This document shows, piece after piece, positions 1 through 64,000 of a stretch of DNA of 64,000 nucleotides. Below the pieces are notes generated by a model, which saw nothing but the letters and a program-made list of their open reading frames with translations, was not told where the DNA came from and ran no database searches. Where the stretch lies: NCBI RefSeq assembly GCF_000003815.2, contig NC_049993.1, forward strand, positions 11,535,703 to 11,599,702, given 5' to 3'. The DNA is from Branchiostoma floridae (Eukaryota; Chordata; Leptocardii; Amphioxiformes; Branchiostomatidae). The first letter of the stretch is position 1, and each line of letters opens with the position of its first letter. The position numbers were made by a program, and so were the translations under genes.

Positions 1-799
1 CTGGTTTTCTATTGGGTAAAACCCTCTCGTGTGCATGAGCACCAGGTTCCCATTCCTATCAAACCCTGCAGACCCAGAGGACCCATGAAACATGACACCT
101 GTGTGGTACATGGCCCTGTGAGCATTCTCACGTGGGACGTTAGGGTTGCCAAAAAGAACATGGATGATGTACTTCTCGTCCAACCCAGAGATGGGACAGA
201 AATCAATCTTCTTCCTCCCCCCACCCGGATGGCCCACGACAACCACCATGCCATCCTTCTCTATGTTATCAGAGACAAACTGCCCCAAGGGGATGATGTC
301 GCTGATGCTGTTGTCTCCTTCTTGAGGGACAACCTCTAGTATGGCATAATCTAAGTCCCTGTCACGTGAAATGGGCTGTTTGGGAGCAATATGACACACC
401 ACGGGCTGGTGTTCAGACAACACAAATACGGCACGGTAGTTCCTGGGGTCAGCGGACCTTTCGTCAGGTTGTTTGGATGCCTCCTGCATCATCTCATAGA
501 TGTGATTATTGGTTAGAATTATCTTCCGACCGACTAAGAATCCTGAACCTGAGCCGGTCGGCCATTCTACCTTACACACTGACCGTTTTCTCTCGTGAAT
601 GAGATCGTCCGCTGCCGAGTCCAGGCTGTAGTTGACTTTGCTGGAGAAGTGCTCGGCTCTGATGAGTGACTGGATACGTGTGATCCTCTCCTCTTCATCG
701 TCTTCAGAATACGGGACGAGGTTGAACTGTGGGCCCAGCAACTGGGTCGCCAATTGCTGAAGTCGAGTCAATTCAGTAGGCAGGCGTTCTGAGAATGAC
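1..799 (-). CDS. FAM111-like trypsin-type serine peptidase, 3' part of gene cut by window edge
   Basis: One long open exon read on the minus strand, running off the left edge. Its start is set by a pyrimidine-rich acceptor (CTTCTTTTCAATGCCCAG) just upstream of base 799; an ATG at 807-805 is in frame, so a start there is an alternative. About 265 residues are visible. A charged leader (PYSEDDEEERITRIQSLI) precedes a chymotrypsin-fold domain: GSGFLVGRKIILTNNHI carries the catalytic His, DRDLDYAILEV the Asp, and FHGSSGSAGFDRNGNLVLMH the nucleophilic Ser. The stretch VVGHPGGGRKKIDFCPI between Asp and Ser, and the MHTRGFY tail after GSSGS, recall the FAM111A/B peptidase domain rather than secreted trypsins: there is no signal peptide or activation site and few cysteines. 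In vertebrates FAM111 acts in the nucleus on DNA-protein crosslinks; that role is not shown here. The three catalytic residues are present, so it is probably active. The family label is moderately sure, the fold very sure. Confidence 0.8.
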
Positions 800-1560
800 C
801 TGGGCATTGAAAAGAAGGTTATTAGAATTTTTAGGCCTACTTGGAGCTGAAATAAACAAGAAGTAGGTAAAGTTTAATTTGATCAGCTAGCATAGAACAA
901 GCAAGTAAATTATGATTTTTTACGTAGTTTTGCCGTCCTTCTTAATCATGTACTGAATGCAATAAAAACATGTTAATAGACCTTTAAATATGGTCCCAAG
1001 CGAACTCGTCTGTTTGTGTGTTTGTCTGTGTGTGTGTGTGCGCGCGCGTTGATGTGTGTGTGTGTGAGAGAGAGAGGGGTAAGTAAAGTAGTTGATGGAC
1101 ATGGCCTGCTGGTTATTTTTTGCATTTTGCCGCCTTAGCGGCAAAATGCTCTGAGACCAGAATAGTGGCCCGTTTTTAATGGGGGTATAACAAAATCAAA
1201 AAAGAAAGAAAACTAGACAAGAGAGACAAGACGTTTTTTCACTGTTGAATAGTGGCCGTTGTGATGGAGTGATGTTGAGATGAACGGACCTGTTCAAAAT
1301 CTGCAATGCATTTGTATACAACTTAAAAGCTCTGTCGTAAGTCATTGTCTGTGGTCCGTAATGGGGCCTAATATTTGATTAGATTAAATGAATGAAGTAT
1401 GATATTCCTAAGATTGATGCAGCATATAATCAAATTATTGCTCTTACATTTTAACGTTGTATTACCAATTCATAAAGATGAAATGTTTTCCAAATAAATC
1501 GTGTATATATATATAACAGTTACATATAACCTATCCCAGATTCCTTTGCGACTTAGTTAA
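800..1560. other. intron or upstream DNA of the peptidase gene, no gene seen
   Basis: AT-rich sequence with no exon I can support. It contains a TG/CG/GA simple repeat near 1011-1076. No conserved protein fragment was seen on either strand. Confidence 0.5.
1011..1076. repeat. (TG)n/(CG)n/(GA)n microsatellite
   Basis: Alternating purine-pyrimidine tract (tgtgtgtg, cgcgcgcg, then gagagaga), about 65 bp. Confidence 0.9.
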
Positions 1561-1609
1561 TATTCATTAGTAGGGTTTCCATGCAGTCGCAACGCACATG
1601 CGTGCGGCG

Positions 1610-1940
1610 GTGGTGTTTTCCGTGCGTGTAGCGATTTTCGATTGATCGCCGTGTAAAATTGAGAAAGGCCTAGAACTTCAAACTTACCAGAATTGTAGTA
1701 TGTAGTATGGAGGCACTGGCAATGTAAAAATTTTAAGCAGGGGATAAAAGATTGTTGAGATATGGCCTTCGGGAAAATGCCTCGCGAGACGGGAAAGTCA
1801 CTTCCGCGTTTACGTGTTCGAGCGCTCTGCGGGCATGGCGTTGCGTCAGCCTGATTTGCATCTCAGCCTTATTTGGAAGCAACCCATATATGGTAGGATT
1901 GGATAGACAAGAAAACAAGCTACAATTTGGTACGTGAAAC
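1610..1940. repeat. dispersed repeat, copy 1 (pair with 3740-3990)
   Basis: Shares with 3740-3990 an ordered series of blocks: gattgatcgcc, aacttaccagaattgtagta, a variant of ggcactggcaatgtaaaaa, agcaggggataaaagattg, ttgagatatggcc, and a gtcacttccg/gacttccg block followed by gcgtcagcctgatttgca. Both copies are on the same strand and clearly diverged. No coding potential is conserved between them, so the short open frames here are chance. Confidence 0.7.
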
Positions 1941-2879
1941 TTTCTTGTACCGCAATTTTAAGGTGGTTTACCTCCAGTTTGCAAATTTAGATGGCATTTT
2001 TCACCATTGATGTCTTATTTTTTCAAAAAGTTGCATCCATGTGTGTAACAAGCGGTTTCTAAGCTTTAAAATGATGTATAACATGTGTAGGTTTGTTGTG
2101 AGTTAGCGATGTGAATGTTCAACATGTGCGACTCGCTCCGTGTGGTGTGCCGAGTCCGGGCCGTGAGTTACGGCCGTAGGACCCTGCATGTTAGGCGGGT
2201 CCATAATTATCAAAATATTTTCGTTTCCATGTAAATAATTAGCGTATTGATATTCATTAAATTGTATACAGATAGCCTTTATAAGTGTAGATACATTGTA
2301 TGTTCGGACACGTTTGTTTCAGGTTTGAGACGCAAAACTTTTGTTTTCTTTGTCACCAACTTCATGAAAGGAAACATCATTTGTAAATGTGTCCAACGTG
2401 AGCATATTTACGTTGAGATGATCACTGAAGTTCAATTTTTACCTTGTAAGATCCAAAAAATCAATAACATAGCAAGTTGTGTTTGTTGTTGAATGTGATA
2501 TCAAGGGCATAGAGGTTTTTGCTGATATTTCCAATGTTAAAAGTTTTCAGATTTGCAAGATGCTGCATTGGGAATAGCACCTGGAACATCATAGAAGAAA
2601 TTGAGATGGCACAGAGGGAGAATTACAATGTATCAACCATTCAAAGCTGTGCAGCTTAGAAGAGGAGCTACCAAGTCTTTTCAAACATATGTTGTAATGT
2701 CAAAGAATTATCAATTGTTCAATAAACTTGAATAAACCAGTTACAAAGTCAGGTGGTCATGGTTCATAGGTAATATCTTTATATACTTTTGGTCATCAGA
2801 TGTCGTAAAAGTAGTATTTCCTGGTGAAATGTGATAGTTTTGATGGCAAATTTAGAATTAGCATGTGCCAAAACCCTTT

Positions 2880-3110
2880 AGTAGTAAGGTATGCTGATAT
2901 TCAATGCTTATGGTCAGACTGTGAAAGGGAATAACTCAAGAAGGGGTTGACGGATCATCATGATTATTGGTATGTAGATAGATTAAGTGATGCTTCATGT
3001 AATTAGATATTAATTATGCAAATCAGAAGCTAATTTGCATAATTGATGTGGAAATTATCTAAACTATTTCTATTCTGTTATATTAAACATGTGATACTTG
3101 TCACTGAGAT
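2880..3110 (-). repeat. attatgcaaat-type dispersed repeat
   Basis: Contains the signature blocks of the family seen at 12720-13530 and 56750-58780: gacggatcatcatgattatt, ggtatgtagatagattaagt, and the paired attatgcaaatc/taatttgcataatt. Relative to the other copies it lies in reverse orientation. Confidence 0.75.
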
Positions 3111-3739
3111 AGAGAAGAATGTTGATAGGTAATTTTTTATGTGGACTTATATAAGTGACAGGTGCCGATGACCTTTGACCTTTTGAGATATGTTACAAAT
3201 TAGTATTTTTGATTACACATAATCTCGTAACCATGTCTCTAGAATGTCTGCAATAAACTGTGTTAAGAGAATCTACTACATATTTCCAATATCTGAAATA
3301 TCTTAGTTATAGGATGAACAGTTTATTGATTATCGCTCTTCAAAAAGGGGTCATCTGGAAATAATTGGCCACTTTTCCAGCTGTGCCATGCTGAAAAAAC
3401 TTAATTTTCAGCAGGTTGACCTCACCTGTAGTGAAAGAAAAAGGCAAATAAACACCTTATCTTTACTTGATTGCTACAAAATACTACTTGGACTGTGCAG
3501 AAAAGAACTTTTGAGTGGCACAATGTTTTTACTTTCTTAATTATTGCTAATTAGAAATGCGATTTTCACACCTGGCGCCACACCTGCGGACACCGCCCAG
3601 CAACTTTAAAGGGCCATATCTCTGGAACGGAAGGTCCGATTTTTGTTCTGTATTTTCATAAATCAACACCCTCTATTAGGGAACACAAATGTTCTGATTC
3701 CCCTGGGTACAAAACAATTTCGACTGGAAACCCTATCAT

Positions 3740-3990
3740 TAGAAGGATTTCCAGTGCGAAAAAGGAAATTGCCACGATTTTTCATTGATCGCCCTAGTAT
3801 TATCGAAAAAGAACTGGACCTTCTAACTTACCAGATTTGTATACATGTATGTACTATGGAGACCGTGACAATGTAAAAATGTTAAAGCAGGGGTAAACGA
3901 TTGCTGAGATATCATTTTCTGAAAAGTGCGCTATGATGCAGAGAAGTGACTTCCGGGTTCCGGGGTCACTACACAAATACCTCTGACGTC
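3740..3990. repeat. dispersed repeat, copy 2
   Basis: Second copy of the repeat at 1610-1940, with the same order of blocks (cattgatcgcc, cttaccagatttgta, gacaatgtaaaaatgtt, aaagcaggggtaaacgattg, gctgagatat, gtcagcctgatttgcag). Confidence 0.7.
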
Positions 3991-4166
3991 AGCCTGATTT
4001 GCAGAGCTACGGTCCGGGATCGAGTCCAGGGGAGGGTGATTTTAAATTGTTCTTGTTTCCTTTTTACATCCATTTAATATAAACAATAGTTTCAGCACAT
4101 TCCAATGACTAGAAAAAAACCGTGTACACACGCAAACCTTGGCAAAATGCCAGCTTTTTTAAAGCA

Positions 4167-5328
4167 CTTGTTTTGCTTGGAATATGTCCACGTTGTGCTC
4201 CCATGTATTAATCCTAAATTTTTAAGTCAATCCATTGACCCGAAGTGACATAAATCAAAGTTTTCGATTCTCGATGGTCTTTTTAGCGAACGCCAACGTA
4301 TAATAAAGGTACATTGTACAATTGAAATTTTCTACGTCATAACTAAATGTTATAAAACATTTCCTTTCTGTACTCAGAAGAGGAGCCCGCTCGTGCCATG
4401 TTCCAACATTTTATTAGGCTATTAATAGCATGTGGTCACATTTTTCTGCACACAAATAATGCAATTAATATTGTTTATGTGTCAACTTCTTCCAATACTT
4501 TAAAAATATTTAGGAAGTGAAACGAAATACATTTTTGTATTTGAAATAAGTTTGTACACACTGTAACAGATACTCATCTAATCAAATCCTCATTGTAACA
4601 ATGTTTCTGTGATAAATAAAGATAAGAAAAGTCCAGTTTGGTGAAGAGTTATTATTATAATGTAAATAGTATTGTTAATAATAAATAGCTATGTTTTTCT
4701 AGTATTGGTAACCTGCCCCTAGTCAGGTTTATAACACTAATGTGTCTGAGCCTTTTGTACATTAATTGGGCACTGAGGTGAATCAATATCCATATTTGCA
4801 CTAAGTTCCTCAAACCTGGGTAATAATAGCACAGAAAAAAGGACCACAATGTAAATATCAGTCAGATGATAGCACTATGAAATGAAAATCTTGTTCAGAA
4901 TTCACTCTAAAATGGTTGTATGATTAGCTATGCTACAACAGTCCCTCCCGCGATACTTATAGAACAGTCCCGCAAGGAGGTCACATGACTAGTGCCCGCC
5001 ATTTTGAATTTAATGTATGGTAGTATCGCCGCCGTACATTTTGACCAAAAACAGGGACTTAAAATGCTTGTAAAGCACGGAAACTCCGTACACATCAATG
5101 GGACACTATCTTGAACATGTTTGTGGCGGTAGGTTTAGGTGTCGTTGTGCGACGGCCGATATTTTTGTGGATATAGTGGGCATTCGCTAAAAAGACATTT
5201 TGCTGGGCGTTCGCTAAAAAGACCATCGAGAATCAAAAACTTTGATTTATGTCACTTCGGGTCAATGGATTGACTTGAAACTCAGGATTAATACATGGGA
5301 GCACAACGTGGACATATTCCAAGCAAAA
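4167..5328. mobile_element. 1.16-kb element with about 125-bp terminal inverted repeats
   Basis: The segment 4167-4296, reverse complemented, matches 5206-5328 almost base for base. Shared blocks include gttcgctaaaaagaccatcg, aaaactttgatttatgtcac, ttcgggtcaatggattgact and acatgggagcacaacgtgga. The roughly 0.9 kb between the arms codes for nothing I recognise, so this looks non-autonomous. The block cattcgctaaaaagaccat recurs as direct copies near 5180 and 5378, so the right end is itself locally duplicated. No target-site duplication was fixed. Confidence 0.75.
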
Positions 5329-5589
5329 AAAATGAGATTCGTGCAGCGCGGACTTCTCTAGAGTGGGCGTTTGTGGGCATTCGCTAAAAAGACCATGCGT
5401 TCCGGCGCCCAGCATTTTTGGAAACAAATTATGAACCAAGAGAGGCGGTGTTTTGCCTCCGGGGTTTGGTTGGAGACCCCCTGCGCGCTCTGCCTGCGGC
5501 GCAAGGAACCTTGGGACCAGTGCAAGGCCACTCACTCTCGGGTGCAACCCCCTGGGATTCCGCCCGGGGGCGCAATCCCACCCAGATTA

Positions 5590-6170
5590 CTTACTGTATT
5601 GCATACCCAGTAAACCGCCTCATGGAGTAAAACACTGGGTTTGTGCTAAACAGTACAAGCGGCATATCCGGACAGATTTATTTGATCCACGCACACCGGG
5701 ATGGGAGCCTTCTCTTTTTGATAAGTGTGGTGGGTACTCTAGGTTAATCTCCAAGCAGATCCCACAATGGCATAAGATAGTACTAAACTGGCCAAGGAGT
5801 GTAGTCAGCCAAGAGGTGTACATTTGCCATGTAGCCAAATACACTCCTCGGCCGGCTTCACTCCTCTGGCAGCTTTTGATACTATCTTATGCTACCGTAG
5901 GATCTGCTTGGAGATAAACTCGAGGTGTCGCTGTCCCCAAACAAGGAACCTCCACTGTTTAACGTCCGGCTATCCGAGGGACGGCCCTAGCCGAAGATAG
6001 ATACTAGAAGCTCGATACTCATTTTCACCTGATTGAAGTGAGGAAAGTCGTGTAAAGTGCCTTTTCCAAAGGTACAACGTCAACGGGTAATGTCAGAAGA
6101 GTCGAACCCAGGGCCACTACTGCTCTGGGCCAAACACCCTTCCAGTACGCCACTGACGGCAGTAGTGCGG
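5590..6170 (-). mobile_element. SINE-like element, interrupted by a MITE
   Basis: Homologous to 11085-11440 and, in its second half, to 9790-10235. Shared marks are tattgcatacccagtaaacc, agcggcatatcc, cctccactgtttaacgtcc, tatccgagggacgg, tactcattttcacctgattg and aaagtcgtgtaaagtgcc. Read on the minus strand the 6085-6165 end resembles a decayed tRNA head with a B-box-like GGGTTCGACTC. The homology with the 11-kb copy is broken exactly at 5748-5914, where a 167-bp palindromic element has inserted. Confidence 0.7.
5748..5914. mobile_element. 167-bp MITE, probably PIF/Harbinger-type, nested in a SINE
   Basis: Ends are tctccaagcagatcc and ggatctgcttggaga, perfect inverted repeats; similarity continues inward (cataagatagtac against gtatcttatg-type blocks). 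It is flanked on both sides by taa (5745-5747 and 5915-5917), which fits the 3-bp TWA target duplication of PIF/Harbinger elements. The neighbouring SINE copy at 11.2 kb lacks this insert. Confidence 0.75.
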
Positions 6171-6174
6171 GGGC

Positions 6175-6410
6175 GAGGGGGTCACAGGGAGCAACGAGGA
6201 AGTAGTGAGGTGTGTTTTGTGTGGAGGTGTTTTTGTGACCCTGACCTTCTCGTGAGATACCTGATATGTACCTATACAATAACCTGTTCTAAGCTTTTGT
6301 GGTTTCTTTGCCAATGTGGCCGTTTGTGGTTGGAAAATTTCTTTATATCACTGGTAAGGCAATGAATATGTTTACGACGCTTGGCCACCCGCAAGGCAAT
6401 GATTTGAATG
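6175..6410. repeat. dispersed repeat (copies also at 7440-7640 and 11450-11600)
   Basis: Blocks gcgggggcgag, gtcacagggagc(a/g)acgagga, gtgttttgtgtggaggtg and tttttgtgaccctgacctt are shared with 11450-11600. The later part (gtggtttctttgcc, ggtaaggcaatgaatatgtt) matches 7520-7640 more weakly. It follows the SINE in both complete copies, so it may be the tail of a composite element. Confidence 0.65.
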
Positions 6411-7690
6411 TTGAAGTTTTTATAACAACAAGTGCTACATGATGAAATCAAACGCCACCAGTAGACATGGTCACCCGGTCAGCCGGCAATGTCATCGACC
6501 TCGTCGTATTCCTTGCACTAACATTCAAGTGATGCCCCGACGCCACAAGCCAAGCTCTTTATTGCTAGCGCTGGACCGTACGTTCGCATGTGGCGTGTTC
6601 CCCGGTGAAGTCACAGCAAATACGGCGGCTATTGCGTTAAAACATGCATTTTGAAAGGCCATATCTATAGGCTTATTTGCCGGTCATCAAAGATAGACAC
6701 AAGTCAAATATATTATGCTATATCTTTTATTTTCTCAACGTTCTTTTGCCCAACACTTGTCACGTTTCTTGAACACTTTAATTCAAACATTAAAGCCCCA
6801 ACGAATTCTATAGAATAGTATAGCTGATACCTGCAGCGTACTCGTGGATGAAATAGGTAAAGGCTTCACGTGCATAAATGTAGCATGTTGTGATAAACCC
6901 TCGTCTTCACTGAAGTTATCTGATTGCCAAATTTTAGCGTTGCAGTGTCAGTTTACAATCTATAGAAATGTCTCTGTAGTCAGAAACATGGAAGTAGCAA
7001 ACTGGACATCACTTTCGCCCCCAAACAACAGATACTTTAGAAGCATGTTGTTTTGAACGTTGGGTATGAAAGGCTGTATATGAAAGACTTCACCGCCACC
7101 ACCCATCTCTCAACTGGAAGAGACTGAGCTGGACCGCTACTCACGGAATGGACGGATTTGAGATATTCTCTAGATCTGGGTAGGATTTGTACGACGCGAC
7201 TTAAGGAAGGTTGTCCAAAATTTGTACCCGACCTCCGGCTACGTATTTAAGAGTTTTGCACAATAGTTATTGTATGTACGACTTTAATGAGCAGTGCAGC
7301 TTTACAGCGGTCTTTGGGGGCAAAGCAGAAGCAGGGGAGGCAGATTTTCTCCAGGAGGGAAGAGGAACGACTGAAGCGAGGTAGTTTTATTTCCGGGAGT
7401 GAATGGGGCTACAAAAACATGGAAGACAGACAGGTATGTGGGGATTAGGAGGGGGCGTTATTATGCCCATGACCTTCAGGGTGAAATACGTGACAGGCAC
7501 CCTGTGAAAAAAGTGTATCTGGTTTCTACTTTTTAGCCGTTTGTTACAGTAGACATTTTTCTTTGTACCGTTGGTTAGGCCATGCATATGTTTATGGCAT
7601 TTGGTTACCGTTGGCATGGTAATGATACCCACGCTTCTCCACACTCCATAACGTACATGTACAAGCTAGTATCGCGACGGTGGTGGGCAG
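6411..7690. other. ninjurin upstream DNA, no gene seen
   Basis: Contains a copy of the dispersed repeat at 7440-7640 (accttcagggtgaaatacgtgacagg and catgcatatgtttatggca blocks). Short open frames here have no recognisable protein content. The ninjurin promoter should lie close to 7690-7776, where the sequence becomes CG-richer (gttgacgcgcgctctaccg); no clear TATA box at a useful distance was found. Confidence 0.45.
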
Positions 7691-7776
7691 AGTTGACGCG
7701 CGCTCTACCGACTTGAAACGACATATCTTTTATACCTGTTTTCCTACCACATCGGAAACCTCATTTCAAATCGAAA

Positions 7777-8287
7777 ATGTCTAAAGATTATAACGCTAAC
7801 AGCTACGCCAGCCTGAAGTCCGCGATCGAGAGCATGGTGGACATCAGCCTGGTGATCAGTTACATCCCCCAGTTATTGGCGATCACCCGGTCACCGGGCG
7901 GCGTGGACACAGGCGAGGAGATTGCAAGGTACGCAGAGTCGTGTCAATCGATGTGATTTAGTTTCAACGTCCTCATTATTTGGTGTAATATCTTAACATT
8001 GAGATAGTTTATGTGTTTTATATGACAGGCGACTTTTGACCATACGTATGTCCTTTTTTTCTTTTCTTTTCAGGGTGGTGCTTATTTCCATCTGCATGCT
8101 GTTCCAGACGGTTCTGCTGTGTATATTCGTCTATCAGGGTTTCCAGCCCAAGATCCAAAGCGACACCACCCGGGGGCCCCAGGTTCCCAAGGAAAGCTTC
8201 ATCTCGAATTATGTTGCCGCCGTCCTGGCCCTTCTGGTGATGATACTCAACGCCGCCATCGCTGCTGTTGGAGGAAACCAGGCTTGA
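7777..8287 (+). CDS. NINJ: Ninjurin, complete two-exon gene
   Basis: Exon 1 is 7777-7928 and exon 2 is 8074-8287, joined through an AG|G Arg codon over a 145-nt intron (donor AAG|GTACGC, acceptor CTTTTCTTTTCAG). The product is 121 residues. It has the ninjurin signature: NSYASLKSAIESMVDISLVI matches the amphipathic helix segment of NINJ1/2 just before the membrane part. Two hydrophobic helices follow, around residues 51-71 (LISICMLFQTVLLCIFVY) and 95-116 (ISNYVAAVLALLVMILNAA). Ninjurins are plasma-membrane proteins; NINJ1 oligomerises to rupture the membrane in lytic death, and NINJ2 is an adhesion protein. The chain is shorter than human NINJ1 (152) because the N-terminal extension is almost absent, so the extracellular adhesion peptide of NINJ1 is missing. 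The sequence cannot say whether it is NINJ1- or NINJ2-like. Confidence 0.92.
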
Positions 8288-8404
8288 TTGCGCGGGGCTA
8301 CCATTGGAAAGGGAACCTTTATAGCAACTGAGTTCAATCTGGTCTCTAGTGTTTGTGCCAAATGCATCCAGGCGCTTTTGTCACGAAATGCAGACTGTAC
8401 ACGG

Positions 8405-8640
8405 GTGTAAAAAGGTTCCTTCCTTGTGTGTTGTTGTTAGAATTGATTGTTTTTCGTGTGTCCCTACAAACTAAAAATTATATCTTGTGAGTTTTAGTCT
8501 TTTGCGCACTGGTCGGGTGTGAAAAATTCTTATTTGTAGTTTTACTGGAGTTACCTGTGTGCCAGATCTGCTCTTTTATAATCTGTGTGAAAATTTCAAC
8601 ATTAGGATATGTTTTCACTGCAGTTAATGGTCGGTTTGCT
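8405..8640. repeat. ninjurin 3'-flank block, copy 1
   Basis: Directly behind the ninjurin stop codon. It contains ttgtgtgttgttgtt, cactggtcgggtgtg, ttatttgtagttttactgga, gttacctgtgtgccagatct and tgtgtgaaaatttcaacatt. The same blocks in the same order recur at 9208-9440 and 11995-12190. Confidence 0.6.
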
Positions 8641-8824
8641 TGTTTGTTTGTTCGTTTGTTAAAAGGTAAACCACATTTAAGCGTGACACACTAGTTTTGT
8701 ACCGTATTCGTAATACCCCCCTCACATTAGTGCGCGATTCCATCGGACTACGACTCTGCCAGCTCTAATTTACAATCACCCATGACCCTGATTGCGACAA
8801 AAAAAATGAAAATTTCCCCCCTTC

Positions 8825-9207
8825 NNNNNNNNNNNNNNNNNNNNNNNNNNNNNNNNNNNNNNNNNNNNNNNNNNNNNNNNNNNNNNNNNNNNNNNNNNNN
8901 NNNNNNNNNNNNNNNNNNNNNNNNNNNNNNNNNNNNNNNNNNNNNNNNNNNNNNNNNNNNNNNNNNNNNNNNNNNNNNNNNNNNNNNNNNNNNNNNNNNN
9001 NNNNNNNNNNNNNNNNNNNNNNNNNNNNNNNNNNNNNNNNNNNNNNNNNNNNNNNNNNNNNNNNNNNNNNNNNNNNNNNNNNNNNNNNNNNNNNNNNNNN
9101 NNNNNNNNNNNNNNNNNNNNNNNNNNNNNNNNNNNNNNNNNNNNNNNNNNNNNNNNNNNNNNNNNNNNNNNNNNNNNNNNNNNNNNNNNNNNNNNNNNNN
9201 NNNNNNN
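8825..9207. other. assembly gap (383 N)
   Basis: Run of N. Open frames crossing it are artefacts. Confidence 0.99.
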
Positions 9208-9440
9208 CAATTTTGTGTGTTGTTGCTTGGAACTTAATGTACGTTTATGGGAACGAAGTGAAAATATATCTCGTGATTTTTTTAAACTTCATTCGTCCTG
9301 TGTAAGATGTTGTGGTATTTGTAGTCTTACTTGCAAAGTTCCCTGTGTGCAAGATCTTCTCTTGCCTTACGTGTGTGAAAACGTAAAAATCTGGAGGATA
9401 TATTGTGATTGTAGTTGTTGGTCCGTTTATGAAGAGTAAA
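9208..9440. repeat. ninjurin 3'-flank block, copy 2
   Basis: Starts at the gap edge with attttgtgtgttgttgcttg, then gtggtatttgtagtcttac, ccctgtgtgcaagatcttct and gtgtgtgaaaacgtaaaaat, in the same order as the block after the ninjurin stop. The gap just before it could therefore hide the exon of a second ninjurin copy. Confidence 0.55.
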
Positions 9441-9789
9441 AAAAGGATCAATATCATATTTTCTGGACAGGCGATACTTGACGTGTGGTGACACTTTATG
9501 AAAGAGCTGAAGGAAGAATTCTCCAAAAGAATTCATTACTATTCATTTACTTTACGTGGTCCATTCTGAAATACAAGTGCGTGCTGCAATCATGTAATTT
9601 TACCCCTCTCCCCCCAAAAAGTTTTTTCATATATTTACACTCTACATATACCTGCGCATGCAATTTGTTAGTGGGTTACACACCCTGACTGCTGTTAGTC
9701 TATTATGTGAGTATTGGAGCATTAGTTAGTTAGTTAGTTCGTCCCATAGCCTTTTAATCAGCCGTAGGCTGATTAATCAGCCTTAGGGG

Positions 9790-10235
9790 CAGCGCGACAA
9801 CTGTCATGCTGACTCAACAGGCTTTTAGTCCCCTGGCGGCGCCTATCTCCTCTCCGGGGCATGGTGAATGATGTAAATCACCGTTTGGCTGATACGACAC
9901 GAAGGTTCGCCAGGCCTCCGCCCAGGTGATTTGTAGTGAATCACCAACTCCAGACAGAAGGGTTTGCTCCATCCACACCGCACCATCGCACGTGTGGGGG
10001 TTCTTTAACGTGCATAGGGTGTGACTCTCCCCATACACGGGACCTCCATTTAACGTCCTATCCGAGGGACGGTCCCTAGCCGAAACTAGGTACTCATTTT
10101 CACCTGAGTAAAGTGGGGAAAGTCGTGTTAAGTGCCTTTCCCAAGGGCACAAGATCGGTGGCACGACAGCTGGATTTGAACCCGCAACCTCTCGGTGCAG
10201 ATCCGGACGTGCTGCCACTGCGCCACGCGGTCCCA
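9790..10235 (-). mobile_element. tRNA-derived SINE, full-looking copy on the minus strand
   Basis: Read on the minus strand from about 10235 it begins with a tRNA-like head: CGTGGCGCAGTGGCAGC contains an A-box-like segment, and GTTGCGGGTTCAAATCCAG a good B box, spaced as in a tRNA. The body follows (TTTCGGCTAGGGACCGTCCC, GGACGTTAAATGGAGGTCCC, then GCACGTTAAAGAACCC). From memory that central part resembles the deeply conserved metazoan SINE domain called Nin-DC; a repeat-library search is needed to confirm the name. Related copies are at 5590-6170 and 11085-11440. Confidence 0.75.
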
Positions 10236-10289
10236 CGTGGAGCATGGTGCATGTATAAGTGTTATTCACAAACTGTTCAATACAATACA

Positions 10290-10690
10290 ATACAAACATA
10301 CCAAAAATCATGACGATCCGTCAACACGTTGTAGAGTTATTCTCATCCAAAGTTTGAAAGGAAACCGGCGCCTGCAGTTCCAAAAAAGCCGCTGGGGGGC
10401 CCAAACTCACAGCACTTACTCTCTGCCTCGAGGGCTATCTACCACTCAAAAATCATGATCACAGCATGTCCAGAACACGAGATATCAAAAATTGAGGTTC
10501 TGCTGCAGTACCTTAGCAAGCCGCTAGGGGGCCCATTATCGAACTTGACCTTCGTTTTCCCGACCCCTACCCACCTACCAAATATTATCGGGATCCATCC
10601 AAGACTTCTTGAGTTATGCTGTTAACAGACAGACAGACACACAGACACACAGACTCACAAGCCCAAAACATAACCTTAGCCATTCTGGCA
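10290..10690. repeat. dispersed repeat nearly identical to 58385-58775
   Basis: From ccaaaaatcatgacgatccg through gaaaccggcgcctgcagttc, ttgaggttctgctgcagtac and cgggatccatccaagacttc to ataaccttagccattctggc, this copy matches 58385-58775 with only a few differences. A short (CAGA)n-type microsatellite lies near the 3' end in both. High identity over about 390 bp points to recent spread. A degenerate copy is at 13180-13530. Confidence 0.85.
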
Positions 10691-11084
10691 AAGGTAATAA
10701 GAGTAAAATACGAGGAATAAGCGGCGTAGGCGGTTAAACGCTTTGTTCAAATACCGTTAATCTGTGGGCGTGGAACGCGTAGCCTTAATACCTTACAATC
10801 AAGAAGTTTTAAACGTGAAACCACCAATCAACAATCAATTCTACAGAATAGAGCGCATGGCTGGCAAGTTTTTCGTGCGTATGGTTTCTGGTGTTACTGT
10901 AACAGTGTTTCTACCATGGGCGATGTAGAAAAGTAACAGGATATAGAGCCATCTTTGATTGAAACCAACACATGTACAGTTTTGTATAACTTGTACGTCT
11001 TTGTCGTAGATGGCACATCACTTTGAGGAGATTTGCAGCGGGGCGAAGAAGGGCCACGACAGGGAAAAAGCAGTTTTTTTGTTA

Positions 11085-11600
11085 GATTACTTACTTGTAT
11101 TGCATACCCAGTAAACCGCCTCTTGGAGTAATAAACCGGGTTTGTATTGAACAGCACAAGCGGCATATCCTGACAGATCTATTTTCAACAAGTACGGTGG
11201 GTTATTTAGCGTTCTAGAGGCGTGGCTCTCCTCAAACACGGGACCTCCATTTAACGTCCTATCCGAGGGACGTCCCTAATTGCAAATAGGTACTTATTTT
11301 AACCTGAGTGAAGTGAGGAAAGCCGTGTACAGTGCATGCCTTATTTTAAATTTAACAAGGAAGTAAGTTAAGGAGGAATGTTGGAGGTTCGAACCCAGGT
11401 CCTCTAGGATCCTCTAGGCAAAACACCCCACGCCGACAATACTATTGCGGGGGCGAGAAGAGTCACAGGGAGCGACGAGGAAGTAGTTAGGTGTGTTTTT
11501 GTGTAGAGGTGTTTTTGTGACCCTGACCTTCCCGTGAGATACATGATATGCACCTAATACAATAACCTGTTCAAAGTTTTTGTGGTTTCTTTTTCAGTGT
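11085..11600 (-). mobile_element. SINE-like element, uninterrupted relative of 5590-6170, plus tail repeat
   Basis: Shares ttgtattgcatacccagtaa, agcggcatatcctgacagat, cgggacctccatttaacgtc and ggaggttcgaacccaggtcc with the copies at 5.6 and 9.8 kb; the last is a B-box region read on the minus strand. It is followed by the gtcacagggagcgacgagga and tttttgtgaccctgacctt blocks, as at 6175-6410. Confidence 0.7.
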
Positions 11601-12472
11601 ATCCGTAAAGAAACGGTAATCGGAGTAAGACACAATTCAAAGACATTTTGGTATCCCTACATTTTCAACATTTCTTTGTCATAATGATCTTTGAATTAGA
11701 TCATCTGTACAATTTCGGTTAGCCGTAATTTCTAAAATAACCTGAAGGCATAGAGAAATAGACAATATGTCATCTAAATGGCACTTAAGTGACAGTTTAC
11801 ACACTTTGACTAATGTTTAGTCTGGTATATCTTTAATGGTGTATGGTAAATTTTATTGTCAAGTGTTAGATACATCAGACAAAAAATGTAACGATAGCAT
11901 GAGTGCAAAATGACTGTGTACCAAAAAACCCCACAAGAGTTTAGAAGGAGATTAAACACCAATTGCATCTTCATGCTTTTGCTATGGAATACTAACTGTA
12001 CAAGGATGTGAGGGTCATATTTTGTGTGTTGTTGTATGAAAATTGAAAATACTGTCTTTTCTATTGCACTGGTCCAGTGTATACAAAATTATTTGTTGTT
12101 TTACTTGAGTCACATGACTGTGTACAAGATTTTTTTATCATGTGTGTATGTGTGTGAAAATTTCAGTATCTGGAGCCTTTGCCCAAGAAAAGACTAGATG
12201 TAATATGTTAATAAATAATCATTGACAACCATCAGTGGTGTCATCTAAATTTATTAGATACCACTGCAGGGAGCAATCTGACAATCAAAACTACAGGAGT
12301 CAAGTCTCCATCATTATTTTTTATTTGTTTCACGCCCAAATATAACAGCAACATTACTTCTGTTGATTGTCAACATCCGTATCGCCATTTGTATGATCTT
12401 TATGGAATTCATCTTTGTATACTCTCCTCGTCTTACATCCTCAAATTCACTACACACAGCTTTGGAGATGTG
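11601..12472. other. region between SINE and C19orf44 stop; third copy of the ninjurin-flank block
   Basis: At 11995-12190 the blocks attttgtgtgttgttgtatg, gcactggtccagtgtat, ttatttgttgttttacttga, gactgtgtacaagattt and gtgtgaaaatttcagtatct repeat the order found behind ninjurin. No ninjurin exon was found upstream of this copy. The part next to 12472 is the likely 3' UTR of C19orf44. Confidence 0.5.
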
Positions 12473-13466
12473 TCATCTGTCTGTTCCATTCTGTACTTGT
12501 TGTAGTGCCTCCTCCATGGTTAGAACTGGGCGGCGATGTTCCTGGATAAACTGGGAGGAAACAATTATACATTTGTGTGACACCATCCTTCACAAACTCT
12601 CATACAGTCATGTCACACATCAAGGGGTATGTCTAAGAAAGCAACATCTCAGAAACTTCATAGTCCTTTTGGCCTAGTTTCAATGCCACAGAGCAACCTG
12701 GTACAGGATATTATAGGGTATGACCTATTTACTTTTCCCAAAGCAGACTAAAAACAAGAGTTCGGAGACCTCATATCTCCATGAAATAGCTGATTATGTA
12801 AATGAATTCGTTATTTGCATAATCTATGCTTAGTTATGTACACCTGTAAATAACCTACGCTGGTCACTATGTTGATTGTTCAATCATTTACCACATCGAT
12901 GAATTATGGCACTTTTGCACTAATTATGCAAATTAAGGACTTATTTGCATAATTGGTATCTGATAATGTTCCACCTGCCACAAACTACATATAAATTGCA
13001 TGAATTTGAGTTCTATAAAGGAAACACTGCAAATACAGATTTTCCTAATTAAGTATGCAAATTAAGTGTCAGTTTGCATAATTTGCACCCCATGATGTGC
13101 ATCTCTGTCTAAGCTACCTACATACCAAATATCATGTAAATTTGTTGTTCCCTTCTTCAGTTATTTACCTTAGAAGATTTTGACAAAAATGCCCCTGCAG
13201 TTCCAAAGCAACCTGCTAGGGGGACCAAATATGTACCACACATCCCTCAGGTCACAAGCTATTTGCCATCAAAAAATCAAGACCATAGCACATCCTGTTC
13301 AAAAGATCCAAAAAATGAATTTCTGCTGCAGTACCAAGGTCACATACCATGTGGCCCCAAATTGACCTTGACCTTTGTCTTCCCAACACCTACCCACAAA
13401 CCAAATATCATCGTAATCCAGCCAGAGGTTCTTGAGTTATGCTCACTACAAAAATCCGGACACACA

Positions 13467-13517
<51 letters not shown>

Positions 13518-16500
13518 ACCCAAAACTATATCTCCATTTTTCATGGAGATAATAATGAGCTGCACAATAGCATCATAAGTAAAATTGACAGCCCACCTGA
13601 TTCAGCATAGAAAAAGAGGAATAAGGGTAAAATCAATACAATAATTCTAAAAAATTTCTAGTGCAAATTATCCTAAATGTAAAGTTCATGAGGTGGACAG
13701 TCATGTCCTACTGAAAGTTAACATACTAGTAGTTAGGACAGAAGATACCACTCCAGAACAGGGGTGTTAGAGATGAACCCAGCCCTACCTGTAGTGTGTC
13801 CTGTAGAGTGGTGTAACTGTGGTCAGCCTGCAGGGAGTTGACATAGAACTGGTGCAGTCTGCGGGTGTTGGTGACAAACTGCTGCGTGAGCTGCAGCTGC
13901 TGCCGCAACAAGTCATTCAGCGCCAGCACACTGGGACTGTAGCTGGTCATGGCTGGGACAGGAGAAACAGTACATAGTCAGGACAGCACACTGGGACTGT
14001 AGCTAGTCATGGCTGGGACAGGAGTAATAGTACATAGTCAGGACAGCACACTGGGACTGTAGCTGGTCATGGCTGGGACAGGAGGAACAGTACATAGTCA
14101 GGACTGCACACTGGGACTGTAGCTGGTCATGGCTGGGACAGGAGTAATAGTACATAGTCAGGACAGCACACTGGGACTGTAGCTGGTCATGGCTGGGTCA
14201 GGAGGAACAGTACACAGTCAGGACAGCACACTGGGACTGTAGCTGGTCATGGCTGGGGACAGGAGTAATAGTACATAGTCAGGACAGCACACTGGGACTG
14301 TAGCTGGTCATGGCTGGGTCAGGAGGAACAGTACACAGGACAGCACACTGGGACTGTAGCTGGTCATGGCTGGGACAGGAGTAATAGTACATAGTCAGGA
14401 CAGCACACTGGGACTGTAGCTGGTCATGGCTGGGTCAGGAGGAACAGTACACAGTCAGGACAGCACACTGGGACTGTAGCTGGTCATGGCTGGGACAGGA
14501 GAAACAGCACACAATCAGGACAGTTCTAGTACTTCACTAGCCTGGATACCATACCCCAACCTCAAAATTTATCTTTCGTGTTGGGGTCTGGCAGGATGGC
14601 TGTAGAAAGGTTCTCGAAGGCCCTTGATCAGAGGGAGGAGAACCTAGGATTGATGACCACTCACACCACAGGTAGCCAGCTACAACACACCACAGTTGGT
14701 CAGCAGGCTATCACAGTAGCGAATCAGGTACTAGTACTTAGTGGTCACTGTTATGGATTCAAAAAGTACAGTTGGGGGTGTTTAACCAATCATGGCAGGG
14801 GTGTAAGTACCTCCTGCTGATCCTGTGCTATTCTATTGGCGGAGTTTTTTGCCCACTTTAAGGGGCAAAATTGAGAAGAGTTCCTATCCCATCCGGCCAG
14901 ACCCCTGCACGATAGATACTTGAGATCGGGCTGGGGTTTGGTAACCCGGTGAGGCTAGTACTTCACAGGCAGGGACATTTTTCTTCTGACACTAATGTCA
15001 TATTCACTTGCACAGACAATGTACTCTCCAAGCAGAGGTTTGGCTCCGGCTGTTCTTTGACATTTTTATCAGGCTTTCTCTTTTGTACAGTTGCCTCGCG
15101 AGACATGAAGAAAACAGTACAAAATAGAAAGCCTGATAAAACGCCTAAAATAATGTCAAAAAACAGCTGGAGCCAAACCTCTGCTTGGATAGTACAGACA
15201 ATGTCTATTTCTGTTGTGTAAAAAAAAGATGATTAATCTACATGATCAACACACACAGTACACAGTCAGGGTTTTTCTAGTGTCTTAAAGTTTTGTGAAA
15301 ACTGTCTTTTTTTTTTACTTTCCTGCAGTGAAGAAAAGACATTTCTGTAAGAAAGCAGTCATTGAACTCGTGTGCTGAAAATTTCTTTTGCCAAAAAAAA
15401 AGGCTTGCTGCCCAAAAGATTTGAAGTACAAAAATGTAGACTGTTTTGTCAACAAAGTTAAATATTTTCTTACCTTCTAGTGCATCAGGGTTGACAACAT
15501 GTGTGGCTACTGGTGTGGGATCAGTGTACCCAGCACCATAGTGTGGGCCCAGGGCTGCATATCCAGACTCTGGGGAGATTGGGAGAATAGGCAACAACAA
15601 TATAACATACACCATTGGAGACCTGTCATGTTTTCTGCTTACAGAACACCATTGGTATTACAAATTGCTCAAACGTTTACTCCCTAATGTTTCTCAGTAA
15701 TAAGGAACTACATTTACAAAAGGTATCAGTTTTAAAAATATTTCTCAAATGTAAGCTTCATTAAAGTATCTTTCCCTGTCTTATTTTGAACAAATGTATA
15801 AATATGAGAGATACAAAGTAAGATTCAAAGGTGTAAGAACGATATGGAGAAGACTGTTAACAACCCCAGCACCCATACCTGCTGTCCACTGGTGCACCAG
15901 TCCTAACTGGTCCTCTACTGATGTTTGAACACCCACATCTGAAGCCTTGACAGCTTTTCTTGGAGGGGTCCGACTTCTGGTATGGCTTGTCTGACTGTCA
16001 GACACAGTGCTATCTGTTAGTGTTTTACTTCTGGTGGACTCACTGTAGGAATCTTCACTCTCTGTCTTCCTGGATCCTTTACCTCTTCTACTTCTGTCAC
16101 TCCTTGAGACATCTGTGTAAGACTTGCTTGGTGTTTCAGTGACTGTCTGTTCAGAGAATGTCTTTGATGACTCTGTCCCACTGCCCTCTTCAAAGGTCTC
16201 TGAATATGTGTCATCGGCGAGCACCTTAGCCTCATGTTTGCTCCCCATTCTCTCTGATATGGATTCTGTTGGCACTTCAGTATCAAAGTCATCCTCGTAG
16301 CTGTCTGCACCTTTGTTTTGTTCCTGTTTTTCTGAAGTCAACATGAGCAGCTCGTCCACAGTGTGTAAACCTTGAAGTTTTGGCCGGCTTTGCGAGCTCT
16401 CTGATTTGTCGCTTTTGTCTGATACGCTGTGTCCTAGTAGTTCATCCACTGTGTGAAGATTTAGGCGTGGGCCAATGTTCTCTGAGATTGATTCTGTGAC

Positions 16501-19500
16501 TGTCTCCTCAGTAAAGCTCTCCTTGCTTACAGCTGACTTAACTGAGTTGTCATCTTCTAACAGTTCATCAACAGTGTGCAATTTTTGTTCTTTAAGCCTT
16601 GTGCCAGATTCAGCTCTTTGGTTTTCCGACAGTTTCGATTTTTTAGCAGTCAGTGGCTTTGGTTTTGGTGTGATGTCTACAGCTGGAGCTAAGTCATCAA
16701 GACTCATAATGTGTACGGTTGGACCTGATACATTTACAAAACACAACAAAACAAGAAGATTCAATAAAAATGTCAATAAAAATCTAATACCTATGTACAG
16801 TGTAAGAATAAATTGCTGAGAACAAAACACTTCAATGATCAAGTCCCACATATTCTGACAGAATAAAAAGGTACTTGACTGTATCAATAATTGATTTGAC
16901 ACACCCCATTGACTCAGAGGTAATGGCAATGGCATTGCACACATCTTCATTAAACATAGAACAAATTTGACCTATCTGATACCATAGAATCTACCTATTC
17001 ATAACAACAGATATATTTTAATGGTCTCAAATCTGAAATCCTAAATACTGTGATCAAAATAATGTTCTTCCATCTTGCAACAATGTATGTACATTTCCCT
17101 AAAGAGTCTGTCTGTTTAAGCCAATTTTCCATATCTTGATATTTCTTACCAGCAGCAGACAGACTGTCCTCTGCTATACTCTCTGCCAGGCTGGCCTCCT
17201 CTGGGACATCGCTGGGCAGGAAGTCATCCAGAGACTTGGGTTCTGACACCTGTAGGGCAGCAAGACATCATGTAACATTATGTTAATGTTAGAACTTTGA
17301 CTTTACAGCATGTAGTCACTACAATGAATGGTGATGACATGGTGGTAGAAACATCCCCTTTTTAATGAATGTTAGACTACATAAATGATAGGACTCTCAA
17401 TCTGTTCTTATTTTACTTCAGTTATGAACTCTTCATCTTACCTACAGGTGAAACACCTGTTTTCTACTTAGTTTTCGCATACAAAATTAACACTAGCTAG
17501 ATTAGTTAATGTGGGCAACAATATTGTGACCTGGGATGATTATACATGTGTAGTAGTAAAGGTTAGGATACAACACTGACTGAACTACTCCTGTGGGATA
17601 AGTCTTGACTGATGGAGGCTGGAGGTGACTCTTGGGCTTTCTGCAGTTTGTGCACATACTGCTGGATGTCCTCGTCGTCACTGTCAAAATGCATCTTGGA
17701 AGTGAACTGGAATGTTCCTGGATATGGTGAGAGACAGAAGAAAATAAATGAGCGACTAAAACCTTCAACAGACGGGGGTCGAAAAGTTGCAAAATTCTGA
17801 TAAAGGGGACACAGTAAATTAACTACAATCATCTTCACCCTACTCCAAGTTTGAGTACAAAAAAATCTAGCAAATCACATGTAAGCTTTTCAGGCTGAAA
17901 AAAAAAAGAATGATAATTCAACATACCCCCTCTGTCTAATATGTCATTGTCTGCCGTTTTCCCTGGTTTCTTTTTCAAGAACCTGTTTTCCCCAGCAGTG
18001 TCCTGTCCTTGTGGTGAAGCTGCAGTATTTCTACTTTTCTTAAGAAAGCGTGAGCTGCCCTTCCCAGCTTCAGGATCTGGGCCATCTGGCTCCAAGGAGT
18101 CTTTTGTCAGTAAAGACTCTTCGGTTGTCTTCTTGAGGTCCTTCCCAGTTGACGACAGTTTGGGAGGCTTTTCCAGAAACTTCTTCAAGTCTTGTTCACT
18201 GTCAAGGTCAGAGCTGAGACTAAGCGCCATCTCAAGGTCAGAGTCGTCAATCTGAACCTTGGGTTGTCGCTGCATGATTCTCTCCTTCAGTTCCGCAGCT
18301 TTGGTGTGACAGGATGAACAGAATTAAGATATTAAGATCATTTCAAACATATCCATAAGACTATGGTACAAATGTATTACTTCTTCCTATAGTTGTGAGG
18401 AATGATAACAGGTAGAAGGGTATGGCTGGTGTGTCAAAAATCATTTTGCTTGTATTATTTAGTAATAAAGAATGCACATGTACCTAGGAGGTTTTATTAA
18501 TACAATGTGCGTTTGAACTTAATTGATAGCACTATTACTAGTATACAGAATGGCTTATCAATTGACAAATATTCCCCAATCAATAGAGATTTATTTATAT
18601 ATTTATTCGTTTGGCAGGAGCACATACAACCAACGCACCAATGTTGCCCCACTAGCCAGTAGCTATCCTCAAGGGATAACATTTATCTAGGAATGAATAA
18701 AACTTAAGACATAATTCCCTCACATCCCCATCCAAGGAAAGCGATATCATGACACACCTCTTGAGAGGGCTGACCCCCTACTTGCTGCTCCATCTCTACT
18801 CTGTAGCGATGACGTCTGGATACCAGCTGACCCCTGACCCACATTCTTCAGGGGGGACTCTTTCGTGCCCTCATTCTTTTTTGGCTTCTTCTTGAGAAAG
18901 CGACTGGCGTCTCCAGTAATGTTGGTCTTGACGTCTCCTTCATTGTCAGACTTGGACTGGTCGCTGAGGTCACTACTGGCCTGGGTAAGGTCAAATGTCT
19001 TCTTCTGTGTAGTTTTCTTGTTCAGGCTGCTTAGGTAGGCCTGTGTGGTAAGGTTTGGGCATGGGATGTTAAAAGCCTAGCAGTTGTTAAAGCAGACATC
19101 ACATTGTTCACAAACAGGAAAAGTATTGTAACCCAATCCAACAGGAGTGAAACTCCTACCAAAAGAAGAATTCTCTACTCTCTTTTGAAATCTTTTTTTA
19201 AAAATCCACCTAAATAATCACATTTTTCTATCAAAATAATTCAGATAACTGAAGGATCCTAACTTCTTTGTGCTAGGCACAAAAAAGTACAGATGAATTC
19301 AAAAGCTAAAAGCTTATTTACAATTAAAGTGGTGGACACTTTATGGTATCTGGCAGTGAATGATAAGCAAATGAAAACTTTTGAGTGTTTGGATCTTCCA
19401 AAATTTTTTATCAAATTTAGATAACGTTATATAATGTCTTTTTTTGTAATTCCTGGCAATAGCAAATGCAACCCTTTCATACATCCCTCCAAAGTTGTCA

Positions 19501-20128
19501 GTGGACTATTCCTTCCCATGACTCTTGTGTTGCCATGGTGACATGAAGCCATATCCGCCATCTACTTGAGCACCATCATCACAATAGACCAATCACAATG
19601 CTCCACAACAGCACATCAAGTAGAACTTGTGGCTGACTTTCACTATAGCTAAATAAACGTCAGCTGCACAAAGCCTGTGATGTTAATTGTAAAGTCAACA
19701 AACGGCTGAGTGAATAGGGAGCGAACCTGAATCTAAACCGGTTTATTGGTGACTATAATTTACAGACAAATCTGCAGCTATCCTTTTCTGTTAGATTTAG
19801 ATACTAGGCGACAGTTTGGGGTCAAGTTTTTACCTTATTGGCTACGCATCATGTTCTTTTACAATTATTAAGTACATGTACTGTCATTTGGTGTTAACGA
19901 AGTGTACACTGAAAAGAGAGGGCACAAACGCACGCCAAGCTCCTGATCACTGGACGCCTCGGACGGGGCAGAGTCTTGTTCATCGTACTGAAAACTGGCT
20001 CTCGCTGCCGCACCGCCGCCCGAGCGAACCAAACTGCTGGCGGCGGGAGGAGGCTTCTCTCCCCGCAGCTGAGCCCGTGCGCGCTCTAGCACGGACGACG
20101 TGCCCACTCCTGGACGTCTCTGAAACAT
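12473..20128 (-). CDS. C19orf44: C19orf44 homologue (DUF4614), nine coding exons
   Basis: Exons, 5' to 3': 20128-19934, 19040-18758, 18298-17927, 17717-17581, 17249-17150, 16724-15879, 15569-15474, 13952-13789, 12550-12473. All phases agree and give 756 residues (the human protein is about 660). The start is the first ATG (MFQRRPGVGTSSVLERARAQ). The C-terminal DUF4614 part is the identifying region: MTSYSPSVLALNDLLRQQLQ followed by LTQQFVTNTRRLHQFYVNSL, then EHRRPVLTMEEALQQVQNGT as the tail. The middle is acidic, Ser-rich and probably disordered, with three RFLKK motifs (SRFLKKKPKK, SRFLKKSRN, NRFLKKKPGK) and three LHTVDELL motifs in the 846-nt exon. The function in animals is not established, so none is assigned. 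It is divergently transcribed from CALR 346 bp away. The acceptor and first codons of the eighth exon are the source of an adjacent minisatellite. Confidence 0.9.
12720..13530. repeat. attatgcaaat-type repeat array ending in (AC)n
   Basis: Last intron of the C19orf44 gene. Several attatgcaaattaaggac/atttgcataatt pairs are followed by a degenerate version of the 10.3-kb repeat (gcccctgcagttccaaagca, aaatgaatttctgctgcagt, cttgaccttgacctttgtct, ccagaggttcttgagttatg). It ends in a pure (AC)n tract at about 13463-13515, as the related copies end in a CA-rich tail. Confidence 0.8.
13463..13515. repeat. (AC)n microsatellite
   Basis: About 50 bp of cacacaca, nearly pure, at the 3' end of a dispersed repeat. 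Confidence 0.95.
13921..14520 (-). repeat. 60-bp minisatellite that includes a splice acceptor and exon start
   Basis: About ten copies start near 13921, 13981, 14041, 14101, 14161, 14221, 14282, 14338, 14398 and 14458. Each carries gcacactgggactgtagct and ggtcatggctgggacagga. The first copy straddles the 5' edge of the C19orf44 exon 13952-13789, so every further copy holds the same acceptor (CCTGTCCCAG) followed by codons for A-M-T-S-Y-S-P-S-V-L. Copies alternate between a taatagtacatag and a ggaacagtacacag variant, giving a 120-bp higher-order period over most of the array; one unit is 4 nt short. Confidence 0.95.
14538..14957. mobile_element. 420-bp MITE with tagcct ends and about 9-bp target duplication
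   Basis: Begins tagcctggataccataccc and ends with the imperfect inverse (ggggtttggtaacccggtga then ggcta). The sequence gtacttcac flanks both ends (14529-14537 and 14958-14966). The interior has no recognisable coding content. The superfamily was not determined. Confidence 0.65.
15023..15193. mobile_element. 171-bp palindromic MITE with 11-bp flanking duplication
   Basis: Left arm ctctccaagcagaggtttgg, ctccggctgttctttgacat, atcaggctttct is repeated in reverse complement on the right (agaaagcctgat, atgtcaaaaaacagctggag, ccaaacctctgcttgga). Arms are about 75 nt around a 15-nt loop. acagacaatgt flanks both sides (15012-15022 and 15194-15204), a 9-11 bp duplication as in Mutator-like elements. 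It lies in a C19orf44 intron. Confidence 0.75.
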
Positions 20129-20300
20129 CGTCACCAAAAATCAGCTTCCAGTTTGTCTGTTTTCTAAACGTTTTCAAATTTGTAAACAAACAAGCGTCGC
20201 AAAACTTCAACGGCAGCCATTTTGAATACCCCGTCATGCATTTGGGCTGGTTGGCGAGAAGTTAATATTAACCTACTCATGAATATTGATTAGTAGAAAG

Positions 20301-20319
20301 CGTGGTGCGTTCTGATTGG
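20301..20319 (-). promoter_or_regulatory. perfect ER stress response element (ERSE)
   Basis: CGTGG, nine bases, ATTGG: the exact reverse complement of the ERSE consensus CCAAT-N9-CCACG bound by NF-Y plus ATF6/XBP1. It lies about 155 bp upstream of the calreticulin ATG, where vertebrate ER-chaperone promoters carry this element. Confidence 0.85.
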
Positions 20320-20345
20320 TCGAGCCTGAGACACACCCCAGTTGA

Positions 20346-20364
20346 CCAATCACAGACAGCCATC
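20346..20364 (+). promoter_or_regulatory. ERSE-like element with imperfect second half
   Basis: CCAAT, nine bases (cacagacag), CCATC. The spacing is exact; the second half-site differs from CCACG at two positions, so NF-Y binding is likelier than full ATF6 function. Confidence 0.5.
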
Positions 20365-20474
20365 TGTTCGTGCGGTCACATGGTACCAGCCATCACTTAC
20401 CAAGTGTGCGATTTCCGCATTCTGAGACCATTTAGCACATTCTAAGGTCGGTTTACCTGGCTATCTCAGAGAAA

Positions 20475-23400
20475 ATGAAGGTTTTGGTGCTTTTCGCTAC
20501 ATTCCTCAGCCTCTCGTTGGCAGAAGCGACTGTCTACGTGGATGAACGGTTTTCGGACGGTAAGATTTGGGCGATCTCGGCTGGGTGCCGGGGGGAGGGG
20601 TGGTAGGGGGAGGGTGGCGGATATGTGTAGCATTTTGTACCAAAACCTCGTGTACCTTTTTATATCGTACAGTTACTAATGTTCAATTCACAGAAGATAG
20701 CAGTCACATGTTAATCTGGAGTGCTGTGATCAAAATTTTCGTAATATACGGGTAAATACAAATTAGAATGTAACATGTTAACGTTACAGGTAAATTTGCA
20801 TCAGATTCAAAACCTGATCAGTTATATGGCAAGCCCTTTAATTCGAGCCAGAGTCACAGTTTTATGTACAAGATCACGTTTTCTAAGAAATTCTCAAGTG
20901 CTTTTTTTCTCAACTACTGATAGCTAAAGCCTTGTGCAAATTTCCAACATGATCTGCTCAGTGTTTGGAAGAAATCCTCAGTTTGCAATTGGTTATCAGT
21001 TTTGCGATCATTGATTGGTTCTGGGATTTGTAATGGTAACAGAGCAGAGTGTGTGTTTTAGAATTACTCTCAAGACTCTTATAAGACCTGTACAAAAAGG
21101 AGGGTCAAATTCCAGAGGCTTGACCTGAACTACTCAGTACTCAGTGGAAAATTTGTCTGCTTGGGCAGAGCACTTCCTTTTATATGCAAATTACTTTCCC
21201 AATCCTCTATAAGCCTATGCATTGTTCTCAAAATCTGCATAATTTGTTATCGCTATAATATTGCGAATTGTTGATAGATTAATTTGTGATATAATAAGTA
21301 AAGAAGCCATAGAACATCTGTGGTAGCAAAACTATAGTACTTCTACACGTATAGAACTAGCCTCGGATATAAAGTATTTGCTAAAATGTTGAGGAGTAAG
21401 AGCTTGTGAAAATGGAACAGTGCAAAACTGCAATGGCAGGTGTTGCTGTGATAGCTTTCCCATGGGAATAACTGGCTTCTGCATGTTTAATTTTGTGAAA
21501 TAACAGATGTCAGCTTCTGTGTTGACTTACAAATTTAAGTTTTGTTTGGTTAATGTTATCAGGTATTAATAAAGTTAATTGGTTACTGGGACAAACTGAA
21601 AAAGGTGGGCGTGTCAGCGGAAACATGTTTCACTACAAAGTAGAATATTGAATGGTATACTGTAAATGCAGAAATGTTCGCGGTGGATTAATTTTCGCGG
21701 TTTTTGCGGCGGCCGCTTCACCGCAAATTTAAAACCACCGCGAACATTTTTCCATAACAGTAAGAGATTACAGTGCATGGCGCTACCGCGAAATTAAAAC
21801 CACCGCAAAAAGTCCATTTTCCCGCTACCGCGAAATTAACTCCCCGCGAACTTAAATACATTTACAGTAATCATTTATGCAATTCAACTATGCTTTTATT
21901 AATTCATAAACAGAATGTTTGAAGATCAATTCTTCAGAATGTTACTTAGGTTGAGTTTATGAAAAGTAACTAGTCTATAAGTCACATGTTGAATTTCAAA
22001 ACTCAAATCAGTATTGATAGCTAGTGTCATATGCTGAAAATTACATTGAAAATAACATGAAGATCAGTCAAAGCCATTGACTCATTTAAAAAAAAATTCT
22101 TGTAGAGATGTTCTTTTGTAGTAAATATTGTTGCTGGTGCTCAATCGATCACTCATCATGCTTGTGTTGTCTTGATTTAATAACATAACGGCATAATTGA
22201 TCTGACCTGCCCCCACCCACTTCATGAATGGATATGTCCTTGTTATTATCACTTCATCAATCCAACATGTAGGTTATAACCTTGTCTTCATGTGACATCA
22301 ACTCACAAACCAGGACAGTCTATTGTGTTAGCAACCAATTATTTCAAACTTTAGAAGGACAGTGAAGTTATTAGTGAAAATTAGTGACGGCTAAGCCTGA
22401 AGTTTTGGAAAATGAATTGTTAAGTACCACATTTGTTGTAGATATACTCACATAATTCCCTGTGGACCATACCAAGAGGTTTGCAATAGTATAGTCGCAA
22501 AATTCATACATGACAAGAAGTATACAATACATTTTGTAAATGACTTCTTAAACCAACAATTAATTGCAGAGAGAGGCAAAAGAACCGAAGCTTTCTCGTC
22601 ATTGGATAGGATATATTTTGCTAAGCTTTGTTGTAGAATTCATTTCCTTAGAGGTTCATTTATTAGTATACTGAAGTTACTTCAGGTTGTTTGTTGTCCG
22701 CCCTGTTACAGAGGCATGGAAGGACAGATGGGTAGAGTCTAAGGCAAAGGGATCTGATGCTGGACCCTGGAAATGGTCTGCTGGCAAGTTCTACGGTGAT
22801 GCAGACCTGGACAAAGGTATGGACAAACATCCTCAGACTGGACATAGTGTGGATGAAATGAACTATGTACAAATGTATATTTGAAGCTATCTGCAATAAT
22901 GATTGTTGTTTTTGGCAATGCCTGATGGGTGGAGCCCGTTACAAGTTTCCTTCATTTTCTATTGGTATGTTGTTAATTTTTTTTATACTGGGTTCAGAGC
23001 AGGGCTATCCCCAGGACCCATCCTTCTGTCCAAAAATCAGAGCTTCATGACCCCCGAAACACAATGAAGATGTATTCTTAAAAGCTTATAACAACAGATT
23101 TAACAACAAAAATCAACAATATTGGCTCTCAAACAATGAGTGCAATGGAAAGAAACTCAAAGTAGGACAAAGCCCTGAGCCAGAGACAAAATGTGGCACA
23201 GTAAGAAGTAAAATACATGTAGATTTGTTGCTGAGCTGGTTTTGATTTTATCCTTGTCAGGTATCCAGACTGGACAGGATGCGAGATTCTACCACCTGAC
23301 CCACAAGATGGAGGAGTCCTTCAGCAACGAGGGGAAAACGTTAGTCCTCCAGTTCACGGTCAAGCACGAGCAGAAGATCGACTGTGGCGGCGGCTACATC

Positions 23401-26400
23401 AAGCTGCTGCCTTCAGACTTCGACCAGAAGAAGTTTGATGGAGACTCTAAATACCACATCATGTTCGGTAAGCCTGTTGTTTTCAGTTCTATACAACAGA
23501 TTCAGTCATCCAGAAATCATTTTATCTGATTTTACTATTTCTAACAGCAGTTTCATTGCACCTTGTTATCAGCAATTATGTCCTTTTGGCTTGTAGTCAT
23601 AAATTGGCTGAAATTTGATACAAATATTGTTTGATAATATGATAATAGATTACTTTGGTAATAGCTTAGAATGAATTTTCTTGACAGCAGTTTCAAGCTT
23701 TTTATTAGGCTGGAATGAAATTTTATCTTTTAGTAATAGTATGTTGTAATGTGAATGTTATGTTAAGTGTATGATTTCCTTGTGCCATATATGTTGTGCA
23801 ATGTAAGTGCAAGTGCAATGCAGACTCACCACTAGTTTTACGTAGTGTTCCTCATGAACTTGTGTCTGTCATTCTTATTCAGCTTTTGCTCTCTGCACCC
23901 TTGGCGACATCTCTGCCTCTCTTCTAACTAAGTCATGTGGTAGCCACACAGTAGCTTGTGATGTCTTTTGGTGTACTAAACAAGTCGGTCTTGCTTAGAA
24001 CCATTTCTCATGAGATGTAGCTTGGCAAAGCTTCACTGATTACTACTATTACATTGAGGTATGCATCAGAAAAAGTAGTGGTCACAAATGTGATGATATG
24101 TATTCAAGACTCAAACAAGAGGATAGTATGGCATTTTTTTTTGTATATGTTTCTGTACTGTCAAGATGGGAATTTTTAAGCAGAATTTTTCAGGGATTAA
24201 GGCTTGTAGTGATGCTTTTTAGCAGAATTTTTCTGGGAAGAAATTGTTCAATTCTTCTTACATTCACATAAAGTTACTGCTCTCTATTCCTTGAAGAAGG
24301 GCAGTTTCAGAACTCAACCCAGCTATTGGGTCATTCAATCCCATCTGTGACACTGTCACTGGAGAAAACACATACTGTACTTCCAACCCAGCTGTCTTCC
24401 ACCTCTAAACTCTGTCTGTCCACACCTATCCAGGACCTGACATCTGTGGATATGATAAAAAGAAGGTCCACGTAATTTTCAACTACAAGGGCAGCAACGT
24501 TCTCATTAACAAGGACATTAAGTGCAAGGTGAGGCTGCAATGCACACACGTGGGCACAAGGGGGCAGCCCATGACTGTTGCTGTTAGTGTTAGAGAACCA
24601 TTTGACGATTCTGAAAAAAATCATGTTGGCTCATTTAACGTTCAAAATGTACAAAAACGCAAAATTGTTCTCTACACCAACAGGTTGTGGTTGCTACTCT
24701 ACCCCCTTTACACCCCCATTTTTGTTTGTTGATGAACTGAATTCCCCCTGCAGGCCCCGACATCTGTGGTCCTGGTACAAAGAAAGTTCATGTCATCTTC
24801 AACTATAAGGATAAGAATCACCTCATCAACAAGGACATAAGATGCAAGGTTTGTATGTCCTGTTAGGACTCCATGGAGGATCCGTTCAAAGACCATACAA
24901 AAACACCTAATAGAGTATATACTGTCCAAAACTTCTTACAGTTTACTAAACTTGTGCAGTTGCTGGGGTAACTTTTGTATTGAGCATCTTTGAATCTCTC
25001 CAAATATTAAAGGAAAGTTTAACTTGAAACTTCAACAAAGGTCACTGTGATTTGCAGCGTAGAATTTATAGACTGTAAATAAATATAAACATCTTACCAT
25101 AGCAAATTTTGGTAACATTACGTTTGCAGAGTAGAATCTACAGACTGAAAGTTTGGTGAGAGTTGCTCCTGCTATACTGACATTACTCTGAGTTGGAATC
25201 ACAACAATGAACACTAGACATCCAGATGTGCAAAATGACAAGAGGGAAACCTTGGCATGCTTTCCCTAAACATTATGCCTATCTCTCCACAGGACGATGA
25301 GTTCACACATCTGTACACACTGATCGTGAAGCCCGACCAGACGTACGAGGTCAGGATCGACAACAAGAAGGTCGAGAGCGGCAGCCTGGAGGACGACTGG
25401 AACTTCCTCCCCGCCAAGAAGATCAAGGACCCCGACGCCAAGAAGCCTGACGACTGGGACGAGAAGGAGTACATCGATGATCCTGAGGACGCCAAGCCTG
25501 AGGTACGGGAGATTTGGGGATGTTCATAAAAACATGACATTTACATGTATTACTGCTTTATGATTGGACTGTTTTAACTGTGCACTCAAAACACAGTGAA
25601 AACCTTTCAGATCCTACCACAAAATGAAATCCCCGTGAATACAAATGAATTTACAGGTCAGCACATCCTCTCCTGCATTAAAAGGGATGTCCACGCTATC
25701 TACATATAGAGCTTTGGGTGGGCACATTGGATGCATGATTCTAAGTCATTATCAACAGACCAATGGTAATAAATCATATAGCTAGAAATGTTACACTACT
25801 CCAGTCACATATCAGTCACGGTTTCTTTTCCAGAGTAAGAAAAGGCACTTATGTGACACTAGAGTACAGCACTTAGCTTTGTCACATAGTAGAGTTGAAT
25901 ACTCATCAATATTTGGTAGGTTTTTAGCACCATGTTGGATAGTGTCCAACCATTTTCCCGATCTGTTTCTCTGTGTAGGACTGGGACAAGCCCGAGCACA
26001 TCCCCGACCCTGATGCCACCAAGCCTGAGGACTGGGATGATGAAATGGACGGTGAATGGGAGCCTCCCATGATCGATAACCCTGAGTACAAGGTGGGTGG
26101 CATTCTCAAACTTTCCTATGGATACAGACACCTTCTGTGCAACATATAGTTTCATAGATACTGAAAAATGTTAAGAAAAATACTCTGTGGTTGGCACAAG
26201 TGCAGTCACTGAAAAAAAGCAGACTTTGTGATGAGCTCATGTTGTTAAGTATTTAGTCCACACTCATAGAATTTTGATAGAAGCATACACAGAAACAGTA
26301 CTCTTTTGTCATAAGTGTGCTAGATATGCTCCATTTTGAAGCAAGGGGAGTATTGAGAAGGTCTTATTACTGAAAGAAAGACGGTTGAACAAGAATTTCA

Positions 26401-28064
26401 ATACAGGAGAATTAAGGAAAAAGATAAAGGTAGACTGCCCTCACTAGTTTTGTTACTGCCCCAAGTTTTGCGAACAGAATGCTCACGTCCCAGGAAGTAT
26501 ATATTAGTCTGACCAGACTGAATTTCCCCTCCACAGGGTGAGTGGAAGCCCAAACAGATCAAGAACCCCGGGTATGATGGGAAATGGATCCACCCCGAGA
26601 TTGACAACCCAGAATACACAGCAGACTCACTCATCTACAGATACGAGGACATCGGCGCGGTCGGCTTCGACTTGTGGCAGGTATGTCGTGTTGTAGTGAA
26701 ACATGCGAACAGCAGAGCTTCAGACACCAGCGACTTTTTTTGTACACAAAGGGCTGAAAAAGTGTTGACTGGTGTTGAGGCAGTTCTGTAACTTCTGGTT
26801 ATAGTTTGGGATGATATATTGCAGGTTTTTTTACTTGAAAAGTTGAATAGGAAGCAGGCTGAATAAAAATTCTGACTCGAAGCTATGTGACTCCATTGCC
26901 CACCTAAAAAAGGCTAGGGTCGGCTGGCTTTTAAATGGTCCTTTGGTAAACAGGAAACACAACANNNNNNNNNNNNNNNNNNNNNNNNNNNNNNNNNNNN
27001 NNNNNNNNNNNNNNNNNNNNNNNNNNNNNNNNNNNNNNNNNNNNNNNNNNNNNNNNNNNNNNNNTTGAAGTTTTCCTCCTCCATTCTAGGTGAAAGCAGG
27101 CACACATTTTTGACAACATCCTGGTCACAGACGATGTAGACCAAGCAGAAGAGGCGGCCAAGGAATTGTGGGAAAAAACAAAAGATGGAGAGAAGAAAAT
27201 GAAGGATCAGCAGGATGAGGAGGAGAGGCAGAAAAGAGAGGAGGAGGAAAAGGCCAGGAAAGATGGTGAGTTTTCACATTATGGTTCTCTTTTACCTGTC
27301 ATGGTGTCAGAAATATGCCAGACACAAAGCTTAAATGTAGTCATTGGAATCTATCTGCAACAGTGCCACCTGACAGAAGTGGTAAGCACTGCACAGCTTT
27401 CTGGTCTGCTGCATTAGCCATAGAATTTTCTCCTTCAGTTGCTTTTGATATTGTGTTACCTTGTAGGTAGCTGAGGAAAAGGACATTATTTGATCCCATG
27501 CCAAGTCATCCCTGTGCTGCCAGCAGTCTTTTTGAAGAGAGGCGTAGAGCCAGTGACCCTTTTATTTGTATCAGTGACACGTTGTATGAAGCATAAAACA
27601 AGCTAATACACTTTTCGAGATGACTAGGGATAACCTGATGTGTTTGGTCGAAGACTCCATCTGTAGCAAAGCCACATTGTACTGCTGCTAGCTGCCTGAA
27701 AAAGCCTCATGCTCAAATGAGGATGACTTTTTGTTACCTTTTTTTAATGAGCTCCTGTAGTAGTAGTAATTAGTTTATTCATTGATAAAACATGAATCAG
27801 ATCGGCCTTGCAGTAAAAACTGATTTACAATCAACTTCTACAGTAAAACCAATGCAACAAGTTATCATTACAATATGTACAGATAATGTTTACTTGTTAA
27901 TAACTGCTGTGTTTGTGTCCACAGAAGAAGATGAAGAAGAAGAAGAGGAGGAGGAAGATGAGGAAGAGGAGGAAGATGAGGAGGAGGCTGAGGAGGGAGA
28001 TGCTGAGGAGGAGGAAGAGGAGGAAGATGCATCAGATTCCACAGCTGAAAAGGACGAGTTGTAA
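20475..28064 (+). CDS. CALR: Calreticulin, nine coding exons with a duplicated exon 4
   Basis: Exons: 20475-20559, 22712-22816, 23261-23467, 24434-24528 or 24754-24848 (alternatives), 25293-25502, 25979-26092, 26537-26680, 27090-27265, 27925-28064. The product is about 424 residues (human 417). Order: signal peptide [19 protein letters not shown] lobe with [15 protein letters not shown] and GPDIC (disulphide and glycan-binding residues); P-domain with three type-1 repeats ([46 protein letters not shown]) and type-2 repeats ([39 protein letters not shown]); C lobe with GFDLWQ; a Glu/Asp-rich calcium-binding tail; and the ER retrieval signal KDEL. It is a lectin chaperone and calcium store of the ER lumen. 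Exon 27090-27265 has one extra T in a T-run close to an N gap, which shifts the frame as written; without it the frame runs through to KDEL, so it is probably a sequence error. Confidence 0.96.
21658..21869. mobile_element. 212-bp MITE, TACTGTAAATGC ends, copy 1
   Basis: Starts tactgtaaatgcagaaatgt and ends with the inverse (aatacatttacagta). The interior is rich in paired ttcgcggtgg/accaccgcgaac blocks. A second copy lies at 50345-50555. The element sits in CALR intron 1 and has no coding capacity. Confidence 0.85.
24434..24528 (+). CDS. CALR: CALR alternative exon 4a
   Basis: 95 nt, entered in phase 1 and left in phase 0, with acceptor CCTATCCAG and donor AAG|GTGAGG. It encodes [16 protein letters not shown] followed by [16 protein letters not shown]. 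It keeps the Cys of GPDIC that pairs with the Cys of IDCGGGY in human calreticulin, the Asp before it that contacts glycan, and the late Cys in DIKCK. It differs from exon 4b at 7 of 32 residues; the GYDK turn in place of GPGT is the most distinct change. Confidence 0.85.
24754..24848 (+). CDS. CALR: CALR alternative exon 4b
   Basis: 95 nt with the same phases as exon 4a, acceptor CCCCCTGCAG and donor AAG|GTTTGT. It encodes [16 protein letters not shown] followed by [16 protein letters not shown]. The [14 protein letters not shown] stretch is the form usual in vertebrate calreticulins, so 4b is probably the ancestral-type exon and 4a the derived one. Only 225 nt of intron separate the two. 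Confidence 0.85.
26965..27064. other. assembly gap (100 N)
   Basis: Run of exactly 100 N, the usual placeholder for unknown length. It lies in the CALR intron 25 nt before exon 27090-27265. Confidence 0.99.
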
Positions 28065-29345
28065 ATTATATAGAAAACATAGTAGTAGAAATCTAGTCGT
28101 TAAAAACCATGAATCAATTGTCTTGTCTACACCCGGTAGAATATGTGTTCAACTTGTCCGTATGTAAATTCTGAACTCTGCTATTCGTTAAGAGAATGAT
28201 GTACCAAACTTGTTGGTATATATCTGAAGACTTGTATCTTTCCAATTGTTGTGCAAGCCTAATGTTCACCCCCTCCCTGTAGGATGGTTCAGTCTTTCTT
28301 GTACTGGTAACGGGATGTACCATTTCAGATTAGGAGTGGCAAGGTGCCACTTAGAGGGGAACATGTTTCATGAGATGTAAAGTGTTTGATGATACCAGAG
28401 CTTGCACACGAGCACAGGGACGTTTGGATTATTTGATTTTTAAGCATGGATATGTCTGCTGCCAAATGTGTGGAATTCATTTTTGTTCTACCAGTGTTTA
28501 TCCATCACTTCTTGATTTTATTTCCCCATTGCTCCCCCATGTTTTTGTAAAAAGTAGAACATGACACTAAGTTTTTTTGGCTTTTGTAAGTCCATTCTAC
28601 GTAAAATATCCCTTTTGACTGCTGCTTAAAATGTTAACATCTTTCCATGGAGTCTGATATGTAGCTGTCACATTTCTAACACATGTACAGGGCACATGTG
28701 GCTGTATGAAAAAAAAAAAGCAAAAAATGTTCCATTCTGCTGACCAACTTCCGTGTCATGATTGTGATATTGATACATTTGTTTAGACACTGTTAGACTT
28801 TAGGTGAAGGGAAATAGTGATGTATGTCAGCAGGAATTCAGGCCAATTTTCAAACCCATGGCAGCTACTTGGGAGCTGTGATCGATATTGCTCTGCTGAC
28901 ATTGTCATCCATGCTGTACCCAGTGATAGTTGTATGTATCTGTCCTGGTCTGGGTAGTTTCTGTGACTTTGCTGACACTGTTTTCAATGGCAAAGTCTGA
29001 ATTGTCTTATGTATTTGAAATCTGGAAACTTTCAGTCTGTATGTTCAACAACATAGGCACTTTTTGTAGTGACATTTAACACTGCATAAGGTGGGATTGA
29101 TGGTATGAACAATTGATGTTACCATGGGAAAATCCAGCTATACATTTTTTCTTCAGACAAGCCCCCTTTTGTCATGTTCTCAGAGAGCTAAGAACCCCAA
29201 ATCACGGCCATGCTAAACAGAAGGAAATCCAGCTTTTTATTTGTATTCTGGGGGTTCTCTTAGCCTCAGTGCTTACGAGGGTTTAAACACAAACTGGTGT
29301 AAGAGAAAATTTGTTCTTTTCACAATAAATAAAAAAATTAAAAAA
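28065..29345 (+). other. CALR: CALR 3' UTR with polyadenylation signal
   Basis: About 1.27 kb without coding content after the KDEL stop. AATAAA at 29324-29329 is followed by an A-rich stretch and then a GT/T-rich region (gtaacaagtgtgtaagtgtc), a normal cleavage environment. Confidence 0.75.
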
Positions 29346-29904
29346 AGGTAACAAGTGTGTAAGTGTCTTTTCATTGCGTGTCCTTTCCTTTCATTGCATT
29401 GCATTGCATTATTATAGTTGGATCCTCAGCACTGGACATCCCCTGTCAACATTTGAAACCGAGTGCAGAGAAATGAGTGCTGTGGTTGCAAAATCTGACG
29501 TATCGAAACCATTCATTACGAGCTTCAGTTACGTAATATAATGTCGCATAGATAATATTAGAAGTAAGTACAGAATACCTGTTACTTGTCTTACTATGTG
29601 GGATCAACATGGCATATCAGGACAATTTTACGTAAAGTTATATGATGCCAAAAAAATCATGGTCACAGTATTCAAGATTAATTTTATCCAGGATCCAGGT
29701 ATTTAGAAAGATTGTAAACTGCTTCTTTCAAACAATGTTATCTATAATGTGGCATTCCCTACTTTTCTCTGCGTGTCAAAGGCGCCCCTCAGTGGATTAG
29801 AGAAGAACGACACTAGAGTAATACTGCAAATACGATTTTACATTGATTATTTAAGAGCGACCCCTAGCAGTCAATGAAATAAATGCTGCAGATTGAGCAG
29901 TTTG
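29346..29904. other. intergenic, nothing recognised
   Basis: A short (cattg)n run near 29385-29410; otherwise unremarkable AT-rich sequence. Confidence 0.5.
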
Positions 29905-30545
29905 TAATGATAGCCACACATTGATTGGTCAATTTATTCAAGTCGACCAATTAGCATGCTACATTATATGACATGCAGTAAAACATCAATAGAATTATCG
30001 GAATGTACATTCGTTCGACCAATCAGTGTCAATATCACACTCAGACCGCACAACACAGTTTTTTTCTGCGGTAAAAAGTAGTGCAACCGAGACTTTCAGC
30101 CTATTCACTTTATTGTTGTATAATTACCCGCTATCTGTACACCATTTGCAAGTAGGTCAACCTCCTTGACCATTTATTTGTAAACACTTGAACGTGAAAG
30201 CCAGCGCGCGTGCAGCGAGGCTCGAACTTTACTGTGGGCGGTATAAATAAGTCGACCATAGTAGCTGCACATTGATTGGTCAATTGATTATAATTGACCA
30301 ATCAGCATATAACATTTATCGATGTTCAGTGGCATCAATAGAATTATCTGAATGTACATTCGTACGACCTATCAGCGTCAATATCACCTTCAGACCGCAC
30401 AACACAGTTTTTTTCCGCGGTTAAAAAATAGTGCGACCGAAATCTTCAACCTGCTCACAATTTGTACACCATTTGTTAACACTTTAACGTGAGAGCCATC
30501 GAGGTTCAAACCGAACTGTTTGGCGGTATAAAGAGTCGGTTTTTA
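29905..30545 (+). repeat. tandem duplication of a CCAAT- and TATA-containing segment
   Basis: Unit A (about 29905-30255) and unit B (about 30256-30545) share, in order, cacattgattggtcaatt, gaccaatta/gaccaatca, agaattatcggaatgtacat, cagaccgcacaacacagttt, tgtacaccattt, acacttgaacgtgaaagcc and ggcggtataaataag/ggcggtataaagag. Each unit thus has several CCAAT/ATTGG boxes and ends in a TATA-like box. No recognisable gene follows either TATA box. Confidence 0.75.
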
Positions 30546-31079
30546 GCTTATTTTCAGAGTGTCACAGTATTAATTGATGGGACTTCCAGTAGTATGGCTG
30601 TATTTATTGTTGTAATACTATTGGCCACTAGTCGGCGCTTTTGATCCATTTAGTTTATCGGCGCATTTCCCGTCTTGTCTACGAAACCATCATACATGTA
30701 GCTATTTATGTGAGCTACTAACATGCCAGAAAATTACGGACAAAGTCAGTCAAAACAGGATCAAACTGGTCACTCCGGAAGATATGCAGCTGTGTTACAA
30801 TTCTCCAAACAGTGGATCACAATTCCGATTATAATTAAATGATACCCAACAGGCCATGTTTGAATTACAGAAACTCAAATAAGCTTGTGCAGAGTGTAAT
30901 GGAACTTTAACAGGGATGATTATTTCTGTGAAAAGGGAAATGACCAAAATAACTGAAGATAAAAGCTATACAGGCCAGTGATAAACAATAAATCCTCTAT
31001 CATTGTTCTTTCATTAGCAGGAAGGTTGCATAGTTGACCCTATGTCAGATTTGTTTGTATAAGTATAAGACATGTAACG

Positions 31080-33805
31080 TTAGAAGGAAGGCCGGGGGTA
31101 GTCTGTGCCCGAAAACGTGCCCCGTCCGGGACGCCTTCTTGGAAGATCGTGGCGTTTGGAACCGCCGCACGACGGGTACTACAACCTCTTCTCTTGCCTT
31201 TCTAAAATAGATTAAAATTCCCAAAGGCGAATTCCACAAACATGTACGTAAACACAACGTTATTAGCTTAATACATTGTGGATATGGATATGGGCACAAG
31301 TATAAAGTCAAGTAAATTGCGAGAGTTGTCATAGTAAATCGGATAATGTCTCCAAGCAGATATTTGGGTGAAAGCTCGTAATGTTTTCTAAGTGACGCCC
31401 AGACTTCTCTGAGAGTCCCTTACCCCATATAAGCAAATGAACAGTTGAGTGAAAGGCCAAAGGCGCTATGGGAGAATGGTTGACATCCAAATATATCCTT
31501 AACATACTTATTTCGTACAAGATATGATGTGTACATGAATATAGGTGGCGCTTCAACAGGCTGCCATTGTGTTACATGGGCTCCTCGCGCGGCGCCTAAA
31601 ATCGATCCTTCCTATGTGAACTAGTGCCCTAAAGGTCATTCTAGATCTTTGCGAAGATGTCTTGGCCTATTTGAGAAGGTTTTCACAGGCTTTAAGCATA
31701 GATTATCGTAGATTTTAACATTCTAAACCCGGGACTTCATACCCTATGAGAGCCCAAGCTGCAGTACCGCTCCTGGTCGCGTCCTGAAAAGTGGCTTAAA
31801 CGACCGCCAAATTGCCAAATTTCACTCTTTTCGGGAATGGGGAAATCATGAAAGGCTCACAAAGGGGTTTGGATTTTGAAACTTTTTTAAAAGCAACCAC
31901 TTCAAATTAAGGCTGGCAGTAGTTAAGACGGTTCGCAAACTGGATCCTAGAGTAGAAGGAATCTTCTCCTAAAATAATACAAACTGCTTCCTGACGAAGG
32001 AACAAAGATAACTGATTTAGTGTTTGTTATACACCATGCTGTGTACCAAGTGTTTTTGATAGCCTTTGTGACCTTTCTAGTCGTTTTTTTTTATTGAAAG
32101 GATGTAAGCCACGAAATCAAGTAAGAGTGATCTCTTGTGCTACTGAATTTACAAATATGAAGGCGGAATAATTTATAAGTGATTTGAAAATACAAATGTA
32201 CAAATGACGAGAACGCAAAAAGTTGACAAGATAAAGGAGAGTATCTGTTTATTTCTTCACATGCGTTGCTACACTAGTACTGTTTTTCAAGCACGAGTGA
32301 TGTAATTTACGCTGATTAAAAGGCTTGTTATCATTATCATAATTTATCTATCTGATCTTGTGGTTCTGCTTATAGATGTTATGTGTCATCAAATAGCAAT
32401 AGATGTATTTCATGCTAGATATATTCATATGTGTGTTGGTGTGTTGGTGTAATTATGTGCAATTGATTTGCTAGTTGCTTGTTGTTTGTTCGGATTGTGT
32501 AATAAACCACAAGTAAAAGCTTTTGAGTTTTCTTTATGAATGAAGCATGAACCCCCACTATGTATTTAGCGTCTTATAACAGTTTTTAATACAATGTTTT
32601 GTGTTATTTGCCTAGTTAGATAGTTGTACTGTGTATGACTAGTTCAGCATCTAACTGTAGAGCATGCCGGACCCTTGTCCCTAATACCAAGGAACTAACG
32701 TCCTTGCTAATACATTGGAAACTCTCGACATATGACGATGACAACAGCAAATTGTATGTTGCTGAACATAACGTGAAGAAAGTTTAGACGTCGTTTGACT
32801 AAAATGTCAACAACATACTGTAATGAATACTGGCAGTGGTAGCCAAATGGACAATTTACAGGACATGCACTCGACGCTGGTGCCATTTCTGACCTAATAT
32901 CCCGTGGTTTTCTTGGTGAACTGCTTGAGATATTGCAATTTGTAATCTCAAATGCTTAAATGTTGGAAGAAGAAGCCAAATAAGCCACAAAAATTCAAAC
33001 CCCTTTGCGAGCCTTTCACCATTTCCCCATTCCTGAAAAGAGGGAAATTTGGCAATTTGGCGGTCGTCTTAGCCACTTTTCAGGAAGCGGCCGGGAGCGG
33101 TACTGCAGCTTGGGCTCTTATAGGGTTTGTACTCCTAACTTGTAAGATGCCTAAACACACTAGAGATTTGTGTGAAACTGGTGAAAACTCTCCCCAATAG
33201 TTCAGACATCTTTGTACATATCTAGAGTGAACTTTAAGACACCAGTTGACATAAAAAGTGTCGATTTTAGGCACCGCGTGAGGAGCCCATGTAACACCAT
33301 GTCTGCCCGTCGAAGCGCCACCTACATTCATGTATACATCATATATCGTATGTTTTAACTGGGTTAATAATTGTTAGACAACATCAGACTTTTCTTAGCA
33401 ACTTTGGCCTTTTACTCAACTGTTTATCTGCTTATATGGGGAGAGGGGACTGTCCGAGAAGCCTTTCGTCACTAAGAAACCTTACGATCTTTCACCCAAC
33501 ATCTGCTTGGAGAATTTATCCGACTTGCTTTGACAACTTTGGCCTTTTTCTTGACTTTTTATTTGTGCTCATATGCATATACACAATGAACCTGTTAATT
33601 TGATAACGTTGTTTCCGTGTTTACGTATTTGTAATACATACACCTTTCCGACTGTGCATCTAGACTCTAAATTAAGAAAGGCAAGAGAAAGGGTTGTAGT
33701 GCCCGTCGTGAGGCGGTTCCAAACGCAACGACTTCCAAGAAAGTCGTCCCGGACGGGGCACGTTTTCAGGCACACACTCCCCCCGACCTTCCTCCTACCT
33801 GAACA
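31080..33805. mobile_element. 2.7-kb element with very long (about 0.8 kb) terminal inverted repeats
   Basis: The arms are about 31080-31905 and 32970-33805. Matching blocks, left against reverse complement of right: aaaacgtgccccgtccggga, gtggcgtttggaaccgccgc, cccatataagcaaatgaaca, gcccaagctgcagtaccgct, tgaaaagtggcttaaacgac and aggctcacaaaggggtttgg. The 1.06 kb between the arms is AT-rich and non-coding. This foldback structure could be a non-autonomous DNA transposon or an inverted duplication. Confidence 0.75.
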
Positions 33806-36243
33806 CACCTGAACTCTCCTTTGTCATGGTCGTTTCTTTGGTAAACAGTACAAGTTTTATGGTCCTGGTAGTTTACTATATTTACCTGTACAGCACGGCT
33901 GTGATTATTACATAATAAATCAGATCAACATTGGAACAGTATATAAATGAGCCACCTTTGTAGTCGAGTTTTAGTTGGTCACATTAAGGTTAAGAAGGAT
34001 ATACATAACCTCCTTGGTCACATTATCTAAAACAAAGTAGACCGACACATTTACCATGGCGTTCAGGACATCATTGTGTCCGTGCAAATACGAACATTCA
34101 CTCTTAGACTAGTTTGACGATTAGACGTAATATACTGGTATTTTGTCCTTTGTTTTGTATTTACCAGTTTTTATCAGTCATTTCGACAAGGTCTGGTAGT
34201 TAATTAAGAATATCCGTAAACACGTACCAGGATGGAATATTCTGACCTAGAATGAAAATTGTTGTTGTGTGAGAGATAAGTTGGTTTTCTGTCACACCCA
34301 TGCGTCATAAGTATGCCGGCAAACGCCAGAATTCACCTTTACACTGGAAAACAAGGTAAGAAGATGAATAATCTGAATCCTGTGTAATGTAAACAATTTG
34401 AGAAAGGATTAGCTACAAATGCGGCAATCGATAGATCAGATAGTCAAAGATAGTCAAAGTGTATTGCACAACGATTGCATCAGGTACAGTGTATGGCAAA
34501 TAACGCGTGCTTGTATTACTAGCAACTTCATGTACAAACTACTCACACTAGTGATGGCTTCATGTAGACGCATGTACAGTTATAGGAACATAAGTTACAA
34601 AAAAGATTAAACGTTTAGCCATAACGTTCCATGCTACCGGTCTATTAGACTTATCAAAGTTTGTATCAACGGACACATAGCTAAAAGGTAGATTTACCGT
34701 ATACGTATTGAGTGAGGCTATGAAACATATATACAGTCGTGCACGTGTGTAACGTTATACACATGCCTAACATTGCACAAACGATTTACAAAAACACTAT
34801 CTATAAAAAGATCTTGAACAAAGCCGTCATAGTTTGACGGTTTTGAAGGGCTCCAGGGCAAGTCTTGCGGAAACACAGGCTCTCAGCAACAAGAAAATAC
34901 TGTTAGCACAGGCTCATGAAGTTAGGGAATATCATTGTTTGAAGACTGTCCTTTTCATCAATATTTTATGAAATATATGGCTGAATAAGAAAATCAGGAT
35001 TTAAAAGCATAGCAACCAACAGCCTGTTCAATACTTGGCGTCATAATAGAATTTTGCCAGAGGAACAATTTCAGCCTGGCCGTATGTTAGCCTTGTGAGT
35101 GCTCTATCTTTAGATCATTTCATTTGTAAAACCTGCATAATTTATCACATATCCATGCGCCATCATCCCATAAAGACACCATAGTCATTGATTGTGAATG
35201 CTCCTTGTTGGGAAAGTTTAGCTAAAGAAATTTTCATTCAAAAACCTTCTATGAAATAATCTTGCTTTGTAAAATGGATGACTTCTGGTACAAAATTTCT
35301 TTAATAGAAGTTTCCGAAAACTAACTCGCGTGTCCTTGCCGTGGCGATAAAAGGTCTTTAACAAAACAAAACGTCCCAAATTGTTGTACTCGGTTTCTCT
35401 TACTTTAAAGTGCTGATTGTTTTCTGTTATTACAACTCATGGTACTTGTCCAAGTTTCGTGACTACGAATTGAAAACAACAGATTTGTGGGCCAAGCTCT
35501 TAAAAGGATCAACAACAATCAAGTTTAAAAGACGGATATCTTTCTCCGAAATGGGTTATAAACCGTAAACATTGTTGTTTCTACCCCATATATCTTTTTC
35601 TGCGTGTTGACTGTTATATGTTTGTTAGTACGTGAGAAAAATGCATGTGGGTTGGGACTTAGAAATCTATCTTCTTACTGCAAATTTGTATCTTCCACAC
35701 TGGCATGTCTACATACTTTATTAGGTAACTCTGCCTGTACTGTGTGGTTTTCGTAGAATGTCCCGGTCTATCTCGTGTTGGCATAGACGATGGTTCGGTC
35801 CGTCGACTCCACTAAACGAGTTGGTCTTATAACTTAAAAAGGTAAGGGTAAACAAAAGCTCTCGGCGTATTTCGTAGCGGGTCACTTCTTGCCCTATAAT
35901 GTGGGCCGCACCTGTAAGCTCAGGGGCTCTTATGTGGTCTTTCTAAATTCAGAACACTTAAATTACTGTTCGTTATCTACGGTACTCCTATCAGCTAACG
36001 GAAAACAATGATCAGATAGCTATTTCTGTTACGCCACTTTACATCTGACAAAAATTGTTACTAACATACCATCAAGAATAACATTGTGATTCGAAACGAC
36101 CGAATACCCTAAGAGAGCCCATTCATTCAAAGTCAGTGGCATATTTAAGCGTGATTCAGAATGAATAGCCAGTTGAGTGCCCGCATGTTTAAAGAGTGTA
36201 GTACTAGAGCTTACTAAACACACTTCTTCTTCCACGCCCACAG

Positions 36244-36346
36244 GACGTCTCTTACCTCAGAAAGAACCAGCCGATCCACCATCCACAGTCTTCCGAAACA
36301 CGTGGGGAAAGTACGTTTCTTCGTACCTGGCGGGGTTGAAATACAG
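36244..36346 (+). other. possible orphan exon
   Basis: 103 nt between a good acceptor (CTTCTTCTTCCACGCCCACAG) and a plausible donor (TACAG|GTGTTT), open in one frame: GRLLPQKEPADPPSTVFRNT then WGKYVSSYLAGLKYR. No family was recognised and no partner exons were found. A low-confidence call. Confidence 0.25.
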
Positions 36347-36860
36347 GTGTTTTTCTTGGATATTTCGAGTTGACCAGGGTGGAATCTTTTGTGTGACCAT
36401 GATATTCATTCCCGTACAGTTTGCAGTCAAACTTTCAAATTCCTTTCTTTTATTAGACGGTATGTTTTTGTAGCATGTTGGCGTACATGTATTAGTCTCT
36501 ACCAGACTCTGGCCTACGTATAGTAATGGCCAAGTTAGGAATAAAAATCTAGTAGGAGGCCTAGGAGTGAACTAACCGGCCGACGATAGTTGGCCAATTG
36601 GATAGACTGAAATCCCATGGCAAATTATTTGTCCAAATTTGACCAAATTCTTCTCTTTTCCATCCAGCTGACACGTCTGCTTGGAAACTATACATGCATG
36701 CCTGCATATGTGTGGATGGAAAATCGTATCTTCCAGTACATGTCTCTTTCGACACTAAGTTGTGATTTGTATTTCTTCATAAAGCTTGTCAACCCTTGAA
36801 ACTACCTTGAATTTCTAAGAATTGAGAACAGATGCTGCGGTGTTTATATTGTGTTTGCAG

Positions 36861-37010
36861 CGGGAACGGCAAGTTTGTCACACTTGTTGTAAGCAGGTAT
36901 GTGTGCGATGTAAGAACTGCACCTGTAACAATGGTCCCTGTGTGGGGTTGTGCCATCGTTTGTTTTTACACCGGAACTTCTCCTCGAAAATCGCATAGAA
37001 ACAGCCTACT
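36861..37010 (+). pseudogene. cysteine-rich fragment, possibly a piggyBac-type zinc domain
   Basis: The frame starting at 36861 reads RERQVCHTCCKQVCVRCKNC then TCNNGPCVGLCHRLFLHR and soon stops. The Cys/His spacing (CxxC, CxxC, then CxxxC and a late His) resembles the C-terminal Cys-rich domain of piggyBac transposases. No DDE domain was seen nearby, so if the reading is right this is a remnant. Chance is not excluded. Confidence 0.25.
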
Positions 37011-38058
37011 TGGAACCTTATTATTAGAAAATGACTACCTTCCTAAAATCCAGCTAGCTTTCAATATTGTTTCTGTTCATAATCATGCACGAAAAATGGA
37101 CGATGAAGTTATGAACCGTTTTCTGAGGTTTGTAAACCTCAGGTATTAAACAAAACAAAAGGCAAAAGGCGTGAACTTGCAGATACTAAATTTAATAGTA
37201 GTATGTCTCACGGGGATTTGGCAAAGTGCTCGTAGACAGTATTAAACTGCAGATGAGCAAGCCCTTTTTCACAGGCCAGATGTTGAACACCTATAAATAC
37301 ATTTTAGATCAACAAATGACGACTGAAAAGGCTTTGCTCGTCTTCTGTCGTGCTTGGTCAGATTCTGCGGTCTAGTAATGCTTTGCAACTTCTCTTTTAT
37401 TTATTTCTCCAATTCAACCAAAAGACGTAATTGACAGCCTTATGACGCACCAAGAAGGTTAAAGCGTAAACTTAAGTAAATTTAAGTCTTCATTAATATT
37501 TCTAAATTAAACTTAAATATTTGAAAAGAAAGAATCACTAAATTTTAGCATCGTCGTAGTGCTGCACTGATGCTAGGGATGCTCCAACATTAACCATGTG
37601 TTGGGGGAGGGTTAGGTGCTCCATCCCCGGACTATAGTGGAACTGTCCCTACCTGAATCCCTCGCCATGGTTGAGGGAGATGCTTATCCCGTAGCATTAC
37701 GTTCTGGTCGTGTGAGCGCACACAAGCTCGCACATAGCCGGCATTCAAACAATACACTCGTCGTAAGATTGTCGTTGGATTTTCAGTGACAAAACAGATC
37801 GTTCATGTGAATCTTCGGCAACTTTTGTCCTCCACAAAAGAAAGAAAAAGAGTTTGCACGGCTTATTCACGATTGCCCAAAAATGCTTTCGACTCTACTA
37901 GTCTCTAGCCTTAGTCGTACGACGATGATGTGACCGGGCCCTCACTGGGTTTTCCATAGGTTCCTTTCCGCTCTATGTATTTAGAAAAAAATCCGAAACG
38001 CATAGAAAATCCCGTTGTCCAAACAGTCTAAATATCTCCGTAAATAAGATGCGTCTAG

Positions 38059-38087
38059 CCAATGACACTATTTAGGGATATATAAAT
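38059..38087 (+). promoter_or_regulatory. CCAAT plus TATA promoter of the membrane-protein gene
   Basis: CCAAT at 38059-38063 and TATATAAAT at 38079-38087. Transcription would start near 38110. A consensus donor (TCTCG|GTAAGT at 38235/38236) follows, matching the acceptor in front of the coding exon at 39.6 kb. Confidence 0.5.
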
Positions 38088-38109
38088 AACGCCCTTGGTT
38101 TAGCATCAT

Positions 38110-38235
38110 TCGTTTTCTATGAGGTCATTGTTTCACCTGTATTTGTTGAAACGTTACGGTCCGGTGGATTTCCCCGAATAGGTTCTCGTTAAAGCCACCA
38201 ATATCTCACCACCCCACAGGATTGATCTTTTCTCG
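38110..38235 (+). other. probable 5' UTR exon of the membrane-protein gene
   Basis: Inferred from a TATA box about 30 nt upstream and the strong donor at its end. The implied intron is 38236-39591, ending in a pyrimidine-rich TTTTACAG. No ATG-led frame in this exon was judged coding. Confidence 0.4.
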
Positions 38236-39610
38236 GTAAGTGAAAACAAACAAATGTCGTCTTCCTGTGCCTTACATGTGAAAACAAGTGTGGCAGACAA
38301 AGGTGGTCTTCGACAGGGGGAGTCGCATTGTTCAGAAGTCAGCTGACCGCATTTAAAAATTAATACCTCGTCGGACAGTAGTCAAACCGGTTGTGTGGCT
38401 ATAGACTACAGACACAGTACAGGTAGTCTGGTCACGATAGTCTGTTCTTAGTGTTGTTGTTTGCGCTTTATACAAGTGGGCACAGCACTGACACGGTAAA
38501 GATCGGACTGGAGGCTGCACCCAATATTTGCAGACACAGTAAGTTGCGACGCATTTCCTTTCATTTAAGCGCACATGGTTTTGCCGTGCATGCATGAAAT
38601 ACTACATTATGTATTGTCAGGGACATTATACATAGAATACATGATATAGGAGTAACTAGACCGTGTTATTCAGCCTTGCTGGTGTTGAAGTTTGTAGAGT
38701 TTTTTCCTAGTTGAACACCGCCCATTGAGAGGTATAGACAGACTCCTTAACATGAAACTGGTTTAAGACGGGTAAGTACCCAGCTTAAGGACCCTCCCAA
38801 ACTATGCTTGTAAACAATAGATGCAACGTTATGACCTGTTGCAATGGGCCCAGGTGTTTTCTGGATATAATATAATGGTACAGTAGTCTGATGGTGTAAC
38901 ACTAAAACCACAGAATATCTGTTCTATTTGGGGACATGTTGTGAAACTGAACACCAGAATTTGTGCTGGATGAGATCATCATATGTTTTACAGGGTAATA
39001 GTTTAATGGGCCCTGGTCACGAGTTTTGTCCACTCGTTCCCAGTGTCTTGGTGTTATCAATAGTACAAATGATAATGTCTGTGGTAGTACATACATGTAA
39101 TCATATTTTCTCACGACACCCTCCACCACATTTTGTGTCTCCAGTACCTCCCATGTGTCAGGTAGAGAAGAGAAAAACATTTTATGTTGGTGTGTGACTA
39201 CAAGCTGTGTAGGTGATAAACTATCATGGCCAGTTGTGGGACCATCCATAATGTACTAGCATGTTGTAGTGGAGTAGTTTTTTTTAAAGGACTCATGGTC
39301 AAATTTTAGGGTTCTTGCATGTCCTTTTCCATAATTTGAAGGAAAGCGATCTTTTTCTCCCAAAATTCCTTGGGTGTTCCCATATTTCATAACAGGGTGG
39401 GAAAATTTGCACAAAGGCAATGCCTTCCTGAATTTTATATGCTGAATTTAGCTTAATACACAAACAGTTCTCCTGAATGTAGTGTAAAGTATTGTCGGTA
39501 TTGGCCCCTATATGTAGCCCCCGTTAAGACACTACCAGGCTGTGTGCAAGTCTCCTATTTCTGTCTAACTTTCTGTGTTTGGCCTTTTACAGGAATACTG
39601 ACAGAACAAC

Positions 39611-40597
39611 ATGGTACTCAGTTTCAGGATGCAGACAGCGCTGTTCCAGGCTGTCCCCTTCCCCCCTGTGGTCCTCTGGCTGGTGGTCAGCACGCTTCTG
39701 GTCGGCATCATCATATCTGTCCGCCGTCGGAGGTCTTCAAGAGCCCAGAGCCCGCGTGCAAAGACGGAGTGTTGTAACGGTACATCAGCGAAGAAGATTC
39801 AAACGGATTCCTACCACTCTGTAGAACTGTTAGGGACAAGTGCTGACTTGAGACTGACAATCAGCAAGGAGACCATCGATGTGCAGTGTGACTGTCACTG
39901 TTGTAACACTGATTTTCAGGACTTGGTAAAAGTGACATGCGCAGACAAACCGTTGGAAATTGTTCCGTTAGGTATGCGGTGTTATAAAGAACTCTTATGC
40001 ACATTGATCTTCATGTTGCTTTACGAAGTAGCATTCCATGTATTCTGGAGAGAGGACGTGCTTGTAGGAATTGCAGCCATCAAGTTTGTGCAGTTCATGA
40101 CAATTGTGTTAGGTGTCCTCTTCGCACACGTCTCCTTGGTGCAAACAGAAGATGGGCTAACACGCTTGGAGCTGGGATTGAGAGTCATCATACAGAACAA
40201 GCTTGTCTGTTTAATGAGTTATGTGGCTCTCGAAAGTATCCTACTGTACGGACGGGTTGCTGAGGTGATTGTCGAGGTCTCAGAAGATACCCTTTGTGGC
40301 ATCGTAGTTATTTATGTATGCATATACTCATCGACAATTGGCGTGATACAAAATATATGTTTACAACCTCTCTTCAAGTTCACGATCGCCACACAGATAC
40401 CCATCATTGTCATCTTAACAAACCTGATCATCTCCGCTCTGTTAAATACCTTCTTTCTCATCATGGCATGTTTGTGGTTGATGCTGTCTGTTACTCTGTT
40501 TGTTGCTGAGATTATTTCAGCCTTCAGACACATAGACCACCTCCACAAGTCTGTAGTACAGAAGGAATCGCTAGATGGCGTTATTATAAAGGTGTGA
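39611..40597 (+). CDS. unrecognised multi-pass membrane protein, 328 residues, single coding exon
   Basis: Open from ATG 39611 to a stop at 40595-40597; a second in-frame ATG is at 39629. A splice acceptor (CCTTTTACAG) lies just upstream at 39591, so the coding region probably starts in exon 2. One N-terminal hydrophobic helix (about residues 15-36, VVLWLVVSTLLVGIIISV) is followed by an Arg-rich stop-transfer (RRRRSSRAQSPR), a hydrophilic stretch with a cysteine cluster (CDCHCC, about residues 93-98), then some five or six hydrophobic helices from residue 123 to 310 (such as LLCTLIFMLLYEVAFHVFW and IPIIVILTNLIISALLNTFF). The order does not match the seven-helix receptor, tetraspanin or solute-carrier signatures I know. 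Hydrophobic content, length and 5' gene structure argue for a real gene. No function is proposed. Confidence 0.75.
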   Translation: MVLSFRMQTALFQAVPFPPVVLWLVVSTLLVGIIISVRRRRSSRAQSPRAKTECCNGTSAKKIQTDSYHSVELLGTSADLRLTISKETIDVQCDCHCCNTDFQDLVKVTCADKPLEIVPLGMRCYKELLCTLIFMLLYEVAFHVFWREDVLVGIAAIKFVQFMTIVLGVLFAHVSLVQTEDGLTRLELGLRVIIQNKLVCLMSYVALESILLYGRVAEVIVEVSEDTLCGIVVIYVCIYSSTIGVIQNICLQPLFKFTIATQIPIIVILTNLIISALLNTFFLIMACLWLMLSVTLFVAEIISAFRHIDHLHKSVVQKESLDGVIIKV

Positions 40598-41285
40598 CTT
40601 GAACAAAGCTGCTTTACAACTGCATGGATTTTCAGAGCATAAACATTCCACGCCCATTGGTGAGTTTTACAGGAGTCTTTATCTTGAAAGTGCTGTCAGA
40701 TTATGGACAGATGGCTACACAGAAACGTAAGTTTTTTATGACCAGAGGTAAAAAACTTGAGCTCTCAACCGGACTGTTTTGTTGTGGAACAGGCACCATT
40801 TTTATATCACCCCATTAAATAGCACTGAGAACTCAAGAGGAAATGCAAATCATTACTTTTCACACTTTCTCTTGGTGTCTCCAGAAACAATCAGCGACAC
40901 CACTGGCTCAGGATACATAACACCATTGTGTCACACATTTTTTCTTAACAGTGCAATACTAGTATGTGAAATTGTTGTGGTACACATATCTATCAACATT
41001 TGCTTTACCCGACATCACTGATTGTACAATCCATTTCTGATATTACTTTGTTTTACATTTTATTGTCAATGTACTTTTCAAAGGTTAATTCACAAGAAAG
41101 TTTTTACTATTGCTGCTAATGCTTTTGCTTTTCTGACTGAGAGAACAATTGAATGTTTATATGAATTCAAAGCATTATTTTGATTGTAAATAGCTTATAA
41201 TTATCAGCCTATGGACTGTGTAGACATTTTCAAATTTAATTTTGAATTCATGTAGTACAAAATGATAGGATAGCAATAAATATAT
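40598..41285 (+). other. 3' UTR of the membrane-protein gene
   Basis: AT-rich. AATAAA at 41275-41280 is the best polyadenylation signal, with a second aataaa about 15 nt further on. The gene converges with FAF1, whose stop lies about 1.2 kb downstream on the other strand. Confidence 0.5.
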
Positions 41286-42475
41286 ATACTTGGAATAAAA
41301 TTGAACTTTTCATGTCTTCCTTGTAGCCCACATGTAACTTTACATAGTAAGATAGTTATTGAACATTTGAAGTCTTAATTAGTCGGATATTTGAGTAAAA
41401 CGAAGACACAGAAAAACAGCAGGCACCAACGATAGTTCATGTCATCTTAGGACAAAAATTCAATAGATGTAAGGATATTCTTCCTGGTCATTCTTACAAT
41501 TATCAGTCTTAGAAACATATCTATCACCCCTAAAAACATAAGTGGATCAGTCCTTTTCTGTATAGAGAATGTGATAACTGGATCACAAAATTCTGTCGTG
41601 GGGGTAGGGGAAAATATCAGTGGTAATTTTTTGGACATAGATAAACATACTTCAACAAAAAAAGGCCATGGATACTTGACTTTTGAAGTTACATACTGAA
41701 AGAACAGTAACCATGCAAACTGTGTACAATATAGTAACTGTAGAAAAAACTCAGTTTCCATCTGGAATAAACGGTTTTCAGTAAAAAGCTGCACCAAATG
41801 TGTGGCAAACCATTTGTGCGAACAAGTCAAAATTTCATATTCAAACCACGGCTAACAGACTACAAGCTACAGAAATCTTACCACAAAAACAAGACTGAAG
41901 TGGAAAAAAGCCAGAACCATACACAGAATGCCAGTTTCAAACCTGTGCCAAATGAGTATAGTAAATACAACTGATGAGGTTCTGAGTAGAAACACCACAT
42001 TTTGTTCAACACATTCTAACTTGACATAGAAAGCTTTTGTACAACGCATAAACCATTGTTTGCCTTGTATGTAAAACTATACATGCTAATGATTTTCAAA
42101 AGATGAGTCTATTGCACTTGCACTAAGTAATTGTGTTTTTTTTCTAGATAACTTAAAACAGGTACTTAAAACGTGATGGCACATATAATACAGTTGTATG
42201 TCCTAAACACAATATCATGTTTACATAGTTTCCCCATAGGGGAATTTTTCTGATAGATGGGGACTATAAAAAGCTGTGTTCGAGATTCTTTTCTAACGAT
42301 CAGTGGAAGGAGACAATGGAAGCAGTTCGTTGCTGGCAGTTTGTTTCTTGTGTTTTTGTTTTGTTGTTGTTGTTGACTGTGTACCTTGATAGGGCAGACA
42401 GGGCCTGTGCTCTTCTCGCAGTGTGGAGTTGTCTTCACTTTTCCCGGGTGGTGAGGATCTCTTGGGGCGTTGTCT
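41286..42475 (-). other. FAF1: FAF1 3' UTR and convergent intergenic DNA
   Basis: No gene recognised. The open frame at 41447-41830 on the minus strand has no family features and probably lies in the FAF1 3' UTR. The first 45 nt after the stop repeat the last codons (see 42434-42515). Confidence 0.4.
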
Positions 42476-42515
42476 TCACTTTTCCTGGAGAAAGAGGGTC
42501 TCTTGGGACTTCATA
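42434..42515 (-). repeat. FAF1: about 41-bp tandem duplication of the FAF1 C-terminal codons and stop
   Basis: The end of the last coding exon (CCCAAGAGACCCTCTTTCTC then GGAAAAGTGAAGACAAC) is repeated at once in the 3' UTR as CCCAAGAGATCCTCACC then GGGAAAAGTGAAGACAAC. The second copy would read PQEILTTREK and a stop, a ghost of the real QETLFLQEK tail. Confidence 0.8.
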
Positions 42516-45500
42516 CCCAGCTGTTGGAGTGTCTGTGTGGTGTTCAGTGATGTCAGCTAGGGAGGGGGGAGGGGGGAAGGGAGAGAAGACAAAATCATTA
42601 TCAACAATGGTAGATCTTCTGTTTGGTACTTTGCTTAACCATTTACAAAATATCGCCAGAAAAGAATAGGTGTCCTTCTCAGTGTGAGTGGTTTAAAATA
42701 TACAGTCCCATGGCCTCACCTGAGGCAATTACTGTCGTATTGAGCTCACCTGAGTGGCACCGAATGGCAGCCACTCCAGACTTGCGATTTAGCCCCGCCT
42801 ATTGTAACCTCCTCACAATTCAGCCCCTGGCTGCGGGGAGGGAGTAGTCGGCCCACCCAATAACAATAACTTACATCTCGTTTTGGCCATGATGACAGCA
42901 GCTTGTACTCCTTGGAAGGGAACCCCTTGGAGTGGACGTAGTTCAGCAGGATCTCCAGCCTGGTGGATGCCAGGAACCTTCTCTGTAACATCTCTCCGTC
43001 CGGAAGCCTCACCCGGAGGTTGATGAGTTCTGTGCAGTCCTCAGGGGGTTCGTCAGGGAGGGTGTCTTCTAGCGATGCTCTCAAGGCCTGTGTAGGTTTC
43101 ACATTACGCATCAATTATCAGATAACAAAAAAAGAAGTAATATACATGTATTACATGTGGTTACATGGCTAAACTACAGATACATGTAGCATATGGGAAA
43201 ATGATTACCCAGTATTACTGGGAAAAATCTATTAGTTTACAAGACAGCAGAGGCTGCAAACTTACCATTGCACTGCCCTCTCTCTCTAACTCCCCGCTTG
43301 AACCATTGTTGCATTTAGATGAAATTTTTCAGTGCAGCAGATATAAAACCAGGTAGATAAATATCAAAGAAGGTTTGACTTGAGAATGTCCCACTGACCT
43401 CTCTCTCCTCCTTGGCTTCCCGAGCTTCCCTCTGTGCCCTCTCCTGCTCCTCTTTCTCCTCCTGTTCTTTCCGCCTCTTCTCCTCCTCCTGGTACAGATG
43501 GGGAAACAGATGGGTTTGAAAAAAGCGATATCAATCCAGTAAACTCACCGAACAGCCACTCTTACTGTGGTATGACCAGTGATAAGGACGAGGGCAAATA
43601 CTAACAAACAAAATGCTACAAGGAAATAAGAGTACTGGTAAATCAAATATTACATCATTATTTCTTTTTGAAAAATGTCTTCAACAAGAATAGCTTCTTT
43701 AGAAATTGATAGAGGAATGTAGTGAATGATAAAACTCAAACCAGCACAAAATCATTGCACTGTCATCTCATTATCAATCGAAATGATACTTTCTATGAAG
43801 AATGCTGTAAATACTTGAATGTTCTCTAATGAAAATGGCACTTGTTGCTGTGAAACATTAGATAAAATCACACCACACAACAATACACAAACGTGTCTGG
43901 AATATAATAGTGCTCTAACTTGTACAAGTCACCCATAGCTTACAGTATTCACAACAGTTTGACTTTCACAACAACATTGCACAAGACCTTGTACCTTAGC
44001 TCTATCAGCTGCCAGTGAAACCTGATATGCCTCATCCTGTTCTCTCTTCATCCTTTCTCGTTCTTCTCTCTCTGCCTGAGGGAACGAATGACACTTTCTC
44101 GCAAAAACAGACGAGCCAAACAAATGACCAGTTGTACATATCTAAATCAATGTTCTGCTAATGGCTAATAGAAAGGGCTTTGTTCATTTCTAACTTATCG
44201 GTGTATGTACCAAACATGAGATATGAAAAAACAGCACAACAATATCTGCATTGCAGTCAAGAGAAAAATACAACATTATACGTAAAATAACCTATTAACA
44301 CTTATAATGTGCTTTTACATCCACTGTGAAAGGGAATAAGAACAGAAAGCCTATCACATACTTCTTCCTGCATCTCCACCCTCTGGTTTTCTGTGAACAC
44401 GTCGGTAGCGTTGATCAACGTGCTCATGAGCTCATCTACTGTGTTGTTACCTGTGGACGGAAATCAGAGGAGCTTCACATACACAAAGCATCTGGATTAA
44501 TATACAGATACCAAACCCATAATGAATGATAACTACCGTACGGTTTGTGCAATTGTGGGCATATTGACTTTTACCATTTATAATAGAACAAACTGCCATA
44601 ACATTGCCTTTTTCCTCTTACTATTTAAAAAAAAAACACTTGTAAAAGTTGGATCATATCAACGTCATTGGTAGTTTTTTTTAAGTTTGGACATGCTCAC
44701 TTGAAAAATCTGACTTCCTTTTATTGTTAGGAAGGGCTCTTTACATCTGTTTCCACATTCAACTCAGGTGAAAACAAGAACCTTCAGTTCATGAGCCTTC
44801 AGTTAGGGATGTTTTCTACGATGGGACATAAACCAAAGGTTCCATGTTATGTTGTAAGAAGGAGGCAACACATCAAGCACCATACAGATCTCACCACACT
44901 TAACGGATCAAACCTCACCGAGCTTATACTTTCTGTAGTTACCTGGTGTGTTACATGGCTACACCTAAGGGCTTAGGTCCTAATTGGAAAAAGGGGCCCT
45001 GCAGGACAGTTCACGGGCTGTTTTGGGGCACTGTTGGGCATGACCCCTACGTGACCCTGTGAAACACGTTGCAGCTCCAAGGGTATCGGTCATCAGGTTG
45101 AATTAAAATGAACCTGGGACCCGGTAACAAATGACCATGACCTTGGGAACACTGAGGGGTACCACGTGTCCAGTTGTCCACCAGACTGGCACTACATCCA
45201 TGATGGGCACAGGTGCAAAGTTAAGGTTTACAAACAACCAACAACAAACAAACAACATGAAGTGTCTCACCATGCACCACCTTGAGGACCTCGCTGGCCC
45301 CTCGGTTCCTCATGACCAGCATCAGCAGCGGGTACTCGTCAGCCTTGTAGTTCCGTACTGTCTGCGCAGCCAAACTGCCGTACTGACGAGAGATGTGGCC
45401 TACAAACCTGACAAAACAAATGGAACATGTCACACGAATATGTTATCTACTGTAAATTTTAAAATATTTTAATTTTACACTGACCTCCCTGGCTCAAAAT

Positions 45501-48500
45501 CATAACATTAATATGCCTCTTCATTGTATTAATACTCACAGTGTCACACACACACACACACACTCCCTATACGGTTTAGTGTCTGTTGTTCCCCGTCTTA
45601 CGAGGGTTGGACGTACAACAGAATTATTTCAACTGTGATTTTGAAACACAGCAAAAACATCCTTTCCCCTGTTATCATTGTAGTTTGAATTCCTTATGAA
45701 AATTGATTTTATAGTATCTCAACACATTGTTATTAGGAGAAGGGGCGGCAGCCGCTGTATGAAGTTCCCTATCTAGATCTAAGGCAATAATTTTCTTAGT
45801 CTTTCTTAACATTTTTGTATAAGGAAAAGTCAATATCCACATTTAAAAGAAATCATAGGGATCCTCATGCTAAGTTACTCTGGCTGAGATAACAACAGTT
45901 AAACTGTCCTTGTATGTGAGGTGCCTACCTTGCTTTGTTACTATCAAAAGTCATGTCCCAGGCAAATATCAGGTAGTGTTGGGACATGTAGGACACGATG
46001 CTCTCCCTACAGAGCACCTGGGAACAGAAGATGTTACTCTGTACACTCTGGTCATGGTGCAGGTACAGGGCTAACAGCTTTCTCTGGAGAGGGAACAAAA
46101 AAAGATATCAGTGATAGTTTCATCAGGCTCTGTAAATAACTTGATAACAAAACTCTTTCTATACAACCAATGGATTATTACCTGGTAGATAACTTAGAGC
46201 TGTTCATTGTTTACGTTATGGCATAGAAGGCTTACGAATACATATTGATTCTAAGGCACTACTGCTTGTACTTGTAGTACATCAAAAATTCAACCTGTAA
46301 TACAAATATCAACACATAGGTGGCACTGCTGTACAGGTGGCACAGTTAGTCCTTGAGTGACAACAGCTACCTTTAGACTGGGTGAGACTGTACTATACTT
46401 ACATCCCTGGCAGGTTTCTGGAAGGCCTCTTTCATGGCATCTTCAAGGGAGCCTATGTAAAACATTGGGTGGCATTCGCCATACCTGAGGGAGGGGACAC
46501 AACAAATGCAAGCTTGCTTAACAACAAAATGAAGACAAATGAGTCAAGAATTCCCAAAAAAACTGAAACTGGAAAGAGGTAAAGTGGTCGTGAATTTTTT
46601 ACCACTGCCACTGGCTGAGCAAAATATTTAGGACATTTTTAGAATTAACGTACAGACTTCTTAACTTTCGAGAACTAGAGATGACAAAAAAGTGCTGGTC
46701 ATTTGCATCTCTGACCTTCATAGACGTGTTGGTAGTTTGCATTTCCCCCACCATCTTAGTGCATTTTCTCCCATTTTCACATTTCCTACAATCTTTACAG
46801 GTAAGGACTTAAAGTGGGTAAGTTACTAAGTTGGAAGTCTTTACCTTTCTGTAAACTCAGTGGTGAAGTGGACTGATGCATTGTACTCATCATCACAGTT
46901 GTCAGGAACTGTAGAACATAGGATAAATAATGACATAAGTGTGTGTATGTTGTAAGCTGTATTGTGTACATATGATTGGTACATATAAGTCAGTATACTA
47001 TGAAACTTCTATGTACATGTAAGTGATGATATAAATATACCAGTACAGAAAGTTCAATTCTTGCATCATAATGATGTCCCTAAGACCGAGAAATTATCAT
47101 CCATATTTGCCAATATTCTGCAAATGCATGTAACTTCATTCACAGATATTGGTGGTAATGTTACAGTGGCACTACATCTTTCATGGTTATAGACAGTGTT
47201 CAAGCCTATGAAGATTATCTTCAAAGATTTCTTGTGTTTTTGTGTTCAGGCTATTGTACTCACTAAGGGGCTGCGGTTTTCTTGTAACCACGTCAGTAAA
47301 ACTCAAGTCGTTGTCATCTACAGTAAAAGAGTCGCTGGCGTCCTCAAAGTCTTCTGTGCTGGACCCGCTGGCATGGCGCTGTCGCCTCTCTTCTTCTACC
47401 TGAAGAATGAAAATATGGTAAATTATAGAATAAGCTGTAAAGTCTATACATACACATACCGCAAAGAGGACTTTTTGGTTACTAAGTATTTGGGAACAAA
47501 TGTTAAAAAAACAAACATTGGCTTTATTTCACCAAATTTGGCCTTCAAAATACAGGAAATGGTGTTTCAGAGGGTAATGATCACACCAGCATCGCTTACC
47601 ACATGGCTTTGCTACACTAAGATGCCCCTACACTGTGAAAAATCCTGTGTTGTACCTACCCATGTACTGAACCTGACAGGTATGTGTTGTACCTACCCCT
47701 GTACTGAACCTGACAGGTATGTGTTGTACCTACCCCTGTGCTGAACCTGACAGGTATGTGTTGTACCAACCCCTGTACTGAACCTGACAGGTATGTGTTG
47801 TACCTACCCCTGTACTGAACCTGATAGGTATGTGTTGTACCTACCCCTGTACTGAACCTGACAGGTATGTGTTGTACCTACCCCTGTGCTGAACCTGACA
47901 GGTATGTGTTGTACCTACCCCTGTGCTGAACCTGACAGGTATGTGTTGTACCTACCCCTGTGCTGAACCTGACAGGTATGTGTTGTACCTACCCCTGTGC
48001 TGAACCTGACAGGTATGTGTTGTACCTACCCCTGTACTGAACCTGACAGGTATGTGTTGTACCTACCCCTGTGCTGAACCTGACAGGTATGTGTTGTACC
48101 TACCCCTGTGCTGAACCTGACAGGTATGTGTTGTACCTACCCCTGTACTGAACCTGACAGGTATGTGTTGTATCTACCCCTGTGCTGAACCTGACAGGTA
48201 TGTGTTGTACCAACCCCTGTACTGAACCTGACAGGTATGTGTTGTACCTACCCCTGTACTGAACCTGACAGGTATGTGTTGTACCTACCCCTGTACTGAA
48301 CCTGACAGGTATGTGTTGTACCTACACCTCCAGGTTCATGCTGACGGGTGTGTGATCTCACTAACCGTCAATGTCATCTGCAGGGGGAGGGGGGTAACGA
48401 CACCATAGTACTTAACCTGGAGTGGTTATCACGTGTCAGCTAATGAGCGACTTGTGCACAGGATATTGTGTACCTATTGCTCAATGAATGCGGTGGAAAA

Positions 48501-51500
48501 TAAAGTACATTTTGATCATTCAGTGAACTCGCTATGAGTATGAGGTTGAAAGAAACAGATTACCCAAACAGTCACTACACTTTCACTGAGCTTTTACAAT
48601 CTAGGACATCATCAAAGGACTAATTTTGTAAATGACTTATATCACAAAACTGACCCATTTTGCAGAATGTGGGACAGTTCATTAACCACAACTGCCATCA
48701 AAGAAGAAGTGAAACCCAATAATAGATGCACCTTACAGTTGATTAGACATTAGACATTAGTGTTATGTATTCGTTTGCCTTCGGGCATGATTTGGCAAAT
48801 AACTATCATTTCTGTTATTGTCACATGTGATGTCATTATTCCCCCAACTGCTATTTTGTAGCTGATGCTGAAGCTATGAACAATTATTCATAATCATAAG
48901 ATAATCCAAAACCATAACAGTGACAAACTGTCTTATTTACAGGATATAGGCAGTTTGCATTTAGATGTATTTTCTAGATAAGTTTGAGTCAAAATATGGT
49001 CCATTCCCCATGGCTTTCTGATGTTTCCTAGAGACAACAAGACTTTGAACCATAGTACTCAGACAAACAGGTACCTAAATGATTAGTACCTAGCTACTGA
49101 CTAGACCAGGTGTTATGTTTTAGCTAATGTAACTTACATTATAAGCCCCTCTTCTGCTAAGGAACAGTGAAGCTATTTCTACTACATGTATATGAAACAT
49201 ATGGAGGGGTGTGTGCATATCAACCTTCTTAAATTATACTTAAATTTGTCCAAAAAGATGGTCATTCCAGCAGTCAATGACTTTGCTTTTTCTATCCCCT
49301 GATATGTTTACTATAACTGTGTGTCCAGCTGTATTTCAAATCTCCTGTTGCCATGACAACAGAGACCAGGCCGTGTAATTCCTTTTCTCCGGAGGTTTGG
49401 CTTGTATATCCCAACACCTGGGAATTGTGCCAGAAAGGCAGTAACCTGTGTTATTATAACACCTGTGGTGTAGAAATGACATCTATTAACCAATCTTCTG
49501 TTTGTGTTGTTTCTTTGTGTTTCTTGTACTTTTTCTATAATTGTGAGCTCAAGTGGTGTTTTATCAGCTTAAAACCTTTGGAAAATGATGCTCAAATGCT
49601 TTGGGAAATGGATTGAAATCTTACTGTATCATTAATGAGCCCTAGGAAAAAAATGTAATGTACTGTAAGATGTATCAATAGAGTTTTGGCCAGCCTATAA
49701 AAACTACAAGAAAAAAAATACCTACCTACCAACCCTATTTTTTCCAGGAAACACAACATTTTTTCCTAGGCTTGTGCAACTAGTGGATCATGAGTACCTA
49801 GAACATTAATTTTTTTTGTACAAGAAACTTAAGGTTCATAAGAGTGGTGAAACTTACATCATCGTCTTTAGCGTCCTGTGGCCATCCCTTCCATATCTGG
49901 TTGCGTACAGGGATATCTGTTAAACTGTACACGTCACATTTCACCTGTGGGCATAAAAAAGAATGCTTGGACTGAGACATTCAACTCATTCCAATCACAG
50001 AATGCAAGAAATATAGATACTGCAATAGAACACATGGCTGGAAGGAACAAACATCTTGGGGTCATGGTAGAATATATGTTATGATTAATATTTATAAAAC
50101 TTAAGTGTAGATTTGATAGGCTTGCTTGTTCAATGCTAGTCACAGATATTACAGTTTATCCAAGCAATAGATAGGTTTGCTTCAAGGCTGACAGCACACA
50201 TTTCAAAGGGAAGGACATGGGTTTGTCAGTGCATGTTAGAAGGTGGTTAAGAAATACACACTAACATAGCATTGCAATGCTGCTGCAAATGCAGAAAACC
50301 AATAGTGTGACTGGTGTCCAGTGTTTGTGACATATCATTTTGTATACTGTAAATGCAGAAACTGTCGCGGTGGTTTAATGTTGGCGGTTTCGTGACGGCT
50401 GCTTCACCGCGAATCAACAACCACCGCAAACATTTTTCCATGGCAATAAGAGACTACAGTGCACGGTGCTACTGTGAAGTTAAGACAAAGGCGAAAAGTC
50501 CATTTTCCAGCAAACGCGAAATTAAATCTCAGCGAACTTAAAAGCATTTACAGTATTTCCCAAACAGGATTTTGGCAAGAAGTAAAATCTGCCTGGAACC
50601 TTGGTTAATAATACTCTTGTTGAAAATATTTGTATGTAATTCATATTTTCATGAGTTTCATTATATAACATAAGTACACAATGTTTGATGATGTTATTAC
50701 AGGGAACATCAAATGTGATGATGTTATAGCACAGAAAGTGATGACTTCACAGCACAGAAAGTGATGACATCACTGCTGCACCACCTTGCATTACCTCACC
50801 TCTCGTATTGTTCTGGAGCCAGGGAAGCTGAGGGGGTAGCTAATGTCCCTGTCCCGATCCCGCACGTTTAGTTTGAAGTCCATTCCTAACTTTGTCAGCA
50901 CGTCACTGCAAGAACACATGCCAAACCACTTCATGCAAAACAACTCATGTCACAGCCAAGCACATGTCAAACAATGCCTGCCCATGCACTAGTTTTGTTA
51001 GTAGGGCCACACTGACACAATTTTATGGATGACATCCTCTGGAGACTCCAAAACTATGGCGCGAGGGCGAAAAAAGAAAAATCCAACAAAAAAGTGATAA
51101 ACACAGGACTAATCANNNNNNNNNNNNNNNNNNNNNNNNNNNNNNNNNNNNNNNNNNNNNNNNNNNNNNNNNNNNNNNNNNNNNNNNNNNNNNNNNNNNN
51201 NNNNNNNNNNNNNNNAGGCTTGGTTTGTGTTATGTTCACCTCCAGTAAGACAATTGTCACCATTTCAATTAAGCATATGTTTTAAAGACAGAACAAGGAT
51301 GCTATGGCCCCATGCCCTGAAAATGTGCCACCTTACCTAGCTGGAAGGTAGATACTCTCGCAAGTATAACATTCTGACTGACCAGGGATGCTATTGGGTG
51401 ACATGTGGCCCCATTTTTTTGAGAACAGTTATAAATCAATGCGCACGGGGATGTCATCCATAAAATTAAGTCGGTGTGGACTAAGTCTCTCCCTAGCATC

Positions 51501-54500
51501 ACACTGCATTCCTCATCACAGTGAGTTGCCCCCCCCCCCCCCCCCATTGTTACCTGATGAATGGTACGGCTGCCAGGGAAGTGAAGGTTGTACTCAATTC
51601 CCTTGTCTACATCTACCACATTTAGTACGAACTCTAGGAGCATCCTTTCTAGAGCAATGCTGTAAGAAGGGTACATGTCACAAGTAGTGATACAAGAGAG
51701 ACGCAAACAACTGTATGGTGGGTGAATAAAAAAAAGTAAAACTCTTGGAAACCTGAATAAATGATTAAGTACAGAGCTGCTTACAAAAAGTCAAATTCCT
51801 GAACCTGTATAAATGCCCAGAGTTTAATGTTTAATGTTCCTGAAGTTTATGGCTACTAATAACAAGCAAGAATATATTGTTTTAAAGTTTTTTGAGTTAT
51901 GCTGAAACCAGTTTTCTAACAGCTACTTCAAAGCCATTAAATACATTACCTCCTGGCATGCCTTCTAACCTGTTATCACTCAAAATAGGTAAGAATCTGA
52001 TGAAGTGAATATATCACATCATGCACTGAAACAGCAATGGGCACTCCTCAAGTACCTTTCTCCATCCACTTCTTGTGAGCCTGAGGCCACTGGAAGGTCA
52101 GGGGTCAACAGAAAGAGCCGGTTCTCTCTGGGAAGATTCAGTGTTGACAGGACAGCCTAGGGCAACAGAAGAAGTAGCACTTTCAATATTGTACGCAATT
52201 TTAGATACCTGAGCACATAAGAATATATTATGGACACACACTTGGATAAAAGTGCTCCTACTTTTCTTGTATGCAATTCTAGAAGCCCCCTTCTCTGATA
52301 TGGTTTCTCCCAGCCTGTACGACAGTGAAAACTATCTCCCAGAATTAACCTCAGTGGATAATAAGACCAATCTAATTAGACTCCTCCCTGTCTGCAGTAA
52401 TTGTGACTTAGCCTTTTGGAGCAGCTGATATTTGGAGTGCTAACTGGCCTCTCAACAACTACTTACCTCAAATAAATCTAGCAAGGATGGGAGATTGAAT
52501 TACCAGCAGACACAAAGAGCCTCTTTGTCTTTGCAAACTGAACAAGCTGTGAGATAGACAGTTTAACAAAGCCGAGATGTGGTCTACTGGAGTTAGTGAC
52601 TGTTTGGGCTGGGAAGAGGTTTTAAACTGCCAATGGACTAAATAATTAGGAGATTTGTCTACAAGCAACAAATTTGTCTGACTGTAAAAGGGTGTATCAA
52701 CACTGTTTAAGCACTACAGAGTCACTGCAATACCGACAAGATCAGGGATACTAAATATAGACTGGTACCTAGCAGGGCTGGACTAGTTTTCTAAAATTCT
52801 CTTGTCTTATCAGGCAAGTACATAAAAAATTTACTTGCCTGAACCAAATTTTCACTTGCCTAAAATCTAAATGACTTTTTCTATGCATTTTCACATCCAG
52901 CAATGGAATTCTTTAAACATTGTTTATTTTTCTGCATTGACAAATGTTTGAAGCCATAACTGAAAAGTTACAAGTACATGTATATCAAAATCTCACTTAT
53001 GGCAAAATCTTACTTGCCGGATGGGGCAAGTGGGGTAGGACATTCACTTGCCCAGGACAATCGAGCTAGTGGACTTGTCCAACTCTGCCTAGCCTGGTAT
53101 CCAAGCCTATTATTTAAAAGGCTATTAGAGATTTGGCAGATATGATAGGTCTACTACTGGGCTAACTGGTACCAGGTTATATAGCTATGCTAAAGAGAGT
53201 CTATTGCAGAAACAATGTATTTATTTCTGTCCGCCAAACCGTACTCACATCGTCAGGTTCCTCCTGGCTAAACCCTCGCAGGTGCTGCTTGTCTGTGGGA
53301 ATCCCCAGCTCCGCTTGTAAAACCTCCTTAATGTTACCTGTGGGGTGATGCAGACAGAAGGGTGTGTCAGAACAACTGTCTACTGATTCATAAATAGGGT
53401 CATCAGGCTGGTAGATCAATTGAACAAAGTCTTTTTTGTTACCCAACCTTCTTTAATTCTTCAGTAAATGTTTCAACGACCATCTGTTGTCTTCATCAGT
53501 ACAAAATGAAACACGTTTGGGCCTGCTTCCTTGCTGCTACGTCACAAAGCTGCAAGGATCCCTTTATCCCTAACATTCTAATGTCAAGTAATTAACATGC
53601 ATTGGCATAATACCGGTAGTAAGACTTATACCGGTAGATTAAATATACTGGAACTTAAAGAGATCTACACATGCAACAATAGTTATTTCTGAGCTGTGCA
53701 CACTTCAGACATCTAGGTGTCCAATACATCATTTACAAAGCATCGATAACAGTGCATTCGAAGACAACAAGGCCAAAAGTTTTCAGTATCTTTTTCAGGG
53801 TAGGCAGCTCGTCGTGGGACAAACACACTGTCACATTCATTGCCAAATTTATAGATGAGCCATAGATCATAATTACACATGCTCACGGCACAAGACGAAC
53901 ATGATTCAACAACAATCTTGAATTTCTGTTGGTGACCTACAACTCATGTAAAAGTGTGAAGAACCGTTGCATAATAGCCCGGATCTACGACTGAATGGGC
54001 AAAATTGAACGTACGCAGCCATTTTCCCGCCATTTTTATATCTACGCTAGCAGTGAAGTGTTACGTCATAGCGTTTGTGACGGACAGGAGTTAAATGAAA
54101 AATCTTGACAGTATACATCCGTTTTCTCATGACATTTTGTATGCTCATGCAGGTTTATGTTTTATGCATTTACTGACAGAAAAGGAAGGAACATCAGAGG
54201 ATGTATAAATGTACATAGCGGCAGTTAATTGTGCCGTGTTTCTTCCTACCGGTATTTTTTACCCCCTCCCAACCACGCGCCCGTTCGTCGTGTAATTCCG
54301 CGGCGTGTTACAATTACAATATTACGCTTTTAGCAGGACAAGAGTGGCAGAAAAGTTACACAGAAGAAGTGGCAAGGGTAACCTATAACAGCAACATGTA
54401 ACTGGAGAAAATGATGCGTTGACAATTTGTCAAATCAGTATGGCTAGAGAAATTGTCGTAAACGTACCGGTATTATGATAATAGATGTTACATCAAAACT

Positions 54501-57500
54501 CACAATACAATAGGTTAATTTCGGATTGCACTGACTCTGTCTTGTTCATATAGCACTGATAGCATTTGTTTCAGTTTGTACTGAAGATGGCAGAAGGTCA
54601 CTGAAACGTGTCTTGTGTAATGAAGAAGACATTGTTCAACTGTCTACAGATGGACATTTCAACTGTAAACGGTAGGACTACAGTGTCATTCCTGTCAAGG
54701 ACTTTTGGTCCTGATGCCTGAAGCTATGAGGAAAACAAATGAAGTACCTCAGACCTTGACATGATGCTTGTACTGTAATACTAATAGACCCAAGGCCATA
54801 CATGTATCGCTACTCTAAGTGTCAATGTGATAGATTTTCTTTCTCTGAGTCTGACACAGCTGTGTTTACATGTTAGCTTGTCCTTAATAAATATCCTCTC
54901 TAACACTCAAATGCCAAAGTAGTTTTTTAAAATCTAAATTCTCAGATTTTTTATAGATTTTTCTTGAATTTCTGCATTAAAAATTGTCCTTTAATACATA
55001 TTATATTAAGTAATGTACCATTTATCAAGATACTTCTGTTAATTTGGTAAAATAATGTTCTTATTCCACAATTCTTTTTCCCTGCATAATGATTGTCGTG
55101 GCAAAAGTATGTGAAAAAACATTAAAACAAAAACAGCAAGAGATGAATACATCTCTGCACATTTCAATCATAAAGGTTTCTTTGTATTCATCACAAATGT
55201 ACATGTATATTGACATGACTGTTACAGAAATACCACTAGCAGCTTGCTGCCTGTCATATAAACTAATTATAAAGAAAACTCAATTATTCCTTGGAATATT
55301 CTCTTGTCTGGAGCGAACCCTTGTTTGAACCTTGACCTGGAGTACTTCCAAGTGATTACAAGATCAGTTCCTACAAGTCAAACGTCTCTCATTCTTAGTT
55401 TGTCCCGCTAAAAGTGTCAGCGCTAGCCTGGGGGGGTTTCACACGCTGTGCAATGACGTCACGCTACGAGGACAAAGCATAATCACTGGTGGGAGCCCAT
55501 AAGCTTGGACAGACAATACCACTTCTCAATGACTACCTTTGATGTGCTAGACGCCTTTTATGTGGAAGCACAGTGTATAAGAGTTTCTCAAAGAATAAGT
55601 CAACTGGAAAGTAAACATGGCTTTCTCAAATTATCATGCGGTTTCTTTGAAATAGTTTGTGACCATCTTCAACAAGTTTGTGAAAATGTTACGTGAAACG
55701 TTAGTTCATGTTACACCCACTACAAGCTTTAAATACCTGCACCTGAATAAAGATCCTAAAACTAACTTCATGCTGCTTGATCCTATTATGCTGACTTTGA
55801 AACAAAATCAAAGGACTTTGGACTTGAGTATGTCATCATAGCCAATTCTATCTACATGTACCATCTGCGCTATGAGCGATTGTTTACATCCGAGGTATTT
55901 GACGACTGGTAGGCAAAAAGACCTTCATCTTATTTCTACCATCTGATTTTTCAGATGACACATCTCTAATACAAGAAGCCTAGCACATGAAACTGTTGTG
56001 TAGGTCTGTCTTCTGTTGCCGTATGGCACGTTTCTTGAGTCAAATTTCCTGCCCAGTGTATTACTATGCCCATGCCCACCATTGCACTGGGAGAAGATGC
56101 TCCATGTTTTCTGGGGCACAAAGAAGCTGCACTCCACTATAGAATGTTCAGACAGGTGTTTGGGGAATGCTGTGTCTATTCAAATACCTTCTTTATACCT
56201 TTGCCCACGATTTTTGTCAGGCAAACTTGACAGATTAGTTTCAAATTTTGTCCATCACATACAGCAAAATCTGTTGATTGACAGAAAACGGGCACTGGCT
56301 AGAGCATTGGGAAGAACAGCAAATGTTGTACCATTAATGGAGATCTAAAACAATCAAACAAAGATCAGGGAAAATCATCTCGATAAAATCATCAGATGAT
56401 CTTCTACCGCCAACCTACCTACAGTACTGGTATCGTCTAGCATGACGTCCACCGTTCTTTCCCTGTACTCCACCTTGAACTCTAACATCCGAGGAGTGGG
56501 CCGCATCATCGGGCCCGCCATTACTGGTTCCCATGGCGACCCTAACGTGGACGTCCCCGCCATTGCTTGTAGTTGTTGTCCAACTACTGATAAGTCAGGA
56601 CTGGAAAATACATAAAAGACTAGAGTTCCACGAACACATACCTTTGCCAAATAATTTGTTATGTAGAATGATGTCTGTAGACAAATGCGTTACTCATTTC
56701 ATTTTCTTTATAATTAAATGCTTGGAGTTGGTTTATAAAATTTCGGCATTTATTATGCAAATTAGATACCAATTTACAATTAATTGATATCAAATTGTAT
56801 CAAGCATTACTTAAGCTATCAGCATACCAAAAATCATGATGATCCTTTGATCCATTCTTGACTTATTCTCTTTCAAAGTCTTTAAATACACCTCTTACTC
56901 TCTTCCCTCTTTCTCAGTTACATATGTGACAACTTTGATGAAAGTACTATAATGGAATGCAGTGGATTTATGAACTTTTCCTAATCAATTATGCAAATTA
57001 GCTGTTAACTTGCATAATAAGTATCACATTATATAAGTCTTCATTTAGGCTATCTACATGCCGAAAATCATGACGATCCGTCAACACGTTAATATTTTCT
57101 CATTAATTATGCAAATGAGAGCATCATTTGCATGATAAATATGTATTGACATTTCTCTCTTTCTCAGCTACATATGTGACAAGTTTTAAAGCCCTATCAT
57201 GGAATGTAGTGAATTTATAAAATATCCTCATTAATTATGCAAATTAGCTGTTGATTTGCATAATTGTTATCTGATTATGTAGGTCTTCACTTACGCTACC
57301 TACATACAAAAAAACATGATGATCCGTCAACATGTTCATATTTTCTCATTAATTATGCAAATGAGGTTACCATTTGCATAATTGATATCTGTCGACATTT
57401 CTCTCCTTCCCAGCTACATATGTGACAAGTTTGAAAGTCCTATCATGGAATGAAGTGGATTTATAATTTTTCCTCATTAATTATGCAAATTAGCTGCTGA

Positions 57501-60500
57501 TTTGCATAATTAGTATACCATTATGTAAGTCATCACTCATTCTATCTACATACCAAAAATCATGACGATCCGTCAACACGTTGTAGAGTTATTCTCATCC
57601 AAAGTTTGAAAGGAAACCGGCGCCTGCAGTTCAAGCATTACTTAAGCTATCAGCATACCAAAAATCATGATGATCCTTTGATCCATTCTTGACTTATTCT
57701 CTTTCAAAGTCTTTAAATACACCTCTTACTCTCTTCCCTCTTTCTCAGTTACATATGTGACAACTTTGATGAAAGAACTATAATGGAATGCAGTGGATTT
57801 ATGAACTTTTCCTCATCAATTATGCAAATTAGCTGTTAATTTGCATAATAAGTATCACATTATATAAGTCTTCACTTAGGCTATCTACATGCCAAAAATC
57901 ATGACGATCCGTCAACACGTTCACATTTTCTCATTAATTATGCAAATGAGAGCATCATTTGCATGATAAATATGTATTGACATTTCTCTCTTTCTCAGCT
58001 ACATATGTGACAAGTTTTAAAGTCCTATCATGGAACGTAGTGAATTTATAAAATATCCTCATTAATTATGCAAATTAGCTGGTGATTTGCATAATTGGTA
58101 TCTCATTATGTTTGTCTTCACTTACGCTACCTACATACCAAAAAACATGATGATCCGTCAACATCTTCATATTTTCTCATTAATTATGCAAATGAGGCCA
58201 TCATTTGCATAATTGATATCTAGCGACATTTCTCTCCTTCCCAGCTACATATGTGACAAGTTTGAAAGTCCTATCATGGAATGCAGTGGATTTATAAATT
58301 TTCCTCATTAATTATGCAAATTAGCTGTTGATTTGCATAATTAGTATACCATTATGTAAGTCATCACTCATTCTATCTACATACCAAAAATCATGACGAT
58401 CCGTCAACACGTTGTAGAGTTACTCTCGTCCAAAGTTTGAAAGGAAACCGGCGCCTGCAGTTCCAAAAAAGCCGCTAGGGGGCCCAAACTCACAGCACTT
58501 ACTCTCTGCCTTGAGGGCTATCTACCACTCAAAAATCATGATCACAGCATGTCCAGAACAGGAGATATCAAAAATTGAGGTTCTGCTGCAGTACCTTAGC
58601 AAGCCGCTAGGGGGCCCATTATCGAACTTGACCTTCGTTTTCCCGACCCCTACCCACCTACCAAATATTATCGGGATCCATCCAAGACTTCTTGAGTTAT
58701 GCTGTTAACAGACACACAGACACACACACAGACAGACTCACAAGCCCAAAACATAACCTTAGCCATTCTGGCAAAGGTAAAAAAATACCAAGTTTAAGTC
58801 TGAGACAGGATATATTGCTTCTAGTACACTGTATTACTCAAGTCTAAAGTTGAGGCATATTCGTTGTACGATTTTAATGCCATAGAATTTTAAAGGGACA
58901 GAACCAGCCACTGTCACATGGATCTGAGACAACCTCTTCTGTAAAAAGGTGAATTTTGCAGGACACATACACATGTATTACTATCCCAAGAATGCCCTCA
59001 GTTTGCAATCGTACAATGAACATAGGAAGAACTTTATTGCTCGACATTTGTACATGGTACAATGTATGGCAACGACTGTTACACAAAGTACAAAATAGGT
59101 GTATAATATGGACCTTATGCTACTATGCCAAAAACCAGCTTATGGAAATACATTTGTATAGCATTATTCATAACAAGCTGATCATTACTACATGAGAGTA
59201 TAGACTTTAATATGAGATTTTAAAAAAGAAACATATGTATATGTTTTCCTTCTCCTGCTGATAGAGTAAAGATGATGGAGGAAAAGGTAGCTTTCCTATT
59301 ACAACTTCCCAAATCTTGTGATTACCAGCCTAAACTTCTAACCTTCTTACAATTCTTCACAGAAACACAGCTTTATATTAAAACATTGTACACATGAAAG
59401 TTGGAGTTTCAAAACATGTGTATTGATGGAGATGGTGACATTACATATTACAAGTGTGATTTGTGTTACATGTCTCTTACCTTTCTACTAGTGGAGGGGG
59501 GACCTCAGGAACACTGGGTGCCTGTTGCATGGGTTCTTCTGGGAGGACTCCATTAATAGCAGCCTGGTATAGAAAATAATGTTTGTATCTAAGCATCAAA
59601 GTTTCAAACTACCATCTACTTTTTTTGTTTCTAAAGTTCACAGTTTCTGATTCATTACAAATGTTGTACGATGTAGATCTACTGTAGAAGCCATTTAATT
59701 GCACTTCCCATTTGCCGGCGTATTTCGTGCAATTATCCGGATGGTGCAATAATGCGAAGTTATCCAGCTGGACCGCACTGGTTTGGGATTCCGTACAATT
59801 AACAGAAGTGTGCGGTTATCCGTTGTGCAATTAGCTGGGTTCTACTGTATTACACAATACGTCGATGAAGGTTAGACATCCAGGTAAAAAGATATGCCAA
59901 AAAGCAGTTACTCAAGCAACTGGATGTGATTTTGGAAACGGAAATATTACTGTATTACACAATATTTTTATTATTACACAATTTCTTGCTGATTGGGTTT
60001 ATCAGTCGAGCAGGCTGATAGGAGCGGAACACCGCTTTCCCCCCTAATGCGTGCTAACGTGCATAAGCCTTATGTACGTAGGAGGGGAAAGCGGTGTTGT
60101 AAGTGTGTATTTCGAGCACTGATGTACTACAATGCTGCTGCAAAAAAGACAACAAGTCTACATGTCTTGCTGAATAAGAACAAACCCCAACATTTCAGCA
60201 ATCTTGTCTCTTCTTCTGATAGTGGCACTCAGTAAATTCATAACTTGACATTTTATTTGCCAACATCAAGATACATATTGGAAAGAGCATTTTTTGTGCG
60301 GAGGTGTCGTAGACAATAATGTCTGCTTTTATGATTTGAACTTCCACTCTTCATCACCATGGTTCAGTACAGGGTGACAAAAAGACAGGAGGCTCTGTTC
60401 CGGCTTCCGCGTATTCTTCCGACCTCGCCCGACTGCATCCGCTCATACCAACGCAACAAACACGATTTTCCGGAGAATTTCGCAGTACGCTACCAGAAAT

Positions 60501-61292
60501 TTTTGCCAAATCAATGACTTAAACCGCAAAGTGCGGTATCTTACATATCTACAGGAATTCCCATCATAAGCGACTTATCACCACTGTACGCTTTCCTGGT
60601 AGAATATCCTAAGGGAATTTCACACAGACGCTATGGAAGGTGATGTAATACCGTTGACTTCCACTGGCATGGCGCCATATTCCGCACGGAATAAAACCCT
60701 GCTGTAACCGTGGGAACATCCTTTTGACAATACCACAATTTCCTGTTATGGCAACTTGATCAAGTATAAAATTAAACCGGACAAAAGGCTGTTATTGTCT
60801 ATGGAAATAGTTTTCGATAAAAAGAAGAAAAAAAGGAAAGAAAATGAAACAATTTGACGTGTGCAAATAGCTGTACATAGGAGGAATGTACCCCACCCTT
60901 GCCTACTTCCTCCTCACGACTTAGAGAACCGAAAACAAGACGACGCATTACCAAATAAGGTTTGCGGTGGAGACTAACCGGCGCGACAACCATATCGAAT
61001 TTGACCAAACGGGACTCGCCTGGTGATAAACAACTTTTGAGAAGAACAGAAATAAGCCTGTTCCGCTTCTGCTGCCTATGGCCTGATGCAGTTCATTTCA
61101 AGACTTTTTGAACCTTTGAATATCATACAAAGTCATGTAAATGAATACATCATGTAAACATTAAACATAAGTGATGAAGAATTGAAACTAGCAAAGTCTT
61201 TACTAGAAATCGTTCATACTTACCACAAGATTCCAGTCATTCTGTTCCAATAATGTGATGGCTTCATCTATGTTCTCTATACCTGTACAAGC
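42476..61292 (-). CDS. FAF1: FAF1 (FAS-associated factor 1), 5' end beyond the window
   Basis: Exons 5' to 3': 61292-61224, 59563-59481, 56600-56419, 53337-53249, 52156-52056, 51659-51554 or 50905-50800 (alternatives), 49944-49858, 47399-47264, 46908-46845, 46484-46403, 46083-45929, 45407-45271, 44450-44362, 44075-43995, 43488-43399, 43087-42875, 42556-42476. Phases agree throughout and give 614 residues, missing only about 17 N-terminal ones compared with human FAF1 (650). Domains: UBA (TGIENIDEAITLLEQNDWNL), UBL1 (MLEFKVEYRERTVDV), UBL2 (ending VYSLTDIPVRNQIWKGWP), acidic linker (STEDFEDASD), UAS thioredoxin-like (YGECHPMFYIGSLEDAMKEA, IFAWDMTFDSNKARF), a long Glu/Arg coiled coil and UBX (LQRRFLASTRLEILLNYV, GFPSKEYKLLSSWPKRD). 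It recruits ubiquitylated clients to VCP/p97. A poorly conserved linker exon between 47.4 and 49.9 kb may have been missed. Confidence 0.95.
45540..45563. repeat. (CA)n microsatellite
   Basis: Short cacacaca tract in a FAF1 intron. Confidence 0.85.
47650..48335. repeat. 37-bp minisatellite in a FAF1 intron
   Basis: About 18 copies of a 37-bp unit containing ggtatgtgttgtacctaccc and ctgtactgaacctgaca. The ggtatg start recurs from 47679 to 48308 at an exact 37-bp spacing. Few substitutions separate copies (tact/tgct, acctacc/accaacc). The open frame through its first units on the plus strand is a by-product of the repeat. Confidence 0.95.
48340..49850. other. FAF1 intron, nothing further recognised
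   Basis: No exon with a convincing match to the expected FAF1 linker was found. A candidate microexon near 48370 is discussed under rejected items. Confidence 0.4.
50345..50555. mobile_element. 211-bp MITE, TACTGTAAATGC ends, copy 2
   Basis: Same family as 21658-21869: tactgtaaatgcagaaactg at the start, aaaagcatttacagta at the end, and gtcgcggtggtttaatg/caaccaccgcaaac inside. It lies in a FAF1 intron next to an alternative exon. Confidence 0.85.
50800..50905 (-). CDS. FAF1: FAF1 alternative exon B (start of UBL2)
   Basis: 106 nt, entered in phase 2 (AG|T) and left in phase 0; acceptor TGTTCTTGCAG, donor GAG|GTGAGG. It encodes SDVLTKLGMDFKLNVRDR then DRDISYPLSFPGSRTIRE. It has exactly the length and phases of exon A at 51554-51659 and about 18 of 36 residues in common. 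The ending FPGSRTI is the beta-turn into UBL2 that in human reads FSGSSTI. Confidence 0.85.
51007..51479. mobile_element. MITE with about 30-bp terminal inverted repeats, containing an assembly gap
   Basis: Left end ccacactgacacaattttat then ggatgacatcc; right end ggatgtcatccataaaatt then aagtcggtgtgg is its inverse. It sits between the two FAF1 alternative exons. Confidence 0.75.
51116..51215. other. assembly gap (100 N)
   Basis: Exactly 100 N, inside the MITE between the FAF1 alternative exons. Confidence 0.99.
51529..51545 (-). promoter_or_regulatory. FAF1: G17 tract 9 nt downstream of the exon A 5' splice site
   Basis: C17 on the plus strand, hence G17 in the FAF1 transcript, directly after GTAACAAT of the exon A donor. 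Intronic G-runs close to 5' splice sites are known hnRNP H/F binding sites that change splice-site use. A role here is inference. Confidence 0.55.
51554..51659 (-). CDS. FAF1: FAF1 alternative exon A (start of UBL2)
   Basis: 106 nt, phase 2 in and phase 0 out, acceptor TTCTTACAG, donor CAG|GTAACA. It encodes SIALERMLLEFVLNVVDV then DKGIEYNLHFPGSRTIHQ. The EYNLHF stretch is close to human FAF1 EYNLNF, so exon A looks like the conserved form and exon B the diverged one. If exon B followed exon A in one message, the first codon of B would be read as TGA. Confidence 0.85.
53405..54680. mobile_element. candidate 1.3-kb element with about 90-bp imperfect inverted ends
   Basis: Left blocks gaacaaagtcttttttgtta, tgtttcaacgaccatctgtt and cttcatcagtacaaaatgaaac resemble the reverse complement of the right end (gtttcagtttgtactgaag, atggcagaaggtcactgaaac, gaagaagacattgttc). 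The similarity is imperfect, so the call is moderate. It lies in a FAF1 intron. Confidence 0.5.
54681..56418. other. FAF1 intron, no exon seen
   Basis: Ordinary AT-rich intron sequence. Several short open frames lack any family features. Confidence 0.5.
56750..58780. repeat. attatgcaaat satellite-like array with an 831-bp tandem duplication
   Basis: The block cagctacatatgtgacaag recurs near 56921, 57169, 57415, 57753, 58002 and 58247, about 247 bp apart except at one junction. Each unit carries paired attatgcaaattagctg/atttgcataatt and a gatccgtcaacacgtt block. The whole segment from aagcattacttaagctatca (56803) recurs from 57634, an 831-bp offset. The array ends in the same 390-bp unit as at 10290-10690, with its CA-rich tail. 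It lies in a FAF1 intron. Confidence 0.9.
59680..59849. mobile_element. 170-bp pogo/Tigger-like MITE
   Basis: Ends tactgtagaagcc and gggttctactgta are near-inverse and resemble the CAGTAGAACC ends of pogo/Tigger elements. The interior shows gtgcaattatccgg/gtgcggttatccg patterns typical of such elements, with TA at both ends as expected for a TA target. It lies in a FAF1 intron. Confidence 0.7.
60028..60098. repeat. 71-bp palindrome
   Basis: aacaccgctttcccccct and aggaggggaaagcggtgtt form a near-perfect 18-19 bp stem around a loop of about 34 nt, in a FAF1 intron. Confidence 0.8.
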
Positions 61293-64000
61293 CTGGAAGT
61301 GAAGTATAGATTGTAAATACATAGTCATTAAGAATACTAAATAATTACATAAGGTAATCAGTATATTGTTTAAAAATTAACAAGTATGAAGTTGAATTCA
61401 TCCCCTTGTAACTCAGTGCAAGAGTTAACAGTTGGTAACAACTTATACAATGTACTAGACAGGGCTCAAAATACTTCCGTTTCTTCATCACTCTAAAGTT
61501 GATACCTGCATTCAAGTTTACCCGTACTTCACATTTTCCTTGCTTTTCAGTAATCTCAGAACAATGTTTTGACAATGTTTTTAGTGCTACCATTTTAACA
61601 TTCTCTGCAATTCAAGGACGATGAACAATAAAATTGCATAGACAACTTCTTGGAAAATACTGAAGGAGAAAGTACCAGTTCTGTGAATTGATGTAAGTTT
61701 GTGGGACATTATTTTGAGCTAGGATTAGTAGGAAGGTATAGCGTGTTATCAATATATTTGTGGCTGACACAACAGTAGTACTACAATGCAAGACAAAGCA
61801 CATTTTGCAGTAAGACCACTGCAAATATTTCATGATCTATAGTATGTCATTCAATGCCTCTGTTCAATGTTATGTAAAGGATGGTACTTTTCCTTTTCAG
61901 GAAATCTTGTATCCTGCAGTACATATTCCTTAATCCACCACTGAACCCAAACCATGGCCACGCACTATACAACACCTACTTAAGGATTAAGTCTCATAAG
62001 ACTTTCTCCCCAATGTCAAAGACACATCAGAGACCACACAAAGAATCAAAGGGAATGTTGTCATGTATCAGGTATGCCAATTGCTGGAAAATGAGCATAA
62101 TCACCAGCTTAGGTTTGGACCAAAATAACATCATGCACAACAACATTTCATAAACAGCTTCTGTAGAATCAGGATGATCGTTTCTCTCTCTTTCAGACTT
62201 TGACAATCCTTTCACTAAGCTAATCCAAAAAGGACATTTATTAAGTTGCTGTGGTCACATGACAAATCACACACAATGCATTCCATGATGATCATCCCTT
62301 AAACGGCCAACAGTTTGAAGAAAAGCAGCTTTCGAAGAAGCTTAGTTTGAACAAATACTTTTCACATAACTCTGATTAGGATATACATGTAACAACATTG
62401 TCAAGTACTTTCAAGTTGTAGAAAATTTTTGTCATTAGCGTTACTGATGCCATTGAAGATATGTAACAGTATCGATAACTTTATCATCTTCTTGATAGAT
62501 GCTTAAGATGTGCAAATAAGGAATTCCACATGGTTCTACTATTGCCTCGGCCAATTGTGTGGAAAGTAGCATTGAATTGAATATCCGTTAATCCCGGGTA
62601 AGGGATGTAATGGACAAAACCTACAAATACACATAGTTGGAATTGTGGAGTTGGTGGGAATGTGTGTCATGTCCTGTGTGTACGTTAGATGTCAGGACAT
62701 CGGAATGTCTCCCCTGTTGCTGTAACAGTGGCAGGAATCTGAGAGGTTATCAGGCTATAGGGATTTGGACATGTCGTGCTGTCATACCAACTAATGACTC
62801 ATTCAAGTCTACATCTGCATTACACACTGTGTGAGCATGGAATTTTTATGTACTATTTGGGAAGTTTGCAAGAGAAATCTGCTGTGCTTATCATCAGTGA
62901 TAAACCTTTTTTTTTTTTCAAAGTCTCTATGCAGTATGCAATTAATTTTCTAATCAGAGAGATGTTAATTCACTCAGTTAAAGGTTACCGAAGTGAGTCT
63001 ATTTGGGTATCTGCCACTAAACGCTTTTGGTAGGTCAATGACATATAGTAATTGGCACATTCCATTTCCATTTGAAATGTCTCTTTCATGTCTTTTAAGT
63101 CTTTCAAGTTTCAACAGTCTAAGTGCAACTTAAGGGAACGTATGACACTGACACTTCTAATAAATGTATGTTTCATAGGAGTTTCATTGTGTTGTGATTT
63201 TAAGGCATGCTTTGCTTGAAACAGCTATCAGATTGACTTCAATGAGATAATGTGATTATCATACTTTTTCGATGAAGTAATGAATCTACAAATGATTGAA
63301 GAAGGTGTATACAAAACCGATCCCAACATCGAAAGATCTAGTAATTAATTTCTAAGAGATTTCAAACAAAATGCCGGTTTGTCACCTCAGAAAATATGTA
63401 GATCACTGAGCACACAAACGATTAATCATCGTTATGTAATCAGCTGTTTTCTCCAACCCTCGAACAACATATCTTTTATCTTAGCTCTGTGAACTTTCTT
63501 TAAGATTGCCTCCACGATTCCTTTTAGTAAGCCCAATTCAGATATTATGCAATAATCATACTTCTCCGGTATATCTTATATTATACATGATGGGAAAGTT
63601 AAGTTGTTAGACGACCGACCGATCGCACATGCAAATTTTTTGTCTGGGACGAAAGACTAGAAAGGGGTATTTTCGAACGCTTCCCACGGACTACACTACT
63701 GTTTAGTAATGCCAGAACCGTCTTTGGACATCACGAATAAAACAAATGGCTACCAGATCGTTCAGTATTCAGACAAGACAGACATGGGTCTTTTAAACGT
63801 CATACATGCATGTTGTCTGCGGACTGAGACTGAATGACAAAGACATGGCTCCCAGTGCCTTCTTCTTCAACCAAGAAAAACCACGTCATCGCCAAAAATC
63901 CTGAGGCAATGAGTTCATATCATGAGCGTGGATCGATTTCTTATTTTGTTGACAGCCGATGACGTGAAAATGGTACCAACATGACACTGTTTTTGCTTCA
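61293..64000 (-). other. FAF1: FAF1 first intron; first coding exon not in the window
   Basis: The expected short first coding exon (human MASNMDREMILADFQ) should lie 5' of 61292 on the minus strand. I found no candidate with a donor in the right phase up to 64000, so it is probably beyond the right edge. No other gene was recognised. Confidence 0.5.

Follow-up and report, generated by a model that had tools for sequence, protein, structure and literature searches.

The analyzed window, the whole stretch of 64 kb considered here, harbors a calreticulin gene on the plus strand, the coding part of which extends from 20475 to 28064 and comprises nine exons with exon 4 being present twice. The coding part of exon 1 (20475..20559) carries the signal peptide and the start of the N lobe and was defined by reconstruction and by tblastn of the joined protein. 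It is followed by exon 2 (22712..22816), recognized by GT-AG boundaries and an open frame, and by exon 3 (23261..23467), which was reconstructed, detected by tblastn and ends with the bases ATG TTC G. Downstream of the two exon 4 copies, the reconstruction on the same strand yielded exon 5 (25293..25502), exon 6 with the P domain (25979..26092), exon 7 (26537..26680), exon 8 (27090..27265, also detected by tblastn and containing one surplus base), and exon 9 (27925..28064), the 140 nt of which encode the acidic tail, the KDEL motif, and the stop. The 320 residues encoded by exons 1-7 matched PDB chain 8tzo_C (Calreticulin), which we take to be human calreticulin, with an E value of 3.2e-153. 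The top protein match was CALR of Branchiostoma lanceolatum (P0001), identical at 303 of 320 positions with exon 4b and at 296 of 320 with exon 4a. The protein of the gene contains Cys105-Cys137, Tyr109, Lys111, Asp135, and Asp317 as well as the P domain and the acidic tail with KDEL, and the six named residues are unchanged compared with B. lanceolatum CALR, the protein on which alone the Pfam PF00262 check was made.

The full reading frame is not intact in this assembly, as the surplus base in exon 8, located at about 27105 and ~40 bases past a 100-base run of N (26965-27064), breaks the downstream frame of either isoform. A tblastn search with B. lanceolatum CALR matched the shifted frame from 27094 on, and the surplus base is most likely an assembly error. 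Within intron 1, at about 21660-21870, we noticed by eye a stretch resembling an inverted repeat with abundant CGCGAA/TTCGCGG, which might be a small mobile element. Elsewhere in the window, two open frames on the minus strand contain a trypsin-like peptidase domain (1-873, PF13365, E 1.1e-14) and a UBX domain (42749-43114, PF00789, E 1.1e-11).

The two copies of exon 4 are adjacent and internal. Exon 4a (24434..24528, plus strand) was defined by splice sites, frame, substitution counts, and a scan of the window, exon 4b (24754..24848, plus strand) by splice sites, frame, and its match to B. lanceolatum CALR, and the 225-nt intron between them (24529..24753, plus strand) by donor and acceptor scoring. 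Both copies are 95 nt long (3n+2), continue a Gly codon from its second base and finish at a codon end, so that their phases are equal. The acceptors (4a ...tatccag|, 4b ...ccctgcag|) and the donors (4a AAG|gtgagg, 4b AAG|gtttgt) form GT-AG pairs in both cases. The original prediction of two 95-nt exons, 225 nt apart and equipped with good splice sites and open frames, was therefore confirmed in coordinates, splice sites, and frames. At the nucleotide level, 70 of 95 bases are identical; 24 of 31 whole codons specify the same residue, and a recount including the split Gly returned the predicted 25 of 32 residues.

The reading frames restrict the possible combinations of the two copies. Joining 4a to 4b leads into a TAA at codon 29 of 4b, which precedes the later exon junctions, whereas skipping of both copies results in a stop one residue past MFG; this bears out the claim that only the inclusion of one or the other copy is productive. 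Retention of the middle intron introduces stops, too. An ungapped scan of both strands of the window for further copies of 4a returned next-best matches of 49/95 on the minus and 42/95 on the plus strand (mean 24.4, sd 4.9). The same kind of window scan revealed no comparable second copy of any of the other eight exons, the best match of the low-complexity exon 9 being exon 9 itself, shifted by nine bases.

Comparison of 4a with 4b revealed differences at 14.0 of 16.8 synonymous sites (pS 0.83) and at 10.0 of 76.2 non-synonymous sites (pN 0.13). The 95% lower bound of pS corresponds to a dS of about 1.05, a value that is imprecise owing to the shortness of exon 4 (31 codons). Random placement of 24 changes produced 16 residue differences on average and a stop codon in 12,119 of 20,000 draws, while seven or fewer residue differences were obtained in none of the 20,000. 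We furthermore simulated neutral evolution of one copy, assuming the divergence to be split equally between 4a and 4b and counting as the observed pattern any draw with no stop and at most seven residue changes. This pattern appeared in 0 of 20,000 draws for a neutral period of 0.5 changes per site (~half of the minimum divergence), in 42 for 0.3, and in 890 for 0.2. The intron flanks of the copies showed an identity of 22/100 upstream and 26/100 downstream, i.e., the level of chance. The substitution pattern, the neutral simulations, and the flanks at chance level jointly argue for an old tandem duplication of exon 4, both copies of which have been under constraint at the protein level for most of the time since. 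Three runs of N in the window and the frameshift in exon 8 might raise the suspicion of an assembly artefact or of collapsed alleles, but such an origin is extremely improbable: 25 of the 95 bases distinguish 4a from 4b, there is no N between 20475 and 26964, and with flanking introns at chance identity neither an allele nor an assembly error accounts for the pair.

Based on these data, we propose that 4a and 4b are mutually exclusive exons originating from an old tandem duplication within an otherwise ordinary animal calreticulin gene, and assign a probability of about 0.74 to this reading. Each pre-mRNA would keep one copy, giving rise either to the 4b form or to the 4a form. Both copies would be spliced in living animals with the choice between them being regulated, and the frame rule in combination with nonsense-mediated decay would clear products of double inclusion. 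A different role is conceivable for the latter event, namely that the pair mainly sets the dose: double inclusion would cause the early stop and the destruction of the transcript, and its share would fix the calreticulin output. The position of the TAA in 4b ahead of the later junctions fits this idea, and the 225-nt intron shows no feature that would prevent it from being spliced. Dose control, however, needs no conserved 4a protein, yet 4a appears protein-constrained, and we regard it as improbable that the pair serves mainly this purpose. Such an effect could still add to mutually exclusive use rather than replace it.

The retrieved proteins were examined for the presence of the 4a form. 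The 4a segment was found in none of 303 proteins (best 120 of 7994 matches, best 120 of 473, and 67 fragment matches), and a search of proteins with a 60-residue fragment spanning exons 3-4a-5 gave GYDK in 0 of its 67 matches. B. lanceolatum CALR, the only entry with a Branchiostoma name among the retrieved proteins, is of the 4b type; it represents a 7-member 90% cluster, within which a full-length 4a isoform would fall. These observations are in line with a vestigial 4a, silent or nearly so after a recent loss of its use, while 4b makes all calreticulin. We consider this unlikely, since 4a is free of stops, a neutral past of at least 0.3 changes per site is unlikely according to the above simulations, and the donor of 4a reached the highest score of the nine donors scored (7.13, using generic base frequencies), so its splice site has not decayed. 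The lowest score (1.38) belongs to 4b; hence, in this window, the copy matching the B. lanceolatum protein has the weaker donor of the two. Under mutually exclusive use, the weak donor of 4b may be what is expected if the choice is regulated and not left to site strength.

Several ways of enforcing such a choice were considered. Steric exclusion was rejected, as the intron measures 225 nt and its branch point is expected within the last ~68 nt, far from the 4a donor; the AG-free stretch ahead of 4b comprises 68 nt. Competing RNA pairs between the introns were likewise rejected at this sensitivity, with 10, 17, and 47 of 60 shuffles reaching the observed energy (each value being based on 60 draws in which two-base blocks were permuted in just one of the partners). 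A search for regulator motifs, using patterns of known splicing factors, gave no striking result. The middle intron contains 5 Nova-like YCAT motifs (2.2 expected) and 4b contains 3 (0.7 expected), counts that are uncorrected for many tests. Among human clusters of mutually exclusive exons, steric cases contribute 9% and U12 cases 0.79%, and 60% of the clusters contain exons of a length not divisible by three, according to the human atlas (PMC5740500). Considering that steric, pairing, and motif signals are missing here and that human steric and U12 cases are few, the frame rule together with regulators would be the likely means of enforcing the 4a/4b choice.

The proteins specified by the two copies differ in seven residues (139, 140, 141, 152, 153, 155, and 162), which are located in the loop 139-141, in the hairpin region 152-155, and at position 162; the numbering coincides with that of the human protein (PMC3057994) for Tyr109, Lys111, Asp135, Cys137, Asp317, and Trp319. 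Exon 4b encodes a GPGT loop and a KDKNH hairpin, whereas 4a encodes GYDK, KGSNV, and Lys162. The predicted contrasts in the turn and in the second loop were thus found as described, with position 162 differing in addition. On protein level, the 4b segment is identical to the same segment of B. lanceolatum CALR. The predicted fold of this 4b-type protein (mean pLDDT 82.4, pTM 0.68) shows strands at 130-137, 143-150, and 153-156, thereby placing 139-141 in a loop, 152 in a turn, and 153 as well as 155 in the short strand following the turn.

Of the lectin- and peptide-site residues described for the human crystal structure (PMC3057994), exon 4 encodes Pro134, Asp135, Cys137, His145, and Ile147. 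All five are the same in 4a and 4b, with a chance of 0.25 that all of them are kept. The original prediction was correct in stating that the Asp and Cys of GPDIC (Asp135 and Cys137) are kept in both copies. Its mutually exclusive reading is well supported by the anatomy and the selection pattern, whereas the suggested tuning of the glycan or peptide surface is not supported, the exon-4-coded residues of both sites being identical in the two copies. A different surface came into view through a contact between calreticulin molecules in the crystal, which PMC3057994 calls “omnipresent” in the crystal forms so far. It involves the pairs Asp71-Arg162, Arg73-Glu167, and Val50-Pro139, and the side chains of Lys142 and Asp165 reach the main chain of residues 69 and 71 (PMC3057994). 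Exon 4a changes Pro139 to Tyr and Arg162 to Lys, i.e., two of the three exon-4-coded contact (zipper) positions (139, 142, and 162). As chance yields this overlap with a probability of 0.12, it is a lead and not a finding. With the odds against it, we tentatively suggest that the switch might spare glycan binding and alter the edge of the N lobe that contacts other calreticulins or partners. A conserved switch which alters two loop regions and leaves the glycan site intact would provide a natural pair for asking what role this surface plays, e.g., in self-association as in the crystals.

To place both loop types among other animals, we compared 236 calreticulins, representing the best 120 of 7994 and the best 120 of 473 matches with four in common; the set is biased to relatives of the query and is no census. 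Within these listed matches, the four residues after Cys137 read GPGT in 105, GYST in 94, GYDK in 21, and otherwise in 16 proteins. The 4a loop GYDK is also present in calreticulin of the bdelloid rotifer Rotaria sordida, and is hence a natural loop, while Ser at position 153, as in the 4a hairpin, was found in 0 of the 236, so that this hairpin is without a match in the set. Bdelloid calreticulins (P0122, P0153) vary at this site, with GYDK after Cys137 in Rotaria sordida and GHDK in Adineta. GYST occurred in all nine proteins named calreticulin 3a or 3b among the listed matches, and GPGT in the calreticulins of Polypterus and Lepisosteus and in one of Amia; some fish proteins with the plain name calreticulin carry GYST as well, e.g., from Amia (P0069) and Bagarius (P0072). 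Judged from their translations, 4a and 4b correspond to a GY-type and a GP-type of one loop, both of them natural. With the GY-type in fish calreticulin 3a/3b and the GP-type in other fish calreticulins, a single amphioxus gene may cover the two types that are divided between genes in fish, and the exon pair could link splice choice in amphioxus to the gene split in vertebrates.

The inheritance of the loop was followed on a FastTree phylogeny computed with exon 4 left out. After 22 of the 236 proteins had been dropped (20 shorter than 370 aa and two chimeric-looking models, P0002 and P0003), 159 of the 214 remaining were sampled, comprising entries 1-120, every protein with a loop that is neither GPGT nor GYST, and one in six of the others. 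Contrasting GPGT with all other loops required at least seven changes, compared with a minimum of 43 and a mean of 52.7 in 200 label shuffles; loop type is mostly inherited and changed several times. This count is rough, as branch supports range from 18 to 99 with weak branches among them and the tree implausibly makes a sponge the neighbor of Elysia. An ancestral chordate or even older gene that already switched between GP and GY versions of exon 4 would, if true, explain the repeated changes across animals: amphioxus would have kept the switch, vertebrates would have split it into CALR and CALR3, and other lineages would have lost either exon. The change count neither proves nor excludes this scenario, which we rate as quite improbable; parallel change is simpler than common ancestry for the GY- and GP-types in amphioxus and fish. 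Regarding the exon borders, the exon-4 segment terminates with CKV in 20 of the 67 short frames matching the exon 3-4a-5 fragment, and in 44 the residue customarily found ahead of GPDIC (F, Y, or L) is missing, as would be seen if the frame began at an exon boundary. Within these 67 frames, the exon-4 borders seem to be common to many animals, with exon 4 continuing into exon 5 elsewhere.

No calreticulin splice switch was recognizable by title or start of the abstract among the papers listed from open-licence PMC text (20 of 38 in one search), which agrees with the statement of the original prediction that none is known; two isoforms of calreticulin may already be present in automatic annotations of the genome. 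PDB chain 8tzo_C displays one exon 4 form only, that of the GPGT type. The human calreticulin globular domain (3POS/3POW, described in PMC3057994) belongs to the same protein family as the product of the gene in the window. A parallel within the family is provided by fish, where calreticulin and calreticulin 3a/3b show the same kind of loop difference as 4b and 4a. These paralogues, however, are separate genes and not splice forms, and have GYST where 4a has GYDK. With regard to the exon architecture, the human mutually exclusive exons derived from tandem duplication are likewise neighboring internal exons of the same length and phase and of similar sequence, as set out in the human atlas (PMC5740500), in the main text of which the words calreticulin and CALR are absent. 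Frame incompatibility upon joint inclusion is a further feature that, in this atlas, human exons share with the calreticulin pair described here from genomic sequence. Within amphioxus, the IIIb and IIIc exons of Fgfr are mutually exclusive by RT-PCR, as reported in PMC5703972. Like 4a and 4b, they form a chordate pair from one tandem duplication and thus set a precedent in amphioxus, with most vertebrate Fgfr genes also keeping both exons (PMC5703972). Overall, 4a and 4b probably represent a conserved mutually exclusive pair, and thereby a new case of a known phenomenon in an unexpected gene.
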